DNA from: Spiroplasma tabanidicola
GTDB lineage: Bacteria > Bacillota_I > Bacilli_A > Mycoplasmatales > Mycoplasmataceae
Assembly: GCF_009730595.1 (NCBI RefSeq)
Contig: NZ_CP046276.1
Coordinates: 186,001-250,000, forward strand
Reading direction: 5' to 3'
DNA: 64,000 bases
Shown: positions 1 to 64,000 of the stretch, piece by piece
Layout of the letters: the number at the start of each line of letters is the position of its first letter
Position numbering within the stretch: the first letter of the stretch is position 1
The notes under the pieces: model-generated
Told to the model about the DNA's origin: nothing
Databases searched by the model: none
Seen by the model: the letters and a program-made list of their open reading frames with translations, nothing else
Program-made: the position numbers and the translations under genes

Positions 1-5
1 CACCA
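1..5 (+). tRNA. possible 3' end of a tRNA cut by the window edge
   Basis: The window opens with CACCA followed by a T-run. The complete tRNAs near 54 kb end in the same way (discriminator base plus encoded CCA, then T-rich sequence). This is suggestive only, because the body of the RNA is outside the window. Confidence 0.3.
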
Positions 6-41
6 TTTTTTTTTGTTTTATAAGAAAGGTTTGTGATTATT

Positions 42-1988
42 ATGAATATTTTATTAGCAGCAATTGCATGTCTTTCTTATACTGCAATCGTAGCAATTGT
101 TTATACATTTGCTTGAGGATTATCTAGACATTTATTTGAAAAAATAAAAATTTATTATGAATTAGTTCTTGGAGTTATTCTTGGAGTTATATCTATTTTT
201 GGAGTTATTATTCTTTCGTTAACAATGGGAGAAAATAAAAACTATATGTTATTAATTTTATTACCAATCTTTTTATATTGAACTTGTTTAATATTTATTT
301 CAATTTATGCAACTATTGGAGTTGTTGTTTGAAACTTGTTAGGCTTATTTTTATTTCCAACATTATTCCCACAATACTTTATATCATTTTTAAACACAAG
401 TTCAATTATTTTAATTATTACAAGTTACTTGATGGCTTTTGTAATATATATAATAAATATTTTTTATAAAAAATTAACTACCTGAGTAATTTGATCAATC
501 ATTACAATTACATCATTAATCGTTGGAATAGTATTAGCTTTTCCAAATATTAAATCCGATGGCACTGTTGATTATTTAATAACAATATTGTTATGATTAG
601 GAACTGGATATATTACTTATGCATATTTTGCTATTATAAATCAAATTTATAATCATGCTTTAAAATTAAGAAATTTAGTTACTTATGACTATCAATACTA
701 TTTAAATCAAGCATCAGCACATGATGAAATATTAAATTACATACATAAAAATAAAATTAGATTTGGAACTTATTTCACATTTTTCATTTCTAACTATGAT
801 AAGTTTGATGAAAAAGTAAATAATGAAATTAGAGAAACAGTAGTTACATCAATTGCAAAACAAGCTCATGAAATTTTTACTAAAAATTATAATCAAGTAA
901 TTTTTTTTAAACCTAACTACAAAACTTTTGGCATATTTATTCCAATGCTTGAAATGCAAAATAGTGTTAAAGAAGAACAAAGATTAAAATTTGCAGAAAA
1001 AATTTCAAGGTCTATTTCTAAAATTCAAACAACTTTTAAAATAGAAAATTTTAAAGTTAGTATTAAAGTTAGAGGTGTAGTTTCATATTATGGGTTTCAT
1101 TCAAATAGTTTGGAAACTCTTTTTGAATATAATGTTATTACTCAAAACAATGCAGCTTTTAGCGATAGAGAAAAAGTTGTATTAGTAGACCCAAGAAAAG
1201 TTTTAAAAGAAAAGACTAAATATAAAAAAATCTTAACCTTAAATGAATTGGTTTCATTAAATAATTCTGCACCAATTTTTGAATCAATTTATAGTATTGA
1301 AAAAAATGATTATGAAAGTTTTTATTTAAATAGTGCCGTTGAAGGTATTGAAATAACATCCAATTTATTTAAAGAAAAACTTGAAACTATTAAAGAATAT
1401 GGACTTAACTCAATATTTATAAGGTACTTAGCTTTGAATGCTTTGAAAAGTATTGCTAAATACAAATCTTATAAAAAAAGAAATTTTATTGAATATGATC
1501 CATTATTTATCTCCAGTGAAAGTTTTAGTGTAGATAGTTTTATTTTGAAATTAAAATCTTTAAAAATAGATTTGAAAAAACTAGTTTTTAACTTTCCTAT
1601 AACTCAAGAAGTCGAGAATAGAGATTTACTAGAAAAAAACATTAATGAACTAAGAGAAAATGGAGTTAGTTTTTCAGTATCAGATTTGGGATCAGAAGCA
1701 ACAGATTTTGGTCTTTTAGGAATTTATAGACCAAATTATGTTTTTTTGGAAAGAAGTATTGTAAAAAAAATAAATTTAATTAAAGAAAATGAAAAAATTA
1801 TCAAAAATATTATTAATATTTGTAATAAGATTAATGCAAAGTTAGTTGCAACAGATGTAGATACATATATGATTTACAAATCATTAAAAGAACTTGGTAT
1901 CAAATATTTTGAGGGAAATCTTATTGGTCATGGAATAGAACCAAAAATGGAATTAGAAAACGAATTAAAATACTTATTAGTAAAATAA
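42..1988 (+). CDS. membrane protein with degenerate GGDEF-like and EAL-like domains
   Basis: A 648-residue protein; AAGAAAGGT lies just upstream of the ATG. Residues 1 to about 215 are hydrophobic, with about six membrane helices. Residues about 238-375 look like a GGDEF fold that has lost its signature: VIFFKPNYKTFGIFIP sits where the RxGGDEF hairpin would be. Residues about 405-645 resemble an EAL domain: ENGVSFSVSDLGSEATDFGLL matches the DDFGTG loop region, and KLVATDVDTYMIYKSLKELG matches the EGVE region. The metal-binding E, the DD pair and the catalytic K and E are replaced, so phosphodiesterase activity is unlikely. EAL-type proteins annotated in this order are known to me, but their role is not. 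A sensor or binding role is inference. mgtE follows after 10 bases, probably in one transcript. Confidence 0.72.
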
Positions 1989-1998
1989 AAGGAGAAAC

Positions 1999-3459
1999 AT
2001 GAAAGAACAAAACATAGTACCAGAGCAGCTCGCCGAAAGATTGAATGAAATTTTAAAAGCAGATGATATTATTTTATATAGAGAAACTTTAAAAAATTAT
2101 TATCCCGCAGATTTAGCAGAGGCTTTAAGTTGTTTACCATTAGAAAGAATAATAATTGCATTAAGAATTATGCCAACAGAAGATTTGGCGGAAATATTTC
2201 CGCATTTTAATAATGAAATACAAGAAGAAATTATTGAATCATATACTTCAGTAGAAATAAAAGAATTATTTGATCAAATTTTTACAGATGATATTGTAGA
2301 AATTTTAGAAGAACTACCTTCAAATATTGTTGAAAAAATATTAAGAGCAACTACTCCAGAATCAAGATTATTGATTAACTCAATTTTAAAATATAATGTA
2401 AATACTGCAGGAAGTATAATGTCTGTTGATTATACAAGTTTAAAAATAAATTGAACGGTTAAAGAAGCGATAAATATTATTAAAAAAGAAAGAGATGAAG
2501 CAGAAGAAGTTCATTACTTCTTTGTAGTTGATGATTTAAATAACTTAAAAGGAGTAGTTGAACTAAAAACTTTATTTTTTTCAAAAAATGAGGCATTAAT
2601 TGAAGATATCATGGATGATAGATACATTTATGCAAATACAAAAACAGATCAAGAAGAAGTTGCAAATATGTTTAAAAAATATGACATAACAACTTTACCG
2701 ATTATTAATAGTCAAAATAAACTTGTAGGAATAATTACAGTCGATGACATTTTAGATGTTTTAGAAGAAGAAGCTACAGAAGATATACATATTATGGCAG
2801 GAATAAATCCAACAGAAGATGAATATTTTAAAACAAGTGTATTTAAAATGGTTAAATCAAGAATTATTTGATTGCTATTACTAATGGTTTCTGCAACTAT
2901 AACTCAAGTGATAATTTTAGTTTTTATGAATCTTTATGGTGTTACAAAAGAAACTGCATCATTTGATATAGGAAATAATAATTTTTCAATAAGTTATGTA
3001 ATGGCAATACTATTGACCCCTTTACTAACAGTAATATCAGGGACAACGGGAAATGCAAGTAACCAATCTTCAACTATGATTGTTAGAGCGCTTTCACTTA
3101 AAGAAGTGGAACCAAAAGACTATTGAAGAATATTATGAAAAGAACTAAGGGTATCAACAACACTTGGATTAATTTTAGTTGCTATCAACTTTGTTCGTAT
3201 GATTGCAATTTATGCAGTAGAGTTTAAAGGAAATATCAATCAAAGAGAGTTATGGTATGCAATAGCAACACTTTCAATATCGATGTTTTTAGCAATTGTA
3301 TTTTCAAAAGTAATTGGAGCAACATTTCCGTTGCTAGCTCAAAAGATGAAAATTGATCCAGCTATAACAGCAGGGCCATTACTTACAACAATTATTGATG
3401 CAATTTCAACAGCGATATTTTTTGGAATAGGAATGATTTTCTTTTTTGTTGTATTATAG
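1999..3459 (+). CDS. mgtE: magnesium transporter MgtE
   Basis: A 486-residue Mg2+ channel/transporter of the MgtE family with a strong AAAGGAG site. Order: an N-terminal superhelical MgtE_N domain (about 1-130), two CBS repeats (about 135-255, including DITTLPIINSQNKLVGIITV) that sense Mg2+ in characterised homologues, then five membrane helices from about residue 285. GTTGNASNQSSTMIVRAL corresponds to the conserved GGNxGxQSST segment. Several tryptophans in the membrane part are TGA. It follows the EAL-like gene directly. Function is from family knowledge; specificity (Mg2+ versus Co2+) is not shown by sequence. Confidence 0.93.
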
Positions 3460-3474
3460 AAAGTAAAATTATAG

Positions 3475-4125
3475 ATGAGATTAAGAAATAAAAATTGAAC
3501 AAAAGAATATATTGAAAAAAATAATAGTTTAATGATTAAAACAGAAAACAAAGTTATGGTAGAAAATCTTTTTGAAAAAACTCAAAAAACATATTTAGAA
3601 ATAGGTTGTGGTAAAGGACAATTTATTATTAAAAATGCAATTAAATATGAAAATCAAAATTATATAGCCATGGAAAAAGAAACAACTGTTATTGGTATTG
3701 CTATAAAAAAAGCTATAGAAACTTTTAAAGGTCATCCCAAAAACTTAAAGTTTTTAAATTGTTATGCTGAAAAATTATTAGACATTTTTTTAGAAAACAC
3801 ATTTGACGGAATTTATTTAAATTTTTCAGATCCTTGACCTAAGAAAAAACATTATAAAAAAAGATTAACTTATATTTGTTTTTTAAATATTTACGAAAAG
3901 CTTTTAAAAAAAGATGGCTTAATAGAAATAAAAACCGACAATGATAATTTATATGAGTTTAGTTTAGAACAAATAAAAGACTCAAATTTTGAATTAATAT
4001 TTAGTACAAATGATCTATATAAGTATGAAAAAAATTTAGTTAATAACATTGCTACTGAATATGAAGAAAAATTTCATAGTCAAAATAAAACTATAAATAA
4101 ATTAGTTATAAAAAAAATCAGATAG
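3475..4125 (+). CDS. trmB: tRNA (guanine-N7-)-methyltransferase
   Basis: 216 residues. It methylates G46 in the variable loop of tRNAs using S-adenosylmethionine. The N-terminus MRLRNK is typical of TrmB and fixes the start at 3475, just after mgtE. The SAM site LEIGCGKGQFI is at about residues 39-49. NFSDPWPKKKH (about 117-127, with W as TGA) is the family's substrate-binding motif. Its stop touches the end of the convergent gene on the other strand, and a shared hairpin covers both ends. Confidence 0.94.
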
Positions 4126-4155
4126 TTATTCATTTTTAATGTTATCTGATTTTTT
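4112..4155. terminator. bidirectional terminator between trmB and the convergent membrane protein gene
   Basis: An inverted repeat AAAAATCAGATA / TATCTGATTTTT has A-runs and T-runs outside the stem, so it can serve both strands. It contains the trmB stop codon and the last codons of the minus-strand gene. Confidence 0.85.
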
Positions 4156-4695
4156 ATTTTCAATTTGTTCTTTTGACTTTTTATAAAAATTAATATAATT
4201 TTTTTTAAACTTATCATTGTTATTTAATAGATAAGAATTTATATTAAAAAATATATAAAAATATACTAAGTTATAAACCATTACTATTATAAATGCTCAC
4301 CAATAACCGCTTGCATAATCTGCCCACTTTAGTTTTTGAATTTGTGCTCCACTAGTTAAATGAATAAAAAAACAAATCACTGCAAAAAATATTATAAATA
4401 TATGGATGTATCTACTTGATTTAACTTCTACACTAATTACATTTGTTTCTAAATTTGTTGTTGTATGAATATCGTTAAATAAAGTTACCGAAGTTTTAGA
4501 GAAATTTAAAACTATACTAATAAAATATATCACTAAAAAGTTTAGAACTAATTGACATGATCATATAACTTTTTGTTTTTTATCAATCGAAATTGTAAAT
4601 ACAACTATAAAAAGAATTATTATTGTTGTAAATATAATTGCTCCCATTCAAATAAGCGGTTTTTTTAAAACTGGTTTTACTAATTTGAAGTCCAT
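4126..4695 (-). CDS. membrane protein of unknown function
   Basis: 189 residues, starting at the ATG whose complement is 4693-4695, with AGGTGA upstream. About four membrane helices are visible: two near the N-terminus (about 15-37 and 50-75), one around 105-125 and one around 145-165. The C-terminal tail is lysine-rich (KSKEQIENKKSD). Two tryptophans in the N-terminal part and one after ASGYW are TGA. I do not recognise the family. It is convergent with trmB and divergent from deoD, so it is a single-gene unit. Confidence 0.7.
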
Positions 4696-4814
4696 ATTTA
4701 TCACCTAGACTTTATTATAAATTAAAATTAGGAAAAATTTTTATTTATAAGTTTAGCACAAAAAATAAATAAAAATATGTGTAAAATAAGTATATATTTA
4801 AAGGAGAACAATTA

Positions 4815-5525
4815 ATGACGCCACATATCAGTGCTAAAAAAAACGAAATTGCAAAAGTTGTTTTAATGCCAGGAGATCCATTAAGAGCTAAAATGATTGC
4901 TGAAAAATATTTAGAAAATTATAAATTAGTAAATAAAGTTAGAAATATGTTTATGTATACTGGTGAATATAAAGGTATTGAAGTTACTGTTGCAGGAAGT
5001 GGTATGGGTTGTCCTAGTATAGGTATTTACTCATATGAATTGTTTAACTTTTATGATGTTGACTATATAATCAGAGTTGGATCATGTGGAAGTTATCGTA
5101 AAGAAATTAAAGTTTATGATATTTACAACGTCAAAGAAGCATACGGAGATAGTAATTATGCAAAAATCGCTGCTAATATTGATGAAAAAGTTATTCCTGC
5201 TGGAAATAAAATTTATGAAATAATTCAAAAAACAGCAGCTGAAAAAAAAATAAGCATGCATACTGGAAGAATTTATTCTTCTGATGTTTTTTACACATAT
5301 GAAACAAAAGAAAATTTTGCAGAAGATAATAATTTAGATGTTGTTGAAATGGAATCATTTGCATTATTTGCAAATGCAATTCATGCTAAAAAACAAGCAG
5401 GATGTTTATTAACAGTCTCAGATAGTCTTATAACTGAAGAAAAAACAACTGCAGAAGAAAGACAAAATAATTTTTTATCAATGATAGAACTGGCTTTGGA
5501 TTCAGTTTTGAAAATAACAGATTAA
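4815..5525 (+). CDS. deoD: purine-nucleoside phosphorylase DeoD
   Basis: 236 residues, the usual length of hexameric type II purine-nucleoside phosphorylases, which split purine (deoxy)nucleosides with phosphate to base plus (deoxy)ribose-1-phosphate. Seen: MPGDPLRAK (phosphate loop, about 16-24), VGSCGS, VVEMESFALF (about 175-184) and TVSDSL with the catalytic Asp. AAAGGAG precedes the ATG. Mollicutes depend on nucleoside salvage, which fits. A hairpin covers its stop codon. Confidence 0.95.
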   Translation: MTPHISAKKNEIAKVVLMPGDPLRAKMIAEKYLENYKLVNKVRNMFMYTGEYKGIEVTVAGSGMGCPSIGIYSYELFNFYDVDYIIRVGSCGSYRKEIKVYDIYNVKEAYGDSNYAKIAANIDEKVIPAGNKIYEIIQKTAAEKKISMHTGRIYSSDVFYTYETKENFAEDNNLDVVEMESFALFANAIHAKKQAGCLLTVSDSLITEEKTTAEERQNNFLSMIELALDSVLKITD

Positions 5526-5539
5526 ACTGTTATTTTTTT
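5511..5539 (+). terminator. hairpin with T-run over the deoD stop codon
   Basis: AAAATAACAG pairs with CTGTTATTTT, and the stop codon lies in the six-base loop. Seven T follow. It could be a terminator or attenuator; the tsaD ribosome-binding site begins a few bases after it. Confidence 0.75.
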
Positions 5540-5552
5540 AAGAAAGGGTTTT

Positions 5553-6500
5553 ATGAATATATTAGCAATAGAATCAAGTTGCGATGAGTTTAGTATCGCT
5601 ATAATGATTGATGGAAAAATTAAAGCAAATATAATTTCTTCGCAGATAAAAGATCATACTAAATATGGAGGAGTTATTCCAGAACTTGCTTCAAGATTAC
5701 ATGTTAAAAATTTTTCTTATGTTTTAAAAGAAGCTTTATATGTAGCAAATTTAAAAATAGAAGAAATTAACCAGATTGCATATACTGCTAATCCAGGTTT
5801 AATAGGGAGTTTAATTATCGGAAAAATGGTTGCAGAAACATTAGCGTTATATTTAGATATTCCAATTATGGGTCTTAATCATATTCAAGGTCATATATAT
5901 GGGGCTGCTATTGAAGAAGACTTTAAATATCCTGTTTTAGCACTTGTTGTAAGCGGAGGCCATACTCAAATAGTTTATTTGAAAGAGTCTTTAAATTTTG
6001 AAATTATAGGAACAACTCAGGATGATGCAATAGGTGAATGTTATGATAAAGTGGCGAGAGCAATTGGACTTGGTTATCCTGGTGGTCCTAAAATTGATAA
6101 ACTTGCACAAAATGGTAATGAAAATTTTTATAAATTTCCAATTGTTAAAAATGACGAAAGTCTAGATTTTTCATATTCTGGTTTAAAAACAGCAAGTCTT
6201 AATTTAATCAATAAACTTAAGCAAAACAAGGAAGAAATAAATTTAGAAAATTTTTGTGCAAGTTTTCAAAAATCAGCAATTGATAACTTAATGATAAAGT
6301 TTGAAAAAGCTATAAAAAAATTTTTTCCAGCAACTATAACAATTGCAGGAGGGGTTTCTTCCAACAAAATGTTAAGAAAAAAAATTTTTTCCATTTCTTC
6401 AATGTATAATATAGATAGAACAATAGTACCGAAATTGCAATACTGCACCGATAATGCTGCAATGATTGCTAAATTATGCAATGAATATTTAATCAAATAA
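5553..6500 (+). CDS. tsaD: tRNA threonylcarbamoyladenosine transferase subunit TsaD
   Basis: 315 residues. Part of the complex that makes N6-threonylcarbamoyladenosine at position 37 of ANN-decoding tRNAs. The N-terminus MNILAIESSCDEFS is the family signature (usually DETS/DETA). The metal-binding HxxxH is H110-x3-H114 in NHIQGHIYGA. VVSGGHTQ and the C-terminal IAGGVSSNKMLR are typical of the ASKHA fold. AAGAAAGGG precedes the ATG. It lies between a possible terminator and an RpiR regulator gene. Essential in most bacteria. Confidence 0.95.
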   Translation: MNILAIESSCDEFSIAIMIDGKIKANIISSQIKDHTKYGGVIPELASRLHVKNFSYVLKEALYVANLKIEEINQIAYTANPGLIGSLIIGKMVAETLALYLDIPIMGLNHIQGHIYGAAIEEDFKYPVLALVVSGGHTQIVYLKESLNFEIIGTTQDDAIGECYDKVARAIGLGYPGGPKIDKLAQNGNENFYKFPIVKNDESLDFSYSGLKTASLNLINKLKQNKEEINLENFCASFQKSAIDNLMIKFEKAIKKFFPATITIAGGVSSNKMLRKKIFSISSMYNIDRTIVPKLQYCTDNAAMIAKLCNEYLIK

Positions 6501-6533
6501 ATTTAACAATAGACAGGAGAATAACAATAAAAA

Positions 6534-7319
6534 ATGAGATCATTTTTAAGTAAATTAACAACAATTGACGAAAAAGATTTAACAATTAAAGAAAAGAAAA
6601 TAGTTGATTATATAAAAAACCACCTTAAAGAAATCGTCGAAACTAATATGAAGATTGAAAGAATGGCACAGGAAGCTGGAACTGGTTATAGTGCAATATA
6701 TGGATTGTTAAAGAAACTAAATATAAAAGGATTTAGAGATTTTGCCATTTTATTAGCAAATGATGCAGAAAACCAAGAAATTAATATAGCGAAAAATGAT
6801 GAAAATGTTGTTTATGGTTATATTAATTTAATAAAACAAAATTATGCACTAATTGAAAAAAGATCTATTTTTGAAACATTAAATGTAATTAGAGATGTTT
6901 CAAACGCAAGAGTATTCTTCTGTTATTGGGAGAATTTGTTATCTGGACCAGCACAAGAACTATTTAACTTCTTTTATAAAGAAGGTTATAATGCAATATT
7001 GCTAGATAGCGATCAAGAAATCTTAAAAGATAGAATAAACTCTTCGGTCGAAAATGATGTTTTTGTATTTTTCACAAGATATGGAAACTCATCTAGATTA
7101 AATAGTTTTATAGAAAGTATTGGAGAACTTAAAAGAAAAATAGTTTATGTTTCTGGAAAAGTGGCTTCAAATAACATTACACAATATTTAACTTCAATTC
7201 ATACTTTAATAGTAGATAATCCAGATCAAAAAGTATTTAAGGGTCATATTTCTCAATCCGTTCCATTTAACTATTTTAATGACCTATTAATTTATCATTA
7301 TTTAAATTCAGAGGGATAA
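6534..7319 (+). CDS. RpiR/MurR family transcriptional regulator
   Basis: 261 residues. The N-terminal helix-turn-helix of the RpiR type (about 1-80) includes IERMAQEAGTGYSAIYGLLK and IKGFRDFAILL. The C-terminal part (about 110-255) has the layout of a SIS sugar-phosphate-binding domain (ARVFFCYW, VFVFFTRYGNSSRL), but its usual G-x-G-x-S loop is altered, so the ligand cannot be predicted. manA starts four bases after its stop, suggesting it controls or is co-transcribed with mannose-6-phosphate metabolism. AGGAG lies 15 bases before the ATG, a rather long spacing. Confidence 0.85.
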   Translation: MRSFLSKLTTIDEKDLTIKEKKIVDYIKNHLKEIVETNMKIERMAQEAGTGYSAIYGLLKKLNIKGFRDFAILLANDAENQEINIAKNDENVVYGYINLIKQNYALIEKRSIFETLNVIRDVSNARVFFCYWENLLSGPAQELFNFFYKEGYNAILLDSDQEILKDRINSSVENDVFVFFTRYGNSSRLNSFIESIGELKRKIVYVSGKVASNNITQYLTSIHTLIVDNPDQKVFKGHISQSVPFNYFNDLLIYHYLNSEG

Positions 7320-7323
7320 TTAA

Positions 7324-8223
7324 ATGAGTATTTATAAAATAAAACCTAGTTTTTCAAAAAGAATTTGAGGTAGCTCAAAATTAAAAGAACTAGGTTTTAA
7401 CATAAATAGCAATGATGTTGGTGAAGCTTGAGTAGTTTCGGCACATGAAAATGGAATGGGTTATTTGAATTGAAATGGTAAAGAAATCAGTTTAAAAGAT
7501 TTTTACAAACAAAATAGTTTTTTTAAAAATAAAAGTGAGCATTTTCCTTTGTTAGTAAAAATAATTACAGCAAATGATTTTTTATCAGTCCAAGTTCATC
7601 CAAATGATGATTATGCTTTAAAAAAGCATAATTCACTTGGAAAACCAGAAAGCTGATATATTTTAGATTGTCCAAAAGATGCTACTTTAATTTATGGTCA
7701 TAGCGCAACTTCAAAAGAAGAATTTGAAAAAGCTATTGAAAATAATCAATGAGATAAAATTTTAAAAAGAGTACCAATTAGCAAAGGGGACTTTTTATAT
7801 GTTCCACCTGGAAAAATCCATGCTATTACCCCAGGAGTTACATTATATGAATTGCAAAGATCAAGTGATATTACATATAGACTTTATGATTTTGATAGAG
7901 CAGATCAAAATGGGGTTAAAAGAGAATTACATATCGATGATTCTTTAAATAATATAAAAATTCCAGATTCAAAAGATATTATTATAAGAAATGCAAAAGA
8001 TAAGGTTTTTGAATCAGAGTATTTTTCATTGTTTATATATGAAAAGAATAGTAATTTTAAAATTGAAGAAAATGTTGAATGAATGTTGATGACTATTATT
8101 GAAGGTAATGGCAAATTAAATAATATTGAAGTTAAAGAAAGTGAATCATTGATCTACTTAGTAGATGAAGATTTAAAAATGGAAGGGGATTTAAAAATTT
8201 TAATATCATGAATTAAATCTTAA
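7324..8223 (+). CDS. manA: mannose-6-phosphate isomerase, class I
   Basis: 299 residues. Interconverts mannose-6-phosphate and fructose-6-phosphate with a catalytic zinc. Seen: an N-terminal KIKPSFSKRIWGSSKLKELG, zinc ligands in VQVHPND (about 96-102) and KPESWY (about 112-117), and PPGKIHAITPG (about 161-171). Short type I form as in Firmicutes. The TGA codons at W positions (RIWGSS, ESWYIL) are conserved tryptophans. It follows the RpiR regulator closely, and the next gene starts 13 bases on with AAGGTG, so the three may form an operon. Confidence 0.93.
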
Positions 8224-8236
8224 TTAAGGTGAAAAA

Positions 8237-9307
8237 ATGAAAGTAAAAAAAATTGGTACCTTCAATAAAGTGAGAAAAGTTTTTGTCAATTTATATAGTG
8301 CATTAGAAAAACCATTTGCACCGACAAAATTCTTTTTAAAAAAATATGATAAGAGTGTCTGACCACTTATTAAAACTAATAATGTTGTTAGAAGGTTTTA
8401 TAAAAGAGAAGAATTAGTAATTGAAGATTACGAAAATGTTGAACTAATAAATTGTAAATCAAGAGATGGGGTGAATATATCGGCTTATCTTTATACTCCT
8501 AATAAAAATTCTAACAAGTGGGTAATTGCAAGCCATTGGTTCGGTGGTTATAAAAACTGGTCATTACACCACGCAAAAGTTTTTACAAAAATGGGATACA
8601 ATATTATCGCTTTTGATTTCAGAGGGCATGGTGATTCACAAAACATTCCAACCACAATGGGATTAAATGAAGTTTATGATTTAATGGGAGTTTTTGACTG
8701 ACTTAAAGAAAATAAAACTATAGATCAACTTGCTCTTTTTGGTATAAGCATGGGAGCGTTTTGCTCAAATTTTGTTGCATTAAAATATAGTGATGAATTC
8801 AAGCAAGCAAATTTGAAATATATAGTTTCGGATTGTGCATATGGAAGTGTTTATCGTTTATTAATTCATGTTAGAAATATATATTTAAAATTATTTATTA
8901 GTAAAAAAAGAGTTAAAAAAATAATTAGAAAACTTATAGCTAAATATAATGAGTCGGAACATAATATTGATTTAAGAGATGCGAGTGTTTTTAAACTATT
9001 AAGAGAAGGGTATAAACCAGTATTTCCAACTTTATTTTTTCACAGTAAAGATGATAAAGTAACACCACCAACTGATACTTATGAATTTATTATTGAAAGA
9101 AATAAAATGGCTGGTGATGACTATCTTATTTATTCTTATTCAATGCATACACAAGCAATAAGAGAACACTTTAAAACTTATAATTTTAAAATTGCCAAAT
9201 ACATTTCTAGTATGGATAAAAATAGAAAAGATTTTTATAATGTAGTAGATGAGTGAAGTTTGGTAGAATATAATAAAAGAGATCAAGAAGCAGCAGATCT
9301 TAAATAG
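8237..9307 (+). CDS. alpha/beta hydrolase
   Basis: 356 residues. An alpha/beta-hydrolase fold similar to the peptidase S9/acyl-hydrolase-like group common in Mollicutes. Seen: the oxyanion turn SHWFGG (about 97-102), DFRGHGDS, nucleophile elbow GISMG with S171, likely acid KDDKVTPP and likely base in SMHTQAIREH. An N-terminal stretch of about 70 residues precedes the catalytic fold and may hold a membrane-proximal helix. AAGGTG lies seven bases before the ATG. The substrate is unknown; esterase or lipase activity is inference. Confidence 0.85.
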
Positions 9308-9315
9308 GAGGTAGT

Positions 9316-10680
9316 ATGGATTTAAAAGATTTATTTTTAAATTATCAAAAACATGAGAGTCAAAATGTTACTTTTTTAGGAAGAGTGAGGAGTCATAGAC
9401 AAGGTAAGGCTGTGAGCTTTTTAGTTTTAAACGATGGTACATCTTTAAATGACGTTCAAGTAGTTTACAAAAGTGAAGTTGAAGGCTTTGATAAAATTAA
9501 AGACGCAAGAGTGAGCAGTATTGTTGAAGTATATGGAGAAGTTATTGTAACACCAAGAAAACCTCAACCATTTGAAATACAAGCAAAAAAACTTGTTTTA
9601 CTAGATCAAGCAGTTGAAGAATATCCTTTACAAAAAAAAGAACATTCACCAGAATTTTTAAGAGAAATTGCTCACCTAAGAGCAAGAACAAAAACTTTTC
9701 AATCTATATTTAGACTAAGAAGTTCTTTAGCATACGCAATTCATAAATTTTTTCAAGAACAAAACTATGTATATGTAAATGCTCCAATTATTACAGGAAA
9801 TGATGCAGAAGGTGCTGGTGAAGCATTTGTTGTAACTACAAGAGAAGATGGAAATTATGAAGAAGACTTCTTTGGAAAAAAAGCATCTTTATCCGTTTCA
9901 GGTCAATTGCACGGAGAATCATATGCTCAAGCATTTAATAAAATTTATACTTTTGGACCAACTTTTAGAGCAGAAGACTCTAATACTTCTAGACATGCTG
10001 CAGAATTTTGAATGATTGAACCAGAAATTGCTTTTATTGATTTACAAAAAAATTTAGAAATAATTGAATCAATGGTTAAATTTGTAATTAATTATGTAAT
10101 GGAAAATAATTTAGATGAACTTAAGTTTTGTGAAAAAAATTTAGAATTTGGTTTAATTGAAAAACTAACAAAAGTAAGAGATGCAAAATTTCAAGTATGT
10201 ACATATGAAGAAGTAATTAATACATTAAAAATAGCAGTTGATGAAGGTCATGTATTTGAAAATAATGACATAAAATTTGGAACAGATCTAGGGTCTGAAC
10301 ATGAAAAATATATTTGTGAAGTTGTTTATAAAGGTCCTACATTTATAATTAATTATCCAAAAGATATTAAAGCATTTTATATGAAACAAAATGATGATAA
10401 TAAAACTGTTGCTGCATCTGATTTAATAGTTCCTGGAATCGGTGAGTTAGTTGGAGGAAGCCAAAGAGAAGATGACTTTGAAAAATTAATTAGACGTTGT
10501 AAAGATATGGGAGTAAATATTGAAGAATTAGATTGATACAATAATTTAAGGAAATATGGATATTATAAATCAGCTGGTTTTGGTTTAGGATTTGAAAGAT
10601 TAGTTATGTATATAACTGGAGCTTCAAATATTAGAGATGTTATATCATTCCCAAGAACACCAAACAATTTATTATTTTAA
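9316..10680 (+). CDS. asnS: asparaginyl-tRNA synthetase
   Basis: 454 residues, class IIb. Charges tRNA-Asn; the matching tRNA-Asn(GTT) is at 54026. The N-terminal OB anticodon-binding domain is about 15-105 ([20 protein letters not shown]). The catalytic domain follows, with [48 protein letters not shown] (motif 2) and [12 protein letters not shown] (motif 3). AGGAGG is placed well. A strong terminator follows. Confidence 0.96.
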
Positions 10681-10710
10681 TTAAAAAACTCTTGCAAGAG
10701 TTTTTTAATT
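10681..10710 (+). terminator. rho-independent terminator after asnS
   Basis: TTAAAAAACTCTT pairs with AAGAGTTTTTTAA around a GC centre, immediately after the stop codon. Confidence 0.9.
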
Positions 10711-10763
10711 AATAAGTGATATTATTATCATATAAAGTTTAATTGTCAATAATGGAGGTAAAT

Positions 10764-11732
10764 ATGTTAGTATCATTCGTTTTAGTATCTGAAGGATCAT
10801 TGAGTACCATTGAAAACTCTTTGAATAGCATATTAGCGCAAACTATTGATGACTATGAAATTGTAATTGTTGGTGATAATAACATTAGTGATAATTCTGA
10901 GGATAAAGAATTGAAAAAAAAGTTTTGAGAATTAAAAAATTGTAAATTAGTCTTAAATAGTTCTATTCAAGGATATTCTGTTTCTTGAAATATAGCTATG
11001 GATTTAGTTGAAGGTGAATATTTAAAATTTATAGCAGCTAATGATTCAATTGAACCGAATTTTGTAGTAGTATTAAAAGAAAATTTGCAAAAAAATTCAA
11101 AGGATCAAATTGATCTTATTGAGCATTTGGTAGAACTAGATGGAATAGGAAAAGGAATATCAACTCAGAATTTTTTAGAAAATCAAAGAATTTATAATCT
11201 TGAAAATAATTACGAACCTTTTGCTTTTTTAAATCCGATTTTATTTAACAAAATTTTTAGAACAAAATTAATTCATGAATTTGGATTTAAGTTTAGAAGA
11301 TTTGTAAGGTTTGATATGTTGTTTGTGTATAAATTTTTAGGACAAACAAAAAAATTTCTTGCATTAAATAATTTAAAAATGGGAACAAGATTTTTAGAAC
11401 AATCAAAACATTCTGCATTTGATATTGTAAATCAGTGAACTCATATAACAAATTATTATCGTAGAATAGGAAAATATAAATTATTAAAAGATTATATTAC
11501 TTATGCTTATTACAAAACTTTATGTTATGTTTGATTAGAGTTAATAAGATTATATGATAATAAACTATTAATGAAAAAAGCTGTTAGCTTTGCAGAAAGA
11601 AAATTTTCAGAAAAAAGAGAAGACTTTATAAAAAATAATGAAGTGTTCAAATTAAAACGTGATGAAGTTTTTAATAACATTTGTGAAGACTTTAATAAAT
11701 ATTTAAAAGATTTATTAAAAACTTCTAAGTAA
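10764..11732 (+). CDS. family 2-like glycosyltransferase
   Basis: 322 residues. I start at the ATG at 10764 because GGAGGT lies five bases before it; an upstream TTG in frame has no such site. The N-terminal 110 residues look like a GT-A fold: VSFVLVSEGSLSTIENSLNSI, then DYEIVIVGDNN, then GYSVSWNIAMDLVEGEYLKF. The usual DxD at the end of that strand reads AANDSIEP, so one acid is lost and catalysis is uncertain. The C-terminal part is charged and unassigned. It is followed closely by the RDD/serine-hydrolase gene. Likely acts on a surface lipid or glycan, by inference. Confidence 0.75.
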
Positions 11733-11740
11733 GGACAATC

Positions 11741-13621
11741 ATGCAAAAAGAAATAAATGCAAAAAATAAATATAAAGAATACACTTCTTCACAAGAGTGG
11801 AATGTACCACATTTGGGAAGAATTTTTTTTGCTAGACTATTTGACATAGTTCTTTCTTCAATTCCAATGATTATACTTTTTTTTACATACAAAGCTGAAA
11901 ACTGAAAAACAGCTGTTGTTGTAACTTCAACTAATTTAATATTTTTATTTTTTTACTTTGTAGTTTTAACTTATTTTTTAAAGGGTAACACTATTGGAAA
12001 ATTAATTTTTAACTTAAGAATATTAAAAGAAAATAAAAAAATAACTTTTTGAGATATTTTTTTAAGAGAAATTTATTTTACTTTCATACCAATAATAATA
12101 CAAATTATTTTTCAAATTATTATTATTACAGTTTTTTGAAATATAAATAAAGATAATAACGAGAAGCCCCAAGGAAAAGAAACAATTAAACTACTTCAAA
12201 ATATAAGTTACTTGTTTTATGTTTGTTGGTATTTATATATTATAATAACAATTTCATTACAAAAACAACATCAAACTGGATTTGATATGAAAAGAAAAAT
12301 TTTTGTTAAACATAAAATCAAAAAATTAACAGAATTAAAAAAAGAAAAATTAATTAATAAAAAACATACTCATCTTAAAGATGATAGACCAGGTTTAATA
12401 AATCTGAATGAACTAGATTTTTTAAAGGAGAAATATATGAATAAGTTTGAAAACTCATTAAGAAAAATTAATGAACTAGTTGAAAAAAAATATTATACAG
12501 GAGCAGTATTTGTTGTTTCAAAAAATAAAAAAGTTATTTTTAAAGATTGTATAGGAATAAATGATACAGATATAAATGAACCAATGAAAGAAAATTTATT
12601 ATTCAAAGCTTATTCTATGACTAAACCACTAACTGTAGTTGCTTTTTTTATTTTAGTACAAAGAGGATTAATTTCATTAGAAACAAAATTGGAAGATATA
12701 TATGAAGATTTTAAAAATATAAAAGTTTTTAAAGATCATAAAACAAAAGAAACAGAAAGTATAAAAAATAAAATTACAATGAAACATTTATTAACTATGA
12801 CAGCAGGGTTTACATATCATGGTATGTTTAATCAAACTGAAAAACTTACATCAGTTTTTTTAAATAATTTTGAAAAAAATAATGAAGTTGGTCACTGAGA
12901 TTATAATAAGTTTTGTAAAGAATTAGCAAAAGTACCTTTAGCATTTCAACCAGGAACAAGTTGATACTATGGAATTGGCTTAGACGTTTTATCAGCAGTA
13001 ATAGAAAAAGTTAGTGGACAAAAATTTTATGAGTTTGTAAAAGAAACAATTTTTGACAAGCTAGATATGAAAGATAGTGCTTTTAATATTTTTGATAGAA
13101 GTCGCGAGGCTTGTGTTTATAATTTAACTACAGAGAATGAAATAAATACTTTAACAAAAAATAATAATTTTGAGTTTTTATTTCAAGATGTTCATGAGCA
13201 AACTCCAATAGCGCTAGGTGGTTCTGGACTTATTACAACAGCAAATGACTACAATGTATTTTTGAATTTTCTACTAGATGGTAAAGATAAAAATGGAAAT
13301 GAACTTTTAGAGTTAAGATTAATAAATGAAATTTCAAAAGACCAAATTAAAGAATTAAAAAAAGATTTTAGATGAACTTTAAATGAAGATTACAGTTATG
13401 GTTATGGAGTTAGAGTCAGAATAAAAAACGAGAACTATCCTTTAACAGCTATAGGAGAATTTGGTTGAGGAGGATTACTTGGTTCAACAGCGCTTGTAGA
13501 TCCTAAAAATAAAATCACTATGACAATTATGTTAAGTTCAAAACCAGGAAATAATAAAATTATAGAGCATGATTTTTTAGATGCTTTTTATAAAGATTTA
13601 AAAGAAGAAAAATTAATTTAA
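11741..13621 (+). CDS. RDD-family membrane domain fused to a beta-lactamase-like serine hydrolase
   Basis: One uninterrupted frame of 626 residues. Residues about 25-190 are an RDD domain: LGRIFFARLFDIVLSSIP, then membrane helices and QKQHQTGFDMKRKIFVK at its end. From about residue 233 comes a class C beta-lactamase/esterase-type domain: SMTK with S292 and K295 as the SxxK pair, WYYGIGLD at the YxN place (N replaced by G) and GEFGWGGLLGS near the end. AAAGGAG lies seven bases before an in-frame ATG at 12437, which may also make the hydrolase alone (395 residues). In Mollicutes, which lack a wall, such hydrolases are probably esterases or peptidases. Substrate unknown. Confidence 0.8.
12424..12439 (+). 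promoter_or_regulatory. internal ribosome-binding site and start within the RDD/hydrolase frame
   Basis: AAAGGAG followed by an ATG at 12437 in the same frame sits exactly at the junction between the RDD part and the hydrolase part. It matches the best ribosome-binding sites in this window. Either it is a relic of two separate genes or it gives a second, soluble product. Confidence 0.55.
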
Positions 13622-13629
13622 GGAGAAAT

Positions 13630-15798
13630 ATGCACAGTTTTTTAGAAGGACTTAATGACAATCAACTAGAAAGTATAATTACTACAGATGTTCCGTTAAG
13701 AGTTATTGCAGGAGCAGGTAGCGGTAAGACAAGAGTTATAACAAACAAAATTGCTTATCTTGTAGAGCAAGAACAAATAAATCCATTCAAAATTTTAGCA
13801 GTTACATTTACAAATAAAGCTGCAAATGAAATGAAAAATAGAATAAAAAAAATATCACACAATAAATATACTATTCCTCACATAATGACTTTTCATGCAT
13901 TTTGTGTAAGAGTTTTGAGAGAAGATTATGAACTTTTAAATTTAAAAAAAGATTTCGTTATCATTGATACAAGTGAGCAAGAAAAAATAATTAGAAAGCT
14001 TTTAAAAACTTTAAATTTAGATGATTCTAAAAATAAACCAGAAAGAAAAATAATTTCAAAAATAAGTAAATGAAAGTCTAGTTTTGTTACTTGAGATGAT
14101 GCATATGAAAGTAGTTTTAATCCTACTGATAAAAGTTATGCAAAAGTTTATAGAGATTATGAAGATTATTTAAAAGAAAATGGATATGTAGATTTTGATG
14201 ATTTACTTTTAAAGGTTCATGCACTTTTAAAATATAATATTGAAACTAGAAAAAAATGAATAAATCGTTTTAGTTATATTTTAGTTGATGAGTTTCAAGA
14301 TACAAATAATGTTCAATATGATTTAATAAAATGATTAACAGATAAAAGAGGTTGTTTAACAGTAGTTGGAGATCCAGACCAAACTATTTATTCTTGAAGA
14401 GGTGCAAAGGTTAACATAATTTTAAATTTTGAAAGAGAGTTTCAAAATGCAAGAACAATTTTATTAGACCAAAATTATCGTTCAACAAAACCAATTTTAG
14501 ATTTAGCAAATAGTTTTATTCAAAATAATAAAAATAGAGAAGATAAAAATATTTATACTCAAAAAAAAGAAGGAGAAAAAGTAGAAGTAAAAGAATGTGC
14601 TACAAAATATTTTGAAGCAAAATATATAGCAAAAAAAATTGAAGAATTAGTTAAAAATCATAAATATGCATATTCAGATATTTTTGTTTTGTATAGAATA
14701 AATGCTTGATCAGTAGACTTTGAAAAAGAGTTTGCAAACTCTAAAATACCTTTTCAATTAGTTGGAGGATTTCAATTCAGAGACAGAAAAGTAATTAAAG
14801 ATGTAACTGCCTTATTAAAAGCAATTGCAATAAAAGATAATTTTTCTTTTGAAAGAGTATTTAGTTTTGTTCCTAAAGTTGGTGCAGTAACTGCTGATAG
14901 ATTATTTAATTGTGCAGAAGAAAATGACTTAAATATGTTTGAACTATTAACACAAAGAGAAGATTTAGTTGCAAAAATATCTAAGCACTTAGGTGAAATT
15001 ACAAATGTTCTAAGAGATTGTAATCAAATGTTTTTAGATAACAAACCAGTTGTTGAAATTGCAAGCTATGCAATTAACAAATCAGGATATAAAGAAAGAC
15101 TTGATTTAAAAGATAAAGACGGAGTAGATTCTAGTGAAAACTTAAATGCTTATTTAGATCAAATGAGAAGATTTGATAATGATTATGAAGCAAATGAATC
15201 AGATGGAAATAGATTAATTAAGTTTCTACAAGAAGAAACATTAAATATGACTTCAGAAGATATATTTGAAACCCCAAATAAAGTAACTTTAATGACTATC
15301 CATGCAGCTAAAGGGCTAGAAAACAAAGTTATATTCATAGTTGGTTTAAGTAGTGATGTTTTTCCATCAAGAATGAGCATGTATTCTAAAGAAGGGTTAG
15401 AAGAAGAAAGAAGAACTTTTTATGTTGCTATAACAAGAGCGCAAGAAAGACTATATATTTCTTATGTTTCAGGAGAGTATTCATATTTAGCAAACGGTGA
15501 ATTTGGACCTAGTCGTTTTATCAACGAATTAGACCCAAATTTATACAGTATTGAAAAAAGTATTTTTTTTCACTCTTCAACAGAAATGTCAAGCAAAAAA
15601 TACGACTCAGGAGTAGTTGAAACAGTACCTCAAAAACTAGATGCTGGTGTAAAAACTGGTGAAATTATTGAACATTTGATGTTTGGAGAAGGTGTTGTTA
15701 ATAAAATAATGGATAAATATATTCAAGTATCATTTTCAAATCCGGCTTATGGAACAAAACTAATACCAATAAGTTCAAATAGTTGAAATAAAAAATAG
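13630..15798 (+). CDS. pcrA: UvrD/PcrA-type ATP-dependent DNA helicase
   Basis: 722 residues, typical for PcrA. A superfamily 1 3'-5' helicase in repair and replication. Seen: LNDNQLESI (Q motif), AGAGSGKT (Walker A, about 31-38), AVTFTNKAANEMK (Ia), VDEFQDTN (Walker B/II), GDPDQTIYSWRGA (III, with W as TGA), LDQNYRST (IV), VTLMTIHAAKGLE (V) and EERRTFYVAITRAQ (VI). The C-terminal GEIIEHLMFGEGVV is the Tudor-like tail found in PcrA. AAGGAG precedes the ATG eight bases after the previous stop. Confidence 0.95.
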
Positions 15799-15827
15799 TA
15801 TTTTTCAAAAATATTAAACTTTTTATA

Positions 15828-15833
15828 TATAAT
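15828..15833 (+). promoter_or_regulatory. -10 element of the ptsH promoter
   Basis: TATAAT lies 25 bases before the ptsH start. A convincing -35 is not seen, which is common in this AT-rich genome. Confidence 0.5.
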
Positions 15834-15857
15834 ATACTTTGTTAGGAGGATTAAAGT

Positions 15858-16121
15858 ATGACTTCATTTACAGCAAAAGTTATTGATCCAGTTGGGTTAC
15901 ATGCAAGACCTGCATCAGTTTTAACAAAAGAAGCTTCAAAATACGCTTCAGATATTAAAATTATTTGTGGTGAAAAAGAAGGTAACTTAAAATCAATTAT
16001 GAACGTTATGGCTTTAGCGGTTAAATCAGGGGCTGAAGTAACTATTCAAGCATCAGGAGAAGATGAAAAAGAAGCTATCACAGCAATTGAACACGCTATG
16101 AGAGAAAACTCAATTATCTAA
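15858..16121 (+). CDS. ptsH: phosphocarrier protein HPr
   Basis: 87 residues. It carries phosphate from enzyme I to the sugar-specific EII proteins. VGLHARPA carries the phosphorylated His15. Ser46 in GNLKSIMNV is the regulatory site of Firmicutes-type HPr, phosphorylated by HPr kinase. AGGAGG precedes the ATG. ptsI is 6.5 kb downstream, not adjacent, so the two PTS genes are transcribed separately here. A terminator follows. Confidence 0.97.
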   Translation: MTSFTAKVIDPVGLHARPASVLTKEASKYASDIKIICGEKEGNLKSIMNVMALAVKSGAEVTIQASGEDEKEAITAIEHAMRENSII

Positions 16122-16131
16122 ATATAAACAT

Positions 16132-16166
16132 AAAATGGTTTTTTTATAATAAAATCATTTTTTTTT
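16132..16166 (+). terminator. terminator after ptsH
   Basis: AAAATGGTTTT pairs with AAAATCATTTT (one G-U pair), followed by a T-run. Confidence 0.75.
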
Positions 16167-16299
16167 ATTTAAAGTTATAATTATCTTGTATTTAAAAATT
16201 TATTTTAATATTAATTTTAACAAATTTTTTCATACTGTATTTTGAAGATAAAAATTTTAAATAGAGATTATGTAACTTAGAAGAAAGGATAACTATAAA

Positions 16300-17040
16300 A
16301 TGATAGAGCTAAAAAATGTTTGTAGAAAACTTGGTAATTTTAGTCTAAAAGATGTTAGTTTTCAAATTAAAAAAGGTGCTGTTGTTGCTTTTGTTGGTGA
16401 CAATGGCGCGGGTAAAACTACAACTATTAAAGCAATTTTTGGAGAACTAAAAATTGATAGTGGCGAAATTCTTATGGATGGTGAAAATTTATTTTCAAAA
16501 AATAATTTACACAGATTAGCATTTTTTCCAGATTCAAACAATATACCGTTAAATATCAAAGTACATGATTATATGTTATATATTTGTGCCGCTAACGGTA
16601 TTCCATCATCAAAAGCTGCAAAAAAAATTGATGATGTTTACAAACTTTTAGAACTAAGACCATATAAAAATAAGTATATTAAACAACTTTCAGCTGGTTG
16701 AAAGAAAAAAGCTATTATGGCAAGTGTTCTAATTAGAAGACCAGAATATATAGTATTTGATGAACCAACAGCTAATGTTGACGTTGAGTCAAAAATGTAT
16801 TTTATGAGTATTTTAGAATTATTAATTAATCAAGGGATAACAATTATGATAACAAGTCATATTATTGAAGAGTTACAAGAGGTTGCTAACTATCTTGTTT
16901 TAATAAAAAAAGGTGAAATTGTTCACGCTTCTGAATTTAATAATAAAACACAACACATTATGGACGTATATAAAAAATATATGAAAAACCCAATTAAGGA
17001 TTTATCAATTTTAAGAAAATTGTATAACAAGGAGTTATAA
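16300..17040 (+). CDS. ABC transporter ATP-binding protein (first of a tandem pair)
   Basis: 246 residues. A single nucleotide-binding domain: Walker A GDNGAGKTTTIK (about 33-44), Walker B YIVFDEPTANVD and switch ITSHIIEELQEV. The ABC signature reads LSAGWKKK instead of LSGGQ, with W encoded by TGA. AGAAAGGAT lies before the ATG. The gene ends one base before the next start, so it pairs with the following permease. It closely resembles the ATPase at 19222, including nearly identical DNA around Walker A. Drives transport of an unknown substrate; import or export cannot be told. Confidence 0.92.
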
Positions 17041-17041
17041 A

Positions 17042-19210
17042 ATGGAAAAAACATTTGAACAAAATCAAGTACAACATAATGAAAAATTCAGAAAGCCAAA
17101 AGTTAATACGAGAGTAATTTTTTGTATTAACCTTAAAATGACATTTAAAAACCCAGGTGTAATTGTTGCATTCATACTTCATTTGCTTGCATTAATTGCG
17201 ATATTGTTTGTAGAAACAAGTGTTGGAATTCAACCACAATCTATAAAAGATATTTCTACATATAAAGTTTTATTTTATGTACTAACAACATTATCAACTA
17301 TATTTTTTGTGATGATGCTTATGTTATTTTTGTTTAAAAAACAAAAAAAATCAGGTATACATGCAATTGAGTTAAGAGCGGGTCTTGCAACTTGAAAATC
17401 ATATATAATTAGATTTTTAGTAGCTTTTTCAGTTATTACAATTGCTAATTTAATTATTTTAGGATTTGTTGCAATATTAGGAATTTTAATGCCTGTTTCA
17501 AATGAATTATACTTAGCATTTCCTTATTCACAAGCTGCGTTTAATTTCTTTTTAGCAATCATTATTATTCTTATTTTATTGCCATTGTTTATATATTCAT
17601 CAACTATGGTAGGAACATTATTATCAACTGTTTTAATGTTTGCGTTTTCATTAAGTCCTATATTTGCATCAATTAGATATAGTTTTATGGGAAGGGATGT
17701 TCAAGATGATTATGCTTTAAAATTCAATGCAATTAATGATTTTTATAATGCAACAAAAAATGATCAAAATGTTAATAAAATTTTTCAAGATGAGGCGGTT
17801 TCAACAACTGATTCTAGATCAAAACTTTTAACAACTATTGAAAAAAATTTTGTAGGTTCATCAACTTCTCAGTTTAAAAGTTTAGCATTTCCTATTCCTC
17901 AAAACATAAAAGATTATTCAAATAATTTAATGAGAAAATCTGAATCAGAAGAACAGTACCCAATCAACCCTTATGAGTGAAATCTTGTTAATAATGATCC
18001 AAGTACAATGAATAATAATTTCTTGAGTATTCCTTTTACTAGTTTAATATGAGACTCAATTTTAACTGACTCTTTAAGTATTGGTCAAGTTAACTATGAT
18101 TTTTCTTATGTCCCATCAGTAAGCAAAACACAAAGAATTAAAAAAAGTATTTTTGAAGGTACAGAAATAAAAAATGTCTTAGATAAAATTTATGATGCTT
18201 TAGAAAAAAATCAAAGCAACATTTCCTCAAATAACGAAAACCAAATTCCTTCTTTATTTATCAATAAGCAATCACAATATAAGGCTGTAAAAACAAAAAC
18301 AATTCTTGTAAATAATTTTGCAAGGCAACTTGGAAATTATATTCCAGAATTTTCAAATATTTTAAATTCAGTAGCAAAAATTTATGATAAATATGCTGCT
18401 GTATTTAATGAACAACAAACTTCTATCTTAAAAAATAGTAAACCACTTAATGTTGTTTACAATTATAATAGCGACGGATATAAAGCAGAAGATTTTTATA
18501 CTTCTGATTTTAGAGCAAACTCATTTTCTTCTAGACAACTTTATAATCCTGTAAATAATCCAAATAAAGGGAAAAATTATAGAGAAGCTTACTCTGTTGA
18601 TTATGCATATTTTAGCGAGTACAAAAAGTACAAAGCTCAATCAAACGAAGAAGCAAATAACCAAAATGAGTATGATCTGGGAGATACAGGATTGGAAGAA
18701 CTTAATGATAATGAAAAAAGTATAATAGAAAATAATAAAAAAGTTGAAAACTTGTATAAAAAATTTCCTGAAATTACAATAATTAACTGACTAATTGTTA
18801 ATATGTGATATGAGTCACTTGCTATTGCGGTTTCTTCAGTTGACGATCTATATGATTACTATGTAAATTCAAAAAATGGATCAAAATTAACTTTTGATAT
18901 ATTTAGACATTTTGCAGTTATGTCAAGTGGATTATTATCAAATAGTTCAATTAATGACTCATATAATAATTATTCAGGTGCACCAATTTATCAAGGACAA
19001 ACATCATCTATTAAAAATATTTTAGATTATGAGAAATATTTACCAGAGTATGTAGATAGTTATAATGTACAAAAACCTTACCTTGAAGAAGGTGCGGTTA
19101 TTTATAAAAATTCATTTATTATACCATTAGCATATGCAATGTATTTATTAATTGCTTCACCACTAGCTTATTTAGGTTATTTAGCTTATAGAAAAAAAAT
19201 TAGAGTTTAG
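17042..19210 (+). CDS. ABC transporter permease with large extracellular domain
   Basis: 722 residues. About five membrane helices lie between residues 40 and 210. A polar region of about 480 residues follows, rich in N, S, K and Y, then one C-terminal helix (about 695-715) ending in YRKKIRV. The topology suggests an ectodomain held by helices on both sides, as in ABC-2-like or surface-exposed mollicute permeases. I recognise no specific family. It starts right behind its ATPase and is followed by a second ATPase-permease pair with the same plan. Confidence 0.82.
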
Positions 19211-19221
19211 GAGATAATACA

Positions 19222-19977
19222 ATGATAGAGATTAAAAAAATTACTAGAGATCTAGGTGGATTCTTCTTAAATCAAGTAAGTTTTACAATTAAAAAAGGTG
19301 CAGTTGTTGCTTTTGTTGGTGATAATGGTGCTGGTAAAACTACAACAATTAAATCTTTGTTTGGTGAAATTAAACTTGATAGTGGTGAAATATTAATAGA
19401 TGGAGAAAGTCTTTTTATTAATGAAAATTTACAAAGAATAGCATTTTTTCCAGACTCAAACAATGTACCTATGGATATGACATTAAAAGATTATGTTAAA
19501 TACATATGTGCTATTAATGCAATGAGTTCTAAACAAACAAAAGAAAGATCAAAAGAAGTATTTGAAATGTTAGGTTTAGAAAAATATATTAATAAAAAAT
19601 TTAGAGAACTATCTGCAGGATGAAAAAAACGCGCTATTATGGCAAGCGTTCTTATAAGATCTCCAGAATTTATAGTTTTTGATGAGCCAACAGCAAATGT
19701 TGACGTTGAAGCAAAACTTTCATTTATGAATATTTTGCATGAATTATCAAAAATCGGAGTAACAATTTTAATTACTAGTCATATTCTTGAAGAACTTCAA
19801 GAGGTGGCAAATTATTTAGTTTTAATTAAAAATGGAGAAATAGTCTATGAAAAAGACTTTGATAATCAAAAAGAGAGCATTGCTCAAATATATAAAAAAT
19901 TAATGGCTGAAAAATCAGATAACATTAAATTATTATCAGAAATTTATTCTCCTATAGATCAAGGAGGAGTAAAATAA
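19222..19977 (+). CDS. ABC transporter ATP-binding protein (second of a tandem pair)
   Basis: 251 residues. Walker A GDNGAGKTTTIK, signature LSAGWKKR (again W in place of the usual GQ, by TGA), Walker B FIVFDEPTANVD, switch ITSHILEELQEV. AGGAG precedes the ATG. Its stop overlaps the next start as TAATG, a classic sign of translational coupling with its permease. A paralogue of the ATPase at 16300 that has diverged mainly after residue 90. Confidence 0.92.
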
Positions 19978-22457
19978 TGGAAGCAAAATTAGTTAAAAAT
20001 AAATCTGAAAAAAAACCATTTAAAATTATGCCTCGTTTTGAAGGGAAAATGCTATTATTTTTTATTACTATTAGAAAATCATTTTCTAGCAAAGCAAGCA
20101 AAGGAACTGGAATTACATTTTTAATTTTAAGTTTTATATTTACATTAATAACAGCTTTAACAAATAAAGGTTTTAGAGTAGATCAATCTATCTCTCAAAT
20201 TTCTATTACTATTGGATATATTTTTATAATATTTTTCTATTTAGTTTTTGCAAGTATTATAGTTGTAAGTTTATTTAAAGTGCCAATTCTAGAAGGTATT
20301 CAACAAATTGAAACAAGAGCTGGAATAAGTCTATTTAAATCATTTTTAATTAAATATATAGCTTACATTACTGTAACCTATATATATTTATTAATTAATT
20401 TAATTATAGCAGCAATTTTATCAACAACTTTTTCAAACCAACCATTAAGTTCAGCTTTACTTATTTTCTCGCCAGTATTATTTTTAATGTTATTTACATT
20501 AATATGATTTCCTATTTTATGTACAATTTCATTAATATCATCTGTTGCAATGGGAACATTTGGTAACATATTTTTAGGAGCAATTGTATCATTAACACCA
20601 TTTATTAATGGTATGATTGGGGTAAATGAAGACTATGATAAAGTTAAATATAGAGCTATAATTCGTTCTCAAATTGCAAAATTAAGTTTTGCAAATGATT
20701 TTTATAAAAAATTTATCACTGATGATAAAGTAAAAGGAATTTTTGAAGAAGATTCAGATACAGATATTTTAAAAACAATAGCTAATAATTTAGAAGTAGT
20801 AAATTTAGAAGATTTAGCATTAGATAATTTAGAAACAGGTCTTATTAAAGAAGCAATAAACTCAAATAGCTCAGAATCAAGTAGACCAAATGGTAATTCT
20901 GATTCAAACTCACAAATAAGTTTTTCATATTCTACAGTTGTTTCAAAACTAATTAGGGCTTTGTACGCAGGACAATTTAACTTAGAATTAGATTCATCAA
21001 TTAGAGAATATAAAAATCATTTAGATGATATTGAAGAAAAGATTATTAATTCAAATCCTAATAATTCAGGAAGTTTTAATGAGTATAGTAAAGATAATTT
21101 AAACACAAAAATTGCTTTAAAAGAAAACAATCTTGAATCTATAAGATTTAAAGCATCAACTGTTTCTCAAAAAACGGTTTTAAGTGGATTAGAAATAAAT
21201 AATGTTTTAAATGAAATATATAATAAAGTAGCAGAAAGTATTTTTACAGAAGATCAAGCACCAGTTTCATACCCTGGATATCAAGGGGGATTGTTTATAG
21301 ATCCAGTTGATGAACAACTTAAATCAATTAATCAGTCATTCTTAGATATAGATTCATTATCTAAATGATTAGAAAAAAAATTGCCAGACTATAGTAATTT
21401 ATTAAAATATATCAATAGTCAATATAATAACTATAATGAAATTTTATTTAATAGATCTAAATGAACAAGTAGTCAAACCGGAGATTCATTTAATGATAAT
21501 GAAGCTCAATCAATTTTTAGAGTGCCTGCAAATACTGGAACAGATTTATATAGTATTAATGGACAAACGGATAGCAATTTATTGGTTTACAAAAGATATC
21601 CAGAATTGATGATGATAAATAATTTGATTATACAAAATTGAATTAATACAATGACTTATTCAACAGAATTTTTAAGAATTTTAGGAAATTTAAATTTTGA
21701 AGATAGTTTAGGGATTGATGAAGCTCAAAATAGTTTACAAAATTATATGAAAGATTTTGTAAAAATGAATCAACTTAACTTATTCAATCATTTTTGAATT
21801 ATGTACGAAGGTTTAATATATGATAGTGCATATGGAGATGCATTATTCACAAATACTTATGAATTGGCTTCAAAAGGAGTAAATAATAGCATTGAAAATT
21901 TTGTTGATTATGCAAAATACGCAACTGCTAAAACAGATAGACAAATAAAATACAAATTTAGCAGTGATTCATATTTTAAAAACCAAATAACAGATTATAT
22001 GCCAAAAGACTCAGAAGGTAAAGTTACAGATTGATCTATAACTTTGGAGAATATTGATGGTGAATTAAGTAGAGAAAAAATATTTAACGGATTACAAATG
22101 CTTAATAAAAAAGCTCTTATAGCAAGTAAAAATAATGTAAATAATATACAATCAGTTTCTATTGCAGGATTAACTGCTGTAAAGAGTGGAAGTGATTGAT
22201 ATATTAGACCAGTCAAAAATCAAAGTTACTGAAAAAATCCAGAAGAAACTAGTGGAAGTCAATATAACTTTAAAGATGTAAAAGTAATTGTAAAAAATTT
22301 AAATACAACAACAAAATTGCAATCAATTTTTAAAGAAAATCCATTGCAAAAAGGATTGGGATTCAATATTATTTTAGCTGCATTATCATATTTTGCATTT
22401 TCATTATTAGCAACAATCCTTGTTTTCTTACTATTTAGAAGACAATCAAGAATCTAG
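19977..22457 (+). CDS. ABC transporter permease with large extracellular domain (second)
   Basis: 826 residues. N-terminal membrane helices at about 42-62, 75-100, 125-155, 160-185 and 190-215, then about 570 polar residues with many S, N and D (SNSSESSRPNGNSDSNSQ near residue 300), then a C-terminal helix at about 800-822 ending in FRRQSRI. Same plan as the permease at 17042 but longer. An AAGGAGG site lies inside the end of the ATPase gene. A strong terminator follows, so 16300-22457 is probably one operon. Substrate unknown. Confidence 0.82.
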
Positions 22458-22462
22458 TTTAT

Positions 22463-22502
22463 AAAAAAATATTTTGTATGAATAGTACAAAATATTTTTT
22501 TT
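22463..22502 (+). terminator. terminator after the tandem ABC operon
   Basis: AAAAAATATTTTGTA pairs with TACAAAATATTTTTT around a seven-base loop, followed by T. Confidence 0.92.
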
Positions 22503-22535
22503 ATGGTTAAAAACATTCAATTTATTTAACCTTTT

Positions 22536-22562
22536 AAAATAAAACTTTATTTTGTGTATAAT
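22536..22562 (+). promoter_or_regulatory. ptsI promoter region with a palindrome
   Basis: TATAAT at 22557-22562 is a good -10 element. Just upstream is the perfect palindrome AAAATAAA-AC-TTTATTTT. It could be an operator, but at this base composition it could also be chance. Confidence 0.45.
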
Positions 22563-22596
22563 TAATATGATATAAAACTTTAGGAGGAATATAATC

Positions 22597-24315
22597 ATGT
22601 CAAATAAATTAAACGGAATTGGAGCAAGTAACGGAATTGCAGTGGCTAGCGTATATGTTTTAGATGAACAACCAATTGTTATTCCTAAAAAGGATGCAAC
22701 CAATTTAGAGCAAGAATTAGAATTAATTAACTCTTCAATCGCAAAAGCAAAAAAAGACTTAGAAAGTTTACAAGCAATTGCAAAAGAAAAATTAGGAGAA
22801 GAAAAAGCAGCTATATTTGAAGCTCATGCTTCAATTTTAGAAGATCCAGCAATGGCTGAAGAATTTACAGCATTAATAAAAGAAAAAAACTATAATGCGG
22901 CAAGAGCTATTGATGAAGTTTCTAAAAAATACATCGAAATGTTCGGAGCTATGGAAGATGCATACTTCAAAGAAAGAGCAGCAGATGTAAAAGATGTAAC
23001 TCAAAGATTAATTCGTTATGTATTAAAAATGCCAGTTTTAGATTTAGCATCAATTAGTAGTGAAGTTATAATTGTTGCAGAAGACTTAACACCAAGTCAA
23101 ACAGCACAATTGAACCCAAAATATGTCAAAGGTTTTGCATGTAATGTTGGGGGAAGAACAAGTCATGCTGCAATTATGGCAAGAAGTTTAGAAATTCCTG
23201 CAGTTTTAGGTTTAAGAACAATTTTATCAACAGCTAAAGAAGGAGATGTTTTAGCAATTGATGGAAGTACAGGAGATGTTGAAATTAATCCTTCTGACAA
23301 ATCAGTTTGAGAAGCAAAAGCAAAAAAATTCCTTGAAGAAAAAGCAGAGTTAGAACAATTTAAAACAAAATCAACAATTACAAAAGATGGATATGATAAA
23401 TTCATTTTAGAAGGAAATATAGGTAGTCCAAAAGATGTTGCAGCTGTTTTAGAAAATGGTGGAGAAGGAGTTGGACTATTTAGATCTGAATTCTTATACA
23501 TGGACAATGATCATTTCCCAACTGAAGAAGAACAATTTGAAGCTTACAAAAAAGTTGTAAGTGATATGAATGGTAAAATGACTGTTATTAGAACACTTGA
23601 TATTGGTGGAGATAAAAAGCTAAGTTATTTTGCATTCCCAGAAGAAATGAACCCATTTTTAGGATATCGTGCTATTAGATTTACAATGGATAGAAAAGAC
23701 ATCTTTAGAGATCAAATTAGAGCATTATTAAGAGCAAGTGCATTTGGACCTGTTGGAATTATGTTTCCAATGATAGCAACAATTGATGAATTTGTTAGTG
23801 CAAAAAAATTCACTCTTGAATGTAAAGCAGAACTCGAAAAAGAAGGGGTTGCAGTTGGAAAAGATTTAGAAATTGGTATGATGGTAGAAATTCCTGCAGC
23901 TGCAGTTAATGCCGAAAACTTTGCAAAACATGCAGACTTCTTTAGTGTTGGAACAAACGATTTAATTCAATACTCAATGGCAGCAGATAGAATGAGTGAA
24001 AATGTTACATACTTATACCAACCATTTAACCCATCAATTTTAAGATTATTAAAATTGACAATAGATGGAGCTCATAAACATGGAAAATGAGCTGGTATGT
24101 GTGGAGAAATGGCTGGAGAACCAGACGCAGTTCCATTATTAATGGGATTAGGTCTTGATGCTTATTCAATGTCTGCAACAAGTATTACAAAAGCAAGAAG
24201 CATAATGTCAAAATTAACATTAGTAGAAACTCAAGAACTTGCAAAAAAAGCATTAGAATGTGAAACATCAAGTCAAGTTTTAGATTTAGTGCATAAATTA
24301 ATGAGCGATAAATAA
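22597..24315 (+). CDS. ptsI: phosphoenolpyruvate-protein phosphotransferase (PTS enzyme I)
   Basis: 572 residues, full length. Transfers phosphate from PEP to HPr. The swivelling domain has [12 protein letters not shown] with the phosphorylated H190. The C-terminal barrel binds [40 protein letters not shown], and the catalytic-Cys region [10 protein letters not shown] (W is TGA). AGGAGG precedes the ATG, with its own promoter and terminator. Works with ptsH, crr and scrA in this window. Confidence 0.97.
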
Positions 24316-24318
24316 TAT

Positions 24319-24347
24319 AAAAATCCTATTTGAAATAGGATTTTTTT
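24319..24347 (+). terminator. terminator after ptsI
   Basis: AAATCCTATT pairs with AATAGGATTT, followed by seven T. Confidence 0.92.
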
Positions 24348-24436
24348 GTTACTAAAAATTTTTTTAATTATAAACAATTTTTATAAATAGTCATTTTAAT
24401 CTAAAAAAATATATAATAAAACTCAATAGGTGCATT

Positions 24437-25135
24437 ATGAAAAGAAATAAAAAATTAAAAGTTTACTTACAAATATTAATATTTACATTTTTGTTAGTTA
24501 TACTTTTTGAAAGTTTAGACAATAATAATAAATTTATGGTTTTGTTTGATCAAGTATTAGTTTTTTTAATGGTGCTTTTTTTATTTTTATCATCACTTTC
24601 AATAATAATAATTTTTTCAAAGTTTTATGAAGAAGTAAAATTAAATATATCTAAATATTCATTAATAAAAAATATTAGAAAATCTCAAAAATCAATTTTA
24701 CTGAATAAAATTACTTTATTTTTATTACCTCTAGCTTGTTATAGAGTAAATATTACTTCAAAAATTATTTTGGATACAGATGATGGAAAGAACTTTTTAA
24801 TTTCTTTAACTGTAATTTGTGCATTAGCAGTTATTTTGACTTATGTAAGTTATTTTTTAATTTTTTCTTATTTACTAGAAGCAAAAAAAAGAAATTTAAC
24901 AAAAAAAGAAGAGTTATGACAAGAGATTATTTATAGCAAAATTGAGTTGGAATTTAGAAATATTGTAGAGTTACAAAAAAACAATTTTTTGGAAAATATA
25001 AATTTAATTTTTGAAGATAATATTAGATCTTTTTTACTTATAGAAAGTAAAAAACATAATTTAATAATTAATGCGCGATTCTCTTTATTATTGTCAAATA
25101 AGAAAAAGGCCAGCACTCCTCCTGATTTTTATTAA
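24437..25135 (+). CDS. small integral membrane protein, first of two paralogues
   Basis: 232 residues, paralogous along its whole length to the protein at 26451. Four membrane helices: about 8-27, 35-60, 87-105 and 118-145. Shared landmarks are FEEVKLNISKYSLIK after helix 2, ACYRV before helix 3 and a C-terminal KKASTPP. The family occurs beside lipoprotein genes in Mesoplasma and Spiroplasma as I recall (possibly the TIGR04561-type membrane proteins). Function unknown. TATAAT at 24412-24417 is its probable -10; AGGTG precedes the ATG. The codons for TPP form an ACTCCTCCT motif, see findings. Confidence 0.75.
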
Positions 25136-25226
25136 ATATGTATTTTAAAAGCTTTTATAAATTTATATTTTTGTAATAAACAAAATATTTTTTGTTATAT
25201 CTAAAAAAATAAAAGGAGAAAAATTT

Positions 25227-26369
25227 ATGAAAAAATTACTTACTATTTTAAGTGTATTAACTATGTCTTCATTTTCAGCTTCTATTCTTGTTGCATGTGA
25301 TAGCAATAATAATCAACAAAACGAAAAAAACGATAACCCATCTAATGAAAACAATAATGTGAATAATAATAATGAAAATAATAACGAAGAAAAACCACAA
25401 GAAGAAAATAACGAATTAATAGATTTGAGTGCATTAAAATATAAAAACTTACCAGCAGGCTATATGGAAAACGGAGTCTATGATAGAGACAATGGTGCAA
25501 ATTTAGGAAATAAAAAAAATTTAGAGTATAAAATTAATGCTGAATCTATTTTGTTTTCTTTAAACCAATTAAACAAAATAGATTTAAAAAGTAGTGACAT
25601 TGAAATATCGGAAATCGATAACGGAACAGCTGGGATGAATGGAGTTGCTGTTATTAAAGCTGCAATTGGTTCTAAAAGTGTCAAAGGAGAAACTAGTTTA
25701 ATATTAAATCAAAATATTAATTTTTCAGCTTTAGTTGGAAATAGAAAACTTAATAATATTTATATTAAACAAGATATTTTTGATAATTTAGAAACTGAAA
25801 TAAAAGATCCAAATAACAAATCTGCTTTTGCTGCATATATAGTAGAACAAATCGGAGTTTCAAATCCTGCTCTTGAGGCTCTTGCAGAACCTATGGTTAG
25901 TGGTGCAGAAAAAATATTACCCAAAGTCAATTTTACAAGCAAAGAATTTGTGATTCAGGAAACACCATCACTTAATGGATTGTTTGTAGCTGATCAGAAT
26001 TTAAAATTTGAATTAAATTTTGTTAAAGACGAAAGAGCATTTTTTATAAAAAATAAAGATTCGCTCCCATTAGTAAATATGGAGTTAGATAAAAATACTG
26101 ATGTTAGCCCATCTGAAAATTACATTTCCTTAAAAAAAACAGTATACAAAAAGTTAAATAACTCTAATTCTTGAAAGAACAAAGTATCTTTAGAAGAATT
26201 TATAAAATTTACAAGAGTTCAGAAAGGAAAAAGAAATATGTATTATATAAATGTAATTGCTGGGTCTTCAAAACTTTATGGTCATGACTTTTTACTTTTC
26301 TTTATGTCAGGTAAATTATTTGATGAACAAGGATCTGTTAGAGTTAATGCACAAGTCAAAAACAATTAG
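25227..26369 (+). CDS. lipoprotein, probably MOLPALP family (first of two paralogues)
   Basis: 380 residues. A lipoprotein signal with lipobox LVAC and acylated C24 places it on the outer face of the membrane. An N/E/Q-rich linker (about 26-60) comes before a folded part. It shares with the lipoprotein at 32475 the segments YKNLPAGYMENG, ESILFSLNQLNK and GVSNPALEALAEPM; the last resembles the PAL-type motif of the mollicute MOLPALP lipoproteins, as far as I remember that family. AAAAGGAG precedes the ATG. Role unknown; substrate binding or adhesion would be guesses. Confidence 0.85.
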
Positions 26370-26450
26370 AAAAAACATTTTATTTAAGTATAAAAAAAAT
26401 ATATTTTTATAATTTTAAAGTTATAATTATTTTATTAATAAAGGTGAAAT

Positions 26451-27152
26451 ATGAAAAAAGAAAAAAAACAAAATAGCTTTATTAAAATAGTTATTTTTGC
26501 AATATTGTTATGATTCTTATTTAGTAGTCTAGATAAAAATCAAAATTTATCAATTCTTTTTAATCAAGTTTTGATTTTTTTACTTGTTTTATTTTTACTT
26601 TTTTCATCAATTTCAATAATTATAATTTTTTCTAGATATTTTGAAGAAGTAAAATTAAATATTTCTAAATATTCATTGATTAAAACTTTTAACAGATCAC
26701 AAACACCAATTTTGTTAAATAAGTTGATTATTGTTTTAGCGCCAATAGCTTGCTATAGAGTAAAATTAATAGCAAATCTATTTTTAAAAGACTTTAATCA
26801 AAACTATTATTTGTTATCACTTTTTATAATATGCACTTTAGCAGTATTGTTATCATTAGCTAGTTATTTTTTAATAGTTTCTTATTTTATTGATATGAAA
26901 AAACGTAACTTAATATTGAAAAACAATGATTTAGAAGAAGTGCTGCTAAATCAATTAAATTTAGATACAAATGATTTATTTGAAATTAAAGTAAATCAAT
27001 TTTATAATTCAATTAATATTATTTTTGAAAACAACATTAGAGCTTTTATTTTAGTTGAAAATGAAAAACATAACTTAAAAGTTAATAGTTATTTTTCTAT
27101 TTTATTAAACAATAACAAAAAGGCAACAACTCCTCCTCGATTATCTTTTTAA
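26451..27152 (+). CDS. small integral membrane protein, second of two paralogues
   Basis: 233 residues, paralogue of the protein at 24437. Same four-helix plan, with FEEVKLNISKYSLIK, ACYRVK and a C-terminal KKATTPPRLSF. The helix-3 region is less conserved than the ends. AAGGTG precedes the ATG, with TATAAT upstream in a stretch (TTTAAAGTTATAATTAT) that is also present at about 16167, ahead of the ABC operon. Directly precedes the large FtsX-type permease. The repeated neighbourhood of this small protein, a lipoprotein and a permease suggests one surface complex. This is inference. Confidence 0.75.
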
Positions 27153-27213
27153 TTCTTTTTATTCAAAATTTTAATGAATTAATATTAAGAGAGGAATAGG
27201 TTTAACGACCTTG

Positions 27214-30200
27214 ATGAATATGCGGATACAAAAACCTTTTTTTAAAAACGCATTTAAAAACATTTTAAAAAACAAAATTCAGTTTATTACTGTTATTATT
27301 TTGATTTTTATAAGTAGTTTGGTTTTTACAATGTGTTACTCTGCAACTTCTAGAATAAATAAATCATACAATGAATATTCTTCACAAAAAGAAAGTAATT
27401 TACATGATTTTGTTGCAGATTTCACTTCAACTTCTTACATCAGTAACGAAGACAATGAAGACAAAATAAATTTTAAAAAATTATCTGATCCATTAATAAG
27501 AGATAATTTAGTTTTAACTTATATAAAAAATAAGTTACAAGATACTAATAACAGTTTTGTTTTTGATAGAGTTGAAGCAAGACAGTTTTCATTATCTACA
27601 AATAAAACTTTAAAAGTTGTAATTTTAAATCCTGAACAAAAAGTAGACAAATTTGTTGTTGAAGAAGGTATGGATTTAAACACTTGGACAACTTATTCAA
27701 AAGCTACAAATAATTTAAGTTTAAAATGAGCTTATATTGATAGAAGATTTGCAGATTATAATAATATTAAATTAAACGATATTATTAGATTACAAGATGA
27801 TAAATTTGGTAGTTCAATTCTTGTAAAGAATAGCCAAAATAAGGATAAAGATTTTGATAAAACTTTAAAAGAACATGAAAATGAAGATATTAGTTTGTGA
27901 ATGAACAATACTCCATACAATGAACTTAGTTGATTTCAAGTAGTTGGATTTGGTAGTTCAGCTGATTTTGTAACACCAATTGTAAATTCTGAAAAACCAC
28001 TTCCTAATTATAAAGAAGAAGCATTGGTTTATGTGAACCCATTAAATTTTGGAATTACATATAAATACTATGAAACAGTTTTTGCAAATAATGAATTTAG
28101 TTTAAACAATTATGGTTCTACAAAAATTTGATATTCAGACAATCAAATATCAAACTATGAAACTTTGAAAGTTATATCTGATGCTGATAAAGAAATTTAT
28201 TTTGTAGGAAAATTTGCAAATGAAAAATATAAAGCAAATTCTATAGAATATTTGAATAATTTAATAGAAAGTTTTGAAGTATCAAAAGAAATTGGATTAA
28301 AGTCTAATTACATAAATGCTTTAAATGAAAATGCAAAAATATTTACAAAAACAGGTGATTCTAACTATTCAATGGGAGCTAGAACTAGTACTTTTCCGTT
28401 TATATTAATAATATTTAATGTTGTTTCATATGTTTTAATTGCAATTATTTTAGGAATTGGAATTGTAATTTTAATAGCACAATTAAAATTGCAATTAGAA
28501 AAAGCTTTTGGCCAAATGGGAGTAATGATTTCATTGGGTTATAAAAAAATTCAGTTGATACTTTCAAATAGTATTTATGCATTTATTATTGCATTAGTTG
28601 GAGGAACTATTGGATATATTTGTGGATACTTTTTACAATTTTTAATAATTACTGTTTTTGATAAATTTTTTGCTATTCAAATTCAACAAATTAGTTTTAA
28701 TTTAGAATCATTCATTATATCTATTTTTGGGATTTTTGCATTTTTAGAGTTTGTAACTCTTATAACATGTATTTATATGTTTAACAAAAATACTGTTTTA
28801 GAAATGATAAATTACGAACAAAGAAGTGCTACAACTAGATTTAATTTATTTTTTAAAAAATTATTTATTAGAAGAACAAAAAACTTTAACTCTAAATTCT
28901 CAGGAGCAATCTTATCAAGCTCTGTATTAAAATTGTTTGCAGTTTTAGTTTCTATGTTTGTTGCAGCAACAATGACAACAGCAAGCATAATTATGCCACA
29001 TGTTCTAAAAGAAAACCAAAAATATATTTACAGCGGTGATGAATATGATAATAAGGTTACTTATTATTCTCCAATTTATAATGATCCAGTTTCTTTTTAT
29101 AAAACTTATAATCCTGAATCAACAAATAAAAATTATGACTCTTTAGATGCAAAAAATTTAATTGATAGTTATTTAAAAAATAATATAAGTTCAAAGTTTT
29201 TTAATCCATCAAATGACTTGGGTGAATTAAATGATATGAGTTATAAAAATATTGATTTAGATTATTTAAAAAGCAAAGATTTATATTTACAAAATAACTC
29301 ACAAAATAGTTCTGATTTATTAATAACTTCTCTAACAGGAAGTTTGTGACCTGATATATATAGATATGTAAAACCTTCATGATTAAATAATAAAAAAGAA
29401 TTTATGGATGTACTATTTAATGCTAATAACTCAAGAAATGCAATTGAAGACTTAGAAAATATGAGATTATTTTATTTAAAATATAAACATACAATCGGAT
29501 TAAATATTAGAAGAGAAGGTTACTTTGTAAAAAGAACATCTTTACTTACATCGCTTGCAAGTGATGGTGGACCTAATAATGACTTAATATCTGCAAATGA
29601 GTTTGCAAGTAATTCTTCAATACCAATAAGTGTTAATATCGAAAAAGACGGAAGCATAATGAATGATGAAGTATTTCAAAACTCTTTATATAAATTTGTA
29701 AATAGTTCAAATTATATGTCAGAGTCAGTTGTTATATGTGGACCGATTTATAATTGAATAGTTGCTTATTTTAGAGCTAACTTACAACAAATTTTTTTAC
29801 AAGGAATTTATACAAGCTTACCTTCAAACATTAGAGACATAATGTTAAAAGAATTTGAAAAGGATAATGGCTCATTTAATATGTCTTTTGGGACAACTCC
29901 TTTTAATCAAGAAAATGAAGAGTTGGGAACATATTTAAATTCTGAATTAAAAAATATTGATTTTAAAGTTTATGGTATTAATCAAAATGGATTACAAAAA
30001 CTTTATGACAATAATTCAAATGATATTAAAGCAAAACTTGTTGAAAAAGATTCAATAATAATAAATGAAACATTAGCGAAGAAATTAAAATTAAAAGTTG
30101 GACAAACAGTTGATATTAATCACATCATTGAATATTTAGAAAAAGATGGTCAAGAACTTGGTGTTGATAGTTGAAATACTAATAAGATCAATGCACAAGA

Positions 30201-31353
30201 TTCTGAAGGATATACTAGTTCTAAAAATATTTATAAAAACTCAGTTTTAAATTCAAAAAAAATAGGGTGAACTAATAGCAAAATGATTCAAGATGATGTA
30301 GATGAGCAAGAAAAAGATTTAGTTTATTATTCTAGAATAGACTTATCAAGTGATAGTATGGTTTCTCCAACTAGTATGTCAAAACAAATTAAAAAAGGAG
30401 CAATCAAAAAAAAGGTTAAGAAAATAAATAAAGAATATAAAGTTGTAGGAATTGCAAATCAGTATGGAGTTTCAAAAGCATGAATAGATAATGAAACTGC
30501 AAATGAACAAGCACAATACAATAAAACAAAACCATTATTATTTAGTTTATTTATTAAAGAATGATCAAATCCAAAAAGTTTAGTGAGTGGTTCAGAAGAA
30601 CAAATTTTTGTAAACAAGTTGAAAGAGTTTAACAATACATCAACTTTATTTAATAGTAATTATGAAAATTTTGTAAATTGAACAAATTCAAACCAAGATT
30701 TTAATAAATATTTAACTTTATTTAATAATGAGTATCCGATATTTAATTATAAAAACTCAAATGATAAATCATTTAGTGATTTATCTAAGGGTATTACAAC
30801 AATTCAAAGATATGGAGATTACACAATATTTGGATTAAAAGGTGGAAAAGTAAATGGAGCTAACCAAACTTCATATTCAGCATTTTCACAATCACCAATT
30901 GAAAGCGTTTGACAATATGATGCTGCAATTGAAATTTTATCTAGAATTGAAAAAACTCTTAACTCGATTATTTTTACATTGTTGCCAATTATATTAATTA
31001 TTAGTTTTATAGTAATTTTATTAACAATTAACTCTGTTATTGCAAAAAATCAAAAAATTATTGCGATGATGAAAATACTAGGATATAGCAAAGTTTATAT
31101 TTCTAGATTATTTATAGGTATATATATTCCACCTGCAATTCTAGGATCAATTCTAGGATTTGTAGCAGGCTGGTTCTTTTTGAAACTAACTTTATATAAT
31201 GCAATAACTTCAATATTATTACCATTTAATTTCTACATTTGATATTTAATCGTTGGAGGGTTTGGAACATTTGTTCTTTACTTAATTAGTGTTGCTATAA
31301 GTTGAAATGCACTAAGAAGAGTAAATATGCTAATTGCTGTTCAAGGAGGATAA
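27214..31353 (+). CDS. FtsX-type ABC transporter permease, very large
   Basis: 1379 residues. After an N-terminal helix (about 18-40) comes an ectodomain, then FtsX-type membrane segments around 395-530 (GQMGVMISLGYKKIQLILSN), a long second ectodomain, and a last FtsX unit from about 1250 to the C-terminus (MMKILGYSKVYISRLFIG). This is the MacB/LolC-like layout, enlarged. No ATPase gene is adjacent. The start is not secure: GAGGAA lies about 17 bases before the ATG at 27214, a TTG precedes it, and a second ATG follows at 27220. The codon after that ATG is CGG, rare here and unassigned in some relatives. A lipoprotein gene starts two bases after the stop. Confidence 0.85.
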
Positions 31354-31354
31354 A

Positions 31355-32455
31355 ATGAAAAAACTTTTAAAATTACTTTTAGTAGTTACAAGTATGGTTC
31401 AACCTATTATTATTGTAAGTTGTGATAAAAAACAAACCAATACTTTAATAGATAGACCAGAACCAATTTTACCTATCTCTAAACAGGGATTTGAAAATGT
31501 AAATATTGATGCAATTGAAATTGATAAAATTATGTACAACTATGATTTGTATGAACAAGTAATTGAACAGCTTAAAAAAGCAAATTATAATGTAAATGAT
31601 ATTAATGTAAGTGTTATAAAAAACGGAATAAATACTTTAGATAAAGATAATTCCGATTTATTTAGAAATGGAACATATGAATGAACTTTTTCTAATAAGA
31701 ATAATGATAAAGAATATATAAAAGCAAAACTAATTATTACAAACTCATTAAATTTAGCTGATATATTTAGTGCTTTAAATATTGGAACAATTTATGACAG
31801 TCGTCCAAAATCAATATTGATAGGTTTACTAACTAAGAATTTAAACTTAATAAATATGATTGAACAAATTTCAGAGCAGTTAATTGATGTAAAAAATTAT
31901 ATTTACAATCAAAATAATAAATCTGCAATTATAAAAATTTCAGAAGATAATGATTTTCCAAAATTAAGTGGTGGAAAAGATGTTATCCCTAAAAAGTTTT
32001 ATGGGTCAATAGAAGTTAATTTTGAAATACAAAAATTTGATTATGCAAAATTAAATGATGATCAAAAAGGAATAACATTTAATCAATTTTGAAAAAATTT
32101 AAATTATATTTCTAGTAGTGATATAAATATGCCTAATAATATTGGAATAATAAATCAATTTAATATTTATAGTTTATTAATGAGTTTAATTATTACAAAT
32201 TTTACTACTGGTGAATCACAATTTTATTGACCAATAATAATAAATGATATTTTATCTGAAGAACAAAACTCATTTAAACCAGAAAAATCAGATAAACCAA
32301 ATGCTATTGAAGGAAAAGATTTTATGGTAAATATTTATTTTAAAGAATATAAAAATGAATATCCAAATGATGCAAGTAATGAACAACTTGATAAAAACTC
32401 ATTTATTTTTGATCAAAAAGAACCAGTAAAACTATATTTTAAATACTTAAATTAA
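31355..32455 (+). CDS. lipoprotein next to the FtsX-type permease
   Basis: 366 residues. The signal peptide ends in lipobox IVSC with C23. An AAGGAGG site lies inside the end of the permease gene, so the two are probably translationally linked. The mature part has no repeat and is rich in N, K, I and D. I do not recognise the family; it is not clearly related to the lipoproteins on either side. Its place suggests a surface partner of the permease. Confidence 0.82.
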
Positions 32456-32474
32456 GTAAAAAAGGAGAAAAAAA

Positions 32475-33587
32475 ATGAAAAAATTACTAGCTATTTTAGG
32501 AGTATTAACAATGATGTCTACAACATCTTCGGTAGTTGTAGCTTGTGGAGAAGATAATACATCTGATAATTCAAGTAATAACAAACCAGTTGATCCAGAA
32601 AGTCCAACAGACCCAAATACTCCAAATGAAGATTTGATTGATTTAGCAAAATTACAATATAAAAATCTTCCAGCAGGTTTCATGGAAGCTGGTGCTTATG
32701 ATAGAAACAATGGGAAAAATTTAGGATCAGAAAATAATGAAAATCAAGTAGATTTTTATAAAATTAATTCAGAGTCTGTTTTATTTTCTTTAAATCAAAT
32801 GAATAAATTAAGTTTATCAAGTGACGATGTTGATATTTCTGAAATATCAAATGGAGAATCACATAATGGTTATGGTGGAGTAGCTGTTATTAAAGCTAAA
32901 ACTGGATCAAAAAAAGCAAAAGGAGAAGCATCTTTAATTTTAAATCAAAGTATTGATTTCAAAGCTCTAGTTGGTAATACCAATTTAGATAATATATACA
33001 TTAAAGAAGATATTTTCAATGATTTAGAAAATCAAATGAAAAATGAAAGTAATATGCAAGCATTTGCTGCTTTTATCATTGAACAAATAGGAGTTGCAAA
33101 TCCAGCTCTTGAAGCATTAGCTACACCAATGATGTATGGCGCTGCAGGAATAATACCTAATACAAGTTTTACTCCAACTGAGTTTAATATTTCAAAGACA
33201 CCTTCTTTAGATGGATTATTTGTAGCTGCACAAGATTTGGTATTTAAAACTAAGTTTGTTAAAGATGATAGAGTAGTGTTAACAAGTTCTGATACTCAAA
33301 ACATACAACTAAATAAAACCGTTAACCAAGACTCAAAAAATAATTACATTGAAATAAAAAAAGCGGCATATAATAAATTAGGTAATACAGGAAATTGAAA
33401 AAGCAAAGTAGATGTCAACGAATTTATCAAATATTCAAGGGTGGAAAAAAAAGAATCAGGATATACAGTTTATGTCATTTCGGGCTCATCTAAAATTTAT
33501 GGACATGATGTATTATTGCCATTTGTCGCTGGAAAATTATTAGTTGCCAATGCAGTAGTAGATATTGAAGTAACAATAGCAGCTTAA
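32475..33587 (+). CDS. lipoprotein, probably MOLPALP family (second of two paralogues)
   Basis: 370 residues. Lipobox VVAC with C24. Paralogue of the lipoprotein at 25227, sharing LxYKNLPAGxME, GVAVIKAxxGSK and QIGVANPALEALATPM. The low-complexity linker differs (proline/threonine rather than asparagine/glutamate rich), which is expected in a fast-evolving exposed spacer. AAAGGAG precedes the ATG; the previous gene ends 19 bases before, so it probably belongs to the permease transcript. Confidence 0.85.
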
Positions 33588-33671
33588 ATTTATGCTGTAT
33601 TTTAAAATAAAATAATATTAATTAAAATCTTATTTTATATTGTAAAATAATCTAGAAAGGGGATAACTCTT

Positions 33672-34148
33672 ATGGGATTATTTACAAAAAATAAAAGTTT
33701 AGAAGTTTTTGCACCTGTTGATGGAGAAGTAATAGACTTATCAACAGTTAAAGATGATGTTTTTGCAGAAGGTATGCTAGGTGATGGTTTAGCTTTTGTT
33801 CCTGCAAGTGGAGAATTTTATGCTCCAATTGATGGAAAATTAGTTACAGTATTTCCATCAGGACATGCTTATGGAATTGCAAATAAAAATGGAGTAGAAA
33901 TTTTACTACACATTGGAATTGACACAGTTTCTCTTGAAGGAAAAGGGTTTGATGTTAAAGTTAAACAAAATCAAACTGTATCAAAAGGTGAATTACTTGT
34001 AGTAGTAGATTTAAAAGAAGTATCTTCAAAAGTTCCATCAATGCAAACACCATTAATTTTTACAACTGATTCAATGCAAGGTAAGCAAATTGAAATTGTA
34101 AAAAAAGGTAAAGTTTCTAAAGGTGACTTAGTAGCAATAGTAAAATAA
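33672..34148 (+). CDS. crr: PTS system glucose-type IIA component
   Basis: 158 residues. Takes phosphate from HPr and passes it to EIIB domains of the glucose/sucrose superfamily. ILLHIGIDTVSLEGKGF contains the phosphorylated H80, and SGHAYGI contains the second active-site His. The scrA protein in this window has no IIA domain, so this soluble protein is the likely phosphate donor for it. AAAGGGG precedes the ATG. A terminator follows. Confidence 0.96.
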   Translation: MGLFTKNKSLEVFAPVDGEVIDLSTVKDDVFAEGMLGDGLAFVPASGEFYAPIDGKLVTVFPSGHAYGIANKNGVEILLHIGIDTVSLEGKGFDVKVKQNQTVSKGELLVVVDLKEVSSKVPSMQTPLIFTTDSMQGKQIEIVKKGKVSKGDLVAIVK

Positions 34149-34150
34149 GA

Positions 34151-34180
34151 AAAAAATGTTTATATATAAACATTTTTTTT
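34151..34180 (+). terminator. terminator after crr
   Basis: AAAAAATGTTTA pairs with TAAACATTTTTT around TATA, with a T-run. Confidence 0.92.
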
Positions 34181-34228
34181 ATTTTTATAGAGTAAAATAA
34201 CCTTAGATTAATTTTGGAGCTGAAATAA

Positions 34229-35479
34229 ATGATTAATAAAAAAGACTATTATAAAATTTTAGATGTTAATAAAGAAACTAAAATTAAAGATATTAAAAAA
34301 TCATATAAAGACAAAGCAAAAGAACTAAATGTTAATGTTGACATGGAAAATAAAAACGATTTTATAGAGTTATGTGAAGCTGCAATTGTATTGACTGATA
34401 AAAAAAAGAAAAGGCTTTATGACAATGGTGGTTTTGAAAAAGTTTATGGAAATAATCTAGAAAATTATACAGTTTTAAGTTTTGATGATTCTTATAAATT
34501 TTTTATGGGTAAATATAAAGATACAAATAACAAAATTTTTTTAAATAAGTTTACAAATTTTCAAGAAAAAGTTTATGGTTTAACAACAAGTGGTTTTAAT
34601 TTTAAGTCTTTAAAATGAAAAACTGATGGTTTAATTTTTCTGGCATCAACTTTATTTTTTCCATTTTTAATTTCTGTTATGGCAAAGTTGCTTTTTACTT
34701 GATCTGATAAAACTGAAACTGCATTGCAATTCATATATATTATTTCTGTTACAGTTGGGGCAATTGTTTTGATTGCATATCATAAATCTGGTTATTTTAA
34801 ATATGGTTATGCATGACAGTTTTTATTTGTAATAATACCTTTATTAGCATTAATTTTGGTTATCGCATTTTCAAATGCTAATCAATATATTTTAGCTATG
34901 GTTGTAAATTTAGTTCCAAAATTCATATTACTTATCTTGATACTTTATATTGATAAAAAAACAAGAAAAATAATTATAGAAACATTTAAAAAACATTGAT
35001 TAACACTTTTAATCACTTGTGTTTTTGGATTTATAATAATTATAGGAATAAATTTATTAGTGTCTGGAGTGATAGAGCAAAAATTATTTAAGTTAGCAGA
35101 ATCTAAAAATGAGTCTAATTTAGCAGGAGCATTATCTGATCAAAATGCTTCTAAAACAACAAAAATAACATATGCAATTTTATTAGTTCTTTATGCAGTG
35201 ATGGTGGCTCCTTTTGTTGAGGAAATGGCATTTAGAAGTGCTTGATTTTTAAACGTTTCAAATAAATGATTAGCATATGTAACAAGCTCAATTGCATTTG
35301 GGTTTATTCACTATGGATTTAGTGGAGATTTTGAACACGTACTTTCATATTCAGCAGGAGGATTTATTCTTGGTGGAGTATTTATATGAACCAAAGGAAA
35401 TATAACATACAGTTGATTGGTTCACATGGGAAACAACTTATTTGCAGTAATTGTGTTATTAGTAAGCGTAAGTTGATAG
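34229..35479 (+). CDS. J-like domain fused to a CPBP-family intramembrane metalloprotease
   Basis: 416 residues. Residues 1-70 look like a DnaJ J-domain (KKDYYKILDVNKETKIKDIKKS, then KKKRLYDNGG), but the HPD tripeptide needed to stimulate Hsp70 is replaced by NVN. From about residue 130 there are about seven to eight membrane helices. The last part has the CPBP (CAAX-protease/bacteriocin-processing) motifs: EEMAFR with E331, E332 and R336; FIHYGF; and the VHMGNN HxxxN. The metal site looks complete, so the protease part may be active. GGAG precedes the ATG. The pseudouridine synthase gene follows seven bases after the stop. Substrate unknown. Confidence 0.82.
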
Positions 35480-35486
35480 GAGAAAT

Positions 35487-36380
35487 ATGACAATATTAAA
35501 AGTAAATAAAAATGATGAAAATCAAACAATTTTTAATTTTATTAAAAAGAATTTTAAAACAACAAGTTTATCAGTTATATATAAATGATTTAGAACCAAT
35601 AAAATAAAATTAAATGAAAAAAGAATTAAAGATCAAAAGAGAGTTTTAAAATTAGGAGATGAAATCAAAGTTTATGATAGTGCTTCTATTTCTAAAAGAA
35701 ATGAAGAAAAACTTGTAGATTATTCTGAATTAAAAATAATATATGAAGATGAAAATTTATTAATTGTAGATAAACCTTCAAATCTTGAAATGCATTCTTT
35801 AATAAACATTTGTTTAGATCAAATAGTAAGAAGTTATTTGATAGATACTAATAAATATGATGTGGAACTTGAAAATAGTTTTGTAATAAGCCACGTTCAT
35901 CGCCTTGATAAATTAACAAAGGGATTAGTTATTTATGCCAAAAATAAAAAAAGTTTAGATATCTTATTACAAGCAATTCAAGATAAAGATAATATTGAAA
36001 AATTTTATCTAGCCAAATTGGAAAATAACAATATTAAAACAGGACTAATTGAAGGTTTTATTGATTATAATAGTGATACTCAATTAGCAAATTTCAGCTT
36101 AAAAGATAACAAGTTTTTTAAATCTTGTTCTCAAGAACAAAATTGATTTAATAAAGAAGAAAATATTTTAGAGGTAAAACTTTTGACCGGTAGAAAACAT
36201 CAAATCAGAGCAATTTGTTCTTATTTTAAATCTCCAATAGTTGATGACTTTAGATATGGAGCTAAAAAATCTAAGAATAGATCAATTGATTTAATTGCGT
36301 ATAAATTAATATTTAAAAACTTTAGTGATGAATTAAGTTATTTAAATGACAAAGAATTTTGCTCCACATTCATTTTCTAA
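35487..36380 (+). CDS. RluA-family RNA pseudouridine synthase
   Basis: 297 residues. An S4-like RNA-binding part (about 1-75, with LNEKRIKDQKRVLKLGDEIK) is followed by the catalytic domain: IVDKPSNLEMHS, then HVHRLDKLTKGLVIYAK, where the D of HRLD is the catalytic base, then LLTGRKHQIRA. Likely targets 23S rRNA (RluC/RluD-like), but the exact uridine cannot be read from sequence. GGAG precedes the ATG; probably co-transcribed with the J-like/CPBP gene. Confidence 0.9.
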
Positions 36381-36413
36381 AATGTTATTATTATAAGGTT
36401 AGGGGGAAAAACT

Positions 36414-38333
36414 ATGTTATCTACAAAACAAAGTATTTTTAGTACTATTATAGGAACATTTATTTCCCTATTAAATACAATCATACAATTCTTACTAATT
36501 TATTGAGTTTTAGAAAAATATGGAACACAGTTTAACGGGTTTGTTAAAATTGTTGGTTCTTTTTCTATGCTTGTTTCAACAGCAGAGAGTTCATTAGGTA
36601 TTGCAACAACTATTTTATTAGTTAGACCAATTGCGCATAATGACTGAATCACAGCAAATGAAGTATATTCAACATCAAGAAAACTATATCGAAAAGCATG
36701 TAAATCAGAACTTGCCATTACTGCTGCTATTTGTTTGTTATATCCTTTATATGCAGGATTATCTTCTCAAGAAGGTATATTTAGTGCACAAAGCTGAGAA
36801 AATATTGCCATTCCTTTATCTGGAAAAGTAAGTGGAGATGCAAGTTATTGAGTGCTAATATTAATAGCATTTTCATTTGGGGCTAAAAATATTGTTGGTA
36901 ACTTTTGATTTAACTCAATCGAGTGTGTAATGGCAGCGGATAATAGAAATACTGTTAGAAGATTAATAATATTATTTAGCGATATTTTTATTTACTCATT
37001 GGTATTTTATTTGATGAGCTTAAACAACATTCCACCGTATATTCCATTTTTCAGTTTAATAATTTATAGTCCGATAAAAGGGTTTTTAGTTTCTCTATAT
37101 GTTAAGCGAAAATATTTGTGGTTAAAATTTTATAAAGATTTTAATAGTTTTAAATTAACTACAATTTCAAAAAGAATATCATATTCTTCAATCGGTACAT
37201 CAATTTTAATTAACTCAGATATGATAGTTGCTGCTTTGTTATTAGGATTAGGCGTTTCTTCAACACTTTCTTTATATTTGGTTATTGCTATAAATGTTAG
37301 ATTGATTATGACAAACTTTATAACTTCTTTTAGAGAATTTTTTATAACACTTGTTGCTCAAAGAGGAAGAATAAATTGAGATAGTTATTCAAAATATGAA
37401 CTTTATACATATTTAGTTGCTGCATTCACTTTTATAAATATTGCAATTTTATCTCCATATTTTGTAAGTGCTTTATATTCAGATCTTGCGTTATCAAATT
37501 TAGAATCAGGACATTTTGCAAATGCCGAAAGAGATGCTTTAACATTTATGTTTTTTAGTCCTAAATTTTCAATCTTATATGCTTTTTCAACCGCAATTAT
37601 AATTTTATGTGAAGGTCAAATTACTTTAATTCATGCAAAAGGAAGATATGGAGAGGTTTCTAAATTTCAAAATATTTTAGGAACCGTTTATATATTTGTG
37701 GTTTTAGGATTAGTATTTTTAGCAAAAAAATTTGCAATTGGTGGAGCAAATAATCAATTAATTTCTGGAATAGTTACTTTATATGTTGTAAAAGGACTAT
37801 TTTTAATTGTTAGATATTGTTATTTATGATTATATGTTTGAAGATATGCAACTTATAACTCAACTTGAAAACATGTTTGAAATAATATTGCTATATTATT
37901 CACAGCACCAACAACAATGACATTGTTTACATTATTATATTTAACAAAACATTTTGATATACAAGAAAAAGCAACTGGTACAAATACACCAATATTGCCA
38001 TTAGTAATATTATTCTTTGGGGTTATATTTATAAGCGGAATAGTTTTAATTTTAACTGCATATATTTTTTCACCAAAAATGATGAATGGAATTATGAAAA
38101 ATATGCCTTTAATAAGTAGAATCTTAAATAAAAAACAAACAAATGCAAGATTAAAAAGATTTGAAGAAAATGGTATTGACATTGAAAAAATTGTCGATAA
38201 AACCGATGAACTTGCTCCAGCAATTTATGGAATAGTGAGCGAATCTTCAGCGGCAGATTTATCACTTGATACAATCGATATTAATGTTGAACAAAAAAAT
38301 GATAAAATTTATGTTTTAAAAGGAAAAGATTAA
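36414..38333 (+). CDS. multidrug/oligosaccharidyl-lipid/polysaccharide-type flippase
   Basis: 639 residues with about 14 membrane helices, resembling Wzx/MATE-like flippases (MOP superfamily): an N-terminal FSTIIGTFISLLNTIIQFLL, LGIATTILLVRP and repeated polar breaks between helices. The C-terminal 75 residues are a soluble tail (KKQTNARLKRFEENGIDIEK and on). AGGGGG precedes the ATG. It neighbours a large polytopic protein that could be a glycosyltransferase, so the pair may make and flip a surface glycolipid; this is inference. A terminator follows. Confidence 0.7.
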
Positions 38334-38358
38334 ACCTTATTTAAATAAGGTTTTTTAT
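38332..38358 (+). terminator. terminator after the flippase-like gene
   Basis: AAACCTTAT pairs with ATAAGGTTT around TTAA, followed by T. It overlaps the stop codon. Confidence 0.88.
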
Positions 38359-38394
38359 TTGAATATAGTCTTAATATCAAAAGTTATATAATGA

Positions 38395-38400
38395 TATAAT
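38395..38400 (+). promoter_or_regulatory. -10 element for the polytopic membrane protein gene
   Basis: TATAAT sits five bases before an ATG at 38405 and 17 bases before the ATG at 38417. A transcript starting about seven bases after it would lack the first ATG's upstream region, which supports the second ATG as the start. Confidence 0.5.
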
Positions 38401-38416
38401 CAAAATGGTGAAATTA

Positions 38417-40039
38417 ATGGGAAGTTCAAACATCATTATTCCAATAGCTATTGCGATAACATGTATATTTGTTTTTTATGCATCTGGTGTAATTATTTTG
38501 GAGTTAATTAAATTTAAAACAAAAAATCCATATGCAGCAATTGCGGCAGGATTTTTTTCATATTTTACATTTATTTCAATATTTACCTTTCCATTACAAT
38601 TAATCTCAGTTTTACCTTATATATTTTTTATATATTATTTATGAGCCTTATCAATTGTTTATATAATATTTTGCTTAGTTTTTGCAAAACATTGATTGTC
38701 TTTAAATTTATTAAGTAAAAATCTATGATTTTTTATTTTAGCAGTAATAGTTATTGGTGTTGCAACATATTTTGAATATAAAAAATTAGGAATAGAAAAT
38801 GAGTTTTCTAGACATAAAAATATTTTATCCATACTTTCATGATTAAGAGATAATCCAGTTTCATTTTTTAACAATTCTACATTATTTAACTTCTTAGGTT
38901 TTAGACCTTTTCAAGGTTGATATACCTTCCAATTATCAATGATAATTTTAACTGGAGTACAAAGCTATCAATATCAAGATATAATTATGCCTTTATCATT
39001 TATACTTGATGTATTTTTATGTGCTTCAATATTTATAACAATGTTTGATTCGTTTGATAAAACTAGCACAGCTTATAAAAAATATGCTTTATACATCTTA
39101 TCATTATTTTTATTTACATTAACAAAAATTGCATTTATACATTATGATTATGCTTATTGAACTGGAGATACAATTTTCTTATACTTAATTTTTTATGCTA
39201 TGGTTTTAGCTTTAAGATATACAAACATTGGTTTTCGAGAAAGAAAGATGCCACTTTTTATCGGTTTAGTTATTGGAGGATATATTTCATTTTCATGAAA
39301 TAGTTCCTATCAAGTTTTATTTTTGATTTATTGTATTTTGTTTATTATTCAAAAAAAATATAATACAAATTTTACAAAAGACTTTTTAAAGATTTCTTCT
39401 ATTGCTGTAATTGATTTAATATTCTTTAATTTAGTTTCTAAATATTACATTCCAACAATTTTGTTTGCAGCAATATTATTATTAATAATTGTTACGACTT
39501 ATTTTATGTCAAAAAAATATTCAGCTGTTGTACGGTTTGAAACTTTTGTTGATTCAAAAATTACATTAGTAACATTGTTGCTACCAATTGTTTTTATGAT
39601 AGTTTCAATTGCAATGACTTTAAAAACAAATAGATCTTTTGTTGATCCAAAAGAAAGCTATTTGAATTTTTTATATGTTTGAACAAACTTATTGCCAAGT
39701 AACACTTTAAGATTTTGAGCAACCTTTATTGCTGCAATGTCAATATTGATTTTGTCTGTTGTTTGAGTTTTTTTAAGAAAAAAGTTTAAGCTATCACTAA
39801 TTACAGGGATTGTAGATTTAACATTAATAAATTATTTAACTTTTTATAATCCAATAGCTGTTAAGTTTATAAATTTAATTTATCCAATGATGAGTCAGTC
39901 GAATGGTTTAATTATGATTGTTCAAGGATCAGTACTTATGAATATTCTTGTCTATTGATTCTTTAATAAACAAGAAGAAAAAAATACTAAAAACAAAAGC
40001 GTGGTTGTGATAAAAAACTTTAATTGATTAAAACTATAG
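38417..40039 (+). CDS. polytopic membrane protein, possibly a GT-C-type glycosyltransferase
   Basis: 540 residues with about 12-13 membrane helices and an aromatic-rich loop (FLGFRPFQGWYTFQ). I start at 38417 because GGTGA lies five bases before it; the ATG at 38405 is closer to the -10 element. Multi-helix proteins of this kind next to flippases are often lipid-linked sugar transferases, but I see no clear catalytic motif, so the assignment is weak. CGG codes for Arg in VVRFE. ligA follows 10 bases after the stop. Confidence 0.7.
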
Positions 40040-40049
40040 GAGAAATTTT

Positions 40050-42046
<1,997 letters not shown>

Positions 42047-42047
<1 letters not shown>

Positions 42048-42337
42048 TGAAAATAAAAAAAGACTTAATATTTGAATTAGCTGAAGATATTATGTTAGAA
42101 ATAACTGATAAAGAAGCAGAAGATTTTTTAAAAATAGAAAATCAACTTTTAGAAAAGTTTAATAAAGCTTATGCAATAAATATCGAAGGGGTTGAACCTA
42201 GTCATTATTGTTTTGATTATGCAAATACTTTTTTAAGAGATGATGATGATATTAGAAAAATTGACAAGCAAGACTTTTTAAAAAATGCACCTAAAAAAGA
42301 CAATGACTATGTTGTTATAGAAAAGGTGGTTAAATAA
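42047..42337 (+). CDS. gatC: Asp/Glu-tRNA amidotransferase subunit C
   Basis: 96 residues, the usual size of GatC, which wraps around GatA and holds the GatCAB complex together. Recognised by position before gatA and gatB and by the C-terminal LRDDDDIRKIDKQDFLKNAP, which matches the family's LR-D-v-k segment. Overlaps ligA by one base. Confidence 0.88.
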
Positions 42338-42339
42338 TT

Positions 42340-43797
42340 ATGAATTTTAAAAACTTAACAATCGTTGATATTCACAATAAAATAAAAAATAAAGAATTAA
42401 AAGTTAAAGATTTAGTTGATAGTGTTTATGAAAATTTAAAAGCAGAGTTTAAATCAAATTTTTTAGTAACATTGATTGAAAATAAAAATAGTGAAAAAGA
42501 ATTACAAGAATTATTTGATGAAAATAAATTATTATCAGCAATTCCTTATGTAACAAAAGATAATATTTCAACAAAAAATATTTTAACTACAGCAGGATCA
42601 AATATTTTATCAAATTATTTTCCTCCTTATGATGCAACAATCACTGAACATTTAAAAAATGAACATACAATTTTACTAGGTAAGGCTTCTTTGGATGAAC
42701 TTGGAATGGGTGGAACTGGTTTGTTTGGTTTCAATGGAGAGGTAAGACATCCTAAAGATAGCGAAAGAATAGCAGGCGGTAGTTCAAGTGGTAGTGCGTA
42801 TGCTGTTGCAGCTGGATTAGTTCCTTTTGCAACTGGAACTGATACAGGAGATTCTATAAGAAAACCAGCAAGTTATTGTGGTATTGTTGGATTTAAACCA
42901 ACTTATGGAAGTATTTCAAGATATGGTGTTATACCATATGCTCCAAGTTTAGATCATTTAGGTTTTTTTACAAACTCAGTAGATGATGCTGCTATATTAA
43001 GTGATGCAACATTTAAACATGATCCTAAAGATTTTACTTCTATAAATAATGAAAATGAGTTTTATAAAAATATAAATAATTTAGATAAAAAAACTAAGTT
43101 TGGATTTTTAAAATCAGTTTTAAAATATTTTAAAGAAGATTTAAAAAAAGATTATCTTAATTTATTTGAAAAAATTAAAGCAGAAGGTTTTGAAGTAATT
43201 GAAATAGATTTTGATGAAAAATTATTAGCAACAATTCCTGCTGTTTATATGATGATTTCTTTTTCTGAAGGAGTTTCTACTCATGCAAATTTAGATGGTA
43301 TAAATTTTGGTAAGCGTGAAGAAGGTAAAGATTATAAAGATATAATGAAAAAAACACGTACAAAAAATTTTGGAAATACTGTTAAGAGAAGATTTACTAT
43401 TGGAAGTTTTCAATTAAAAAAAGAAAATCAAGAAGACTTACTTTTAAGATCAAAAAAAATTAGAAGATTAATTATTGAAGAATTAACAAAAGTTTTTAAT
43501 CAGATTGATATTTTATTTTTACCTCCATCATTAGATGTTGCACCAACTGTGAAAAATATTTTAGGAACAGATGTTGAAGAAAGAGGCGATCATGATGGAA
43601 TCTGAGTGGATGATATTTTAGAATTAGCAAACTTTAATGGTATGCCTTCAATTACAATTCCTTTTATAGAAAAAAATAATTTACCTATTGGAATAAATAT
43701 AAATGCAAAACCAAAAAATGACTTACAAGTTTTACAAGCTGCAAAGTTTTTAGAAAATCTAATAAAAAATAGCAAAAGAGGTGATTCACATGAATAA
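42340..43797 (+). CDS. gatA: Glu-tRNA(Gln) amidotransferase subunit A
   Basis: 485 residues. The amidase subunit of GatCAB, which releases ammonia from glutamine so that Glu-tRNA(Gln) becomes Gln-tRNA(Gln). The Lys-Ser-Ser triad region is visible: YVTKDN (Lys), GGSSSGSAYAV (Ser) and TGTDTGDSIRKPAS, where D replaces the more common G before S. It overlaps the gatB start by eight bases. AAAGGTGG precedes its own ATG. Confidence 0.95.
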
Positions 43798-45229
43798 TTT
43801 TGAAGTTATAATTGGAATTGAAAATCATGTCGAATTAAAAACGAAATCAAAAATGTTTTCACCAGCACCTGTAAGTTTTGGTAAAGAACCAAATACGCAA
43901 ATTTGTGAAATTGATTTAGGATATCCTGGGGCAATGCCAAGTGTGAATAAAGAAGGAGTTAAATATGCTCTTTTAGCTTGTAATGCATTGAACATGCAAA
44001 TTGATAAACTTTTAAGATTTGATAGAAAAAATTATTTTTATCCTGATCTAGTTAAAGGTTTTCAAATAACTCAACAATTTTTCCCAATTGGAAAAGAAGG
44101 AAGTTTAGAAATAATTTTAGAAAATGGTGAAACTAAAAAAATAGAAATTGAAAGATTGCATATTGAAGAAGATACTGCAAAACAAATTCACAAAGGTGAT
44201 TTAACTTTTTTAGATTATAATCGTAGCGGAATTGGTTTGGTTGAAATAGTTACCAAACCAGTTATAAGAAGTGCTTATGAAGCTGTAGAATACGTAAATA
44301 ATTTAAGAGAAATATTATTATTTCTTGGAGTAAGTGATGTAAAGATGAGCGAAGGTTCTTTACGTTGTGATGTAAATATTTCTTTAAGACCATATGGGTA
44401 TGAAGGTTTTGGAAACAAGGTTGAAATTAAAAATTTAAACTCATTAAATAATGTAAAAAAAGCAATAGAGTTTGAAATTGAAAGACAGTCAAAATTAATT
44501 TTAGATGGAAAAGTTGTGCAACAAGAAACCAGAAGATTTGATGAAACTAAGCAAGAAACTATTTTAATGAGAGTAAAAACTGATGCAATAGATTATAAAT
44601 ACTTTAGAGAACCAAATATTAATCCTATACTTTTAGATGATAATTGAGTGAAAGAAGTTATTGACAATTCGCCTGAACTTGCTAAACAAAAAAGAGTTCG
44701 CTATGTAGAAAAGTTTGGTTTAAGTTTAGATGATACAAATTATTTATTATCAAGTATTGAATTAACAAACTTTTTTGAAAAAGCAGTTTCATTTAATGTT
44801 GATCCAAAAAAAGTTGCAAACTATATAATCACAGATATTAAAGCTCTATTAAATAAAGAAAGTATAACTATTGATAAAACTCATTTAAAATCTGAAGATA
44901 TAGTTGATATCATTAAATATTTAGAGTCAGGATTAATTTCTTCAAAACATGTAAAAGCAATATTGCCAATAGCTTATGCAACTAATAAAACTGTTGAAGA
45001 AATAATAAAAGAAAATAATTTAAAATTAATTAGTGATGAAAATGAGATAATGCATTTTTTAAAACCAATTGTTGATAAAAATATTGATTTAATTAAAGAA
45101 CAATATGAAAATAGACCTGAAAGAGTTGAAAAAACTATAATGGGTCAACTTATGAAAGAAACTGCTGGAAATGTAAATCCAGATTTCGCAATGAGTTTAA
45201 TTAATAAGTTGATAAAAGAAGTAAAGTAG
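43790..45229 (+). CDS. gatB: Asp/Glu-tRNA amidotransferase subunit B
   Basis: 479 residues. The kinase/tRNA-binding subunit. The start at 43790 is set by AGAGGTGA; an in-frame GTG lies nine bases upstream. Seen: EVIIGIENHVELKTKSKMF, GYPGAMPSVN, LHIEEDTAKQIH, DYNRSGIGLVEIV and the C-terminal YqeY-like tail ending VNPDFAMSLINKLI. Asparaginyl-tRNA synthetase is encoded separately here, so the complex probably works mainly on Gln-tRNA. Confidence 0.96.
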
Positions 45230-45230
45230 A

Positions 45231-45276
45231 AAAATCTTCTTTTTTTATATAAAAAAAGAAGACTCATTAGTCTTCT
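45231..45276. terminator. overlapping hairpins serving gatB (+) and ktrA (-)
   Basis: TCTTCTTTTTTTAT / ATAAAAAAAGAAGA is a 14-base perfect palindrome. The partly overlapping AGAAGACT-CATT-AGTCTTCT followed on the minus strand by T7 is a classic terminator for ktrA and includes its stop codon. Confidence 0.82.
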
Positions 45277-45959
45277 AGATCAGCTCCTCTAATTTTTTCA
45301 ATTAGATTATTGATTATATTATTTTTAGCAAACACAACTAATAAGTCATCTTCTTTTAATGCTGTATATTCATCAGGAATCACTATTTTTCCGTTACGCT
45401 TAATTTGAACTATATTAAAATCTTTGTTTGTACTTAGTCCAGCTTCATTAATTGTTTTATCAATAATTTGTTCATCTTTTACAATAATATTTGTAAAACT
45501 ATATTCTCCATCTGTTGATTGTACATCACCATCTATATCAAATAATGATTTAGTCGCAATCAATTTACCTGTTAACACGTCGGGAATAATAATTTTATCT
45601 TCTTCAATTCCTAGTGCTAATAAAATTCTTTTGTGATGTCTATCTCTAGCATTAACTATAATATTTTCAACACCTAAGTCAATTAAGTTTAAAACCGTAA
45701 TAATTGATGCTTCCATGCTTGATCTTAAACTAACGATAACACAGTCAAATTGAGCAATTCCATTTCTTTCTAAAGCACTTTTATTTGTTGTATCTAAAAC
45801 TATTGCTTCTGCTGATTCAAAATCTGCTGCGTATAAATTAAGTTTTTCTTCATTAATATCAAATATTTTAATATATTGTTTTTTTTCATCTAATGTTTGA
45901 GCAACAGATAGTCCAAAAAAACTAGCTCCTATAATTGCAAAACTTTTCTTTTTAGCCAT
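45267..45959 (-). CDS. ktrA: potassium uptake regulatory protein KtrA (TrkA family)
   Basis: 230 residues. The cytosolic gating ring of the Ktr K+ channel: an N-terminal RCK/TrkA-N Rossmann domain (about 5-130) and a C-terminal TrkA-C domain (about 145-225, SFTNIIVKDEQIIDK). The nucleotide-binding loop reads GASFFG rather than GxGxxG, though the acidic residue after strand 2 (FDINEE) is kept. It is divergent from ktrB rather than in one operon. Confidence 0.93.
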   Translation of the reverse strand: MAKKKSFAIIGASFFGLSVAQTLDEKKQYIKIFDINEEKLNLYAADFESAEAIVLDTTNKSALERNGIAQFDCVIVSLRSSMEASIITVLNLIDLGVENIIVNARDRHHKRILLALGIEEDKIIIPDVLTGKLIATKSLFDIDGDVQSTDGEYSFTNIIVKDEQIIDKTINEAGLSTNKDFNIVQIKRNGKIVIPDEYTALKEDDLLVVFAKNNIINNLIEKIRGADLED

Positions 45960-45992
45960 TTTTTAAAGCCTCTTAACTTTCTAACTTTGTTT

Positions 45993-46022
45993 ATTATACA
46001 ACTCATTAACTTAACTTATCAA
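45993..46022 (-). promoter_or_regulatory. ktrA: ktrA promoter
   Basis: On the minus strand TTGATA (46022-46017) and TATAAT (45998-45993) are 18 bases apart. The sequence GTTGTATAAT here is repeated in inverted orientation in the ktrB promoter. Confidence 0.7.
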
Positions 46023-46040
46023 TTTAAATAAGACATATTT

Positions 46041-46070
46041 TTGATTTATAAAATAAAGTTGTTGTATAAT
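46041..46070 (+). promoter_or_regulatory. ktrB: ktrB promoter
   Basis: TTGATT (46041-46046) and TATAAT (46065-46070) are 18 bases apart. The -10 lies in GTTGTATAAT, an inverted copy of the ktrA -10 region. Confidence 0.72.
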
Positions 46071-46101
46071 TATAAAAGTTTAATGCTAGGAGCAGTTGAA
46101 A

Positions 46102-47739
46102 ATGGATAATTTGTTGGAAAAAAAACACGATAAAAAAAGTTTAAAATTGCAAAATAAGGAAAATAAAAAGCTTGCTTCACATAAGAAAAAAATTCAAAAA
46201 GATATTGCAAAAAAAACTACTTTTCAAAAACTAAAATCATGATGACCATTTTCAAAAATAAGTGGAAAAATCATAATTGGTTATTTATCTGCAATCATAA
46301 TTGGAGGTTTTTTATTATCTATTCCTGGTATTGTAAATGATAGAGAATCAGAATGAAATTTTATAACTGGAATGTTTACTGCTTCAAGTGCAATTTCTGA
46401 CACTGGAATAACAATATTACAAACAAACACACAATATAGTTTATTTGGACAAATTTTAATATTAGTAATGATAAAAATCGGTGGAATAGGATTGTTAACA
46501 ATTAAATTGGTTATTTTGGCATTGTTAAATCGAAAAATTTCACTTGATGATCAACATGTTGCAAAAAGTGAAAGAGGAACTGGAACGGTTGCAAATACTG
46601 TTGAAATGATTCGTGATGCATTTTTATTTTTAACTTTTATTGAAATAGCAGGAACGGGAGTATTATTTTTTGGATTTTATTTGACACCATTAACTGATAC
46701 AAGTCCTGTAAATACAAGTTTTGATGTAACAGATTCATATCATAATTTCTCAAGATCATTATGAGCTTCAATTTTTCATTCTGTTAGTGCGGTAAATAAT
46801 GCTGGGTTTGATATTATTTCAAATTCTTCATTACAACCTTATAATCAAGGAAATAATAGAGGATATGTATTGCAAGTTATTTTTATGCTGCAATGAATAA
46901 TTGGTGGTCTTGGTTATCCTACTTATCATGATATAAAAAGAAAAATTAAAGCAAGAAAAGAAGGTAAAAAAGTAAAATTTTCGTTATTTACAAAACTAAA
47001 TTTCGTTTTTTATACTATCTTATTAGTTGTAGGTCCAACCCTAGTTATTCTTTCAGAAGTATTGACGGTTGAAAAAAGCAAAATTATGTATCGTCCAACC
47101 GAAACTGAGGGGGTTTATGAAAAACAAAAAACTTATCAATGAGTTTTTGATATTATTTTTAACGTAACTTCCTGTCGTAACGCTGGGTTTTCAACAGTAG
47201 ATATTAATAACTTCACTGCTGGATCAAAATTTGTTATGGCAATTTGGATGTTTATTGGCGCTGCTCCTTCTTCTACAGCTGGAGGGATTAGAACAACAAC
47301 ATTTGCAATATGTTTAATTGCTATTATTTCAATTATTAGAAATAAACATTCTGTTGAAGCATTTAAGAAAAAAGTGCCAGATGAAACTGTAAGAAGAAGT
47401 TTTGCGGTTATATTTTTATCATTTTTTATTGTAGTTTTTAGTATTTTTGTAGTTTATCTTGATTCAAATAAAATGTTATATGACAGAAACATGAATACTG
47501 ATGATACTGAATATACAATTATTCAATTAATTGTATATGTTTCAAGTGCATTTGGAACGGTTGGTTTCCAGCCATTTGCAAATAGTGAAATTTTAGCAAT
47601 GGGAGTTGTAAGTAAAATTATGCTTGTTTTAACTATGTTTATTGGACAATTAGGTATTTCAAATACTTTGCTTGCTTTTGTAAAACCAAAAAACAAACAA
47701 AACTTTGGATATTTAGAAGAAGAAGTAACAATAGGATAA
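46102..47739 (+). CDS. ktrB: potassium uptake membrane subunit KtrB (TrkH family)
   Basis: 545 residues. The membrane channel partner of KtrA. A lysine-rich N-terminal tail of about 50 residues precedes four M1-P-M2 repeats. Selectivity-filter-like segments: SDTGITILQT, VNNAGFDIIS, CRNAGFSTVD and AFGTVGFQPF. GAAPSSTAGGIRTTTF is the typical TrkH/KtrB loop after the third repeat. TAGGAG precedes the ATG. Confidence 0.93.
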
Positions 47740-47801
47740 GAAAATTCTTAGATTTGAAAAAAAGTTTCAATTTATTAAAAAAGCTATATAAGGTATTATT
47801 T

Positions 47802-47834
47802 AAAGGGTTTTTCAAGTAATGAAAAACCCTTTTT
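47802..47834 (+). terminator. terminator after ktrB
   Basis: AAAGGGTTTTTC pairs perfectly with GAAAAACCCTTT around a seven-base loop, followed by T. It lies about 60 bases after the stop codon. Confidence 0.93.
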
Positions 47835-47836
47835 AG

Positions 47837-47864
47837 TTGCAAGTATATTTTAAAGTTGTATGAT
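47837..47864 (+). promoter_or_regulatory. promoter of the P-type ATPase gene
   Basis: TTGCAA and TATGAT are 16 bases apart, 36 bases before the ATG. Confidence 0.6.
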
Positions 47865-47899
47865 ATTGTTTAAGAGTATTTTCACAAGGGGAAAAATTT

Positions 47900-50737
47900 A
47901 TGCAAGAAAATCAAAATGTTCAAGATTTGTCGTTTTCACAAGAACTTGATAAATATTCAAAAAAATGACATGCATTGTCCAATGAAAGAATACTAAAAAT
48001 ATTAAAAACAAATCAAAAATCTGGTTTAACAACTCAAGAGGCAGCAAAACGTTTGGAAGAGTTTGGTAGAAATACATTACCAAAACCTAAAAAACCAAAT
48101 ATCTTTGCAATATTTTTTAAAAGTTTTTTAGATCCTTTATGTATAATGATGGCAATTGCAGGAATTGCATCATTAATAATAGGTTTAATAAATACTTTAG
48201 AAGCACCTGATATTGCTGGGCTTATTATTATTGCAGTGATTATTTTAACAAATTCAATTATAGCAACATTACAAGAATGAAAATCACTTAACCAAAAAGA
48301 AGCTATAAAAAACAATGTATTAGAAGCCGTTGTATTAAGAGATGGAAAACAAACAAGAATTAATATTGAAGAACTAGTTCCTGGTGATATTATCTATACA
48401 AAATCAGGAGATTTTGTTCCTGCTGATTCAAGAATTATTGATAATCAAATGTTGAAAGTTGATGAGTCTGCTTTAACAGGAGAAAATGAAGCTGTAGAAA
48501 AAGTTGATGAAGTAATTGAAGAACAACATTTAGTTTTAGGAGATCAAAAAAATATTGCTTTTATGTCAACACTTGTTGTTGAAGGTAAAATGGTTGGAGT
48601 TGTTTTTAATACAGGTAGAGAATCAGAAATAGGAAAAATCGCAACAAAGATAAGTGAAACTAAAAAACAAAAAACACCTTTAGAACATAAAGTTTCTAAA
48701 TTAACTTTAATAATAGGTTTAGCTTCAGTTATTCTTGGAGCAATAATTTTTGGAATTGCATACGTTAATAATGAAAAAATAGGAGAAAGCATTTATAAAT
48801 TATTACTTGTTGCTGTATCTTCTGCTATCAGTATTATTCCAGAATCATTAACAATCATTGTTAAAATTTGCTTGTTTATTGCAACAAAAAAAATGGCAAG
48901 AAAAAATGTAATGATTAAAAAACCAAAATCAATTGAAACTTTAGGAAATGTTAATGTAATTTGTTCAGATAAAACAGGTACTTTAACTCAAAACAAAATG
49001 TTTGTTGATAGCTTGTATATGAGTGGTAAAGAATATAAAGCTAAAGAAATAGAACTACAAGAAGATCCTTTAGTAAGATGTATGGCTTTATGTAATGATG
49101 GAGTTATAAATAAAAAAGGCGAAAAAATTGGTAATGCAACTGATTTAGCATTAGTTGGATTATTAATGGATAATAAAATCAATTATCAAGCAATGAGAAG
49201 AAAGTATAAAAGAGTTGATGAAATTCCTTTTGATTCTAAAAGAAAAGTTATGTCAACAGTTAATCAAGTTGATGGACCTGATGGAAAATATGTAGCCTAT
49301 ACAAAAGGGGCAATGGATTATTTAATTCCTCATTGTAAACATATTGTAGATAATGATATTGTAAGACCAATTACAGATCAAGATATAGAAAATATTAAAG
49401 AACAACTTTTAGTATTTGCAAAAAAAGGAATGAGAACTTTAGGATTTGCAAAAAAAGATTTAGATGAAATTGATTTAGAACAAGATTATCAATATGAAGA
49501 CAAACTTGTTTTTATGGGATTGGTTGCAATTATTGATCCGCCAAGAGAAGAAGTTAAATATTCTATTGAAGATGCTCATAATGCTGGAATTAGAGTAATT
49601 ATGATTACAGGAGACCACAAAGTTACTGCTTTTGAAATAGCTTCAAGATTAGGAATTACAGATGAACAATACAATGATGTAATCACAGGAGCTGAAATTG
49701 AATCTCTAAGTAATGAAGAATTGATTGAAAAATTAAAATCAACAAATGTATTTGCAAGAGTTAATCCAGAACATAAAGCTTTAATTGTTGACTTGCTTCA
49801 AAGTCAAAATAACATTGTTGCTATGACTGGTGACGGAGTAAATGATTCTCCAAGTTTAGTAAAAGCTGATGTTGGAATAGCAATGGGTATAACAGGAACT
49901 GAGGTTTCTAAAAAAGTAAGTGATGTAATTCTAACTGATGATAATTTTAAATCAATCATTTCAGGTATAAACTCAGGAAGAAATGTTTATGAGAAAATCA
50001 AATATTCAATTTCATTTTTAGTTGCAGCAAATATCAGTCAGGTTTTAACTATTTTAATTGTATTAGGGATTTTTGGACAACTTGCATTAAACTCAGTAAA
50101 CATTTTATTTCATATTTTTGTAGTAGAAACAATTGTTGCAATTCCAATTGGAATGCAAAGAGAAAGAAAAGGAGTTATGTTAAATCCTCCTCCAACTCAT
50201 AAAAAAGAGAGTTTGCTAAAAGGTATTATTACTCAGATTTGTTTAACAACATTATTTAATACACTATTTGCTGTTTTAAACTACTCAATTGCAGATATAT
50301 ATGTAATGCATTCAGATTTAGCAAGTTCAAAAGAAGAATTGCAAAAGTTAGCTTCAGGTTATGCTAAGGCTGGATCTTATATTTGTATAATGAATTCTCC
50401 AATATTTTATGCAATTTTATTTAATAATAGATTTTTACCTATTAAAAATGATAATGGAGAAACAATTATTGATAAATATAAACCAAATAAATGATTGATA
50501 ATTTTGATGTGTATAGCACTAACTTTAACAACTTTAACAATGCTTCCATTTGAAGGATTAAACGAGTTTTTTGATTTTAAAACTCATAAATTACCTGCAA
50601 TTTTAGCAGTAATATTTATAATTAATACTTTGTTAACCCCAATTTGCATATATTTAGTAAATCTGATTGTATTAAAAACAACATCAAACATGAAAAAAAA
50701 CTTATCAAAACAACAAACAATTAATAAAGAACTTTAA
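47900..50737 (+). CDS. P-type cation-transporting ATPase, probably calcium type
   Basis: 945 residues. A P2-type pump: an N-terminal cation-ATPase domain (LTTQEAAKRLEEFGRN), actuator VDESALTGENEAVEK, phosphorylation site CSDKTGTLT with D357, nucleotide-binding KGAMDYL, hinge TGDGVNDSP, and six C-terminal helices. PESLTIIVKI corresponds to the M4 PEGL ion site, with S in place of G. In Mollicutes these are usually annotated as Ca2+ or Mg2+ importers or exporters; the ion is not certain from sequence. AGGGG precedes the ATG. Confidence 0.92.
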
Positions 50738-50772
50738 AAAGTTAAAACTATTTTTAGGTTTAACTTTTTTTA
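50736..50772 (+). terminator. terminator after the P-type ATPase
   Basis: AAAAAGTTAAA pairs with TTTAACTTTTT, ending in T6. It overlaps the stop codon. Confidence 0.82.
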
Positions 50773-50774
50773 GT

Positions 50775-50832
50775 TTTAACACTTATAGTGTTGCATTAAA
50801 TAAGTGTATATAGTAAACTCATTAGTGTTAAA
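50775..50832 (+). promoter_or_regulatory. leader with mutually exclusive inverted repeats before a lipoprotein gene
   Basis: The arm TTTAACACTTAT can pair three ways: locally as AACACT-TAT-AGTGTT (50778-50792), with ATAAGTGT (50800-50807), or with AGTGTTAAA (50824-50832), which touches the AAGGAG ribosome-binding site. This could be an operator or a switching RNA hairpin. Confidence 0.45.
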
Positions 50833-50846
50833 GGAGAAAAACACAA

Positions 50847-51983
50847 ATGAGAAAAATTTTAGGATTATTAGGAGCAGCTGGATTAATAGTATCTTCTACA
50901 AGTGCTGTAATAGCTTGTGGTGGAGATAAAACTGCTACTTTAGATTTTACAACTAGACAAAAGTCATTAGAGTCTGCAAAAACAGTTTATGATATATTTA
51001 AAGGTGAAGGGGACTATGTACCTAAAACAAACGGTAATTTAGTAATTAATTTTAAATTACCAGGTGATGTTAGCGGTAAAATAAGTTTTAACAACAAACA
51101 ATATAAAGATATTTTTACATCAGAAAATAATGCAGAAATATTAAAAGCATTAAGACAAACTCAAACTGAAGTTAAAGACAAAAGTGATTTAAATGATGTT
51201 GAAAAAAACTTTCAAAAAGCATTTAATAACTATTATGTAACAAAATCATTTATGGATGGTATGAAAACAGCGTTTGATGCTGCCGGAGCTAATTCAAGTG
51301 GCAATGTTAAAATAGAAAATGCATACAATACTTCAACTAAAAGTGAAAAAAATAAAAAAGAAGAATATGATGCATTAGCAACAAAACTTCAAGATTGAAT
51401 GAATTTAACATTTGATATGAAAATTCCAGAAAATACATATATATCTGAAATGAATTTAGATTATAAGGGATTAACAGGTTGAAAAATTCATTTTAGATTA
51501 ATGATTGATGTTAATAACAATGGTTATGATGCAAGCGACAAAGATGAATCAGATGATATAGCATTAGATGTTAAAAAATTAAAAGATAATTCCACTGATG
51601 CTGAAGTTGCAAATGCTAATGCTAAAGCATCAGACAGCTGATTATCAAAAGCTAAAAACAATATTTCTTTAGGAATCTATAAAATAAAATTATTCATCCA
51701 ACAATTAGTTTTAACTAATGGAAAAGATTGATTAGCAGATGTATTATCTGGCCTAATGCAAGGATTTGCAGAAAGTGCATTAACATTAATTCCTGCAATT
51801 AAAGCATTATTGAAAGTACCTGGAGCAGAATATATTTTCAATAAATTTGTTATAGCTCCAATTGCTGATAAAATTGCGACACCATTGGCTGACATTATTG
51901 TTAAATGAGCAGAAGACAATAAAACAAGCACAGGATCAATGATTACAAATAATTATGTAAATAACATGTTTTTGTTAGCATAA
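50847..51983 (+). CDS. lipoprotein of unknown function
   Basis: 378 residues. The signal peptide ends in lipobox VIAC with C24. The mature protein is mostly helical by composition. It starts with a charged N-terminal half and ends with a more hydrophobic region (about 280-345, LIPAIKALLKVPGAEY) that is unusual for a soluble surface protein and may contact the membrane. I do not recognise a family; it is not similar to the three lipoproteins at 25-34 kb. AAAGGAG precedes the ATG. A single-gene unit bounded by terminators. Confidence 0.83.
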
Positions 51984-51989
51984 AATAAT

Positions 51990-52016
51990 AAAATTGGTTT
52001 ACAAAACCAATTTTTT
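51990..52016 (+). terminator. terminator after the lipoprotein gene
   Basis: AAATTGGTTT pairs with AAACCAATTT, followed by T6. Confidence 0.92.
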
Positions 52017-52088
52017 ATTTTAATGTGGTTTAAAATTTCATTTTCTTTTTGCTAATATATATTTGATATAAATAAATGGAATGAAACA

Positions 52089-53897
52089 ATGAAAAAAAAG
52101 GTATTGAATGAAAGAGCATTTACTTTTTCTAAATTTTTAACAGTATTTAAACTTGTAGGTTCTAGTATCAAAAGACATCCTATAATTTTTTTTAGTTTTG
52201 TTTTGTTTACTATTTTAAATTCTATTTTAGCAGCCGCTTTTCCTTTGATTGTAAAAGGATTATTTAGTACTTTAGTTGATAAAAATGTTAAAACAAGTCC
52301 TTTTTTTATGTTTGAATTTACATATGAAGAATGAATTTATGCAGGAATAATATTATTAGGTTTATTTACTTTTGTACAGTTTTTTTCTAGTTTTTTAGCA
52401 GGAATTTTTTCAAGAAAATCTGAAATTGCTTTAAGAAAAAAAGTTTTGAAACATTTAATAGAAGTTGACATTAGTTATTATTCAAAAAGACAAATTGGAT
52501 CTGTTATGACAAGAGTTATAAGTGATACTCAGTTTGTTGGAGATGGATTTAACAACTTTTTTACAAATTGACTTTCAATGTTATGAGGATTAATTGTAAC
52601 AAGTTTTATTTTAATAAATTTATCATCTCTTTTAACTGGTGTATTAATTGGTTTATTTTTCTTATTTGTAGTAGTAATAATTTTTATGTTTTTTAGATAT
52701 CGTCAATTTTTAATTGGAGCAATGGATGAAAAAAGAAAAGTTAATGCAGATATGACAGATAGAATCATGAATATAAGACTTGTTAAATCTTCTGGAACAG
52801 AAATGTTTGAAGTAAATAGAAATAAAGAATTGAATAAGGAATTAGCAAGAAAACAAAAAAGTTCTGTTGCTATGCAATCTGCATTTCAATTATTTAATAG
52901 TGTTTTAAGCTCTTTTTTACCGATGATTATGTTAATAGTTTGTATTTTTGTATATAACAAAACTATGACACCATTTGCACTATCAACTCTATGTGTAACT
53001 ATGTTAAGTGCAACAGGAAGCTTGGTCTCTAATTTAATGTCTTTAACTTCATCGCTAAGAGGGATGGCTATTAGCTCAAATTGTGCAACAAGAGTTAATG
53101 ATATATTAAAAAGAAAATCAATTATTTTATTTAATGAGAATCCTATTAAAATTGAATCTATTAATAATATTAAGTTTGAAAATGTTACATTTAATTATCC
53201 TGAAGAACCTCATATTAATGTGTTATCTACTTTTAATTTTGAGTTTGAAAAAGGAAAAAGTTATGCTATTGTTGGAGAAACTGGTGTAGGAAAATCTACA
53301 ATAGCAAAAATGCTTTTAAGATTTTATGATGCAACAACAGGAAAAGTTTTAGTAAATGATATTGATATAAAAGATTTGGATCTATCAAACTATTTATCAC
53401 ATGTTGGATATGTTGAACAAGAACCTCAAATTTTGTATGGAACTTTTATGGATAATATTACTTATAGTGTTCCTAATAAAACAAAAGAAGAAGTATATGA
53501 AGCAGCTAAAAAATCACAATTACATGAATATGTAATGAGTTTAAAAGAAAATTATGAAACTTTATTAGGAGAAAGAGGATTGATGCTGTCAGGAGGTCAA
53601 AAACAAAGACTTGTAATTGCAAGACTATTTTTAAAAAATCCTGACCTATTGATTTTAGATGAAGCAACAAGTGCATTAGATAATATAATTGAAAAAGAAA
53701 TACAAAAAGATTTAGATGAATTGATACAAAATAGAACAACAATTGTTATTGCTCATCGTTTATCAACAATTAAAAAAGTAGATAAAGTTATAGTTTTAGA
53801 CAGAAAAGTAGGAATTTTGGAAATAGGAACTTTTGATGAACTAAAAAAACAACCCGGAAAATTTCAAAAGTTGTACAATGCCGGCTTATTGAAATAA
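52089..53897 (+). CDS. ABC exporter half-transporter (MsbA/multidrug type)
   Basis: 602 residues. An N-terminal exporter membrane domain with six helices (about 35-320) and a C-terminal ATPase: Walker A GETGVGKST, Q-loop YVEQEPQILYG, signature LSGGQKQR, Walker B LLILDEATSALD, H-loop AHRLSTI. Probably works as a homodimer or with the similar protein encoded at 61299. Possible cargo is a lipid, peptide or drug; sequence does not tell. The ribosome-binding site is weak (GGAATG, eight bases upstream). A terminator follows. Confidence 0.92.
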
Positions 53898-53910
53898 CAA
53901 ATACATTTAT

Positions 53911-53938
53911 AAATGACTTTTAATATGAGTCATTTTTT
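53911..53938 (+). terminator. terminator after the ABC exporter
   Basis: AAATGACT pairs with AGTCATTT, followed by T. Confidence 0.82.
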
Positions 53939-53972
53939 TATTTAAAAATATTTAAAAAAAATAAAAAATTTC

Positions 53973-54002
53973 TTGTAATTGTAATAACTTCTATGCTATT
54001 AT
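53973..54002 (+). promoter_or_regulatory. promoter of the four-tRNA cluster
   Basis: TTGTAA and TATTAT are 18 bases apart, about 24 bases before the first tRNA. Confidence 0.6.
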
Positions 54003-54025
54003 GAATAAGTAGTTTTTATGTATCT

Positions 54026-54101
54026 GGCTTTTTAGCTCAGTTGGTAGAGCAACCGGCTGTTAACCGGTTGGTCGCAGGTTCGAGTCCTGCAAAAGCCGCC
54101 A
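54026..54101 (+). tRNA. tRNA-Asn (GTT)
   Basis: 76 bases including encoded CCA. Acceptor GGCTTTT/AAAAGCC; anticodon loop CTGTTAA gives GTT; T-arm GCAGGTTCGAGTCCTGC. First of four closely spaced tRNAs. Confidence 0.97.
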
Positions 54102-54109
54102 TTTTTTAT

Positions 54110-54185
54110 GGCCTGTTGGTGAAGCGGTGAACACACACGGTTTTCATCCGTGCATACACGGGTTCGATCCCCGTACAGGCTACCA
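54110..54185 (+). tRNA. tRNA-Glu (TTC)
   Basis: 76 bases with CCA. Acceptor GGCCTGT/ACAGGCT has a terminal G-U pair. Anticodon stem CACGG/CCGTG encloses TTTTCAT, anticodon TTC. It is also the substrate that, mischarged on tRNA-Gln, is handled by GatCAB in this genome. Confidence 0.96.
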
Positions 54186-54205
54186 TTTTATTGTATTTTA
54201 TTTGT

Positions 54206-54281
54206 GGAGTGCTAGCTCAGTTGGGAGAGCTCCTGCCTTACAAGCAGGCGGTCGGCGGTTCGAGCCCGTCGCACTCCACCA
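54206..54281 (+). tRNA. tRNA-Val (TAC)
   Basis: 76 bases with CCA. Acceptor GGAGTGC/GCACTCC. Anticodon stem CCTGC/GCAGG encloses CTTACAA, anticodon TAC. Confidence 0.97.
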
Positions 54282-54289
54282 TTTATTAT

Positions 54290-54365
54290 GCTGATGTGGC
54301 TCAATTGGCAGAGCAACTGACTTGTAATCAGTAGGTTGTAGGTTCAAGTCCTATCATCAGCACCA
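54290..54365 (+). tRNA. tRNA-Thr (TGT)
   Basis: 76 bases with CCA. Acceptor GCTGATG/CATCAGC. Loop CTTGTAA gives anticodon TGT. Last of the cluster; a terminator follows. Confidence 0.97.
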
Positions 54366-54380
54366 GTACAGAAAATATAG

Positions 54381-54410
54381 ACAATCTCATTTTGTGGAGA
54401 TTGTTTTTTT
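54381..54410 (+). terminator. terminator after the four-tRNA cluster
   Basis: ACAATCTC pairs with GAGATTGT, followed by seven T. Confidence 0.9.
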
Positions 54411-54446
54411 GTGTAAAATATTTGTAGAAACTATGAGGAAAAAATA

Positions 54447-54833
54447 ATGCATACAATGATAAAAAATAGTAGATTAATTCTCATATCTATAGGAAGTTGT
54501 TTATCTTTTTTTATTAATTTTTTAGTTTTATTTTTTTGGAAACCAATTGCTATAAATTTAAATAGATACACTGTACAAGGATATGTATTTACTATTACTT
54601 ATGTTGTCATTTTATTGATTTGAGTTATTGCTTTTACTTGCATTATTTTAATTTGAAGAAGATTATCTCTTGGATATATTGGATCAATACTTGCGCTTGT
54701 TTTTTCAATTCAAGTTATAATAGTATCTTTTTTCTTATTGACTTGAATATTTTGACTTCCAAATACAATTTCAGCAATTGTATTAATAGTAGGTAGTTCT
54801 TTAATTATTAAAGATAATAGAGAAAATTTATAG
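54447..54833 (+). CDS. small membrane protein between two tRNA clusters
   Basis: 128 residues with about four membrane helices (about 12-32, 50-70, 78-100 and 103-120) and several TGA-encoded tryptophans. GAGGAAAA precedes the ATG at 54447; another ATG lies three codons on. Its helix spacing and frame without stops over 128 codons support a real gene. I do not recognise the family. It lies between the four-tRNA cluster's terminator and the Lys/Leu tRNAs. Confidence 0.7.
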
Positions 54834-54855
54834 AAACTAAATATTTTTGTGATAT

Positions 54856-54861
54856 TATAAT
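54856..54861 (+). promoter_or_regulatory. -10 element of the Lys/Leu tRNA pair
   Basis: TATAAT lies 14 bases before tRNA-Lys, suiting a start just upstream of the mature 5' end. No clear -35 element. Confidence 0.55.
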
Positions 54862-54874
54862 TTTGTTGCAAATT

Positions 54875-54950
<76 letters not shown>

Positions 54951-54955
54951 TCCAT

Positions 54956-55040
54956 CCGGGATTGGCGGAATTGGCAGACGCACCAGACTTAGGATCTGGC
55001 GTGGTAACACGTGGGGGTTCAAGTCCCTTATCCCGGACCA
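54956..55040 (+). tRNA. tRNA-Leu (TAG)
   Basis: 85 bases with a long variable arm (GTGGTAACACGT region) and CCA. Acceptor CCGGGAT/ATCCCGG; loop CTTAGGA gives anticodon TAG. The first acceptor base is C rather than the usual G. Confidence 0.94.
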
Positions 55041-55051
55041 TGTAGGAAAGC

Positions 55052-55083
55052 AAAAATCTCTTGTTTCACAAGAGATTTTTTTT
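55052..55083 (+). terminator. terminator after the Lys/Leu tRNAs
   Basis: AAAAATCTCTTG pairs with CAAGAGATTTTT, followed by more T. Confidence 0.93.
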
Positions 55084-55090
55084 AAATAAA

Positions 55091-55123
55091 ATATTAAAAT
55101 ACTTCATAAAAGTGTTTTAATAT
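55091..55123 (+). promoter_or_regulatory. 14-base inverted repeat upstream of a HAD phosphatase gene
   Basis: ATATTAAAATACTT and AAGTGTTTTAATAT form a near-perfect repeat (one mismatch as DNA, a G-U pair as RNA) with a five-base centre, 19 bases before the ATG. There is no T-run, so an operator or an mRNA hairpin is more likely than a terminator. TAATAT at its right end could be the -10. Confidence 0.5.
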
Positions 55124-55141
55124 ATAGCAAGGTGGTTTTGT

Positions 55142-55981
55142 ATGAAAAACATAAATAAAGAAAAAGTAATAATTTTTATAGATCTTGATGGTACTTCTTT
55201 AATGTCTAATCACTTGTTTAGTCAAACTACAATTGATGTTGTTAAAAAATTATATAAAAATGGTCATTATATAATTCCTATAACAGCAAGAAGTACAAAA
55301 GATGCTATTTTTCAACAAGCTATTTATTTAGGATTAGATAAGTTAGGTGGAATAGCTGTTGCGAATAATGGAACTCACATTTATGATTTTAAAATAAATT
55401 CATATATAAGAAAAAGTGTTATTTCAAGAGAAATGATAGAAAAAGTTTTTAACCAAACTTATGGTAAAATTGGAAAGTACAAAGTTCATTATTTTGCAGA
55501 TGATATTACTTATGTATATGGAGCTGGGGAAGATTCTAGATACTGAAGCGATATTATGAAAGTTGATTATAAAATAGTTAAAGACTTAGTAGAGATTGAA
55601 TCAGCAATTAATCATTTAACAATCATTTTAGATGAAAATGCAAATGATTATGATCGTAACCAATTATATAAAGACTTTAGTTTTATAGAACCAGAATTGC
55701 AAATTACTCAATATACTCGTAGAGTATATGAACTTTGTGCAAAGGGAATCAATAAAGGTGAGGCAATAGAGTATATTTTGAATCATCTTGGCTATAATCA
55801 AACAAATTGTTCAACATTTTGTTTTGGAGATAGTGTAAATGATATCCCTATGTTTAAAGTTGTACAATATCCTATTGCAATGGCAAATGCTATTGATGAT
55901 ATTAAAGGTATTGCAAAATTTGTCACTTTATCCAATGATGAAGATGGAGTTGCAAAGTTTATTGAAGAACATATTTTATAA
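55142..55981 (+). CDS. HAD-superfamily Cof-type phosphatase
   Basis: 279 residues. Motif I is IDLDGTSL (nucleophile and general acid Asp), and the motif IV region is FCFGDSVNDIPMF. Cof-type (C2B cap) members dephosphorylate sugar phosphates or flavin precursors; the substrate here is unknown. AAGGTGG precedes the ATG. trxA follows 15 bases on, then a second HAD phosphatase, so all three are likely one transcript. Confidence 0.87.
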
Positions 55982-55996
55982 GAAGGAGAATATATT

Positions 55997-56299
55997 ATGG
56001 CAAAAATTATAAGTTCAGCTGAGGAATTTTACTCAGAAATAGCAAAACCAAATACAGTTGTAGATTTCTATGCAGATTGATGTGGACCATGTAAAATGTT
56101 TGCACCATTATTCGATCAAGTATCACAAGAAGCATCAAACTCAAACTTTATAAAAGTTAATGTTGATGAATTAAGAGAAGTTGCAGATAAATATGAAATT
56201 AAATCAATCCCAACAGTTGTGAAATTTGAAAATGGTAACGAAACAAACAGAAACGTTGGTTCTTTAGGTAAAGATGCATTATTAGATTTTGCTAAATAA
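55997..56299 (+). CDS. trxA: thioredoxin
   Basis: 100 residues. A small thiol-disulfide carrier with VVDFYADWCGPCKMFAPLF: W28 is TGA-encoded and C29/C32 are the redox pair. IKSIPTVVKFENG carries the conserved cis-proline. AGAAGGAG precedes the ATG. Confidence 0.96.
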
Positions 56300-56304
56300 T
56301 TATT

Positions 56305-57141
56305 ATGATTAAATTAATCGCATTAGATATTGATGGAACATTATTAGGAAAAAACAAAAGAGTTTCTAAAAAAAATATTGCAGCTATTAATGAAGCAAGG
56401 AAAAAGGGAATAAAGTTTTGTATTGCTTCAGGTAGAGCTTTTAATAGAGTAGATAAAATCGCAAAAGAAATTGGAATAAATGAATCATTAGAATATGTTG
56501 TAACCATGAATGGTGGAGCTATTTATAAATATGATAAAAATAAAAAACCAGTTTTAATAAAAGAAACTTTATTTGATATTGATGATGTTAAATATATATA
56601 CAATAGTGCTTTAGATAACAAGTTAAATTGTTTTTCTTATTCGCAAGATATTAAAGTTGCTTATGTGATAAAAAATAAAGGTGCATTCATCTGATTTATG
56701 AAAAAAATATCACATCGAAAGATAAAAGTTTATACAAAAGATGAGATGGATCAAAAAGCATACAAAATAATAGTTTATGGTAAGAAAAAACTTATTGAAA
56801 AATGCAAAGAGACTTTAAGTCAAAAAAATTATGAAATGTTTTCATGAAGTTATGTTTCTGGAAATACTGCAAATATTGAAATTAATCCTAATGGAGTTGA
56901 TAAAATATTTGCGCTTCAAGACATAGCAAAAGTTGAAAATATAACCGCTGATGAAATAATGTACTTTGGTGATGGTGATAATGATAAAAAAGCAATGGAG
57001 TGAGTTGGACTTAGTGTTGCTATGAAAAACGCATCAAAACATATCAAAAAAATTGCTACTCAAATTACAGGACATCATAAAAAATCAGGAGTTGCAAAAG
57101 CATTAAACGAATATTTAAAAAGTATTGAAAGCGAAAAATAA
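56305..57141 (+). CDS. HAD-superfamily Cof-type phosphatase
   Basis: 278 residues. LIALDIDGTLLGKNKRVS (motif I), CIASGRAFNRV (motif II) and YFGDGDNDKKAMEWVG (motif IV). Begins five bases after trxA with no clear ribosome-binding site, so translation probably follows on from trxA. Substrate unknown. Not a close copy of the phosphatase at 55142. A terminator follows. Confidence 0.87.
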
Positions 57142-57166
57142 CTTTTTATAAAAGTTATTTTTTTTT
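57134..57166 (+). terminator. terminator after the second HAD phosphatase
   Basis: AAAAATAACTTTT pairs with AAAAGTTATTTTT around TAT, followed by T. It overlaps the stop codon. Confidence 0.9.
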
Positions 57167-57216
57167 ACTTCATTTGATAATTCTTTATAATAAAAATAGA
57201 TATAAAAGGTGAATAT

Positions 57217-57915
57217 ATGAAAAAAAAGCAAATAGTTATAAATCATTTAATTTCTTTAATTAATGATGGAAAAGTAAAAAATGGGGAAAAGTTTCCTTCT
57301 GAAGCACAACTAATTACAAAATTTAAATTTTCTAAACAACCGATTAGAGAAGCTTTTAAACATTTACAACAATTAAACATTGCTTTTTCAAAACAAGGTG
57401 AAGGATATTTTTTAGGTAATAAAATTAAAAGTAATGTTTTATTTTGCTTTGGTGAGTTATTTGATAATACTAGAAGTAGATATTATTATGCTGGAATCGT
57501 TAATAGTAAAGATATATGATGCGAAACTAAAGAAGTTTTTTTAGAACACGATCAATATCGAAAAATAGTAGTTAGAAGATTTAGAAATAATGAACCTTTT
57601 ATTTATGAAGAATCATACTTACCCTTAGAAAATACACCTAAATTTGATATTGAACTAATTAATGAAATTGGGATTTTTAAATATTTAGAAAACATTGAAG
57701 GTTTTAAAATTTCATATTCTCAAAAAAATATTTTACAAGCACCAATAAATTTTAAAGATACTTTAACATTTGAATATGGATATTATGATGGTTCATTTGT
57801 TTTAGATATAGGAAATGTATTTGATCAAAATGGAGTTTTAATGGAATATTGCTTAAATTTTTATGAATTTAAAAATTTTAAATGAAATTTTATAGAGCAT
57901 AGAAAAAACATATAA
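57217..57915 (+). CDS. GntR-family transcriptional regulator of the sucrose genes
   Basis: 232 residues. A winged helix of the GntR type (about 1-68): GEKFPSEAQLITKFKFSKQ, then PIREAFKHLQQL and an SKQGEGYFL wing. The rest (about 75-230) fits a UTRA ligand-binding domain, as in TreR and other PTS-operon repressors, with VVRRFRNNEPFIYEESYLPL. The next gene is the sucrose PTS permease, so it probably senses a sugar phosphate and controls that operon. AAGGTG precedes the ATG. Confidence 0.88.
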
Positions 57916-57923
57916 TTATAAGT

Positions 57924-57952
57924 TTGTCTTTCTTATTTTGCAGCACTATTAT
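57924..57952 (+). promoter_or_regulatory. probable scrA promoter
   Basis: TTGTCT and TATTAT are 17 bases apart, about 30 bases before the ATG. A clear GntR operator is not visible, though the gap of only 66 bases must contain it if repression acts here. Confidence 0.5.
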
Positions 57953-57981
57953 GTAGATATATAAAAAATAGGGAGGTATAT

Positions 57982-59814
57982 ATGGCAAAAATTAATTATA
58001 AACAAGAAGCCAAAACATTTTTAGACCATGTTGGTGGATGAGAAAATATTGAATCATTCCTACATTGTTATACAAGAATGAGATATAACGTTATTGATAA
58101 AAACAAAGTTAATGTCGATGAAATTCAAAAATCTAAAATTGTTAAAGGTGTTAATTGAAGTGGAAATCAAGTACAAATCATTTTAGGTGCTGGTGTTGTT
58201 GATAAAATTGATGAAGAAACTTCAAAAATTAAATTAACAGCAAGTAGCTTTGAAATGAAAGCAAACGTAAAAGCTAAAAATAACAAGAACATTGTAAAAA
58301 GAGCAATGAGTACTTTGGGAGATATTTTCTTACCAATTATTCCAGCTTTAGTTGCAGCAGGAATGCTTATGGGATTAAGTGCACTGCTTGTTCAAACAAA
58401 AGCAATTAGTCAAAATACTAGAGCTTATGATATTTTTTCAATATTAACAGATACTGCATTTTCATTTTTAGCAGTTTTAGTATGTTGAAGTACTGTTAAA
58501 AGATTTGGTGGATCTCCAGTAATTGGAATAGTTATTGGTATTATGTTAGTAAATCCGATACTACCAAGTAAAAGTGCGATAAATTTATATGAAAAATATA
58601 AAGAATTCATAGATAGTGGTCACACTGATAGTGATTGAGAAGAAATTGTTCATAAATCAGTTCCTGCTGCAGTAGAAGCATGAAAAATTGGATTCTTAAA
58701 AATTACAGGATATCAAGGATCGGTTTTACCACCATTAGTATTAGGAATTGGAGCAGCATTTTTAGAAAAAGGATTAAGAAAAATAGTTCCTAATTTTTTA
58801 AACATGATAATTACACCATTTGTTACAATAGCAGTGATATTTTTAGCTGGTCTACTTTTATTAGGACCATTACTACAATATGTTGAAGAAGGAATCTTGA
58901 TAGCATCAACTTGATTCTTAAAAATTAAATTTGGTTTTGGAACTGCAATACTTTCAGGAATCGTTCAAGCAATAGTTATTACAGGTTGTCACCAATTACT
59001 ACAAGGATTAGAAATTCAAATGGTAATTCAAGGTTCAATTGATGGATCAGGTTCAATGATGAATGCTGTGTGAACGGCATCAATCGCATCTCAAGCAGGG
59101 GCAGGAATTGCTGTTGCATTGAAAGAACAAAATAGATCAAAAATGAAAGTATTAATGTCTTCGGTAGCTCCGGCCTTGTTTGGAATAACAGAACCAGTTA
59201 TATTCGGAGTTAACTTGCCAAAAACAAAACCATTCTTATGTGGTCTTGCTGGAGGATTTATTGCTGGATTATTTGCAGGAGCATTAAATGTAAGTTGTTC
59301 AGGTATGGGAGTAACTGTAATTCCAGGATTACTATTATACTCAGGAAATGTCAGAAACTTACTGCTAATAATTTGTGTCAACGCAATAGCAATCGGAGCA
59401 GCTTTAGGATTAACACTTCTTGTTTATAGAGATAGAATTACTCTTAGAGGAGTTGTTCTAAAATCAATTGCAAAAGAAGAAAAAGTTGAAAAAGAAAACA
59501 AAAAAGAGTTTTCAATATTTTTCTTAAACAAAAAAGATGAAGTTAAAGAAGTAAATAGCTTTTTAAATAAATATAAAAAAGCAGTTGTTGCAGAAGGAAA
59601 TATTCAATACTCAATGAATAATGCAAAACATCCTGAAAAATATGAGGAAAAATTAGCTAAAGCAAAAGTTGTAGCTGATGAATATAGAGAAAAATATGAC
59701 AAAGAATATAAAGTAAAAAGTCAAACTATTATTGATGAAGCAGTAAAAACTTTAAAATTAGAATCTAGAGAACTTTTGCCTAAATTAGAAAAAGAGTTTG
59801 TTTTTAATGGATAA
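57982..59814 (+). CDS. scrA: PTS sucrose-type IIBC component
   Basis: 610 residues. An N-terminal EIIB domain with the phosphorylated C29 in LHCYTRMRYN (usual form HCxTRLR), then an EIIC domain with about ten helices from residue 100 to 490 (SVAPALFGITEPVIFGVNLP is the conserved loop). No IIA domain, so crr probably supplies phosphate. The last 110 residues are an unusual charged, helical extension with K/E repeats (KHPEKYEEKLAKAKVV). GGAGG precedes the ATG. It overlaps scrB by eight bases. Substrate sucrose is inferred from the GH32 neighbour; another beta-fructoside is possible. Confidence 0.9.
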
Positions 59815-61222
59815 TAAATACAAAAAAATAGAAGATTTTAGTGAGCAAGAAATAGCAAGCGCACAAAAAAAGGCAAAAGAAGATCTATATTATCCAAATT
59901 ATCATATTGCACCAATAACAGGTTTATTAAATGATCCTAATGGTTTAATCTATGTTAATGGATTACATTACATTCATTATCAAGTTCACCCAGTTGATGC
60001 AATACATGGATTAAAGTATTGAGCATTATGCACAACAAAAGATTTTTTAAATTATCAATATTGAGGTTTATCAAGTAAACCTGAAATTAAAGAAGAAAGT
60101 CATGGAGTTTTTTCTGGATCAGCTTTTTTAGAAAATGACCAAATTAAAATTTTATATACAGGAAATCATCGAGATGATGAAAATGTAAGACATCAAACTC
60201 AAATTATAGGAACTTTAAAAGATAACAAAGTAATTGATAAAGCTGTTTTAATTGAGCATGACTTTGATTTATATGATGAACATATTAGAGATCCAAAAAT
60301 TATTGAAATTAAAAATAAAGAGTATATTTACTTTGGTGTACAAATGAAAGGTTCTAAAGTTGGATCAATTGCTTTTTATGATTATGAAACTAAAAAAAAT
60401 GTATGTAACATTAAATATGATTTTGAAAACTTTGGTTATATGTGAGAGTGTCCAAATATTGAAAAAGTTGGAAACAAATATTTTGTAGTATTTTGTCCGC
60501 AAGGAGCAAAAAGTAATGACAAAATAAAATTCTTTAATTATGATAGTACTGTTTATTTATTTGCAGATGATATTGATTTAGAAAAACAAGAGTTTATAAA
60601 TCCAACATATCCTCAGCTACTTGATTATGGCCATGATTTTTATGCACCTCAAAATTATTATGTTAATAAAGAGTTAATATCAATTGGATGATTTGGAACA
60701 TTTGCAATAGTATATCCAAGTGATAAAAATAGTTGACAAGGAATGTTAACAATTCCTAAAAAAGTAACACTTGAAAATAATGTTATAAAACAATATCCTT
60801 ATGAAGTATTTGTAAATAATATTTTACAAGACCATAAAACAATTAATGAAAATAAATTTTTAGTTAAGAAAAACTTTAGATTAAAATTCAGAACAAATAA
60901 AAATTTAGATTTAAAAATTGGAAATGGTAAAGATTATATACAATTAATAATAAATGATGAAAAAATTATATTTGATAGAGCAAATCAAGAAGAAAAAGTC
61001 ATATCTGATTTGGAAGGGATTAGATATGTTGAAAGAAAACATAAAGATCAAGAAGTAGAATTATGAGTTGATAACTCATCGATTGAAATTTTTGTAAATA
61101 ATTATGAAAGTGTGTTTTCTTCAAGATTTTTTATAAAAGAAGTTTGTCAAATTGAATTTGATGCACAAATAGATTTTGATTATTGAGATATCAAAAAAAT
61201 AAATATGAAAATATGTGATTAA
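59807..61222 (+). CDS. scrB: sucrose-6-phosphate hydrolase (GH32)
   Basis: 471 residues. Cleaves sucrose-6-phosphate to glucose-6-phosphate and fructose. A five-bladed propeller with the three GH32 acids: nucleophile D43 in LLNDPNGL (usual WMNDPNG), D162 in HIRDPK and acid/base E214 in MWECPN (W is TGA). A C-terminal beta-sandwich follows. Starts inside the end of scrA, so the two are translationally coupled. I start at the ATG at 59807; an in-frame TTG lies nine bases upstream. Confidence 0.94.
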
Positions 61223-61251
61223 ATCTCATTAAAATTATAATTGCTTTTAGT

Positions 61252-61292
61252 AAAAAACAAAAACCCTTACTTAGTAAGGGTTTTTGTTTATT
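61252..61292. terminator. bidirectional terminator between scrB and the minus-strand ABC exporter
   Basis: AAACAAAAACCCTTAC pairs with GTAAGGGTTTTTGTTT, about 15 pairs with A-runs and T-runs at the ends; it can stop transcripts from both sides. Confidence 0.95.
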
Positions 61293-61298
61293 TAAATT

Positions 61299-63140
61299 TT
61301 ATTCCATTATACTTGCTTCGTATAACTCTTTGAATGTTCCGTTTGTTTGTTTAAGTTTATCAAATGTTCCAATTTGAGCTACGTTATGAACTTGTTTTCC
61401 TAAAACAATAATCTCATCAACTTTTTTAATTGTTGATAACCTATGAGCTACAATAATTGTTGTTCTTGATTGCATTAACTTATTTAATTCATTTTGAATT
61501 TCTTTTTCAACTTTTGGATCTAAAGCACTAGTTGCTTCATCTAATAAAAGTATCTTTGGATTTTTTAAAAACATTCTTGCGATTACTAGTCTTTGTTTTT
61601 GTCCACCAGATAACATAACTCCATGTTCTCCTAAAATAGTGTTATATTTTTGTGGTCAAGTCATTATCAAATCATGTAATCCTGCCTTTTTACAAGCTTC
61701 AATTATTTTTTTATTGTTGGCTGAAAAATTACCATAGCGAATATTTTCAAAAACATTACCATATAAGATTTGTGGTTCTTGTTCGACATAACCAACACTA
61801 TTTAAATAATCTTTAAGTTCAATGTCTTTTAAATCATATTTTTTGTTTAAAAGTATTTTACCTTTTGAAGGATCGTAAAATCTTAACAACAATTTTATAA
61901 TTGTAGATTTTCCACAACCAGTTTCTCCAACAATGGCATAACTTTTTCCTTTTTTAAATGTATAACTAAAGTCAGACAAGATATTTATGTCAGGTTTTTC
62001 GGGATAATTAAATCCAACATTTTCAAAAGTTATATCTCCTCAAATGTCTTTTAATTTAATAGATTGTTGTTTTACTTTTTTCATTTTAGGTTTTGTTTCA
62101 ATTAATCTTAAAACTCGTTCTGATGACACAGAAGCATTAATTAAACCAACAAGAGCACTCATAATTTGCAATAATGGTTCAGCTAACATTGATTCTGCTA
62201 ATTGGAAAGATGCTAATTTATATTTAAAAAAATCTAAACCTGTATTAGAATCTGAAAATACACCATAAACTAAAATTGAAAATAATATTGATGAGAAATT
62301 TAATATAAAAACTCCTCCTCAAATAATTGTTAACATCATTGATTGATTAATATTAACTTTTTTTGTTTCGTTGTAATATTTTTGGTGAATATTTAAAAAT
62401 CTTTTTGTTTCATAATCTTCAGTTCCGCTTGATTTAATTAAAGTAATTGCAGACAATCTGTTTACAACATCACCATTAATTTGAGATATTGTATTTTTTG
62501 CTTTTGACAATCTTTTTCTAGTTCCTAAAAAACTAAATATAATTGCAATGTTAGATATAAAAAACACTGCTAATGCAAATATAGCAATTTTTCACGAAAA
62601 TATAATCATTAAAATTGATGCTGCTAAAATTTCTAAACTTGATACTCCAATTTGTAAAGGAACTTCAATTGCTTGATCTCCAATGATTTGAGTATCTTTA
62701 ATAATTCTAGTAATTAAATCTCCAATTTTTTTATCTGAGTAATAAGAAATATCTTGTTTAACTAGATTTTCTAAAGCTTCATTTCTTAAGCTAATTTCTA
62801 TTTTTACTCCAATTTTATAAGAAACAAATTCATAAAAATATGATACTGTGCAATAAATAATAATATCTAAAACTGATATACCAATTAATCAATACATATC
62901 TAAATTTCAAAATGACATAATTGATTGATTACTTGTTTCTTGAATCACTCCTAATTCATTTGAAAGTTTTAAATTAATTGCTAGTGTTAATTGATAGGTA
63001 AGTAGTGGTAGTAATATTGAACATGCCACAATGATTAAACTTAATAATACTAATACTAAAGTTAACTTATATTCTTTTTTATAATAATAAAATAATAATT
63101 TCTTAAAAGGTCCCTTCCTTGAACCTACATCTGAATTCAT
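61299..63140 (-). CDS. ABC exporter half-transporter (MsbA/multidrug type)
   Basis: 613 residues on the minus strand. The start at 63140 is set by TGGAGA; an in-frame ATG lies 12 bases upstream. Six-helix exporter domain, then an ATPase: Walker A GETGCGKST, YVEQEPQILYG, signature LSGGQKQR, Walker B ILLLDEATSALD, H-loop AHRLSTI. Similar to the exporter at 52089, especially in the ATPase half, and the two could form a heterodimer. Substrate unknown. A terminator-like hairpin lies in its upstream region. Confidence 0.92.
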
Positions 63141-63165
63141 ATTTATCTCCATTTCTTTATAAACT

Positions 63166-63191
63166 AAAAAATATTGATTTTATTCAATATT
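63166..63191 (-). terminator. terminator-like hairpin in the 5' region of the minus-strand exporter gene
   Basis: On the minus strand AATATTGA-ATAAAA-TCAATATT is followed by TTTT, 25 bases before the start codon. As it lies ahead of the gene it could be an attenuator; on the plus strand it would end nothing known. Confidence 0.45.
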
Positions 63192-63575
63192 TATTTTATA
63201 ATGCAGAGTTTCTCTAATTCTCCTACGATAAATTAAAGTTAATTTTAACTTTTATTAAAATTAAGATGGTCTTATAAAAAGACAAAATAAACTATTTCAG
63301 TTTTTTTTGTGAGCTTTTTAGGTGCTCTATTATTTTATAAGTGGCTTAGATTAAAAAAATAAGACCACAACCCACTAATACAAATTTATATATTAGTTTT
63401 GCATTGAACCCATCTCTTAAGAGATAATTCTATTCTATTTTAGCACTGCCAAAAATCAGTGTCAAACTATTAAATTTTAGAAAGCTACTAAATTAAGTCT
63501 CTTAAAAGAAATTTTAAAAGCTAAAATTTATTTAAAATAATTAATTGTATAAATTTTATAAATTAAGGCTATATC
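63192..63575. other. non-coding stretch with several hairpins
   Basis: No convincing gene on either strand. Paired elements in order: TGGTCTTAT (63277-63285) with ATAAGACCA, enclosing a GAGC/GCTC hairpin; ACTAATA / TATTAGT; the 14-base palindrome ATCTCTTAAGAGAT (63412-63425); GCACTG / CAGTGT (63443-63462). The motif GCACTGC-CAAAAAT recurs as GCACTGCTCAAAAAT at 63579, inside the leader promoter. I find none of the conserved cores of RNase P RNA, tmRNA or SRP RNA. It may be an unlisted small RNA or a decayed gene. Confidence 0.4.
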
Positions 63576-63576
63576 A

Positions 63577-63604
63577 TTGCACTGCTCAAAAATTACTTTA
63601 TAAT
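63577..63604 (+). promoter_or_regulatory. promoter of the leader ORF and potA
   Basis: TTGCAC (63577-63582) and TATAAT (63599-63604) are 16 bases apart. Transcription would begin near 63611, about 34 bases before the leader ORF. Confidence 0.65.
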
Positions 63605-63644
63605 AAATTAGTAAAGATTTTTTCTAACGAAAGGAGTAATAACT

Positions 63645-63770
63645 ATGAAACTATATGCAATCATAAATATAAGCCAATACATAATAGAAGAATGACTAGA
63701 TGTTGTTATTACTCGTACAGAATGATTTGAAAAAATTTTAGAAACTGAACAACTCCTCCTGATTGCGTAA
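63645..63770 (+). CDS. 41-residue leader ORF before potA
   Basis: An excellent AAAGGAG site lies seven bases before the ATG. The peptide starts MKLYAIINISQYII, has two TGA-encoded tryptophans and ends EQLLLIA. I recognise no homologue. The LLL codons are CTCCTCCTG, which can base-pair with GAGGAG of the potA ribosome-binding site. The TAA stop lies in the left arm of a hairpin, GCGTAAT / ATTACGC (63765-63786). This is the layout of a regulatory leader peptide: where a ribosome stands on the ORF would decide whether the potA site is free. The polyamine link is inference from the downstream gene. Alternatively it is a small protein in the pot operon. Confidence 0.6.
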
Positions 63771-63820
63771 TGAATTAAGATTACGCGTGAACAATTTAAT
63801 ATTTAAGTCTATAGAGGAGA
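63752..63820 (+). promoter_or_regulatory. candidate translational switch in front of potA
   Basis: CTCCTC (63753-63758) is complementary to GAGGAG (63814-63819), the potA ribosome-binding site. Between them is the hairpin GCGTAAT-N8-ATTACGC (63765-63771 and 63780-63786), whose left arm holds the leader stop codon. There is no T-run, so the control would be on translation rather than transcription. Confidence 0.5.
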
Positions 63821-63823
63821 AAA

Positions 63824-64000
63824 ATGCCAATGAACAAAAGAAATAACATATTGGAAATTCGTAATTTAACAAAAAGTTATGACGGAAAAGTTGTTTTAAA
63901 AGGTATTGGTTTTAACGTCCATGAAGGTGAGTTTATAACTTTATTAGGGCCATCAGGTTGTGGAAAAACTACAACTTTGAACATTATTGGGGGACGTGAA
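63824..64000 (+). CDS. potA: spermidine/putrescine ABC transporter ATP-binding protein (partial)
   Basis: The first 59 codons; the gene runs off the window. NNILEIRNLTKSYDGKVVLK and GEFITLLGPSGCGKTTTLNI (Walker A) are typical of PotA-type ATPases of polyamine importers. Two in-frame ATGs are available, 63824 and 63830; GAGGAG is four bases before the first and ten before the second. Other sugar or iron importer ATPases share this start, so polyamine specificity rests on similarity (GGRE at the end) and the usual mollicute gene content. Confidence 0.82.
   Translation, partial: MPMNKRNNILEIRNLTKSYDGKVVLKGIGFNVHEGEFITLLGPSGCGKTTTLNIIGGRE

Follow-up and report, generated by a model that had tools for sequence, protein, structure and literature searches.

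The product of the gene described here is one protein in which a short helical linker connects a J-like domain to a CPBP-family membrane protease of nine helices, with the active-site motifs of the protease complete. It lies in a window of 64,000 nucleotides from Spiroplasma tabanidicola; spiroplasmas are insect-associated bacteria. The fusion is real and not a chance resemblance, because both of its Pfam matches exceed their curated cut-offs. Both parts belong to known families. The combination of CPBP protease and J domain is new, as are its probable origin in one event and the loss of the HPD tripeptide on two occasions. A literature search on both terms turned up no paper that joins the two, as far as titles and abstracts disclose; the paper holding both is an iron-limitation study of Bacteroidetes, irrelevant by its title and abstract.

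A single protein with two modules

The initial annotation had allowed that the two parts might be translated separately, an idea we rejected. The open reading frame runs exactly between the ends given in Table 1 and reads nine TGA codons as tryptophan. Its first ATG is preceded by GGAG, and none of the three fused genes we found has, between J domain and protease, an internal start codon preceded by a ribosome-binding site at a suitable distance. Over codons 2 to 130 of the window gene, the sole in-frame candidate is a GTGA 13 nt before a TTG at residue 55, which falls inside the J domain itself. With one reading frame and no plausible internal start, nothing points to two separate products.

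Table 1. Features of the fusion gene and its immediate neighbors (positions are those of the window)
Feature	Position	Strand	Residues	Basis or remark
crr-like PTS EIIA, upstream neighbor	33672..34148	+		Pfam PTS_EIIA_1, 158.7 bits; gene order
Shine-Dalgarno-like GGAG	34216..34219	+		9 nt upstream of the first ATG of the fusion gene
J-like domain and CPBP intramembrane protease fusion gene	34229..35479	+		Uninterrupted code-4 open reading frame, 416 aa
J(-like) domain	34244..34423	+	6-65	Pfam DnaJ, 36.0 bits, and model helices
HPD position, here N34-V35-N36	34328..34336	+	34-36	Gapless alignment with HPD of G009 and YPQ of G010
Linker helices between J domain and membrane	34481..34576	+	85-92, 99-116	AF2
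N-terminal transmembrane hairpin ahead of the CPBP core	34616..34783	+	130-155, 160-185	AF2 helices
CPBP/Rce1-like polytopic core	34814..35467	+	196-413	Pfam and structural matches
Catalytic motif 1, EEMAFR	35219..35236	+	331-336	EExxxR in 30/30 orthologues
Catalytic motif 2, FGFIH	35297..35311	+	357-361	FxxxH in 30/30 orthologues
Catalytic motif 3, HMGNN	35423..35437	+	399-403	HxxxN in 30/30 orthologues
RluA-family pseudouridine synthase	35487..36380	+		Pfam PseudoU_synth_2, 88 bits; 7 nt downstream of the fusion gene

The N-terminus had been called J-like from its layout, and so it proved. Pfam DnaJ (PF00226) matches it with 36.0 bits (E=7.4e-9) against a curated cut-off of 27.8 bits. An AlphaFold (AF2) model of the full protein, for which 28 orthologues served as input with the J region present in only three, has a mean pLDDT of 90.7 and a pTM of 0.78, and places J helices I to IV at residues 7-10, 19-32, 39-56 and 58-67. 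Averaged over blocks of ten residues, pLDDT across these helices is for the most part 91-96; it falls to 77 at the N-terminus and to 75 in the loop between helices II and III (residues 31-40) that bears the tripeptide. In VIA-align comparisons, the N-terminal part matches the DnaK-bound J-domain of DnaJ (5nro_B) with Z 8.1 and rmsd 1.4 over 60 residues, and other J or J-like proteins with Z up to 11.9. Profile score, model and structural matches agree on the four-helix J fold, so the objection that structure prediction might give no such fold falls away. HPD is required for Hsp70 stimulation. It is absent here, as had been noticed: NVN aligns without gaps to H34-P35-D36 of the related protein from genome G009, introduced below. 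We file the domain as J-like, and not as a canonical J-domain, because NVN replaces HPD. Nor is this a type I DnaJ, for which the protein scores 42 of 377 bits (TIGR02349); Pfam finds DnaJ and Rce1-like matches only, with no G/F, zinc-finger or C-terminal substrate domain.

The protease half is equally recognizable. Pfam Rce1-like/CPBP (PF02517) matches residues 316-405 with 52.2 bits (E=7.8e-14), where the curated cut-off is 22.4 bits. The site that the initial annotation took to be complete, EExxxR / FxxxH / HxxxN, is indeed so: all three motifs are there, and each of the 30 orthologues scanned retains the pattern. Modeled alone, the protease part reaches pLDDT 92.4 and pTM 0.91, and its two best structural matches are Rce1 (4cad), with Z 7.8 over 183 residues, and, with Z 6.9 over 205 residues, SpdC (6u0o), the next having Z 5.0. 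Being below Z 8, these matches support rather than prove the predicted Rce1-type polytopic fold. The match to Rce1 begins beyond the transmembrane hairpin, at residue 192. A profile search of the PDB with the alignment found no match, the profile being too short to include the J region and the CPBP part too distant. With 38 of 270 bits on the MroQ equivalog profile (NF046050), the protein falls far below that family's cut-off. It is the only CPBP protease encoded in the window genome.

CPBP proteases cut at sites accessible from the cytosolic side. Sorted by predicted side of the membrane, basic residues number 26 (K/R) before TM1 and 6 in the TM4-5 loop, with few outside. Because of these counts we infer that the N-terminus, and the J domain with it, is cytosolic and so faces the side that would give access to CPBP/Rce1 active sites. 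The linker in between varies, and its end (about 108-118) merges into a pre-membrane segment common to the unfused orthologues.

Locus, distribution and origin of the fusion

The protease is an old resident of this locus. All 20 Spiroplasma genomes that we compared have an orthologue, and in 17 of them it stands at the same locus with no J domain. The J region occurs in just three: the window genome (labeled G000) and two related Spiroplasma, G009 and G010. The initial annotation had proposed looking for the fusion in other Mollicutes, and it did not turn out to be common there. Among 320 genomes of the order it was confined to these same three species, and no further example appeared in 296 genomes drawn from the class or 392 from the phylum, the samples overlapping. 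Open reading frame listings place the start of the unfused genes a short way upstream of the conserved pre-membrane segment, and where the J domain would be, the N-terminal extensions of these orthologues are varied and poorly conserved. Apparent J remnants ahead of them, matching from query residue 21-22, were discarded, as the matches run through stop codons.

The surroundings are conserved too. The protease sits before the RluA-type synthase in all 30 genomes examined (the window and 29 orthologous loci), a linkage kept in every genome of the family that we examined for no evident functional reason, and crr adjoins the protease in most of the 20 genus genomes. Further upstream in the window, ptsI (22597-24315) and crr (33672) are separated by a block at 24437-33587 that encodes three lipoproteins, two small membrane proteins and an FtsX-like permease of 1379 aa. 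Several other Spiroplasma genomes have ptsI and crr directly adjacent; between them G009 has a similar block and G010 a single lipoprotein gene.

A tree built on the CPBP core together with its neighbors crr and the synthase groups the three fused species as a single clade inside the genus (94/81), with G000 and G009 as sisters (100/99). The simplest reading is that the J domain was gained once, in their common ancestor. Its likely source is the 5' end of dnaJ. When the HPD-bearing J region of G009 is compared with the J proteins of the genus, the N-termini of housekeeping DnaJ score best (50-62 bits) and all others 30 bits or less; the match to DnaJ extends beyond the J domain to include the post-J YDxxGxxGLxG stretch, a similarity over only about 75 residues. 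At the tripeptide, G009 has HPD, G010 YPQ and G000 NVN. Since G009 belongs to the clade, and a source of the DnaJ type would have brought HPD with it, the tripeptide was most likely present in the ancestor, with separate losses in the lines leading to G000 and G010.

Selection on the J domain and competing explanations

We fitted a codon model to the three fused species. Residues 1-70 return an omega of 0.135 (against 1, p=4e-9) and the protease part 0.062, values of which only the direction is trustworthy since synonymous sites are saturated; the linker (81-107), where the fit did not converge, is left out. Rough as these omegas are, they suggest that the J domain has been kept under net purifying selection. 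Its two halves have fared differently. Between G000 and G009, residues 43-80 are 71% identical and residues 1-42 33%, and in the N-half first-position changes are as many as third-position changes. Along the window branch the C-half (43-80) departs from neutrality (p=0.04), neutrality is not rejected for the N-half (p=0.12) and the J region as a whole is borderline (p=0.058). The half with the Hsp70-contacting tripeptide has loosened; the other half has been held.

Some of these numbers suit another account, in which a dnaJ 5' end landed by accident before the protease gene and left debris, an unused J domain that tolerates the loss of HPD and is itself drifting toward loss. HPD has after all been lost twice, the N-half has diverged in just the manner described, with neutrality not rejected along the window branch, and the Pfam DnaJ score is 36 bits here against 56 and 63 in the fused relatives. 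Against debris stand a frame that is intact across three diverged species, purifying selection over the whole J region, the identity of helices III-IV given above and a model that retains all four helices at high confidence; we consider it the main rival but somewhat unlikely. The opposite extreme is that the J domain is still a partner of DnaK in each of the three species, through residues other than HPD or through a partner DnaJ, making this a DnaK-assisted membrane protease throughout. DnaK (one full-length copy) and DnaJ are present in the window genome, where J proteins besides the fusion number three; G009 retains HPD; and the basic patch of helix II is partly kept in the window protein (K23, K24, K27). 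Against this, the tripeptide needed for Hsp70 stimulation (PMC11349236) has been replaced in two of the three, and we regard DnaK dependence across the clade as improbable. Least probable of all, to our minds, is that the domain has no binding partner and is merely a folded, soluble N-terminus that aids translation start, insertion or turnover, a tag for stability or localization. The varied extensions that unfused orthologues bear at the same place would accord with such a tag, yet residues 43-80 are more conserved than mere foldedness would need.

Our preferred reading, held tentatively, starts from a cytosolic J tether that first linked DnaK to the protease and then became, in the window species, an Hsp70-independent docking or regulatory module. 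The variable linker and the 17 genus genomes that manage with no J domain count against this reading. The view of the initial annotation that the domain should not activate Hsp70 is a fair inference in this species; it does not extend to the architecture as such, since the sister G009 keeps HPD.

Known relatives and a possible mechanism

Comparison with known systems helps to frame this history. With the glutamic-type intramembrane proteases of the CPBP/Rce1-like family (PF02517; Rce1, MroQ) the window protein shares its three catalytic motifs and polytopic fold, and it adds the transmembrane hairpin before the core and the J domain at the N-terminus. It resembles type I DnaJ over the first ~75 residues, where helix order and the post-J stretch agree as well, but it is without the zinc-finger and C-terminal domains, has NVN for HPD and is joined to a membrane protease. 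Staphylococcal LnsB/SpdC have the CPBP fold in common with it and have lost catalytic motifs (PMC7387801). We dropped an LnsB-like role in acylation because LnsB lacks the motifs that are intact here. Pam16 and trypanosome Pam18 (TbPam18) are likewise membrane-bound J folds with no canonical HPD, although these are eukaryotic and have no protease. Both are presumed to function with no direct stimulation of Hsp70, and TbPam18 has HSD at the HPD position (PMC11349236).

Spiroplasma genomes hold other J domains at the membrane. Proteins with a transmembrane segment and a C-terminal J domain occur in the same genomes; they too set a J domain beside a membrane anchor, but at the other end of the chain, with HPD mostly intact and no protease. 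One of them, a single-span protein with an HPD-bearing J domain (G006 C1:319506-320363, L086 and orthologues), is present in 16 of 20 genus genomes, and no full-length match to it was found in G000, G009, G010 or G004. The missing match and the presence of the fusion are a correlation only, because G004 has no fusion either. In a further membrane-anchored J-like protein, about 240-260 aa long (L074 in G009, L077 in G010), YKD stands where HPD would be, so the fusion is not alone in having lost HPD at the membrane.

In the history that we prefer, the 5' end of dnaJ would have been fused ahead of the CPBP protease gene once. The original J domain would have recruited DnaK to the protease, there to hold, hand over or unfold the tails of membrane proteins for cleavage, the proteolytic step itself probably being the ancestral CPBP function. 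G009, with HPD intact, may still couple DnaK to the protease. In the window species and G010, where HPD is gone, the module most likely acts independently of Hsp70. By analogy with Pam16 and trypanosome Pam18, helices III-IV and the GGFEKxYG stretch that follows may form a docking or regulatory surface for a substrate or partner. Substrate delivery or quality control, which the initial annotation suggested, is a possible role for the fusion. A more specific scenario, which we think unlikely, has a chaperone-coupled CPBP protease whose J domain was made into an Hsp70-independent substrate adaptor in two descendants, so that the three species display stages of one repurposing.

To our knowledge, how CPBP proteases choose their substrates is largely unknown outside Rce1, and a J domain fused to such a protease suggests that the choice is made at the cytosolic face. 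At one conserved locus, spiroplasmas present a natural series of the protease with no J domain, with a J domain bearing HPD and with a J domain without it. The series offers a comparison for the involvement of Hsp70, and it helps in asking why J domains that have lost HPD persist.
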